From: a virus
Length of the DNA: 31,166 bases
IMG/VR virus record: IMGVR_UViG_3300028394_000226
Location: 1-31,166 of that record
Direction: 5' to 3' (one strand)
Shown: piece after piece, positions 1 through 31,166 of the stretch
Layout of the letters: each line of letters begins with the position of its first letter
Position numbering within the stretch: position 1 is the stretch's first letter
Made by a program: the position numbers and the translations under genes
The notes under the pieces: generated by a model
Seen by the model: only the letters and a program-made list of their open reading frames with translations
What the model was told of the DNA's origin: nothing
Databases searched by the model: none

Positions 1-74
1 TTGTCGCGGGGGGGCGTCAGATTTGTCGCGGGGGGGGTGTCAGATTTGTCGCGGGGGGGTGTCGTGGTTGTCGC
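1..74. repeat. G-tract direct repeats, left half (candidate origin iterons)
   Basis: Continuation of the array across the contig junction. The G runs here are G7 at 8-14, G8 at 30-37 and G7 at 53-59, each preceded by TGTCGC. The array ends in a degenerate TGTCGCCCC at 69-77. Read across the join, run lengths alternate 7, 8, 7, 8, 7, so neighbouring units total 45 bp (15 codons) and the initiator frame is kept. The outer units carry GTCGTGGT and the inner units GTCAGATT. Confidence 0.85.
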
Positions 75-389
75 CCCTAATGTTTCAGGGTTAAATTCTT
101 CCTCAATTATATATAAGTTTCTTTTTACCCCAGGTGTAATAATACGACTAACTAATCCTACCTCAATTAAATTTGTAATAGAACGCTGAATTGTTCTTAT
201 GCTTTCATTAAATTCTTCTGCAAAAAACTCATTACCAGCAAAGCAACCCTGTTTCAAGTTATTTTTATAATATATCTCACCATATATTAGAATATCCAAG
301 TGAGATAATGATGGATATTTTTTTCTTAATTCCTTAAAATAAGGCACAAATTGTTGATTTTTTAGAGTTTTATTACTATCTTTATTCAT
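1..389 (-). CDS. Replication initiator-like protein, N-terminal part (continues at the other end of the window)
   Basis: The ATG at 389 opens a frame that stays open to base 1. Joined to the frame at 31164-30754 through the 7-base end overlap, it gives a 264-residue protein. Residues 15-100 look like a winged helix-turn-helix: a helix with LSHLDILIYGEIYY, then FAGNEFFAEEFNESIRTIQR as the HTH, then a wing ending in RNLYII. This is typical of phage and plasmid replication initiators and replisome organisers. Residues from about 105 are a Thr/Pro/Asp linker encoded by the G-tract repeats. An upstream ATG at 399 hits a stop after five codons, so 389 is the start. The first gene of the early block, it probably binds the origin repeats in its own gene and recruits host replication proteins. 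The role is inferred from domain type and layout; a transcriptional regulator is the main alternative. Confidence 0.75.
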   Translation of the reverse strand, partial: MNKDSNKTLKNQQFVPYFKELRKKYPSLSHLDILIYGEIYYKNNLKQGCFAGNEFFAEEFNESIRTIQRSITNLIEVGLVSRIITPGVKRNLYIIEEEFNPETLGATTTTPPRDKSDTPPATNLTPPRD

Positions 390-417
390 ATTTATTCATA
401 CTTTTTTATGATTTATG

Positions 418-447
418 GGGGGATAGATTTTCTTCCCCCTTTTTTTA
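418..447 (+). terminator. Plus-strand rho-independent terminator-like hairpin
   Basis: GGGGGA at 418-423 pairs with TCCCCC at 434-439, with a 10-base loop, followed on the plus strand by a T run at 440-446. It has terminator form only on the plus strand; on the minus strand the sequence after the stem has no U tract. No convincing plus-strand gene lies before it, so it would end an antisense transcript across the start of the initiator gene. On the minus strand it would be a hairpin in the initiator leader. Confidence 0.5.
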
Positions 448-453
448 TTTGTG

Positions 454-705
454 TTAGTTAAGCACAAAATACCTAGCACGGCTTAAACCAATTCGTTTAA
501 TTAAATTATAACTAATAAGACCATTTAGTAATCTGGTAATATCTTTCACCCCAACTACTTTAGCAAATTCAGAATTGGTTAAATTACATTTGCCGTATTT
601 TTTGCAATCTTCAACTATCATCGCATAGATGAAAATGTGTTCAACTTTAAGATTTTTATGCACACCTAATAATTGCATATAACCTTCAATAAATTCTTTT
701 TCCAT
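454..705 (-). CDS. Small winged helix-turn-helix protein, related to the initiator N-terminus
   Basis: The 83-residue protein starts at the ATG at 705. The longer frame reaching 828 would run through the terminator at 784-813, so the internal start is preferred. Residues 20-83 fold plausibly as a winged helix: VEHIFIYAMIVEDCKKYG, then LTNSEFAKVVGVKDITRLLNGL as the HTH, then a wing ending in RARYFVL. The pattern parallels the initiator N-terminus position by position (LDILIYGEIYY, GNEFFAEEF, IQRSITNLI, LVSRI, RNLYII), with no linker or C-terminal domain. It lies between the late terminator and the initiator gene. It may bind the same DNA sites and regulate initiator synthesis or replication; that role is inference. 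Confidence 0.7.
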   Translation of the reverse strand: MEKEFIEGYMQLLGVHKNLKVEHIFIYAMIVEDCKKYGKCNLTNSEFAKVVGVKDITRLLNGLISYNLIKRIGLSRARYFVLN

Positions 706-783
706 AATTTTAATATTGTTTTTATAATAAATAGTATAAAAATGAGCAAAATCCATATTGGGTATAGTTAAAGTTTTGTTAAT

Positions 784-813
784 GAAAAAACCCCCTACCG
801 TAGAGCAGGGGGT
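784..813 (-). terminator. Terminator at the end of the late gene block
   Basis: On the minus strand ACCCCCT (813-807) pairs with AGGGGGT (796-790), with a 10-base loop, followed by a run of T (790-785). It lies 32 bases past the stop of the zinc-ribbon gene and is a good intrinsic terminator for the late transcript. Confidence 0.75.
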
Positions 814-844
814 AAATTTGGGAAACAATATTAAAATCTAATTT

Positions 845-1165
845 TTACAAGTTATGTTTTTCCATAAATTGTTGATGTATATCCGATTCTGGGTTATAAC
901 CCAATAGTTTATAAAATTCTTTTAACGCTTCTTGATCGACACTTTCTTCGTGGATATTTATAACATATGGTCTATGAGGATATGCATGACTTTTTTTATC
1001 TGGTTTTAATATTTTCATTTCTTCTCTCCAATTTTTTAACATTTTTACACAACTGACACAAATTTTAACATTTCTTGGTCGATGTCTTATTTTTTTTCTA
1101 TCAAAATATTGCTCACAAAATTCACACATCTCCTTTTCAAGGATATCCTTTTCTATATCACCCAT
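845..1165 (-). CDS. Small zinc-ribbon-like protein, function unknown
   Basis: A 106-residue basic protein with two CxxC knuckles, CEFC at residues 14-17 and CVSC at 36-39, separated by a basic stretch (DRKKIRHRPRN). This is the signature of a small treble-clef or zinc-ribbon fold, as in recombination endonuclease VII-like or HNH-associated proteins. No HNH or catalytic His/Asn motif can be made out. The C-terminal half is helical and has no recognised motif. It is the last gene of the late block, one base after the stop of the membrane/coiled-coil gene. A nucleic-acid-binding role is the reasonable guess, not more. Confidence 0.7.
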   Translation of the reverse strand: MGDIEKDILEKEMCEFCEQYFDRKKIRHRPRNVKICVSCVKMLKNWREEMKILKPDKKSHAYPHRPYVINIHEESVDQEALKEFYKLLGYNPESDIHQQFMEKHNL

Positions 1166-1166
1166 A

Positions 1167-1433
1167 TTATTTATTTAATTTCAATCTCAATTTTTCATTT
1201 TCCTTTTGGAGATTATCTATTTTCATTTCTAAATCAGTAATTTTCACATTTAATTGGGCGATTTCTGATTTTAAATCATCAATTATTTTAGTATAAACCA
1301 TAATTGATTTTTCTAAATTTGAAATAACATTTGTGTCAATTTCTGCATTTTGTTTTCTTTTTGAAAACAGAAATGTAATTACCGCAACAACCGTATTACT
1401 ACCCAAAACCATCATCAAATTTTCTGTATTCAT
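1167..1433 (-). CDS. Small membrane-anchored coiled-coil protein
   Basis: An 88-residue protein with one hydrophobic segment at residues 7-23 (MVLGSNTVVAVITFLF), then a basic SKRKQ patch, then a continuous coiled coil at about 35-88 with Leu/Ile heptads. The basic patch after the membrane segment suggests that the coiled coil stays in the cytoplasm, which argues against an inner-membrane spanin with a periplasmic coiled coil. It could be a lysis accessory protein or holin-type protein. It sits between the connector gene and the zinc-ribbon gene at the end of the late block. Confidence 0.65.
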   Translation of the reverse strand: MNTENLMMVLGSNTVVAVITFLFSKRKQNAEIDTNVISNLEKSIMVYTKIIDDLKSEIAQLNVKITDLEMKIDNLQKENEKLRLKLNK

Positions 1434-1446
1434 TATTCTTTATTTT

Positions 1447-2031
1447 TTAATTACAACAATTTTCAGGCCCCCTATATGTGGGCAAATTCCTCCACACAGT
1501 GCGCCTAGGAGGATATCTGTTACCAGGTTCAAAGTGTATGCCAGACATGTACGTCTCGCGCCGCGGAGGCATACCATCGGTTGAAGTATATGCAAAATAT
1601 AATGGATATAAATTTGGTCTATTTCTTAATTGGTCTTGCAATCTTTGTGCATAAAAATTGAACCTTGATTGGTATATGTCCCTCATATAAGCCATTTCTT
1701 TTACAGATATTGCTTTTCCCTGCTCCGTATCCCCCACCACAATAGACTTATTCATCATTCTTAATAGAATGTCTGGGGTTGATTCAAATATTGCGGCATG
1801 GATTAAATATGGGCTAATCCATTCATCTAAAAGTTCCTTATAAACTGCTGTGAGTGTATTTGTTCTAACTTGATCGTAGATATCATTTATAAATCTTGTT
1901 CCAATTAAATTTTGCAAATGTAAATCTTGTGCAATTTTAATATTATTTGCTAATAAAGCAGTATCAACATTCTGATGAATGCTACTAAATGCTTTTAATT
2001 TTGTTTCTGATACAAGTAAAACTGATGCCAT
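1447..2031 (-). CDS. Head-tail connector (adaptor) protein, likely
   Basis: A 194-residue protein whose start overlaps the portal stop as TAATG, pointing to translational coupling. Residues 1-130 are mostly helical: VSETKLKAFSSIHQNVD, then IKIAQDLHLQNLIGTRF, which resembles the helical adaptor proteins next to portal genes in Bacteroidota phages. The last 45 residues are Pro/Arg-rich (MPPRRETY, YPPRRTVWRN) and end in CCN. Position directly after the portal, together with the helical N-terminus, supports a role in the neck joining portal and tail. Family membership is inferred from pattern and context. Confidence 0.65.
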   Translation of the reverse strand: MASVLLVSETKLKAFSSIHQNVDTALLANNIKIAQDLHLQNLIGTRFINDIYDQVRTNTLTAVYKELLDEWISPYLIHAAIFESTPDILLRMMNKSIVVGDTEQGKAISVKEMAYMRDIYQSRFNFYAQRLQDQLRNRPNLYPLYFAYTSTDGMPPRRETYMSGIHFEPGNRYPPRRTVWRNLPTYRGPENCCN

Positions 2032-3131
2032 TATATTACAGGTTTTTCTAAATCGATTATCTGAACTTGCTCAACCTTTAAGTCGTATTGCTTTTTATCT
2101 CTCAAAAATAACAACTTATTAAAATGTTCAATTATTTCATCTTGTATTGGTTTAACCACAATATTCTGAAATAAATTATATGATTCCTCCAATTCATTTC
2201 TTCCCCCTAATTGTCCAGCCGTTTTTATACCAATTAAGGCAGGATTTGTAATCCTATGGGCAGTTAAAATTGTTTCCTCAATATTTGTATATAGCCCTGT
2301 ATAAAAATCATCTGATCCATTATTTTGTATTGGGGTAATTGTTGGTGCTGATTCTGGGGTATCACTAAAAAATAAGAATATCTTTCCAGCATTATTTGAA
2401 CTGGTATATTTATCAACTAATTGCCTATAAATTATATCCTTTTCCTCGTCTGATGGAATACCATTATTAAAAGATATTGCCATACTTGGTAATAAACTAT
2501 TTTGTATATTATTTAAGTGGAAGTTTTTAACCTCAATATCTAGTTGAATTGTGCTTACTGCCGCAAAATAATCTGGCACACCATAATAATTATAATTTGG
2601 TGTATAAGTTTTAACAAAATATAATTGAGATGCTTTATCCCTATTTGTCAAATCAAAAGCAGGTATTTCAATTGGCACAAATTTATTTGGAAATCTCCAT
2701 TCTGCACTTAAATAATAATTTTGAACATTATTAAATTCATCAACTTTACCACTTCTAATTTTAGAAACATCGGTATGGTATAATTCTGATACATTTCCAG
2801 CATTATCTAAAATAACATTTACTGAAAATACCCCAAATAAAACTCTGTCAATAACACATTTCTTATAAACTTCATATAAAGTTTCTCTACGATTAGCCAT
2901 CAATAATTGCTCTGTGTCGATAGTATTATATATAGACCTTCCTTTTACACCATAACTAATTGCATTAGCACACGCGCGATGTATGGGACTATTTTGGTAT
3001 AATGCCAATAGATGATTAGGGAAGTAATTGTCAGCCCCCCAATATACCCATTCTTTTTGTTTTATGATTTCTTGGTACTGGACTACTTCAGCGGCCATAA
3101 AATCAATTCTATTAACTATATTTTTTGTCAT
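2031..3131 (-). CDS. Phage portal protein
   Basis: A 366-residue protein forming the dodecameric DNA channel at the capsid vertex. Portal features are WVYWGADNYFPNHLLALYQNSPIHRACANAIS at the N-terminus (residues about 28-60), the central YYGVPDYFAA...DIEVKNFHLNNIQN segment, and the C-terminal HRITNPALIGIKTAGQLGGRNELEESYNLFQN...PIQDEI stretch. This last is the conserved wing/clip arrangement of portals of the PF04860 type. The length is at the short end for the family. The gene lies after the capsid genes and directly before the connector gene, about 22 kb from the large terminase, which is an unusual separation. Confidence 0.85.
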   Translation of the reverse strand: MTKNIVNRIDFMAAEVVQYQEIIKQKEWVYWGADNYFPNHLLALYQNSPIHRACANAISYGVKGRSIYNTIDTEQLLMANRRETLYEVYKKCVIDRVLFGVFSVNVILDNAGNVSELYHTDVSKIRSGKVDEFNNVQNYYLSAEWRFPNKFVPIEIPAFDLTNRDKASQLYFVKTYTPNYNYYGVPDYFAAVSTIQLDIEVKNFHLNNIQNSLLPSMAISFNNGIPSDEEKDIIYRQLVDKYTSSNNAGKIFLFFSDTPESAPTITPIQNNGSDDFYTGLYTNIEETILTAHRITNPALIGIKTAGQLGGRNELEESYNLFQNIVVKPIQDEIIEHFNKLLFLRDKKQYDLKVEQVQIIDLEKPVI

Positions 3132-3147
3132 ATAAATAAATATCTAT

Positions 3148-3172
3148 AATTTTAGTAAAAGCCACTAAAATT
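3148..3172. other. Perfect 9-bp inverted repeat between the 193-residue protein gene and the portal gene
   Basis: AATTTTAGT at 3148-3156 pairs with ACTAAAATT at 3164-3172, with a 7-base loop. It overlaps the stop of the upstream gene (3165). Neither strand has a strong T run after it, so it may be an mRNA processing or stability element rather than a terminator. A TATTTAT-type element follows before the portal start. Confidence 0.45.
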
Positions 3173-3746
3173 GTTTGTTAATTACAACATCATCTTCGGT
3201 TGTTAATAAATTATCATTTTGTCCCCTTATAGCAAATGGGAAAAATGGTGTTGGTGTAGGTGTTGGTGTAAATGATGGTGTTGGGGTTGGTGTTACTGAT
3301 GGAGATGGACTAGGTGGTGGATTATCACAATCATCAACATATATGTCTCTCTCATTTATTTCATCATCACTTATGTATTCATCATAATAACAATCTTCAT
3401 CATTATTATCATTTATAAGCCATGCTCTACCTGATTCTAATTTTGAATAGGCATTTAAAGGGTTTGTTGTCCCACTTGACGCCATTTCATATATGGAGTA
3501 ATAGTATTGCCCCAAATATGGAAAACTAACAGCAGGTGGCACACCAGATAGGTTCTGATTTCGGTCTTCTATAAAACTAATTAAATCATATCTGGTATTA
3601 CTTGATAATACCGTTGGATAAAATCTAACAAAATCATTTGAAGCAATATGTTGAAATGAAAATAAATAAAATGGATTATTTAGTGTCCTATTCATAGACA
3701 CAGTTACCACCAGGTTATTTGTTTCATTCCTCCTTACTATTAGCAT
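3165..3746 (-). CDS. Virion-associated protein with acidic segment and Ser/Thr-Pro repeat
   Basis: A 193-residue protein. The N-terminal 110 residues look like a beta-rich domain (NETNNLVVTVSMN...NPFYLFSFQH...YYYSIYEM), a pattern seen in structural proteins near capsid genes of Bacteroidota phages. A strongly acidic patch follows at residues about 115-141 (DNNDEDCYYDEYISDDEIN...VDDCDN), then a Ser/Thr-Pro repeat at about 142-167 (PSPSVTPTPTPSFTPTPTP), then a short tail. The same Thr-Pro chemistry occurs in the upstream 271-residue protein and the large tail fibre. A minor capsid or neck decoration role is a guess from position; no enzymatic motif is seen. Confidence 0.6.
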   Translation of the reverse strand: MLIVRRNETNNLVVTVSMNRTLNNPFYLFSFQHIASNDFVRFYPTVLSSNTRYDLISFIEDRNQNLSGVPPAVSFPYLGQYYYSIYEMASSGTTNPLNAYSKLESGRAWLINDNNDEDCYYDEYISDDEINERDIYVDDCDNPPPSPSPSVTPTPTPSFTPTPTPTPFFPFAIRGQNDNLLTTEDDVVINKQF

Positions 3747-3757
3747 ATTTTTAATTT

Positions 3758-4573
3758 TTAACCTTCGCCAGAAACAGAACTTGATGAAGGTGTTGGTGTT
3801 GGCGTGTTTGCTATTGGTGTTGCATCAATATCACAATTATTAACATTTGTTGGTGTTATTGAAGGTGTTGGTGTAGTTGTTTTAGTTGGTGTTATAGTTT
3901 GAGTTGGTGTTTCTGTTGGTGTAATAGTGTTAGTAGGAGTAATTGTTGTTGTTATACTTGGTGTTGGTGTATTAGTGTTGGTAGGAGTAATGGTAGGGGT
4001 TGGCGTTGATGTTGGTGTTATTGTTTTAGTTATACTTGGTGTTGGTGTAATAGTCCTTGTTGGTGTAACAGTCCTTGTTGGTGTTATAGTATTAGTAGGT
4101 GTTGGTGTTATTGTTTTAGTTATACTTGGTGTTGGTGTAATAGTATTTGTTGGTGTTATAGTGTTGGTAGGTGTAATAGTATTAGTTGGTGTTATAGTAT
4201 TAGTTGGTGTTGGTGTAATAGTCTTGGTTGGTGTAATAGTATTAGTTGGTGTTATAGTATTAGTTGGTGTTGGTGTAATAGTCTTGGTTGGTGTAGGTGT
4301 TGGAGTATTTGTTGATGTAGGTATTATACTAGATGTAACTGAAATTGTTGGTGTAACTGAAGGTGTTACCCCAGTAAAAGAATTTTGACCCCCTACAATA
4401 AATCGTGGTATTAAATCAATCCTTACAAAATCATTTTTATTTGAATTATATGGCTCAAAAGATGCAGGTGTTTCTTTTTTTTCTTGTAATACAGGCTGTG
4501 CAGTATATACTTGTTGCTTCCCTAATACCCCCCATCTTATGCTATTTTTACCTTTATAATTGTTAAATTTCAT
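3758..4573 (-). CDS. Thr-Pro-repeat virion protein
   Basis: A 271-residue protein. Residues 1-65 are a short unique N-terminus ([21 protein letters not shown]). Residues about 68-245 are almost only Thr, Pro, Ile, Asn and Ser in units such as [19 protein letters not shown] and TPTRTVTPT. The tail is [19 protein letters not shown]. Such arrays are expected to be extended and possibly glycosylated. The underlying DNA is a tandem repeat of 12-18 bp units (about 3840-4330), similar to the linkers of the tail fibre gene. It lies between the tail-tube-like gene and the 193-residue protein gene. A capsid- or neck-attached fibre is a reasonable guess. Confidence 0.65.
3840..4330. repeat. Tandem DNA repeat coding for a Thr-Pro array
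   Basis: Irregular tandem units on the plus strand built from GTTGGTGTAATAGT and GTTGGTGTTATAGT variants, coding on the minus strand for TITPTNT-type units. Near-identical units occur in the 2277-residue protein gene at about 15940-16400 and 17500-18125, which creates scope for recombination within the genome. Confidence 0.85.
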
Positions 4574-4591
4574 AATGATTAAATTAAAATT

Positions 4592-4615
4592 GGGGGTAAG
4601 AATTACCCTACCCCC
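4592..4615 (-). terminator. G/C-rich hairpin between genes (weak terminator or attenuator)
   Basis: GGGGGTA at 4592-4598 pairs with TACCCCC at 4609-4615, with a 10-base loop. On the minus strand it is followed by AATTTTAATTT rather than a clean T run. It lies after the stop of the tail-tube-like gene and before the Thr-Pro protein gene, so it may partly reduce read-through. Confidence 0.45.
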
Positions 4616-4632
4616 TTAAAATGTATTTTATC

Positions 4633-5178
4633 TTACGCACATTCACTTATTCCACCAAAACCAGCAAAAATTTGTGCTTTTGTTAGTGTTGTGTCAAATG
4701 CAGGTGCCGCATCTCTTTCGAAACCAGTTAAGGTTACAGTATATCCATTTCTATCCCCAAAGGTTAAACCTGTGCCTGCACTACCTGCTGATACTGCCAT
4801 ACCAAAATCATAACCTAATAAGAAGAATGTTCCTTCATTTGATTCAACAACAACCCTCAAACTTGTGCACTGGGCTAATTTTGTCAGTTGATTTTGAACC
4901 GTTTGACGTAATTTATTAAAAACCATTACCAAATCTTGTTGGTAAAACACGGTTCCGTTTTCTAATGATGGTGTAATTGTTTCAGTAAAACTTGCTGTGT
5001 TTTTCTCTAATTGAAATTCATACCAAGTTCCAGTTCCATCCATATTAGTAACACTACCCGTAGAGTAGGTAATACCTGTGATTGAACCTGCTAAAACATA
5101 TGCATTTTTTAAACCACCAACCGTATCTCTACACCCCCTGCAAATTGTAGATGTAATAAGACAATTAGTACAACTCAT
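4633..5178 (-). CDS. Virion structural protein, possibly the major tail (tube) protein
   Basis: A 181-residue protein with a Cys-rich start (CTNCLITSTICRGC) and then a beta-rich body: YVLAGSITGITYSTGS, WYEFQLEKNTASFTETITPSLENGTVFYQQDL, FNKLRQTVQNQLTKLAQCTSLRVVVESNEGTFFLLGYDFGM, and a last strand GDRNGYTVTLTGFERDAAP. The QLEKNT...NGT.FY...L pattern and the closing GDRNGY.VTLTG strand recur in proteins next to capsid genes of Bacteroidota phages. They fit a tube-like or head-auxiliary fold. It directly follows the major capsid gene, separated by a hairpin, which fits strong expression. The exact assignment is uncertain. Confidence 0.55.
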   Translation of the reverse strand: MSCTNCLITSTICRGCRDTVGGLKNAYVLAGSITGITYSTGSVTNMDGTGTWYEFQLEKNTASFTETITPSLENGTVFYQQDLVMVFNKLRQTVQNQLTKLAQCTSLRVVVESNEGTFFLLGYDFGMAVSAGSAGTGLTFGDRNGYTVTLTGFERDAAPAFDTTLTKAQIFAGFGGISECA

Positions 5179-5198
5179 ATTATATGTTTTTATTTATA

Positions 5199-5222
5199 TA
5201 AGGGGGCTTTTACACCCCCTTA
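5199..5222 (-). terminator. Strong G/C hairpin after the major capsid gene
   Basis: TAAGGGGG at 5199-5206 pairs with CCCCCTTA at 5215-5222, with an 8-base loop (8-bp stem). On the minus strand it is followed by TATAAATAAAAA instead of a U tract. It lies 22 bases past the capsid stop and 21 bases before the next start, so it is probably a partial terminator or a 3'-end stabiliser of capsid mRNA. Confidence 0.55.
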
Positions 5223-5244
5223 TTATTTTTATTTATTGTTTATG

Positions 5245-6192
5245 CTATGCTAAACCATTAGTGATTATAAATTGTGGGAAAGCAACTTGTGCCCCTACTT
5301 TGAAATTTGCTCTCAATCTAACCTCATCAAAATCTTGTGAATAGAACATTCTCAAACTTTCTGAATCAGAAAGCAAGTCAGTTCCCATAAACATATATGA
5401 TGCTTTTGATAATACCATCAAGTTAGAACCATTTAAACCTCCAACTGGGTGTACTAAAATGTTAGTTGCTGGGTGGAAAGTTCTCATTTCTGCAAAAGAC
5501 TGGTCTGGGGAGAAGTGGAAGTAATTTGCAGTTCTAAAGTTGATTAAGTATTTTCTATAGTTAGCGTGAGACATGAAGATAACTAAATCATCAGCATCTG
5601 CAATATCATCAGGTATTCTAACCACTAAATTATCAACTTGTGCTAATGCAGTTGTTGCATCTAAAGCAGTTTGACCAGTTACAACAATATTACCAGAAGC
5701 ACCAACTCCAGTTGAACCTACTTGTGCCAATAATTGCTTAAAACCAGAGAAACAAGTTGTTGCAGATGATGCACCCCAAATTAAATTCTCAATATATTGT
5801 GAAATTTGGGCAGTCTTCAATTCAGAAATTTGTGCTTCAAATGGAACAGTCTCGTTATATGATCCTGGCTGTAATAATTGTCCTAACCAATAATCATTTA
5901 AATCACGTGGGCATAATGATTCATTTACTTTTAAATCACATACTGTGATGTCCCTTTGTGTAAAAGTTGTTGCACCAGATGTGTTCCATCCACAACTACC
6001 TTCTTGCACCACGAGGGTGCTGTCTAACAAATTTATTGCCTGCGTTCCTTTAATACCAGGTTGCACACGAATAATCTTTGCAGTTTCACCTTCCAAGATA
6101 GCACGTCTAATTAACTGACCCCCTAACTCATCGGTATATGTTGCTAATGTTGCTAAATCAAAAGCAAAATCATATTTTTTGTTATTACTCAT
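5245..6192 (-). CDS. Major capsid protein (HK97-fold)
   Basis: A 315-residue protein with a typical capsid layout. The N-terminus has DFAFDLATLATYTDELGGQLIRRAILEG and the core has DITVCDLKVNESLCPRDLNDYWLGQLLQPGS. Helical and beta A-domain segments follow (FSGFKQLLAQV, DDLVIFMSHANYRKYLINF), then IRVHP-type C-terminal strands (NILVHPVGGLNGSNLMVLSKASYMFMGTDL...EVRLRANFKVGAQVAFPQFII). The scaffold gene lies 24 bases upstream and the fusion protease before that, which is the standard protease, scaffold, capsid order. There is no long delta domain, so maturation probably relies on the separate scaffold. Start MSNNKKYDF is preceded by an A-rich leader. Confidence 0.88.
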   Translation of the reverse strand: MSNNKKYDFAFDLATLATYTDELGGQLIRRAILEGETAKIIRVQPGIKGTQAINLLDSTLVVQEGSCGWNTSGATTFTQRDITVCDLKVNESLCPRDLNDYWLGQLLQPGSYNETVPFEAQISELKTAQISQYIENLIWGASSATTCFSGFKQLLAQVGSTGVGASGNIVVTGQTALDATTALAQVDNLVVRIPDDIADADDLVIFMSHANYRKYLINFRTANYFHFSPDQSFAEMRTFHPATNILVHPVGGLNGSNLMVLSKASYMFMGTDLLSDSESLRMFYSQDFDEVRLRANFKVGAQVAFPQFIITNGLA

Positions 6193-6216
6193 TTTATTTA
6201 ATTTTATTGTTTATGT

Positions 6217-6957
6217 TTATTTTTTATAAGAGCCATTTCTGATTGCCCTTAATTCTGAAAATTTATCATACTTCATAGCATTTAATTCTGAACCAATATT
6301 TTTTGGCTGGATAACTGGATTTCCTGCTGGGGTTTTTGCAAACTTTTCAACTTCCTTGGACATATTTTCATAATTACTGCCCATCTCGTCTAATCTTTTT
6401 TGCATAGCACTTAATGCAGTCATAACCTCCTCCATAAATCTTTCCATATTTGGGGTATTTTCAGATAAGTCAGCCATCTCCTCAATAACTGTTTTTTCCT
6501 TAATAACACCACCTTCTGTAGTAATTTTAATTGTTTCTTCACCAATCATAATTTGATGATCTCCATCAGGGGCAGGGGTCTTATTACCTTCTGCATCAAC
6601 AATTTCAACTGTATCCCCAATTTCAAAAGTTTTTGCTTCCAATATTGTGCCATCTGCTAATGATGCTTTCATAAAATCATTAGTTTCATTTACATCAACT
6701 GTTTCTTCTTCCATATTATTGTCTTCTTCTTTATAGGATAAATCCTTGATTATACCATCCTCAACTTTTATAATTGTGCTATCCTCTAACTCATATTCTC
6801 CAGTAGCAGCGGGTAATTGTCCATCACTTGTAATAGCGTATATTTCAGAACCTATTTCTAATTCATCTTCACAAATTAGTTCCCCCCCTCCTACGGTTTG
6901 ATAAGAATTAAAATTCAATCTCAAAAGTTGATTAAGTTTTTTTATTATGTTTCTCAT
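6217..6957 (-). CDS. Scaffolding-type protein with an internal beta-domain duplication
   Basis: A 246-residue acidic protein between protease and capsid genes. Two similar beta modules are visible. Residues about 34-73 have IGSEIYAITSDGQLPAATG, then YELEDSTIIKVEDGIIKDL. Residues about 112-155 have EIGDTVEIVDAEGNKTPAPDG, then IMIGEETIKITTEGGVIKE. Residues about 170-207 form a coiled coil (MERFMEEVMTALSAMQKRLDEMG, then MSKEVEKFA). The C-terminus is a basic helix (FSELRAIRNGSYKK), as expected for the capsid-binding end of a scaffold. Position, acidity and coiled coil support scaffolding. The beta modules could instead mean that it is kept as a head-interior or decoration protein. Confidence 0.72.
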   Translation of the reverse strand: MRNIIKKLNQLLRLNFNSYQTVGGGELICEDELEIGSEIYAITSDGQLPAATGEYELEDSTIIKVEDGIIKDLSYKEEDNNMEEETVDVNETNDFMKASLADGTILEAKTFEIGDTVEIVDAEGNKTPAPDGDHQIMIGEETIKITTEGGVIKEKTVIEEMADLSENTPNMERFMEEVMTALSAMQKRLDEMGSNYENMSKEVEKFAKTPAGNPVIQPKNIGSELNAMKYDKFSELRAIRNGSYKK

Positions 6958-6968
6958 AATTGTTTATT

Positions 6969-6983
6969 TATATAAATATATAG
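6969..6983 (-). promoter_or_regulatory. TATATTTATA element upstream of the scaffold gene
   Basis: On the minus strand this reads CTATATATTTATATA, ending 12 bases before the scaffold start. The same core occurs before six or seven other genes in this genome. TATATTTA differs by one base from the Bacteroidota -7 box TAnnTTTG, but no consistent -33 TTG is seen. It may be a phage promoter element or an A/T-rich translation enhancer. Confidence 0.35.
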
Positions 6984-6993
6984 TTTATTTTTT

Positions 6994-8418
6994 TTATACC
7001 ACTTTTTTTTCTGAAAAGTAGCCTTGAACTGAAAAACCTTTTAATTTACCATCTTTCACATTCTCCCAGATATTATCATTATTTATTTTCATCATGATCA
7101 TCCACGTTCCTACGGGGTTATTATAACCATACTTTTTTTGCTTATCATAATTTTCATCTTCCACAATCCAACTTTCAACAACTGTAACATATTCTAACAT
7201 TTTTTCTTTATGCTCCACATTTGTTGCGTCTATCAATTTATCGGTCATAAATTTTCTTTGCAGTTTTTCTATTGTTTCAGATGAAAAATAAACAAAATAA
7301 ATACTATCAGTTGCAAAATCTTTTCTTGGCATCATTTTATTTGGTATCATAGCAGGACCAACTAATATTCTTTTTTCTGTATCAACTATTGAAAAGGCAT
7401 TCATATTGCTTGCATCTTCATTTTCTATTCTATCAATATAATTTGTTGCCCAATCTAATGCCTCAATTCCCCCCCAAGCGTCAATTGATAATAAACCACA
7501 GCCATCTTCATAAGACTTGGAGGCTTGCAAATCCTTTTTATGCCTTGATAAAAATGACTTCATTCTTTTTATTGTGTTGATTGATATGGGCTCCCCCTTG
7601 GCTAACTGGTTCATTCTAACTTTCCCCACTTGTGTCATACAATTATTGGGGTTATTATTTTCATCAAACCATTTTAAGGCTTTTTTTGCATTATTTTTTA
7701 TATAGTCTGGGTAATCACTTACACTTTCCTCAAATTCAAATAATTCATCTGTGAATGCATTTCTTGGGGGTGTATTACCAGCAGTAATTGTGGCATTTGT
7801 CCTTGTATCAGGTCCTGGCACTCCATCTTCTGTTATAACCCCCCTTGTTACCTTTCCACTATTTATAATAGTCCCCTCCTTTGCATATGTTAATTCAACC
7901 CAAGCGTGTCTGCAATTATATGACCCCCTCCATTCAAAAATATCATATCCTTCTGGTCCAATTTCATTTGTGTTGGTATTTGACATTTCTATAATATCCT
8001 CACGTCTAAAAACCCTATTAAGTTTCATCATCTCACCACAGAATACTCTATTCTTTTCATCTCTAGGGCCAACATATTTATATCTAATTCTTACAGTAGG
8101 GGTGTCCTCAATATTACTTTCCTTATTTGGTTCGGCTAAAATTGAAAAATCTTTTCTGGCTATTTTTTTAACCTTAACAATTTTAAACCCCTGCTTAATC
8201 AAATCAGATTGTGTTTCCCCAAATGATGCAAACATCTGAATAGCACTTGATACTTTATCCTCGGCTAATACATAATAATTTTCATTTGGGGCTATATCAC
8301 CCTTATTAAAATAATGAAAATCCACTTCGATTGCTGGCTTATTTACTAATGCAATACCATCTAACCCAGCCTCGTTATCATTTTCATCAATTATTAGTTC
8401 TATAACTTCGTGTTTCAT
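6994..8418 (-). CDS. XkdF-type prohead protease fused to a MuF-like domain
   Basis: A 474-residue protein combining pieces usually found apart. Residues 1-40 (GLDGIALVNKPAIEVDFHYF) are the N-terminus seen on XkdF-like proteases. Residues about 108-178 (RIRYKYVGPRDEKNRVFCGEM, then FEWRGSYNCRHAWVELTY) look like the C-terminal MuF/minor head domain with its Cys-His signature. Residues about 235-330 (YPDYIKNNAKKALKWFDE, CMTQVGKVRMNQLAKGEPIS, TIKRMKSFLSRHKK, AWGGIEALDWA) match a helical module often found in phage proteases. Residues about 340-474 are the XkdF serine protease domain (GPAMIPNKMMPRKDF, VEHK, VVESWIVED, GTWMIMMKI, GFSVQGYF). His403 and Ser463 are the probable catalytic pair. It precedes scaffold and capsid genes and should process both. 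Confidence 0.8.
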   Translation of the reverse strand: MKHEVIELIIDENDNEAGLDGIALVNKPAIEVDFHYFNKGDIAPNENYYVLAEDKVSSAIQMFASFGETQSDLIKQGFKIVKVKKIARKDFSILAEPNKESNIEDTPTVRIRYKYVGPRDEKNRVFCGEMMKLNRVFRREDIIEMSNTNTNEIGPEGYDIFEWRGSYNCRHAWVELTYAKEGTIINSGKVTRGVITEDGVPGPDTRTNATITAGNTPPRNAFTDELFEFEESVSDYPDYIKNNAKKALKWFDENNNPNNCMTQVGKVRMNQLAKGEPISINTIKRMKSFLSRHKKDLQASKSYEDGCGLLSIDAWGGIEALDWATNYIDRIENEDASNMNAFSIVDTEKRILVGPAMIPNKMMPRKDFATDSIYFVYFSSETIEKLQRKFMTDKLIDATNVEHKEKMLEYVTVVESWIVEDENYDKQKKYGYNNPVGTWMIMMKINNDNIWENVKDGKLKGFSVQGYFSEKKVV

Positions 8419-8430
8419 ATCTTTATATTG

Positions 8431-9243
8431 TTAATTTTTTATACACCTAACAGATGCGCCAGAAGCAATATTTAACCCATAAATACTTAAACCAGAATTA
8501 AACGTTGTAAAACCAGCAGTAGAAGAACTTGTCCCTCTGTGATATGCGAAAAACTTAAAAGCATCCCAAGCATTTCCAACAAATCCACCACTACCAATTA
8601 AATTAAATCCACTTTTATTTGTTCTTGCAGGTGATGCATCACCATTCCAATACTCATTTCCTGGATATTGAAACCACGTACCATCAGCAGACCAACTTGG
8701 TAATGCATTAAAATCAGCATCAGTTGGCACTCTATATCCAACTGGACATATATTTGTTGTGGTATTTGCTGATGTGCTAAATTTTACCGCTTCATTATTG
8801 TATAGTAATCCATGTATTTGAGTATTACCTGAATTATTATTAACAAAAGTATATAAAGGGGTTGTTGATGCACTTGTTGTCCAAGACCCCCCAGTTGTGG
8901 CAAAATATATTGGCGATCCATCTTGGAATTTGGTTGTCCTTAAATTTTCTGACATCCATACTTGATTGCCAATCTTAATTGTATTATAAACATTACCATC
9001 TCCATCTGGTGGTGTTAATAACGCACTTTCACAAGTCTTATTTGTCCCAGAAAAATATAATTCAAATACCCCATATTCCATAGCCGGGTTTTCATTTTGA
9101 TAAGTAAAAGGTAATACTTTTTGACCAAGATTTATACTTGTGCCAGATGGACTATTAAAAGGTATTGTATGCCCTGTTGGGGCGTATAGTGTAACACTTG
9201 CTGTTGCACCACTATAATTAGTTGTTTGTATTAAAACTGCCAT
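8431..9243 (-). CDS. FISUMP-domain virion protein
   Basis: A 270-residue protein. Residues 1-80 are a small beta domain (TNYSGATASVTLYAPTGHTIPF, ENPAMEYGVFELYFSGT). Residues about 84-270 match the Fibrobacter succinogenes major paralogous (FISUMP) domain: VYNTIKIGNQVWMSENLRT, YNNEAVKF, ICPVGYRVPTDADFNAL, SGFNLIGSGGF, and the closing GASVRCIKN. FISUMP is a C-type-lectin-like surface fold typical of Bacteroidota proteins. Here it lies six bases after the tape measure stop, so it is probably a virion surface or adhesion protein. The ligand is unknown. No reverse transcriptase is present, so it is not a recognisable diversity-generating retroelement target. Confidence 0.8.
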   Translation of the reverse strand: MAVLIQTTNYSGATASVTLYAPTGHTIPFNSPSGTSINLGQKVLPFTYQNENPAMEYGVFELYFSGTNKTCESALLTPPDGDGNVYNTIKIGNQVWMSENLRTTKFQDGSPIYFATTGGSWTTSASTTPLYTFVNNNSGNTQIHGLLYNNEAVKFSTSANTTTNICPVGYRVPTDADFNALPSWSADGTWFQYPGNEYWNGDASPARTNKSGFNLIGSGGFVGNAWDAFKFFAYHRGTSSSTAGFTTFNSGLSIYGLNIASGASVRCIKN

Positions 9244-9248
9244 ATATT

Positions 9249-11477
9249 TTATATTGTGCTTCTTTCTCGTTGAACCCTATCAAATTGTTGTGCTGATGAC
9301 ATATCAGTTGAAACAACATAGGTTTTTATTGGTTGATTATTTTGATTATTAAAATTTATTATTTGATTAGTTAATAATTCTTGTGATGATAATGAATTAT
9401 CACCAACAACCCCCCCACTTGCAAATCGTTTTCCACCACCAACAGTATTGATTGCTGATAATAAAGGCTTAAATATTGCTGTTGAACGTGCATTTATAAC
9501 ACTTTCTCCATTAGATAAATATGCAGGAATACTATCACTTGTACCAGTTCCTTCACCTATTACTAATCCCCCACTTGCATAAGTCTTTAAAGTTGGCTTG
9601 GGGACTTGAACTGAATTGATTTTTTCTATATTTTTTATACCTGCTACCCCAACTAATGCGGCTTGTATAAAATTTAAAGGGGGTGCAGATGACGCTAACG
9701 CTTTTGATATTGCTAACCCCGTGCTAATCGCAGCACTTGCAGATGCTAATGCTTTTCCAGCATTTGTTTCATCCCCTGCTAATGATGCGGCTTGTGATAA
9801 TATATCAGCAATTTGTGCAAATTGTTCATCTCTAGCCTCCACTTCTTTTTTACCGATTGTTATTCTGGCATCAGTTAATTGTTTTTGGTTTTCATTAAAT
9901 TGTGCCTCCAAGTTTAATTGTGCTTCTTGATCCTCATAAACAAATTGTCTTTTATACTCATAATCTTGTTCTAACAGCCTTTGCTTCTTATCTAATAGTT
10001 CTCTTTGTTTTTCAAAATTCCCCTCATTAGAAGCAAACTCATCATCATTAGCCTTAATTGCCAAATCTCTTTTTGTCTGGGCTAAACTTCTTGCTTTTTC
10101 AATATTGTCTGCAAATGTTTTTGTTGCATCATCATTTGCTTTTTTATCACTCTCATCTTGATCTTGTTTTCTTTTATCATTAACTTGTTTGTTAATATCT
10201 GCTAATACATCTGCTACTCTTTTCTCCTCATTTATAACATTATTTGAATTTTCTGCTTTGTTCTTATTATTTTGTTCCTCTAACTTATTTAATTCAATTT
10301 GCAAATTTTTTGCTTCATCACTTCCAACCTTTTCTAATTTTAATAAGTCAAAAATTCTTTTCTTTTCCCTTTGAAAATCTTCCTCCCTTTGTGCATCTTT
10401 TAATTTTAAATTTGCAATAACATCATCCCCTGCCATAATAGTTGAACGTGCTAATTCAGTTTCACTTTGGGATAAACTTTCATTAAGGTTAATTGTATCT
10501 TGCTTTGCTTTTTTAATTTGTTCAAGTCTTGCTTTTTCTTTTTCATTTGCTTCTTTTCTATCTGCCTCTGCTTGTTTAGCCTTATCTTTTGCATCTTTTG
10601 CATCTTTTTCTGCATCATCTTTTGCTTGTTTTTTTATCTTTTGTTGTTCCTCATATCTATCTTTTAATGCTTTACTACTATTCCTAGATGCTTCGTTAAT
10701 TTTATCTTGTGTATTACGAAAAAAAAGTGCTAAATCATTTATACTTTTACCTACATTTTCTATTATCCGTGCCCAACCGTTAAATAGGGGGATTGCTACT
10801 GCTTCTAACATCTTCAAAATAGGTCCAAGTATTTTACCATAAGCCTCGGATAATCTATTTAAAACTTTTTGCCCTTCAGTAGTTGCACCTAATGAATTTT
10901 TTAAAGCCATAATTCCTGCCACGATTAACCCTATTATAGCGATTGCAGGGTTCGCAGCGAATAGTTTAAATACCATATCCAACCCCTTCATCGCTTGACC
11001 AACTCCACCAATTGGACCAGGTAGTTCAACTAAAACATCATCTAATTGTTTAGATTTTAATTTGGTTATCTCCAACTTATCCTCCAAATCCTCTAAATCA
11101 CCTTTCAATTTATTAAAAGTTAATTTATCCCCAGCCTCCTCTGCCTTCTGTAATGCAATCCTTGTTTCCCTTATTTGTAATTCTAATTTCTTAAATTTTT
11201 CATCAGTTGAAATAGCATCATCACCTAATTTTTTTACACTATCCCCGGCTTTTTCAGATGTTTGTGTTAATACCTTTTCAGCCTGGGCAGTCTTTGATAT
11301 TTCATTTGCTAATTCTTCAAATTGCTCTGCACCTAAATCAGCATCATTTGCTAGTGCTTCTAATTTCTTTATGTTATCTTGTAATAATCCAATATTAGCA
11401 GAAGCATTTTTAATGTTATTTACTGCATCTTTTATATCGGCTATTAGTTTAAAAGCAATTTCTTTTATATTAGACAT
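9249..11477 (-). CDS. Tail tape measure protein
   Basis: A 742-residue protein. Residues 1-150 are coiled coil (IKKLEALAND...ELANEISKTAQAEK). A hydrophobic segment lies at about 172-193 (LFAANPAIAIIGLIVAGIMAL), and a long charged Lys/Asp/Glu/Ala coiled coil at about 260-560 (AKDDAEKDAKDAKDKAKQAE). The C-terminus has the signature of tape measures: SGGLVIGEGTGTSDSIPAYL, SNGESVINA, then FASGGVVG. It sets tail length during assembly and is thought to help DNA entry. At about 0.15 nm per residue, the usual rule for tape measures, the tail would be near 110 nm. A terminator and a TATATTT element precede it, suggesting its own promoter. Confidence 0.9.
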   Translation of the reverse strand: MSNIKEIAFKLIADIKDAVNNIKNASANIGLLQDNIKKLEALANDADLGAEQFEELANEISKTAQAEKVLTQTSEKAGDSVKKLGDDAISTDEKFKKLELQIRETRIALQKAEEAGDKLTFNKLKGDLEDLEDKLEITKLKSKQLDDVLVELPGPIGGVGQAMKGLDMVFKLFAANPAIAIIGLIVAGIMALKNSLGATTEGQKVLNRLSEAYGKILGPILKMLEAVAIPLFNGWARIIENVGKSINDLALFFRNTQDKINEASRNSSKALKDRYEEQQKIKKQAKDDAEKDAKDAKDKAKQAEADRKEANEKEKARLEQIKKAKQDTINLNESLSQSETELARSTIMAGDDVIANLKLKDAQREEDFQREKKRIFDLLKLEKVGSDEAKNLQIELNKLEEQNNKNKAENSNNVINEEKRVADVLADINKQVNDKRKQDQDESDKKANDDATKTFADNIEKARSLAQTKRDLAIKANDDEFASNEGNFEKQRELLDKKQRLLEQDYEYKRQFVYEDQEAQLNLEAQFNENQKQLTDARITIGKKEVEARDEQFAQIADILSQAASLAGDETNAGKALASASAAISTGLAISKALASSAPPLNFIQAALVGVAGIKNIEKINSVQVPKPTLKTYASGGLVIGEGTGTSDSIPAYLSNGESVINARSTAIFKPLLSAINTVGGGKRFASGGVVGDNSLSSQELLTNQIINFNNQNNQPIKTYVVSTDMSSAQQFDRVQRERSTI

Positions 11478-11490
11478 CTTATTTTAATTT

Positions 11491-11503
11491 ATAAAAATAT
11501 AAC
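11491..11503 (-). promoter_or_regulatory. TATATTTTTATA element upstream of the tape measure gene
   Basis: On the minus strand GTTATATTTTTAT lies 13 bases before the tape measure start and directly after the terminator at 11503-11533. Terminator followed by this element is the same arrangement seen before the collagen-like fibre gene, which favours a promoter role. Confidence 0.4.
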
Positions 11504-11533
11504 AAAGAAAAAACCACCCATAAATAGGGGGTT
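11503..11533 (-). terminator. Terminator between the collagen-like fibre gene and the tape measure gene
   Basis: On the minus strand AACC and CCC (533-527) pair with GGG and GGTT (519-512), with one bulged T and a 7-base loop. A T-rich tract, TTTTTTCTTTG, follows. It lies after the stop of the fibre gene at 11569 and so should separate two transcripts. Confidence 0.65.
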
Positions 11534-11568
11534 CTTTCTTGTTATTTTATTTGTGATAATTTAACCAT

Positions 11569-14349
11569 CTATACTTGTCTTGGAATAGTAGGTGGTAGTT
11601 CATTTATAATGAAATGATTTCTCGATAAAATAATATTATAAGCGGTATCATTTCGTAGATTTTGATATATTGAAGGACGAATAGTATCACCTACATTTAA
11701 TGATAATACAATTCTTGTTGTTGTTGTTGGAATTTTAATAAGTGAAGTGCTGTATGGCCAAAAGTTTGAAACATAAATAGCGGTACTATTATTATAATTG
11801 ATAATAGTTGCAAACTCTCTATCTAGTGATAAAGGAGTAACATTATCAAGCATCATAGCAAATGAAATATCATAAATACCTGCACGAGGACAAGTAAATG
11901 TTCCTGTTGCACTATTCCATGCACTAGGTGTATTATTAACAACTGAGTCCCAATTAACTACTGTTGTTTCTAAATTATAGGGGATTGATTGTGCTGTGGA
12001 TTTATTTAATGATAAATAAACTGGTGTAATCATAGTAGAGCCTGTAATAACTCTGCCAGCACTTGAAATACCCAAATTGGTTATAGATGTCCCTGAACCT
12101 ATTGTGGTTATGTTTAATGTTGTTGCAGTTATAGCGTTAATATTTGTGTTACCTGTTGCAGTTAAGTTATTTATGTTAATTGAACTAGTCCAAGAAGTAT
12201 CATAATCTGTGCTTGAATTTTTAACTAATAGTTGGTTAATTGTTCCTCCTGTTTTTGCAAAAGAAGTCCCAGATGTCCCACTTGTGCCAGATGTCCCTGA
12301 TGTCCCGCTTGTGCCAGAAGTACCTGACGTCCCAGTTGTACCGCTTGTGCCAGAAGTCCCGCTTGTGCCAGATGTCCCTGTTGTCCCCGAACTTCCACTT
12401 GTGCCAGTTGTCCCGCTTGTGCCAGTTGTACCGCTTGTGCCAGAAGTCCCACTACTTCCACTTGTGCCTGATGACCCCGAACTTCCACTTGTCCCAGCAC
12501 TTCCACTTGTTCCATTTGTCCCACTACTTCCACTTGTGCCTGCACTTCCACTTGTGCCATTATTACCAGATGTCCCACTTGACCCCGAACTTCCACTTGT
12601 CCCAGCACTTCCACTTGTTCCATTTGTCCCACTACTTCCACTTGTGCCTGCACTTCCACTTGTGCCAGAAGTACCATTTACACCACTTGTCCCAGATGAA
12701 CCTGAACTACCACTTGTGCCACTTGTCCCGCTAATACCACTTGTGCCAGATGTCCCAGTTGTCCCAGAAGTGCCATTTCTACCACTTGTCCCAGACGTCC
12801 CTGTTGAACCTGTAAGAACACTAATAATATTATTACTATCCAATACAAGTGTCCTTGTTGAACCTGTTGATGATGGGGGATTTATTAACCTTATTGAATC
12901 ACTAACAGTAGCAGTTAATAATCTTGCTTGTTCTGCTGTTGCTCCTTGTGATTGTAAAAAAGTTTCATATTTTATTGCAGAGGGGCTAATACTTAAATTA
13001 TAACCCGTAACATTAACTAATGAATAAATTACACCAGCACCAATTGTAATAGTAGAACTTAAAGGAGTTCCTTGTATTGAGTTTGCAACAAATAACCCTG
13101 AAGTAACAGTTATGGAGTTTGTAGTTGTATTCTGTAAATATAATAATTGCGATGATGAAGTAATAAGGGATCCATATATTTGTGAATCATATATATATGT
13201 TGGTGCATTAGTAATACTTAAATTACCGCTCAATTTACCATTTTGTATCTCGTGGAAAGTTGTGCCTGATAAGTTTAATGTTGATAAAAACTCTAAATTG
13301 GTATAATGACATCCATTTGGCCCAGGATTGCTTACTGATGTTGCACCAAGAAATGTAAGATCAGTAAATTTTTGACCTGATGTAGTTGAAGTTGTTGTGC
13401 CTGAAATAATAGTATTTGGCCCCCTACCAATAGTAGTAATATTATACTTATTAAAATTAACATTTTCAATATACTGACCCCTAACAAGGTTAATTACATC
13501 ACTTGGGGTAACCGCAGTTAATGTTGCTGTAATGGTTTTTTTGGGGGCACCAAAAGCACCACTATTATTGTCATTTCCATTAACAGGATCCACCCACCAT
13601 TCTAATGAGTATTTGTAATTACCTGCACTTGTGCCACTTGTCCCAGCAGTTCCACTTGTCCCAGCACTTCCACTTGTTCCTGCACTACCACTTGTGCCAT
13701 TTATCCCAGAACTACCACTTGAGCCAGATGACCCTGAACTACCAGATGTCCCTGAACTACCAGATGTCCCTGAACTACCAGATGTCCCCTCTGTGCCACT
13801 TGTGCCAGATGAACCACTTGTGCCAGATGAACCAGAACTACCACTTGAACCAGAACTACCACTTGAGCCAGATGACCCTGAACTACCAGATGTCCCCTCT
13901 GTGCCAGATGAACCACTTGTGCCACTACTTCCACTTGAGCCTGATGAACCACTTGTCCCCTCTGTGCCACTTGTGCCTGATGAACCACTTGTCCCCTCTG
14001 TGCCACTTGTGCCAGATGACCCACTTGTGCCACTTGAGCCAGATGACCCTGAACTACCAGATGTCCCCTCTGTACCACTTGTGCCTGATGACCCTGAACT
14101 ACCAGATGTCCCCTCTGTGCCACTTGAGCCAGAAGAACCACTTGTGCCATCTATACCACTTGAGCCAGATGACCCTGAACTACCAGATGTCCCATCTATA
14201 CCACTTGTCCCAGAAGTCCCAGAGGCACCTATAAAGGTTTCTTTTGTTACCTTATATGTTATTGTTTCACCACTATTATTCATTATAATAAAAGTCCCCG
14301 CAGTATCCCCTGTATAAAGGGGTAAATCTGAAATTCTTGTACTTGACAT
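11569..14349 (-). CDS. Collagen-like tail fibre with beta-helix and C1q-like domains
   Basis: The start at 14349 (MSSTRISDLPLYTG) gives 926 residues; the longer frame to 14421 would begin inside the terminator hairpin. Domains in order: a short virion-attachment N-terminus (1-40). Collagen-like Gly-X-Y repeats follow at about 41-241 (GTS, GSS, GTEGTS units). A probable right-handed beta-helix (about 247-506) opens with WWVDPVNGNDNNSGAFGAP, as in pectate-lyase-like proteins. A second Gly-Thr-Ser array lies at about 513-697, then a linker. A C-terminal C1q/TNF-like jelly roll (about 780-926; PRAGIYDISFAMML, RIVLSLNVGDTI) closes it. Collagen repeats and a C1q head imply a trimeric fibre with a receptor-binding tip. 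It lies between hub and tape measure genes, with its own terminator-flanked unit. Confidence 0.82.
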   Translation of the reverse strand: MSSTRISDLPLYTGDTAGTFIIMNNSGETITYKVTKETFIGASGTSGTSGIDGTSGSSGSSGSSGIDGTSGSSGSSGTEGTSGSSGSSGTSGTEGTSGSSGSSGSSGTSGSSGTSGTEGTSGSSGTSGTEGTSGSSGSSGSSGTSGSSGTEGTSGSSGSSGSSGSSGSSGSSGSSGTSGSSGTSGTEGTSGSSGTSGSSGTSGSSGSSGSSGSSGINGTSGSAGTSGSAGTSGTAGTSGTSAGNYKYSLEWWVDPVNGNDNNSGAFGAPKKTITATLTAVTPSDVINLVRGQYIENVNFNKYNITTIGRGPNTIISGTTTSTTSGQKFTDLTFLGATSVSNPGPNGCHYTNLEFLSTLNLSGTTFHEIQNGKLSGNLSITNAPTYIYDSQIYGSLITSSSQLLYLQNTTTNSITVTSGLFVANSIQGTPLSSTITIGAGVIYSLVNVTGYNLSISPSAIKYETFLQSQGATAEQARLLTATVSDSIRLINPPSSTGSTRTLVLDSNNIISVLTGSTGTSGTSGRNGTSGTTGTSGTSGISGTSGTSGSSGSSGTSGVNGTSGTSGSAGTSGSSGTNGTSGSAGTSGSSGSSGTSGNNGTSGSAGTSGSSGTNGTSGSAGTSGSSGSSGTSGSSGTSGTSGTTGTSGTTGTSGSSGTTGTSGTSGTSGTSGTTGTSGTSGTSGTSGTSGTSGTSGTSFAKTGGTINQLLVKNSSTDYDTSWTSSININNLTATGNTNINAITATTLNITTIGSGTSITNLGISSAGRVITGSTMITPVYLSLNKSTAQSIPYNLETTVVNWDSVVNNTPSAWNSATGTFTCPRAGIYDISFAMMLDNVTPLSLDREFATIINYNNSTAIYVSNFWPYSTSLIKIPTTTTRIVLSLNVGDTIRPSIYQNLRNDTAYNIILSRNHFIINELPPTIPRQV
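12260..12810. repeat. Second Gly-Thr-Ser (collagen-like) tandem repeat
   Basis: Nine-base-based tandem units on the plus strand (CCACTTGTGCCAG, CCCGCTTGTG variants), coding for GTSGTSGSS triplets on the minus strand. The repeats create long open frames in the other frames as a by-product. Several longer sub-blocks recur, such as the stretches near 12487-12545 and 12588-12650. Confidence 0.88.
13625..14230. repeat. First Gly-Thr-Ser (collagen-like) tandem repeat
   Basis: Tandem triplet repeats coding for GTSGSSGTEGTS units on the minus strand, about 200 residues. Repeated higher-order blocks carrying a GTEGTSGSSG phase are visible. Such DNA is prone to copy-number change and assembly error, so the exact repeat count should be treated as approximate. 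Confidence 0.88.
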
Positions 14350-14372
14350 ATTGTTATTTTTTTTTAATTGCT

Positions 14373-14386
14373 TTATATAAATATAG
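14373..14386 (-). promoter_or_regulatory. TATATTTATATAAA element upstream of the collagen-like fibre gene
   Basis: The minus strand reads TATATTTATATAAA, 23 bases before the fibre start and directly after the terminator at 14396-14423. It is one of the clearest copies of the motif shared by several transcription-unit starts in this genome. Confidence 0.42.
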
Positions 14387-14395
14387 AAGATTATG

Positions 14396-14423
14396 AAAAA
14401 GTTGTGGCTTCTACACCACAACT
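14396..14423 (-). terminator. Terminator after the giant tail protein gene
   Basis: On the minus strand AGTTGTGG (14423-14416) pairs with CCACAACT (14407-14400), with an 8-base loop, followed by TTTTT. It lies 24 bases past the stop of the 2277-residue protein gene and is a clear intrinsic terminator. Confidence 0.75.
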
Positions 14424-14446
14424 ATCTCAATTTATACCGATATCTT

Positions 14447-17400
14447 TTATATAGTGGTAAAAGTTATTGATGTTGTTGCTGTTATTCTATAAGTTGTTGT
14501 GCTTCCAACTTGGAATACATTTGAACCCGTTATTTTATAACCTTCTGGCACTTGTATAAAAACAACCCCTGAACTACCTGATGAACCAGGATAACTTGGA
14601 ATACTTCCTCCATTACCCCCATTACCACCTCTACCTAAATTGGGGGAGTTTGCTGGCTCTGCACTAGATGATTCATCACCTCCAATTCCACCAGCAGAAT
14701 AACATTTTGGACAGACTGTTAAAGGTAATGTGGCACCATCACCAGCAATAGCACCACTTGCCGAGCCTCCAAAGCCAGCACCTCCTCCACCTCTTGTAGT
14801 TTGTCCATCTGCACCAGAATATCCATAAGGGGCAACTGAACCACTACCTATTGGGGTTGATGTTAGAGAGCCACCTCCACCACCATCAAATCCATTTTTA
14901 TTTGCTTCTGATGCACCTCCACCTCCAACATTATTTGTTATTAGTAAATTTGTTGCATTATAACTTAAAATTGACCCTATACCTTCACCACCTTGACCAC
15001 CATTAAAAGAACTAACCCCACCAAAACCACCAGAACCAATAGTTATACCATAAGTTTCATTTAAATTTACATTAAGGTTGCCTATAACAATATCACCACC
15101 AGCACCAGCACCACCAGCACCACCAGCACTACCAGCACCTCCTCCACCTCCACCTCCAACAAGGTTGGCAGATATTACAATACTTGAACATAGAGTGCTA
15201 CCAGTTATTGCACCTGATGCATTTATACCATAACAAATTCCATTATTTACAAATATTCTTTCACTACCCCAAGCGGAAGGGTCAGTATTATTACAAGATG
15301 TTAAACTTGGATAATAAATTGCTCCATTACCTGAATTAAATGTAGCATATCTACCAAAAACATAACCATTTGCTGAACACGCTGTTTGACAACTATTATT
15401 GCCAGATAAATCTCTATACCCTTGATAAATTCTACACGCTTGAATTGGGCTACCTGTTGGTGTTGGTGTTGCAGTATTTGAAGGGGTTGTAGTAATTGAA
15501 GCAGTTGGTGTAATTGTTCTGGTTGGTGTAATTGATGATGTTGGTGTTGGTGTTGGTGTTGGATTATTACTTGGTGTTGGTGATGGTGATGCAGGAGATG
15601 GACAATTTGTTACTGTAAATATTTCATTATAGTTATTAGTAACAAACCAAGCATAACAAGCAAACTCATCTGTAAATGTGTTTGCAGGATCCCCATCATT
15701 TGCAAATTGTAACCAAGTAAATCCTGGATTTGGTGTATTATTTAAACAAGCACTTTGTGAATTTGCATCTGTATCCATATAATATACTCTATCATTAACT
15801 GATAACGCCCCTGTGCTTTTTCTAACATATGCAGTAAATGTTGCACCACTTGCTGGACAACCATAAGTACATGTTGCAGGCACATTTGATGATGCTTTAA
15901 ATTGTCTTGCATAACAGAAAACTGGTGTTGGTGTTATAGTTGGGGTTCTTGTATTTGTTGGTGTAATTGATGGAGTAATAGTTGGAGTTATTGTATTTGT
16001 TGGTGTAATAGTTGGTGTTTGTGTTTGAGTTGGTGTTATAGTTTCTGTTTGAGTTGGTGAAGGTGTTATTGTATTAGTTATACTTGGAGTAATTGATGCT
16101 GTAATAGTTGGAGTTTTTGTATTAGTTGGTGTTGGTGTTGGTGTTACTACTGCATTTGTTGATGATGGCGTTGTTGTTGGAGTAATAGTGTTGGTAGGTG
16201 TTATAGTTGATGTTGGTGTAATTGTATTTGTTGGAGTAATAGTGTTGGTAGGGGTTATAGTTGATGTTGGTGTAATTGTATTTGTTGGAGTAATAGTGTT
16301 GGTTGGAGTTTCTGTTGGTGTAATAGTATTAGTAGGGGTTATAGTTGGTGTAATTGTGTTGGTAGGAGTTGTTGTTTGTGTTGGGGTTGGTGTAGGTGTT
16401 GGGTTTATAAAACATCCAACAATTCTACCATCAGAATTTAATCTTGTAAAGTAATTTGCTGATATCCCATTATATGTGGTAAATTGACCACCTACAAGTA
16501 TTCTATTATTATATTCAATTACTAATGATAAAACCGAATTATTAAAACCAGTTCCAATAACAAAACTATTATCTCTACTTCCATCAGAATTTAATCTAAT
16601 TATTCGCCTTGCTGAAACTCCTTGATATGTAGTAAATGGACCACCTACAAGTATTTTACCATCTGATTGAATTGCAATATTGTCGCAACCAAAATCAAAA
16701 CCAGTTCCCATAACAAAACTATTATCTATACTTCCATCAGAATTTAATCTAATTATATCATTTGCTGATATTCCACTATATGATGTAAAACTACCACCTA
16801 CAAGTATTTTACCATCAGATTGAATTGCAATAGCAAAAGTAGCAGAATCAAAACCAGTTCCTATAACAAAACTATTATCTCTACTTCCATCAGAATTTAA
16901 TCTAATTATTCTATTTACTGAAACTCCTTGATATGATGTAAAATCACCCCCTACAAGCATTTTACCATCAGATTGAATTGCAATAGCAAAAGTAGCAGAA
17001 TCAAAACCAGTTCCCATAACAAAACTATTATCTCTACTTCCATCAGAATTTAATCTAATTATTCCCCTTGCTGACACTCCTTGATATGTTATAAATTCAC
17101 CAACTACAATTATTTTACCATCTGATTGAATTGCAATCTTTAAAATAGTAATAAAACTATTAAAACCACTTCCACTATTAAAAGTATTATCTATACTTCC
17201 ATCAGAATTTAATCTAATTATTCTATTTGCTGATACTCCTTGATATGATGTAAAATCACCACCTACAAGTATTTTACCATCAGATTGAATTTTAATATTA
17301 AGAACAAAACTATCAAAACCACTTCCTATAACAAAACTATTATCTCTAGTTATATCAGAGTTTAATCTAATAATATTATTTGCTGATACTCCACTATACG

Positions 17401-20400
17401 ATGTAAAATCACCACCTACAAGTATTTTACCATCTGATTGAATTGCAATATCAAGGGGAAGACCATTAAAGTTATAACAAGATGTGTTAATTACTTCTGC
17501 TGATGGTGTAATAGTTGGTGTAATACTTGTTGTTGGAGTTGTAGTATTAGTAGGGGTAATAGTTTGAGTTGGTGTAATAGTATTAGTAGGGGTAATAGTT
17601 TGAGTTGGTGTAATAGTATTAGTAGGGGTAATAGTTTGAGTTGGTGTAATAGTATTAGTAGGAGTTATAGTTGATGTTGGAGTAATTGTATTTGTAGGAG
17701 TTATAGTTGATGTTGGAGTAATTGTATTTGTAGGTGTTTCTGTTGGTGTTGGAGTTTCTGTTTGAGTTGGTGTAATAGTGCTGGTTGGGGTTATAGTTGG
17801 TGTAATGGTATTAGTAGGAGTTATAGTTGATGTTGGTGTAATTGTATTAGTAGGGGTTATAGTTGGTGTTGGTGTTTCTGTTTGAGTTGGTGTAATAGTT
17901 CTGGTTGGGGTTATAGTTGGTGTAATTGTATTTGTAGGAGTTTCTGTTGGTGTTGGAGTTTCTGTTTGAGTTGGTGTAATTGTATTTGTAGGGGTTGGAG
18001 TTTCTGTTTGAGTTGGAGTAATTGTATTTGTAGGGGTTATAGTAGGTGTAATAGTTTGAGTTGGTGTAATAGTGCTTGTTGGTGTTTGTGTTGGTGTTAT
18101 AGTTGATGTTGGTGTTGGGCTTGGCACTACATTCACAAATTCAGTTGTAACCCTTGATACAAATATATTATTATATTCTTCAACTGATAAATTTAAATTA
18201 CTATATGAAGAAGTCTGTAATAAATTTGAAAAACTTTCACCACTTAAAGTTACAACTTTTGTTGCACTTGTTGTCCCCCCTACCATAGTAATAGTTTCAT
18301 TAACTATAATAGGTGTTGTTATTGTGTCAAATGTATGAGTAAAATTTAAATCATAAGTAAGTGGCTTTGCTTCATTTGCTAATAATGTATATGTAATAAC
18401 AACTGAACCAGGTTCTACCACTCCATCTAAATCTAATTCTAATGTTGGCTCTGTTTGTTGAACCACATCAAATTGTGTTCTACCTGTGCAAGCGCAATTT
18501 TCATATACCCCTACCCCTACTCCAAGTTCGCCTGGAAAGGGGTTTAATGGATCGTTGGCGTTGGCTGAACCAATATATATTTTCTCATATACATGATTGG
18601 CATTATAAGCCACTTCTGATACACTATAACACCCTAATAATGTCAGGGGATAAACTGACCCCCTATATACCTTTACATACTTATTTATATAAGCAAATAA
18701 GCCATAGTTAATATCTGAATTTGTATATATAATATCCCCACTTGAACAGCCAGATAACTTATAATACAATACTGGGTGGGGGGTATAGTCTCTTGTTAAT
18801 TTTATTAACTCCACATCACATAAACCAATTTCAACTAAATTATATGACAACTTATTTATCCTATAATAATTGTTTTCTATTAAAATCTTTTCGTTGTATT
18901 TTAGATTGGCTATTTCATAGGGGTCTAAAAATATCTTTAAATTTATTATTTTATTCTCATCACTAATTAAATCATCTATATAATCTTTATAATATATAGA
19001 ATACATATCAGCCGCCCAAGGGAATATAGTTTCTAAATTATCAAAAGCATCACTTCTAAAATTTGTATAATGGCTAAACTCATTATAATTAAAAGGATAA
19101 GTTGTAAATCTATTTAATAATTGTATTTTATCAAAACTTTTATTTTCAATATAATATTTTAATAAATTTGATGGTCCGTTTGAATAGTTATCAGATGGAT
19201 ACATAACCCCCCTAAATATTATTCTGGCTAATGACTTAAAAGGTTCAAATAAATTCTGGGGTTGTCCATTAAAGTCTTTAACTTTAACCGCTGATATATT
19301 TGGTATTGTTATCCTTGGGGGATCATTCTTTGTGCCATCGATTGTAATATCAATACTTTGTGCAAATACCCCCTCAATTTTTGTAATATTATCCTTATAT
19401 TCTTGGCTTAATTGAATATTCCTTGACCCAAAAACTCTATTTAAGTTAATATTAAATTGCTGATTAGACCAGTCCTTATCTAATCTACTATTAAAAAATA
19501 ATGTTCCGTTAATATAATTTGTAGTTGGTTCAACTTTAATAGGACTATTATAATCCACCCTTGATGTCCAATCTAAAATATCCCCCTTGCCTATATAATC
19601 CACAATAGGTTCAACTATTAAAGTCTTTGGTTTATCTGGTGATGGTATTACAACAAGGTTAAATAACTTATTTACAGATGATATAAAATCTATTTGCTTA
19701 TACTCATCTTCGGGGAATTGTGCTGCGTAGTTAAAATCCCCAACATAACTTGAAGGTGCATCAATTATTGTAAATGTAATATCTCTAAAAGCATTTATAC
19801 CATAACTACCTAACTCAATAGTAATAAATGTTCCCACATTACCATTTATATCAACCGTAACAGTTCCAGCAAATTGAACAGCCTCGTAATTGCCAGGATA
19901 TTCATCACACATCTGTTGTGTTAGCATATTATAGACAATAGGATTGTTTCCTGTGTTTGTAACTAAATTGATTGTAAAATCTTGTGAGGGGCAAGTTTCA
20001 TATACCACATCGGCAGTTAAAATAACATTAAATGTATATCTACCATTTAATATGGAAGGTATTAAAAAACTATCTGTATTTGCTAATAAATTAAAATTAT
20101 TACAAGTTATGCCAGATGATGGATTGGTAGTTTGTATATAAACACCTATATTTGAATTTGTATATGTATAACATACTTTTTGATCCCCACCTGAAAGAAC
20201 ACTATCCTCAAATTTTAAGGGTAAATAATATTTTTTAAAATATGCTGTATCAAAAAACTTACTTTCAATTGTATAACCAGCCTGATTACATATTTGATTA
20301 TATAACTCCCTAACTTGTAAAGATGGCTTTAAATAACTTGATTGAACTGGTGTCCCCGAAAAACTAAAATAATTTGGTATATCATTCCTTTCTGCAAATT

Positions 20401-21280
20401 GTAATCTTGGGGTTGTTACATCAGTTAATATACCAGAGGTAGATAAATATAATCCTATACCCCAAGTATTATCTGAACCAGTTCCTAATTCTGATGTAAT
20501 GTTAAATGTTAATTGTAAAGTGTCTATATTAAAACTTATAACTGTGCCAATTATAAATCTATTAGGATTACTATTTGATATTAGTATAACTTGATCTCCA
20601 GCAATCCAAGGGGTTGGTGAAGTTGAACTTAATAAAACACTTTCAGTCCCCCCTACCCCAAATGTAATTTGCCCAAATGCTTGACCATTATAAAATTCTT
20701 GTATATTTGATGCTGAAGTTGTATATTGATAACCTATATTATATAAACCAAAAAATGTTCTGCCATCTTCATAAGGATATGATGGTCTTTGATCTGTCAC
20801 ATGGAGCAAATATAAGTTGGGGTCATATTGTGATTTTTCTATAACTACTGAATTCATAGGGTGCGTTAAACCAGATAAGTTTAAATCATATAAAAACTTA
20901 TCCTTAATATTTGCAACCAAGTCCCCTACCTCATTATAAAATGTAATTGAATAGACTTTTTCTAATTTAGTTATATTAACTGAATTTAATCTAATATAGC
21001 CAGTTGCTATCTCATAACCATTAAGTAATATCTCTGCCTCAAATTTAAGTTTGGGGTTAAAATCTGTAAATGTGGAGGAGAACTCATAAAAGTAATTAAA
21101 AACATCATTATTATTTTTGGACCCCGGCAAATTAAATTGCTTTGAATATGCAGAGTTCTTTTTTGTAATGTCTTGTATTTCAGCAAATGAAGTATTTATT
21201 TGCATAGTTTCGTTGGGGAACATATCAACATACCTTTGATTGCCCTCAACATAACATCTTATTTGTAATCCTTCTGTCAT
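14447..21280 (-). CDS. Giant modular tail hub/receptor-binding protein (2277 residues)
   Basis: Residues 1 to about 860 look like a baseplate or tail-hub protein ([54 protein letters not shown]). An Ig-like beta domain at about 960-1050 follows. A Thr-Pro linker occupies about 1051-1260. Seven delta-60 (DUF5122) repeats lie at about 1271-1623, each with [18 protein letters not shown] and IIRLNSDGS, predicting a seven-bladed beta-propeller. A second Thr-Pro linker (1626-1786), a Cys-rich module (1789-1893), a third Thr-Pro linker, and a second Cys module (1949-2031) come next. A Gly-rich domain at about 2040-2237 resembles the polyglycine sandwich of Gp38-type adhesins. The last segment ends the protein. 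The N-terminus would anchor in the tail tip; the rest is a long, flexible, multi-ligand adhesin. It follows the 619-residue tail gene by 10 bases. Confidence 0.82.
15940..16400. repeat. Thr-Pro repeat array after the propeller
   Basis: Plus-strand units such as GTTGGTGTAATAGT and GTTATAGTTGATGTTGG, coding on the minus strand for [13 protein letters not shown] units (residues about 1626-1780). The units closely match those at 17500-18125 and at 3840-4330. Confidence 0.85.
16411..17470 (-). repeat. Seven delta-60 repeats (predicted seven-bladed beta-propeller)
   Basis: Seven consecutive units of about 50 residues (about 150 bp each) in the giant tail protein. Each has [11 protein letters not shown] followed by [18 protein letters not shown] and [10 protein letters not shown]. 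The seventh unit is degenerate ([13 protein letters not shown]) and ends GRIVGCF. Neighbouring units are also highly similar at DNA level, which points to recent expansion or gene conversion. Confidence 0.88.
17500..18125. repeat. Thr-Pro repeat array before the propeller
   Basis: Tandem plus-strand units including GGGGTAATAGTTTGAGTTGG repeated about three times near 17555-17650, coding for [12 protein letters not shown] units on the minus strand (residues about 1051-1260). It separates the tail-hub part from the propeller. Confidence 0.85.
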
Positions 21281-21290
21281 TTTATATTAT

Positions 21291-23150
21291 TTAACCTTGT
21301 GTTCTATACCTTTTACCCCCAGCATACTCAAATGTAAATTGGTATTGATATAATTTTTGATAATTTTTATTATACTGAACAAAACTTTTATCCTTCATCA
21401 TCACGGGGATAAGGTATTGGAACAATTCATCATTCTCAATTTGGGTATTTTTAATTAAATAAACATCTTGGGACATAAATAATTCTTCATATATAACCAT
21501 ATCATTCTGTGTTATATACCAAGAAGTTGCCTTTACCTCATAATTTGCTTCACTATCATAAACCCTTTTGCCCCTATTATATGATGCACTTGTATATGTT
21601 GTCTTATTTAAATCCATTCCCTGAAAATAAGTTTCCTTATTTACGTTAATTGTTTTTTCACTTTTCTTATCTAATGTGATTGTGTCCCACATACCCCTAG
21701 CATTCATAAATAAAAAGTGTTGGGGTTCATTCCTGCAATCAGCACCCTCAAAAACGAATTCTAATATCTCTGTTGTTGCACTAGATGGATTTAATCTGTT
21801 ATCTATATCTGCACTATAACTTGTCCCAAAAAATGCAACACGGCTAACGTCTGGGGGTATTACGTTCAATCCACTATTTGTATAATTATATGGTGTATAA
21901 AATGTCAGCATTCTAAAAGTGCTATCAACCCCCTCCTTTACACTTGGTAATGATGATGAGTTTCTATTTCTGGCTTCTGCCTTAAATTGATAAGTGCTAC
22001 CACTTGCCCCCCATATACCTATTGAATAGATGTCATTTGTAAATAAATCATTCTTTCCATTTAAAAATGATAATATAATAGGACATTCTCTGTGGTGTTT
22101 TCTTGTTCTGCATTCACCAAGAACCGTTTGTGGGGGGCCACTAAAGGTATAATTGGTATTTGTTGTTATAACACCACCACTTGTAACATCATAACATATT
22201 CCATTTCTTGTCCATTTTAATTCATGTTCAAAATCTGATGTGGTATTTGTTTGGCAATCTGATAAATATTTATAATATTGTTTTCCAATTTCTCCATTAA
22301 AAGAAGTATATTTGCCAAAAACCCCCCTTGTATTACCTTCTAATGCTATTTGACCACAATTTAAACCTTCATTTTGAAAATCAGTTCTAACTATATAAAC
22401 TCTACAAACTCCATCTGTTGCACCAGTTGGCACAGGATTTAGTGTTGCAAATGGATATTTATCTGGCCCGGCTGAATTTAAAAACTCACCTGGTGATTGT
22501 TCGTTAATTGTTCCAGCCGAATAAACGTGTCTAAATAAATCATAATAATAATGATTATAACCTAACTCTGAATAAAATTGTGATGACCCAGAATAAGTTG
22601 TGCTTAATTTAGCATTTGTTAAATTTGGTTGGGGGATTAAAGTATTATCCACCCCAGGAAAAATAAGTATAGGGTCAGGTTGTGTTGCACCTGTAATAAT
22701 ATCTACAACAGTAGTATTACCACTTGTATATGTGCATCCAACTTGAACTCCATATTCTTCAATATGCCATAAATCATTTAAAGTATAATACTGATTATAG
22801 GCATTATAATTATGTGTAATATAAGAATTTACATTAGTAACAATAGTATTTGCAAATGATGCAGTTTGTCCAGTTGGGTATAATTGAAAAGGTGCGGCTA
22901 ATATAGCACGTGGATTGGGGTCTAAAAAGTTTCTAACAACTTCTGTTATATTAAATGTGGCAACCCCAAATGAATTTGGTCTGGCTAATAACCTTGCTTT
23001 TTTAACATTTAGATTGTTGGGGGAAAAATATATGTCTAATATATATTTAAAATTTGTCCCTAATGTTGCACCACTTAATGTCCATATGTGATCATTATTT
23101 GTGGGTGAAATAGCCAACGGCTTTTGTAAAACTGCTATTGTATTTGGCAT
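21291..23150 (-). CDS. Tail tip protein with an inserted Cys-containing module
   Basis: A 619-residue protein. The N-terminal 130 residues are beta-rich (FKYILDIYFSPNNLNVKKARLL, then FGVATFNITEVVRNFLD). Residues 249-332 hold a Cys-containing module starting at CRVYIVRTD, with FGKYTSFNG and NGICYDVTSGGVIT. It resembles the second Cys module of the giant tail protein ([28 protein letters not shown]). The C-terminal half (FLFMNARGMWDTITLDKKSEKTINVNKE) is like distal-tail or baseplate proteins of Bacteroidota phages, and ends FEYAGGKRYRTQG. It lies between the gp10-like gene (one base away) and the giant hub gene. A tail-tip or distal-tail role is inferred from order and beta-rich make-up. Confidence 0.68.
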   Translation of the reverse strand: MPNTIAVLQKPLAISPTNNDHIWTLSGATLGTNFKYILDIYFSPNNLNVKKARLLARPNSFGVATFNITEVVRNFLDPNPRAILAAPFQLYPTGQTASFANTIVTNVNSYITHNYNAYNQYYTLNDLWHIEEYGVQVGCTYTSGNTTVVDIITGATQPDPILIFPGVDNTLIPQPNLTNAKLSTTYSGSSQFYSELGYNHYYYDLFRHVYSAGTINEQSPGEFLNSAGPDKYPFATLNPVPTGATDGVCRVYIVRTDFQNEGLNCGQIALEGNTRGVFGKYTSFNGEIGKQYYKYLSDCQTNTTSDFEHELKWTRNGICYDVTSGGVITTNTNYTFSGPPQTVLGECRTRKHHRECPIILSFLNGKNDLFTNDIYSIGIWGASGSTYQFKAEARNRNSSSLPSVKEGVDSTFRMLTFYTPYNYTNSGLNVIPPDVSRVAFFGTSYSADIDNRLNPSSATTEILEFVFEGADCRNEPQHFLFMNARGMWDTITLDKKSEKTINVNKETYFQGMDLNKTTYTSASYNRGKRVYDSEANYEVKATSWYITQNDMVIYEELFMSQDVYLIKNTQIENDELFQYLIPVMMKDKSFVQYNKNYQKLYQYQFTFEYAGGKRYRTQG

Positions 23151-23151
23151 A

Positions 23152-23661
23152 TTACTGATTATTATTTACTGTAAAAGTATTAAAGAACTCATCAATCCCT
23201 ATCCCCCACTTTTCAGTAAGTTCAGTTTCAAATTCTTCAATTAGTTTATCTGTGGCTATGGTGTCAAAAAACTGGCTACCATTATAACCAAATTTCTGTA
23301 TATTCTTTGCTATACCCCAAGCCATATTTTCATCTAATCCCCTTATTTTAGCCCAACGTTTGATGGGGGCTATTGGTGGCATCTTATCACTTGACTTTCT
23401 GCCCCTATTTACCCAATACCAATAATAAGCCATCTCTATATTTAACACTTGTGTTTCGCGGTCAAAATTGCTTTTGATTGAATTATATAAATTGCCAGAT
23501 GCTACTTTATCTGCCATACCAAAACTACCCCTTTTTCTATTATACCCAATACCAAAAGAATACTTTTGTTTAAGTGATTGTTTAATAAGTTCAACAAACC
23601 TATTGCCAATAACCACCATCGCTTCATTATTCTTATCCAGTATAAAATTAAAATCACTCAT
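23152..23661 (-). CDS. HK97 gp10-like tail completion/connector protein
   Basis: A 169-residue protein. The pattern MPPIAPIKRWAKIRGL, then AWGIAKNIQKFGYNGSQFFD, is the conserved C-terminal signature of HK97 gp10-like morphogenesis proteins, which join the neck to the tail. Before it lie ASGNLYNSIKS and YWYWVNRGRKSSDK, also usual for the family (a residue pair after NRGR). Length is normal (about 150-170). It sits between the tail terminator-like gene, two bases away, and the 619-residue tail gene. Confidence 0.75.
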   Translation of the reverse strand: MSDFNFILDKNNEAMVVIGNRFVELIKQSLKQKYSFGIGYNRKRGSFGMADKVASGNLYNSIKSNFDRETQVLNIEMAYYWYWVNRGRKSSDKMPPIAPIKRWAKIRGLDENMAWGIAKNIQKFGYNGSQFFDTIATDKLIEEFETELTEKWGIGIDEFFNTFTVNNNQ

Positions 23662-23663
23662 TA

Positions 23664-24197
23664 TTATTTGTTTTCAATACAAGGGCCAAATGATTCAAAA
23701 GGTGCATCACATAAATTAAGGGCATCAGGTATAACTAATTTGATTTCAAGGTTCCACCCCGATAAATAATCATCAAATCTTTCTGAAAAGGGGGTAAATG
23801 AAACAGGAAAATTAACGTCCCAATTTTCATAACACTCTTCCAAATTATATCTTAATGCCGCCGCAATATCTTTACATATTTCTAATGTATCACTCCAAAT
23901 ATCAGTTTCAATATCAAAATTCTTAACATTTAATATATCCATAACCAATATGTTAAAAGTATATATTGTTTGTCTTCCATCATTTGTTGCTGTGGCTGGA
24001 ACAACATACATTAAGGGGTAATGTGTTGCCAAATTGTCAGTTGTATTATTTTGCTTTAATCTTTCTTCTGTATAATAACCAAGTTGGTTCAAATCCCCAA
24101 TCGAATAAGAATTAAGTTGTTTGTGCTTATTTGCTATATTTTTTAGCAAATCAGTTATCTTTTTAAAGTTATAAGTTCCTAATGCTGTATTACCCAT
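23664..24197 (-). CDS. Tail terminator-like (minor tail) protein
   Basis: A 177-residue protein. N-terminal helices (ITDLLKNIANKHKQLNSYSIGD) are followed by a beta segment with YPLMYVVPATATNDGRQTIYTFNILVMDI, then a helix ETDIWSDTLEICKDIAAALRYNL, then WDVNFPVSFTPFSERFDDYLSGWNLEIKLVIPDALNLC. This strand-helix-strand layout, ending in the W-x-L-x-I strand, is usual for tail terminator and tail-completion proteins next to gp10-like genes in Bacteroidota phages. The start overlaps the end of the chaperone gene by 8 bases, suggesting coupled translation. Family assignment is by pattern and position. Confidence 0.65.
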   Translation of the reverse strand: MGNTALGTYNFKKITDLLKNIANKHKQLNSYSIGDLNQLGYYTEERLKQNNTTDNLATHYPLMYVVPATATNDGRQTIYTFNILVMDILNVKNFDIETDIWSDTLEICKDIAAALRYNLEECYENWDVNFPVSFTPFSERFDDYLSGWNLEIKLVIPDALNLCDAPFESFGPCIENK

Positions 24198-24980
24198 TTC
24201 TATTATATTTAGCCATCATTTTATTATGTTCCTTTTTTCTTATTTCATTTATATCAGCCATATATGCCAAATGATTCATCACAAATAAAAAATCATATTC
24301 TATTATTTTGGGGATTTTGGTAATATCTTCCCCAGAAATAATTTCAAGCGCATTAAACCAACCCCAGTGATTGTTAAAAGACTCGTTATCATCGCTGTTA
24401 TCTTCGGCATCTTGATCCACATTACTTTCCACAAATAGTTTGGTGAATTTTTGCGTAATTCCTGTTTTAAAAGAGTTAAAAAAAAAACAGCACCAAAATA
24501 ATACTCAATCGAAATTCTGTTAAAAATCTTTGCCCTTTCCATTACACTATCAGATAAATATTTACCTCCATCTTTTTTTGGCAGATATAATAGGGCAAGA
24601 TGTATATTTAATTCATTCTTTCTTTCAGAGGGTTTCTTTGAAAGAAAATTGTCTAAATCCATCCAGTGCCCAAATGATATTTTGTTTAAATCACAAAACT
24701 CATACTCAATATTTTCAAACGTAAATGATTTGTGAAACTTTTTTGATAACCCCATAATAAAATTTAAAACTTCATTACCAACTTTGAGTATATCTTGGTA
24801 GGGGCATTCTTTGATTGACGCCTCACTCTCATTTGTTAAAACACTTAAAAGTTTAACACAAATATTTAAGTTATCTTCCTCTTTATCAAAAGAATCAATC
24901 CTATTAAATCTCATCCATTCTTTTAATGTGGGGGCTTTTATGTTATAAACATTATCCCCAATTTTTAATTCTGCCTTCAT
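24190..24980 (-). CDS. Tail assembly chaperone, long form made by -1 frameshift
   Basis: Two overlapping minus-strand frames appear to form one gene. Frame A starts at 24980 (MKAELKIGDNVYNIKAPTLKEWMRF) and is open to 24303 (225 residues). Frame B ends at 24190 and carries HWGWFNALEIISGEDITKIP, then IIEYDFLFVMNHLAYMAD. That matches the W-x-W/LA-x-GD-x-TK/LAY pattern of chaperone C-termini in Bacteroidota phages. Ten T residues (24487-24478) lie at codons 165-168, and a UUUUUUA heptamer (24483-24477) is in phase for a -1 slip. Slipping there gives a 263-residue product, 168 residues from frame A plus 95 from frame B, analogous to lambda gpG/gpGT. A one-base sequencing error in the T run or transcriptional slippage would give the same result. 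Confidence 0.65.
24303..24980 (-). CDS. Tail assembly chaperone, short form (no frameshift)
   Basis: The 225-residue product if no frameshift takes place. Residues 1-167 are shared with the long form. Residues 168-225 (from LTLLKQELRKNSPNYL to ILPKSPK) come from the overlap, where both frames are open for about 58 codons. This is longer than expected by chance in AT-rich DNA, though the overlap may be accidental. If the frameshift is real, the short form would be the abundant gpG-like partner and the long form the tape-measure-binding gpGT-like partner. Confidence 0.45.
   Translation of the reverse strand: MKAELKIGDNVYNIKAPTLKEWMRFNRIDSFDKEEDNLNICVKLLSVLTNESEASIKECPYQDILKVGNEVLNFIMGLSKKFHKSFTFENIEYEFCDLNKISFGHWMDLDNFLSKKPSERKNELNIHLALLYLPKKDGGKYLSDSVMERAKIFNRISIEYYFGAVFFLTLLKQELRKNSPNYLWKVMWIKMPKITAMITSLLTITGVGLMRLKLFLGKILPKSPK
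24477..24483 (-). promoter_or_regulatory. Putative -1 ribosomal frameshift site (UUUUUUA)
   Basis: In frame A the codons read TTT TTA with a T before them, giving the classical slippery heptamer T TTT TTA, the same as in HIV-1, inside a run of ten T. After a one-base backward slip, reading continues as AAC TCT into the frame that ends at 24190. I did not find a clear stem-loop just downstream by eye. Confidence 0.5.
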
Positions 24981-24983
24981 ATT

Positions 24984-26219
24984 TTATTTGATTGAATACT
25001 GACCATAATTTAATTTAGTTTTGAATGATTGATTAGCAAAGGCTAATGACATCACACAATCATCGTGGAAGCCCACAGGAGCCCCGTAGCGCAACTTTCT
25101 TGTTGCTGGTGAATAAGTGAATGTAAAAATGTTTAACTCATTATACAGCGGCTCAAATAGCGTTTTAGAGGGTAATATCAATTTCCCCTCATTTAAAGAT
25201 ATTATCAACTCCTCAATAATATTTGCTTTGCTATCTTGTGTTGTTATAAAAGGTTTAGCCGCTGGATATGCTTTTTGTATTCTTTCAAATAGGGGATCAC
25301 CCACACCATTAACTTCCACTAATAGTTGGGGCTTATACTTTTTAACAATAGTTAATACATCACTAATAATATTTTCATAGGTATTCTTATTTGTCCTAAA
25401 TATCTCACATACCTCCCCATCTTGGTTTAATATTGTTAATACAGTATAATCATTTTGCTTTGCAAGGTCTAATCCTGCATAATATTTGTGGCTGGGGTTA
25501 TAACTTGCAAATGCTTGTAATTTGCAATAGTTATCCATATTTGTAAAAACTTCCCCACCATTATCAAGGAATTGAGCCATAATTTCTTGGTTAAATATAT
25601 GCTCTGGTAATGTCTTTTTGCTTTCCCAAAGTTCATCTGGGTTTATAAGGGGATTATCAAAAGATGTTCCATAACTGCAATCATATTGCCCATCTTTTGT
25701 ATCAATCATAGCCAACTGATATAGATTATAAAACCAATTTTTACCTTTGGGGGTTGATAAGAATAAAACCCTTTTACCTTTAACAAGGGTTGCTGGCTTT
25801 AATACCTCAAACCAGACTTCTTCTTTTATAAAAGCCGCTTCGTCGATGATGAGATAATCGAGAGTATAGCCCCTTAATCCATCAGGTCTTTCACCACTTT
25901 TGAAAGTTATGATGCTTCCATTTATAAATTTTATATACAAATCACTTTTGTTGATTGTTGTTGTTAAATTTGTTTCCCCCAGATAATTAACCATTTCATC
26001 AAACACTTTTCTACCTTGAGCATAGATGGGTGAAACCCACATACAAGTGCTGTTATTTTCCTCTAATGCCCACTTCAACAATAGATTGATGCCCAACATA
26101 GTTTTACCAAATTGTCTCCCCAGAGATAAGATATGGTATTTCTTATTTTTGTTTAATATTTTATCAATTATAACCTGTTGTGCATGATGGGGGGTAAAGC
26201 CTTCAACATTTATTTCCAT
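24984..26219 (-). CDS. terL: Terminase large subunit
   Basis: A 411-residue protein that packages DNA into the prohead. The ATPase half has Walker A GRQFGKT at residues 34-40 and Walker B LDYLIIDEAAF with Asp126-Glu127, followed by FLSTPKGKNWF as motif III. The nuclease half has GLDLAKQNDYTVL with Asp251, LLVEVNGVGDP with Glu302, and GFHDDCVMSLAFA with Asp386-Asp387. These match the RNase-H-like active site of phage large terminases. Length is normal for a compact enzyme. The small-subunit gene ends two bases upstream. The chaperone gene starts three bases after the stop. Confidence 0.95.
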   Translation of the reverse strand: MEINVEGFTPHHAQQVIIDKILNKNKKYHILSLGRQFGKTMLGINLLLKWALEENNSTCMWVSPIYAQGRKVFDEMVNYLGETNLTTTINKSDLYIKFINGSIITFKSGERPDGLRGYTLDYLIIDEAAFIKEEVWFEVLKPATLVKGKRVLFLSTPKGKNWFYNLYQLAMIDTKDGQYDCSYGTSFDNPLINPDELWESKKTLPEHIFNQEIMAQFLDNGGEVFTNMDNYCKLQAFASYNPSHKYYAGLDLAKQNDYTVLTILNQDGEVCEIFRTNKNTYENIISDVLTIVKKYKPQLLVEVNGVGDPLFERIQKAYPAAKPFITTQDSKANIIEELIISLNEGKLILPSKTLFEPLYNELNIFTFTYSPATRKLRYGAPVGFHDDCVMSLAFANQSFKTKLNYGQYSIK

Positions 26220-26221
26220 AG

Positions 26222-26707
26222 TTATTTATTTTCTTCCTCTACCTTTGGGGCTATTTGCCCAAAATTAAGTTTGATGGCATGATGTGTTACATCTAATTTA
26301 TCTGGCGAATTTAATCCTACGAGTTTGGCGATATCATTAAGTGCATTTCTTGCATTTGTATAATCTTTTGACGCCAAGGCATCATCATGGATATTCCACA
26401 ATTTAATAAGATGTTTTTTAATCATCTCGTCTTTTGAATGTGTAAATTTAGCCTTAATTAAATCCCAAGACTTTCTCCAATACCTAGAAGCATCAACCCT
26501 TTTGATATCATATTTTTTAACAAGATAATTGAATACCTCATTTTGTGAGTAATGCAAATCTAATGATAATCTAATTACTTCTTTTAGTATTTCTGTTTGT
26601 AATACTAGGGGTTTTCGTTCGGCCTTGGTCCCCTCCGGTAATTTTGGTCGTCCCTTTGGTCTAACAACATCAATTGGCACATCAATTGGGGCTATTTCAA
26701 ATTCCAT
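26222..26707 (-). CDS. terS: Terminase small subunit
   Basis: A 161-residue protein. The N-terminal segment is basic and Pro-rich (RPKGRPKLPEGTKAERKP). A helical DNA-binding-like region with YSQNEVFNYLVKKYDIKRVDASRYWRKSWD follows, then KHLIKLWNIHDDALASKDYTNARNALNDIAKLVGLNSPDKLDV, a hallmark C-terminal oligomerisation region of small terminases. It lies directly before the large subunit gene. It should recognise the packaging site on phage DNA and regulate the large subunit. Confidence 0.82.
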   Translation of the reverse strand: MEFEIAPIDVPIDVVRPKGRPKLPEGTKAERKPLVLQTEILKEVIRLSLDLHYSQNEVFNYLVKKYDIKRVDASRYWRKSWDLIKAKFTHSKDEMIKKHLIKLWNIHDDALASKDYTNARNALNDIAKLVGLNSPDKLDVTHHAIKLNFGQIAPKVEEENK

Positions 26708-26966
26708 TTTTTAATAAGTTATATTGTTGTGATAATTTTCCAATCAAATTTTTAACACAACTTTTGCAAGTGGTTGTTGGTTTATTTGTTTGGAAAATTT
26801 TATTATAGATTTTTGTCAAAAAGTCTATTTGACTAAATTCTAATTTATGAGATGATACTAACCTCCCCACTTCATCCCACTCGATTGGGGTAATTCCATT
26901 TGCATCAGATTGTGATTCGATATGCGGGAGTTCCGATATCACTTTTGGTTTCTTGCAGTTGCACAT
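26697..26966 (-). CDS. Small Cys-containing protein, function unknown
   Basis: An 89-residue protein with an N-terminal CNCKKPK and a later CKSCVKN motif at about 67-73, so four Cys could bind zinc. The middle (LVSSHKLEFSQIDFLTKIYNKIFQTN) is helical. It overlaps the end of the HTH gene by 62 bases and the start of the small terminase gene by 11. In its position just before terminase genes it may be a DNA-binding packaging or late-regulator protein; nothing in the sequence settles this. Confidence 0.6.
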   Translation of the reverse strand: MCNCKKPKVISELPHIESQSDANGITPIEWDEVGRLVSSHKLEFSQIDFLTKIYNKIFQTNKPTTTCKSCVKNLIGKLSQQYNLLKNGI

Positions 26967-27165
26967 TTATACTAAATTTAATTTGTTTATTTCTTTCTTC
27001 TTCGCAAAGATAACAATCACTCCATCGTTTCCCGTTCCTTATATAATTTATATGTCTGGTATTAACATTAAATTTTTCAGCAATTTGTCTATCACTTAAA
27101 ATATCTTCCTTAATTAAATCTTGTATTTCAAGTATCGAATGTCTATCTAATTTAATTTTTGCCAT
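26905..27165 (-). CDS. Small helix-turn-helix protein, first gene of the late block
   Basis: An 86-residue protein. Residues 8-48 are a helix-turn-helix of the type found in phage HTH and homing-endonuclease-associated proteins: ILEIQDLIKEDILSDRQIAEKFNVNTRHINYIRNGKRW. A Cys-containing CYLCEEERNKQ follows, and a C-terminal stretch that overlaps the next gene. It is the first minus-strand gene after the early/late boundary, so a role in late transcription or in small-terminase-like DNA binding is plausible. No nuclease residues are visible. Confidence 0.68.
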   Translation of the reverse strand: MAKIKLDRHSILEIQDLIKEDILSDRQIAEKFNVNTRHINYIRNGKRWSDCYLCEEERNKQIKFSINVQLQETKSDIGTPAYRITI

Positions 27166-27187
27166 ATTATTTATACGTTTTTATATC

Positions 27188-27199
27188 TATAAATATACG
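27188..27199 (-). promoter_or_regulatory. TATATTTATA element at the start of the late block
   Basis: On the minus strand GTATATTTATAG lies 22 bases before the start of the HTH gene, in the divergent region (27166-27290) between that gene and the small plus-strand gene. It is a good candidate for the main late promoter because a terminator closes the previous minus-strand block upstream. The match to a Bacteroidota promoter is only partial. Confidence 0.42.
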
Positions 27200-27290
27200 C
27201 TAAATTGCAAAAAAACCATTAAGAACAAAAAAAATGTATAAAAATGTTGTTTTATTTGAAAAAAAGTCTTATTTTTATAAAAAAAAAGAT

Positions 27291-27425
27291 ATGAAAACAA
27301 CTATTAAGTCCCCTACCAAAAGAACGTTGAATAAATCAGATTACTTTGAATTAAGTAAGCCTGTATTAAACACAGTAGTAAAATTAAAAGAATTAGATTA
27401 TTGGGTGAATGTATCAAAAAGATAA
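27291..27425 (+). CDS. Small basic protein on the plus strand, function unknown
   Basis: A possible 44-residue protein (MKTTIKSPTKRTLNKSDYFE to YWVNVSKR) and the only plausible plus-strand gene in the window. A longer frame starts at 27234, but an A-rich tract directly before 27291, which resembles the leaders of other genes here, favours the shorter start. Codon use looks similar to the rest of the genome, and no minus-strand frame of note covers it. It is divergent from the late block and convergent with the holin/83-residue block, whose terminator it touches. A regulator of the early/late switch is a speculative possibility. Confidence 0.5.
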   Translation: MKTTIKSPTKRTLNKSDYFELSKPVLNTVVKLKELDYWVNVSKR

Positions 27426-27461
27426 AAAAAGAAAGGGGGAGCAATAGGACACTGCACCCCC
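27424..27461 (-). terminator. Terminator at the end of the early block
   Basis: On the minus strand GGGGG pairs with CCCCC (27461-27457 with 27439-27435), and GCA with TGC just inside, with a 9-base loop and one mismatch. TTTCTTTTTTT follows. It starts 13 bases after the stop of the 83-residue gene. Confidence 0.7.
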
Positions 27462-27473
27462 TACTTGTGGAGA

Positions 27474-27725
27474 TTAGAGAACTCCTTTTGATGTGTAAGA
27501 TTCGTTTTTAATTAAAAAATATTTTACGTCATTATCTGACTGCGCCTTTAAACCATAATCAATTATGGCATTTTTTGCCCAATCAGGTATTGGTTTTTTT
27601 AAATCTTTAATCAAAAGTTTTTTATCATTTTCTAAAACTATTTCATAATTGTAAGTCATGCATTCCCCCTCACTTCGTGTAAAGTAATTCTCTGTTGATA
27701 ATAATGTAATTTCTTTAATCTTCAT
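27474..27725 (-). CDS. Small protein of unknown function
   Basis: An 83-residue protein with alternating beta-like and charged segments: KIKEITLLSTENYFTRSEG, then YNYEIVLENDKKLLIKDLKKPIPDWAKNAIIDYGL, then VKYFLIKNE. No Cys motif, membrane segment or known catalytic motif. It begins one base after the holin stop and is the last gene of the early block. A lysis-related role is possible only because of the neighbour. Confidence 0.55.
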   Translation of the reverse strand: MKIKEITLLSTENYFTRSEGECMTYNYEIVLENDKKLLIKDLKKPIPDWAKNAIIDYGLKAQSDNDVKYFLIKNESYTSKGVL

Positions 27726-27726
27726 T

Positions 27727-27894
27727 CTAAACTCTTTTTTTGGATATCACACTCCATACAGTTCCAATAACAGTTACAACTGTGCCCACAATTTCATTTG
27801 CAAGTTCGGGGTCAAAAATACCTTTTGTGATTAACGTACCCCCAACGAATGTTAAAATGTGCCTGAATACTCCTAAAATTTGTTCTTTGTTCAT
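27727..27894 (-). CDS. Holin-like small membrane protein (Pam3-gp28-type)
   Basis: Starting at the ATG at 27894 gives 55 residues (MNKEQILGVFRHILTFVGGTL to SVISKKRV). The frame continues upstream to 27933, but that part is low-complexity leader sequence. Residues 11-27 (RHILTFVGGTLITKGIF) and 33-51 (ANEIVGTVVTVIGTVWSVI) are two hydrophobic helices, with a Lys/Arg tail. The RH-L-TF-GG...VG--VT--G--WS-I pattern is that of the short Pam3-gp28-type phage holins. It would form the membrane lesion at lysis. Unusually, it lies in the block with methyltransferases rather than at the end of the late genes. Confidence 0.72.
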   Translation of the reverse strand: MNKEQILGVFRHILTFVGGTLITKGIFDPELANEIVGTVVTVIGTVWSVISKKRV

Positions 27895-27908
27895 AATTTT
27901 TAATTTTA

Positions 27909-27922
27909 TTATAAATATATTT
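27909..27922 (-). promoter_or_regulatory. TATATTTATAA element upstream of the holin gene
   Basis: The minus strand reads AAATATATTTATAA, 14 bases before the holin start. It is another copy of the shared TATATTTATA element and may allow the holin pair to be expressed separately from the methyltransferases. Confidence 0.38.
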
Positions 27923-27952
27923 AATTTTATCAAAAGACAATTTAATTAAATA

Positions 27953-28798
27953 CTATTTTAAATTTTTAAATATATGTGCAATTACATCAACAGTCCAAGC
28001 ATTACCTATCATCTTATACCTTTGTGTATTTGATACCCCTTCTGTATAATTGTTAGGTATTGTCTGTAATCTTTCACATTCAACTGGTGTTGGCACTCTT
28101 ATATAATCATCAGATATTTTTATAGGTAACCCATTACCCCCTACGTTTCTAGGATTTGTTAATAATGTCTTTGCTTTTTGTTCTGGTGTTCTCATACTCA
28201 TCCTTGATTTTTTATAACTCAATGTCCCTTGTTTTTTCTTATAAAAATTCTGTGTAAAATTATATTTATTATCAACACTTTCCTCCATTATATCCTTTAA
28301 GTATAATCCTAGGTCATCTGGTTGTGTTATATTAGGTATATTTGTCCAGTATAATCTTTTTCTGTTTTGTGCTGATACAAGACTTGAATTTATCATTATT
28401 GGTTCTACCCCCAATTCATTTGTGATAATATCTTTCCATTCTTTTTTCATAACAACATTCTCTAATAAAAAATAAGTTGGATTAACTTCCTTTAATACTC
28501 TAACATACTCCCAAAATAATCCACTTTTTCCATTAAAACCTTTTCCATTACCAGCACTTGAAAACGACTGACATGGACTACCACCAAATAATAAATCAAT
28601 CTTTGGTAAAATATTAACATCTAGTTTTGTTATATCCCCTAATTGAATTGTGTTGGGGTAATTCTTATTTGTAATCTGCATAGCATACTTATCAATTTCA
28701 CAAGCATAATAATTATCATAATTAACCCCAACCTTATTTAAGGCAATTTGCCCACAACTCATTCCATCAAATAAACTCAATACATTCATTTCTTTCAT
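27953..28798 (-). CDS. C5-cytosine DNA methyltransferase
   Basis: A 281-residue protein that methylates cytosine at C5, with the standard motifs. Motif I is LSLFDGMSCGQ (residues 7-17). Motif IV is GGSPCQSFS with catalytic Cys76. Motif VI is ENV (113-115), and motif VIII is QNRKRLYW (144-151). The target recognition region is about 160-235. Motif IX is RVPTPVECERLQTIP and motif X is RYKMIGNAWTVDVIAHIF. ATGs at 28798 and 28789 are both possible starts. No restriction enzyme gene is nearby, so it is probably an orphan enzyme that protects phage DNA from host restriction. It lies between the beta-class methyltransferase and holin genes. Confidence 0.9.
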   Translation of the reverse strand: MKEMNVLSLFDGMSCGQIALNKVGVNYDNYYACEIDKYAMQITNKNYPNTIQLGDITKLDVNILPKIDLLFGGSPCQSFSSAGNGKGFNGKSGLFWEYVRVLKEVNPTYFLLENVVMKKEWKDIITNELGVEPIMINSSLVSAQNRKRLYWTNIPNITQPDDLGLYLKDIMEESVDNKYNFTQNFYKKKQGTLSYKKSRMSMRTPEQKAKTLLTNPRNVGGNGLPIKISDDYIRVPTPVECERLQTIPNNYTEGVSNTQRYKMIGNAWTVDVIAHIFKNLK

Positions 28799-28860
28799 AT
28801 TTTAATTTTAAGGAGGGGTAATATATCCCCCTACCTTTGATATCATTTTTATATTATAAT

Positions 28861-30744
28861 TCATTCTGGCTTAAATAAACCACTTCCTTTAGCGTGTTCT
28901 ATTCTGGCTTTTGCAATATCAAAATATTCTTTTTCTTTTTCTATACCTATAAAATTAAAATTATTCTTGATCGCGGCTTTTCCAGTACTCCCGGATCCCA
29001 TAAAAGGATCAAGCACGATCCCTCCTGGGGGTGTAATAAGTTTGATTAAATACTCCATAAGTTTTGTTGGCTTTACAGTTGGATGGATATTCTTCATAGT
29101 TGGGGCATTTTCATCATTTGTCTCTAATCTTTTTTCAACACTTGTTTTTCTACCTATACCCCCAGAGTTCATTTGTGATGCCTTATCCTGGAAATTCTCA
29201 AGCCCCTCATTGCGGTCTTTTTTGCTGGCTTTTGCACAATAGAAGAATCTGCTTGCACCCCCTTCATCTTGTATAGTATTTGGATATACTTTATGTTTAT
29301 GTCCTGTTGCTTGTGTTCCATCTTCTTTTAAGAATACACCTGAACCTTTATTTTCTATATTTCCTTGTTTTGTATTTGATTTGCTATAACCTGATTGAGA
29401 ATCAAGTGCGCGACCAGCCTCCTCATCAAAAATCACGTTGGCTGGGAAGCGACCTTCATTATTAACAATATATGTTTCTCCACCTTTAAACCCATAACCT
29501 AATTCTTGTAGTCTATTTCTATTTTCATTAAACCTTTTAAGACCTTCTGTATTTTTTTCTTTATCATTTTCATCCTTATAATCAATCCTACTCTCCTCAA
29601 TATTTATACCACCAGTTCGCCACTCTAAAACATTATTTGCAACCGATCCAGAAAATGGTTTCCTTGCCATCACAATTGGATTGTGATTTGTTGATGTGTC
29701 AAAATCTTCATCATCTGTATTTTCAACATTTAAAAAATATCTGCTTGCACCACCTTCATCAGTAAAACCCCTAATATTATCTAATGATTTTTTTGGTTTA
29801 TTATAAGTATTACCTACCTTTAATCCGGCTATGGACTTATATTTTTCACTATCAAATACAGCACTTTTGCTGATTCCACTTTGTTCATCTAATATTTTAC
29901 CAGCCTCCTCATCAAAAATCACGTTGGCAGGGAAGCGACCTTCTGGTTGAATAAAATCTTTATTTGTTACTGATGTATAAAAACTTGGAGCATTTTCTTT
30001 TTGTTTTGTTGGATTTTTAGCATATGCTCCCCCATTTAAATTATCATCAGTTGGTATTCTACTCTTATCTATGTTAATCCCACCTGTGCCCCACGCTAAA
30101 ACGTTTTGGGCCACCGATCCAGAAAATGGTTTCCTTGCTAAAACTAGGGGTTCGTGCGCGGGTTTCATCGCCGTGCCCCAGCCCTCCCATTCACTTTTTC
30201 CTTTTGTTATATTGGCTTCATATCTCTCTATACCTTTTTCATTAAGACCAGCCAAATAATTACCACCTCTAATATCTGTTAATGTTTGTTGTCCAACAAC
30301 CTCACTTGTATTACCCCTTATTTTATCCACGGCTTTTCCAATATTGTATGACTTGGGGAATCCACTACCATATATCCATAAGATCTGATCACGTATTGAA
30401 AATCCCGCGTCTTCTATTGCAACAGCCATTCTGTGATAAGTTCTACTACCACCAAAGGATAATAAATGACCCCCTGGTTTTAATACCCTTAAACATTCTT
30501 CCCATATTTCAGTTCTAAAGGATATATCTCCTCCATCCCACTCTTTACCCATAAAACCTTTAGATGCCCTTTGAAATGCCCCATCTGTGCCAAATTTGGC
30601 AGGTGCTGATCCATCTTTACCAAATCTTTTTGTAATTGAGGTTAAATGATAAGGTGGATCCGTTACTATACTATCGACACTATTATCTGGTAATGATTTT
30701 ATTGCTACCAAGCAATCTTCGTTAAATAATCTTATTTGTTCCAT
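28861..30744 (-). CDS. Beta-class DNA methyltransferase (N6-adenine or N4-cytosine) with duplicated internal region
   Basis: A 627-residue enzyme. Catalytic motif IV TDPPY is at residues 28-32, and the cofactor-binding motif I DPFMGSGSTG is at 579-588. The order IV then I marks the beta class. Between them a segment occurs twice. Copy A (about 198-337) has EPLVLARKPFSGSVAQNVL, TGGINIDKSRI, EGRFPANVIFDEEAG and DEGGASRYF. Copy B (about 356-501) has NPIVMARKPFSGSVANNVL, TGGINIEESRI, the same EGRFPANVIFDEEAG and DEGGASRFF. Single-copy relatives have one such segment, where target recognition is expected. The adenine/cytosine choice cannot be decided by eye. The GC-richer duplicated blocks stand out from the AT-rich context. 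It is the second gene of the early block. Confidence 0.88.
   Translation of the reverse strand: MEQIRLFNEDCLVAIKSLPDNSVDSIVTDPPYHLTSITKRFGKDGSAPAKFGTDGAFQRASKGFMGKEWDGGDISFRTEIWEECLRVLKPGGHLLSFGGSRTYHRMAVAIEDAGFSIRDQILWIYGSGFPKSYNIGKAVDKIRGNTSEVVGQQTLTDIRGGNYLAGLNEKGIERYEANITKGKSEWEGWGTAMKPAHEPLVLARKPFSGSVAQNVLAWGTGGINIDKSRIPTDDNLNGGAYAKNPTKQKENAPSFYTSVTNKDFIQPEGRFPANVIFDEEAGKILDEQSGISKSAVFDSEKYKSIAGLKVGNTYNKPKKSLDNIRGFTDEGGASRYFLNVENTDDEDFDTSTNHNPIVMARKPFSGSVANNVLEWRTGGINIEESRIDYKDENDKEKNTEGLKRFNENRNRLQELGYGFKGGETYIVNNEGRFPANVIFDEEAGRALDSQSGYSKSNTKQGNIENKGSGVFLKEDGTQATGHKHKVYPNTIQDEGGASRFFYCAKASKKDRNEGLENFQDKASQMNSGGIGRKTSVEKRLETNDENAPTMKNIHPTVKPTKLMEYLIKLITPPGGIVLDPFMGSGSTGKAAIKNNFNFIGIEKEKEYFDIAKARIEHAKGSGLFKPE
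29239..30153 (-). repeat. Internal duplication in the beta-class methyltransferase gene
   Basis: Two segments of about 430-445 bases: copy A at about 30153-29725 and copy B at about 29682-29239. Parts are almost identical at DNA level: 29911-29944 compared with 29417-29457 (plus-strand core cctcctcatcaaaaatcacg), and 30112-30137 compared with 29641-29668 (core accgatccagaaaatggttt). Other parts have diverged, which suggests a mixture of old duplication and later gene conversion. Confidence 0.8.
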
Positions 30745-30753
30745 ATTTTAATT

Positions 30754-31166
30754 TTAATAATTTAATGCATTATATATTTCATAATCTGAAAATTTATCTT
30801 CAATATTTCTTTGAGGGATATCAAATTCCTCTTCTTTAATTGAAGAAGATTTAGTTTTTACTTTTTCTATTTTTTCCTCAAGGGTTTCTTCCACTTCAAT
30901 TCGTAGGAGGGAATTTAAATATTCTTCAATTTCTGTAGAATGCATATCCCCCCCCGTTGGGTGATTAGTTGAAGTATTAGAAACAACGCTTTTAACTTCC
31001 TTATCTATACCTTCAACTAAATCCAAATTTTTGCTTATATTATTATTATATTCATTATTATCTTTATTCTTTTCTTTATTATTCTCTTTATTCTTCTCTT
31101 CTACTATGACGCTGGTGTCGCGGGGGGGCGTCGTGGTTGTCATGGGGGGGGTGTCAGATTTGTCGC
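30754..31166 (-). CDS. Replication initiator-like protein, C-terminal part
   Basis: This is the downstream half of the gene that starts at 389. The frame is open from 31164 and ends with a stop at 30754-30756. An ATG at 31143 exists but lies inside the repeat-encoded linker, so it is probably not the true start. The half begins with the end of the Thr/Pro/Arg/Asp repeat linker. A very Asn/Lys/Glu-rich low-complexity segment follows (encoded by 31023-31105), then an acidic and helical tail with EEYLNSLLRIEVEETLEEKIEKV. No catalytic motif is visible. By analogy with lambda O or DnaD-type proteins, this half would contact the helicase loader or host helicase, but no sequence motif proves it. The methyltransferase start codon lies 10 bases downstream of the stop, so the two genes are probably co-transcribed. 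Confidence 0.72.
   Translation of the reverse strand, partial: DKSDTPPMTTTTPPRDTSVIVEEKNKENNKEKNKDNNEYNNNISKNLDLVEGIDKEVKSVVSNTSTNHPTGGDMHSTEIEEYLNSLLRIEVEETLEEKIEKVKTKSSSIKEEEFDIPQRNIEDKFSDYEIYNALNY
31023..31105. other. AT-rich stretch next to the iterons (possible DNA unwinding element)
   Basis: About 80 bases of almost pure A/T with interspersed C on the plus strand, encoding the Asn/Lys/Glu-rich part of the initiator. It lies directly beside the G-tract repeats. In lambda and many iteron plasmids an AT-rich element next to the iterons is where the duplex first opens. The low complexity is seen directly; the unwinding role is inference from position. Confidence 0.4.
31116..31166. repeat. 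G-tract direct repeats, right half (candidate origin iterons)
   Basis: Two complete units and the start of a third. Each unit has TGTCGC (or TGTCAT), a run of seven or eight G, then CGTC or TGTC followed by GTGGT or AGATT. Unit 1 starts at 31116 with G7 at 31122-31128. Unit 2 starts at 31138 with G8 at 31144-31151. Unit 3 begins at 31161 and continues from base 8 of the window. Together with the left half they form about five tandem units, each 22 or 23 bp, inside the initiator gene. Confidence 0.85.

Follow-up and report, generated by a model that had tools for sequence, protein, structure and literature searches.

The window analysed here, the whole 31,166-bp stretch of IMG/VR record IMGVR_UViG_3300028394_000226, is a circular phage genome opened within a tandem repeat array. 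Both ends lie within this one array and have the 7 bp TTGTCGC in common, positions 31160-31166 repeating positions 1-7. In the near-identical IMG/VR contig 3300010885_019804 (L001) the gene at this junction is unbroken and encodes the same protein; since this contig also has an overlap of about 98 bp between its own ends, the genome is circular, with a length of about 31,159 bp. Two more near-identical records also stop inside the array. The contig L002, 99.96% identical elsewhere, diverges just past the first array unit (L002:5346-5421) and has an A-rich tail at its end, which probably reflects an error in the reads or the assembly, at the C-tract or contig end, and not a real variant.

Two minus-strand open reading frames (ORFs), 3-389 and 30754-31164, were joined on the 7-bp overlap into a single ORF of 264 amino acids, running from 389 to 1 and then from 31159 to 30754. 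Its 5' part (1-389, minus strand, start codon at 389) holds the domain HTH_36 at amino acids 28-80, array units 1 to 3 and the start of unit 4, and its 3' part (30754-31166, minus strand) carries the stop at 30754. The order in the coding direction is HTH_36 domain, array (gene nt 316-436), AT-rich stretch and C-terminal part.

The N-terminal domain was identified as an HTH_36 winged helix (PF13730, 34.3 bits with a cut-off of 25, E = 2e-8), the sole match at E≤0.01 in a Pfam scan of the protein, in which no Rep_3-type domain, as in plasmid iteron initiators, was found. The protein also matched the phage replication-initiation families phrog_428, 186, 270, 391 and 678, and on the strength of the Pfam and PHROG matches the gene is assigned to the HTH_36 phage initiators. 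An AlphaFold model of the domain (mean pLDDT 81) has the order H-H-H-H-E-E, three to four helices followed by a two-strand wing. A structure search gave weak MarR/TubR-like matches, with TubR (4asn) among the best (E = 6e-3) and nothing below 0.001, and tblastn of the protein against phages and plasmids gave no match at E≤0.01. The C-terminal part (30754-31022, minus strand) is without a Pfam domain and is a candidate helicase- or loader-contact region. No DnaD/DnaB_2 domain was recognised in it by Pfam, which is no bar to membership of the HTH_36 initiators because the domain is neither required nor present in all relatives. Among the scanned proteins of the genome, which include several of unknown family, none was recognised as a helicase, loader, primase or polymerase. 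An Rfam search matched no RNA family.

Two DNA methyltransferases, of the C5 and the N6/N4 type, are encoded immediately downstream of the initiator gene (27953-30744, minus strand). A protein of 950 amino acids (11569-14421, minus strand) combines collagen triple-helix repeats with a C1q domain and is probably a tail or receptor-binding fibre; a Fib_succ_major domain protein (PF09603) is encoded among the structural genes (8431-9243, minus strand). The largest of these products, of 2277 amino acids (14447-21280, minus strand), has DUF5122 beta-propeller repeats and a Gly-rich domain, and its DUF5122 repeats appear in the DNA as 153-bp tandem repeats at 16428-17451.

The array consists of five complete units of 22, 23, 22, 23 and 22 bp and a decayed sixth. 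Runs of seven or eight G lie on the plus strand at 8-14, 30-37, 53-59, 31122-31128 and 31144-31151, so that the coding strand of the initiator gene carries C-tracts of C7, C8, C7, C8 and C7. All units are on the minus strand, and their sequences are given on this coding strand: unit 1 (53-74, 22 bp, GCGACAACCACGACACCCCCCC), unit 2 (30-52, 23 bp, GCGACAAATCTGACACCCCCCCC), unit 3 (8-29, 22 bp, GCGACAAATCTGACGCCCCCCC), unit 4 (31144-31166, 23 bp, GCGACAAATCTGACACCCCCCCC, the last seven window bases being equal to window positions 1-7), unit 5 (31122-31143, 22 bp, ATGACAACCACGACGCCCCCCC) and the decayed unit 6, which has no C-tract (31108-31121, GCGACACCAGCGTC). With C7 or C8 standing for the entire tract, units 1 to 5 read GCGACAACCACGACAC7, GCGACAAATCTGACAC8, GCGACAAATCTGACGC7, GCGACAAATCTGACAC8 and ATGACAACCACGACGC7. 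The unit pattern occurred five times in the window, each time in the array, against 0.46 expected and at most two in 100 shuffles, and no further copies were found elsewhere in the window. The joined ORF and the unit counts thus bear out the original prediction of about five tandem units in the linker of a winged-helix initiator-like gene. The AT-rich stretch that it had placed beside the array was found as well: the 83 bp at 31023-31105 (minus strand) have a GC content of 18%, the coding strand is 78% purine, and only 1.9% of the 83-mers of the window are as GC-poor. This stretch is a candidate unwinding element.

The array is kept as DNA and not as peptide. In translation its units alternate between ATxxTPP and RDKSDTPP, which are two frames of one DNA unit; the third frame of the GACAAATCTGA units carries a TGA and reads RQI-stop. 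A synonymous null was set up in which the amino acids were fixed and the codons sampled according to codon usage in the phage. Five tracts of C7 or longer were observed, with a null mean of 0.11 and a maximum of three in 20,000 simulations. Because one unit is read in two frames and the C-tracts lie far above this codon null, selection acts on the DNA itself.

A survey of relatives was seeded with an alignment restricted to the HTH domain and covered 80 loci out of at least 390 relatives detected. After removal of near-duplicates, and with loci found via repeats left out, 36 non-redundant linkers were retained, the window's own relative L001 included; segments of other genes and intergenic DNA from the same contigs served as controls. 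Direct repeats that are not AT-type followed the HTH domain in 35 of the 36 relatives; the controls had them in 35 of 266 segments in one test and in about 13% of 549 in another. Autocorrelation peaks in the linkers fell at lags of 22 (17 linkers), 23 (16), 24 (11), 45 (16) and 67 (10), with neighbouring lags almost nil. A period of 22-24 bp was present in 26/36 linkers and 12/266 controls (Fisher 2e-20), a p-value to be read in the light of shared ancestry, the loci not being phylogenetically independent. The AT-richest 50-mer lay C-terminal of the array in 32/36 relatives. Nearly all of the non-redundant relatives thus carry repeats in the corresponding part of the gene, where the original prediction would have them.

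The linkers of the relatives also contain the motif AATAATACA, which was found in 24/36 linkers and in none of the 266 controls. Asn codons in loci of at least 42% GC were AAT:AAC 69:17 in the linker versus 65:64 elsewhere in the gene (p = 8e-6, for loci that share ancestry). The AATAATACA enrichment and the AAT bias indicate that the AT-richness of the linker is selected as DNA too. AATAATACA recurs within the AT-rich element in two thirds of the relatives (linkers of L022-L099) and may have a strand-opening role of its own.

The G-tract form of the repeats had been noted as unrecognised, but it is not unique, since C-tract units of the same layout, GACAANNNNG(T/A)C(A/G)CCCCC, are present in several other HTH_36 phage genes. 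The unit GACAAAAATGTCACCCCC, known from phage initiators, was used as a search pattern and retrieved ten viral contigs, mostly in HTH_36 linkers, in tandem with C-tracts between the copies and in differing frames. Arrays of this kind in L009, L016, L018, L116 and L132, all uncultivated phages, resemble that of the window in layout (GACAA-NNNN-GWC-R-C-tract), in a period of 22-24 bp, and in occupying the same place in the HTH_36 gene in several frames; their palindrome is perfect (GTC), whereas that of the window is imperfect (GAC). Long G/C tracts are missing from the arrays of many relatives, and a tract may occur on either strand. The exact unit pattern GACRCCCCCCNCGACAAA was rejected, giving five chance matches in unrelated viral-contig genes. 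A looser tandem pattern was likewise rejected as an origin finder: many of its 46 stretches were chance matches in unrelated genes that are GC-rich or carry acidic repeats, so that a match to the pattern is not enough to identify an origin. Neither a second alignment search nor a search with a single protein, using a GC-rich subfamily, gave a match. With tblastn, one weak match was obtained among phages (MT839944, E = 2). In the HTH protein of this GC-rich phage, GAAGCGGCTTC linker units parted by CCCC were seen by eye (L019:952-1131); the plan is alike and the repeat unrelated.

Chain analysis of the relatives showed that alternating 22/23 arrays use exactly two frames, 22 and 23 adding up to 45 bp or 15 codons. 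In 16 of 19 two-frame arrays (our own count from the chain-analysis table) one or more copies, and often every copy, have a stop in the unused frame (every copy in L024, L050, L057, L103 and L106). Equal 22/22 arrays (L116, L132 and L096) pass through all three frames with units that are nearly stop-free, and 24-bp arrays exist too (L034). The alternation is partly a necessity, because a frame with a stop is not available to an ORF; its informative part is that the spacing is held near 22.5 bp and not moved to 21 or 24. It would represent a coding compromise in which sites stay about two helical turns apart, the coding sequence stays open and the third, TGA-bearing frame is skipped. A few model phages had already shown an origin of this intragenic plan; the survey of relatives and the 22/23 alternation are what is new here.

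By family, the nearest experimentally studied member is TP901-1, whose ORF13, like the Rep of Tuc2009, is described as binding a direct-repeat region in its own gene that serves as ori (PMC8965321). TP901-1 Rep scored 24.5 bits with HTH_36, just below the cut-off of 25. It shares with the window protein an HTH_36-type N-terminus and a repeat region (gene nt 310-395) adjoining the lowest-GC stretch of the gene; it differs in the sequence of the repeats, in their main period (15 bp in our test), in having no long G/C tracts and in its C-terminal DnaB_2 domain, which the window protein lacks. In SPP1, gp38 binds the direct repeats of oriL within gene 38 and an adjoining AT-rich DUE unwinds (PMC6316719). 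By published description, not by sequence, this likewise places repeats inside the initiator gene beside an AT-rich element, but SPP1 encodes a loader and a helicase itself and has a second origin.

In lambda, mid-gene iterons are bound by the O protein, and an AT-rich tract melts (PMC7466680). The lambda likeness that had been proposed stands as a plan, with mid-gene iterons (O nt 348-433 compared with nt 316-436 here) followed by an AT-rich, purine-biased stretch; the lambda iterons are also spaced at 20-24 bp and also have CCC/GGG-rich arms. It does not stand as homology. O belongs to PF04492 and the window protein to PF13730, no PF04492 match was found in the latter, and hhalign of the A2 alignment with lambda O gave E = 0.88 over 10 columns. 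The lambda iterons are moreover clearer palindromes, and no lambda P-like loader was recognised beside the initiator, where several genes are of unknown family.

Taken together, the initiator family, the layout of array and AT-rich element and the repeats in 35/36 relatives support the origin role first proposed for this locus, and comparison of the sequences makes it very probable that the array and the AT-rich element are the replication origin of this phage, within its own initiator gene. The HTH_36 winged-helix N-terminus would bind the 22/23-bp units as iterons, and with a spacing of about two helical turns the bound copies would be aligned along the same face of the helix. This nucleoprotein complex would then open the adjoining AT-rich stretch, and the C-terminal part of the initiator would recruit a replicative helicase, probably that of the host, given that the scanned proteins of the genome include no recognised helicase, loader, primase or polymerase. 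Whereas the array, its position, the DNA-level selection and the occurrence across relatives are direct observations, this sequence of binding, opening and helicase loading is modelled by analogy on TP901-1, Tuc2009, SPP1 and lambda.

Several observations weigh against an origin. GC skew does not have the minimum expected at the junction; once detrended, its extremes fall at 4516 and 15437 and do not exceed those of block shuffles (p = 0.30), in a test of little power because the main genes all share one strand and the skew follows the coding and repeat genes. Long GTTGGTGT(A/T)AT-type repeats at 3849-4322 and 15900-18115 reverse the local GC skew and would confuse a skew-based origin call. 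Furthermore, the units of the window are poor palindromes next to those of relatives such as GTGACAAAAATGTCAC, AATAATACA is absent from the window, which has a different A/G-rich repeat in the place where relatives carry it, and the protein has no DnaD/DnaB_2 domain.

The resemblance of the winged-helix fold to MarR-type regulators, and the block to transcription that an array bound within the gene would impose, are what one would expect if the array were an operator for autorepression of the initiator, or a silencing or timing site, rather than an origin. The array lies mid-gene and not at a promoter, though, an AT-rich element follows it in the relatives, and the same layout is an origin in TP901-1, Tuc2009, SPP1 and lambda. 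This makes an operator very unlikely in place of an origin; an origin might additionally cause autorepression.

Little credence is given to the idea that the G-tracts function as a G-quadruplex or another non-B structure and are not part of protein-binding units. Five G7-G8 tracts do lie on one strand, and several assemblies break in the array, as if it were hard to copy or sequence. The tracts are about 15 nt apart, which is long for quadruplex loops, and because many relatives lack a long tract and its strand varies, it is not the common feature of these arrays.

The region is also of low complexity and probably flexible in the protein, as a proline-rich linker with repeats formed by slippage and no role at the DNA level would be. 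Such an account seems highly improbable for an array whose DNA unit is translated in two frames in the window and in three in L116, whose C-tracts far exceed the codon null, and which recurs in 35/36 relatives with a 22-24-bp spacing that is fixed across differing sequences. A partition site comparable to the repeats to which winged-helix TubR binds is extremely improbable: TubR is among the best structural matches, but that match is weak and common to many MarR-like proteins, no TubZ-like (tubulin/FtsZ) or ParA-like protein was recognised among the main proteins scanned, and the PHROG matches are replication initiators.

Within an origin, the C7/C8 tracts might in addition act as a switch. 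A one-base slip at a tract, in replication or transcription, would shift the frame of the downstream units and truncate the initiator to a predicted product of 116-153 amino acids, which keeps the DNA-binding domain, loses the C-terminus and would be a natural inhibitor of its own origin. This is a very unlikely refinement, the tract lengths of 7, 8, 7, 8 and 7 being constant across the records that span them, though assemblies give the majority sequence only.

If the array and the AT-rich element are the origin, the system is one of dual coding in which constraints at the DNA level and at the protein level can be separated. The 22/23 spacing and the C7/C8 lengths would together hold the sites two helical turns apart while the stop codon is avoided. 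As nearly every relative found has an intragenic array, the origins of many uncultivated phages would be locatable from sequence alone.
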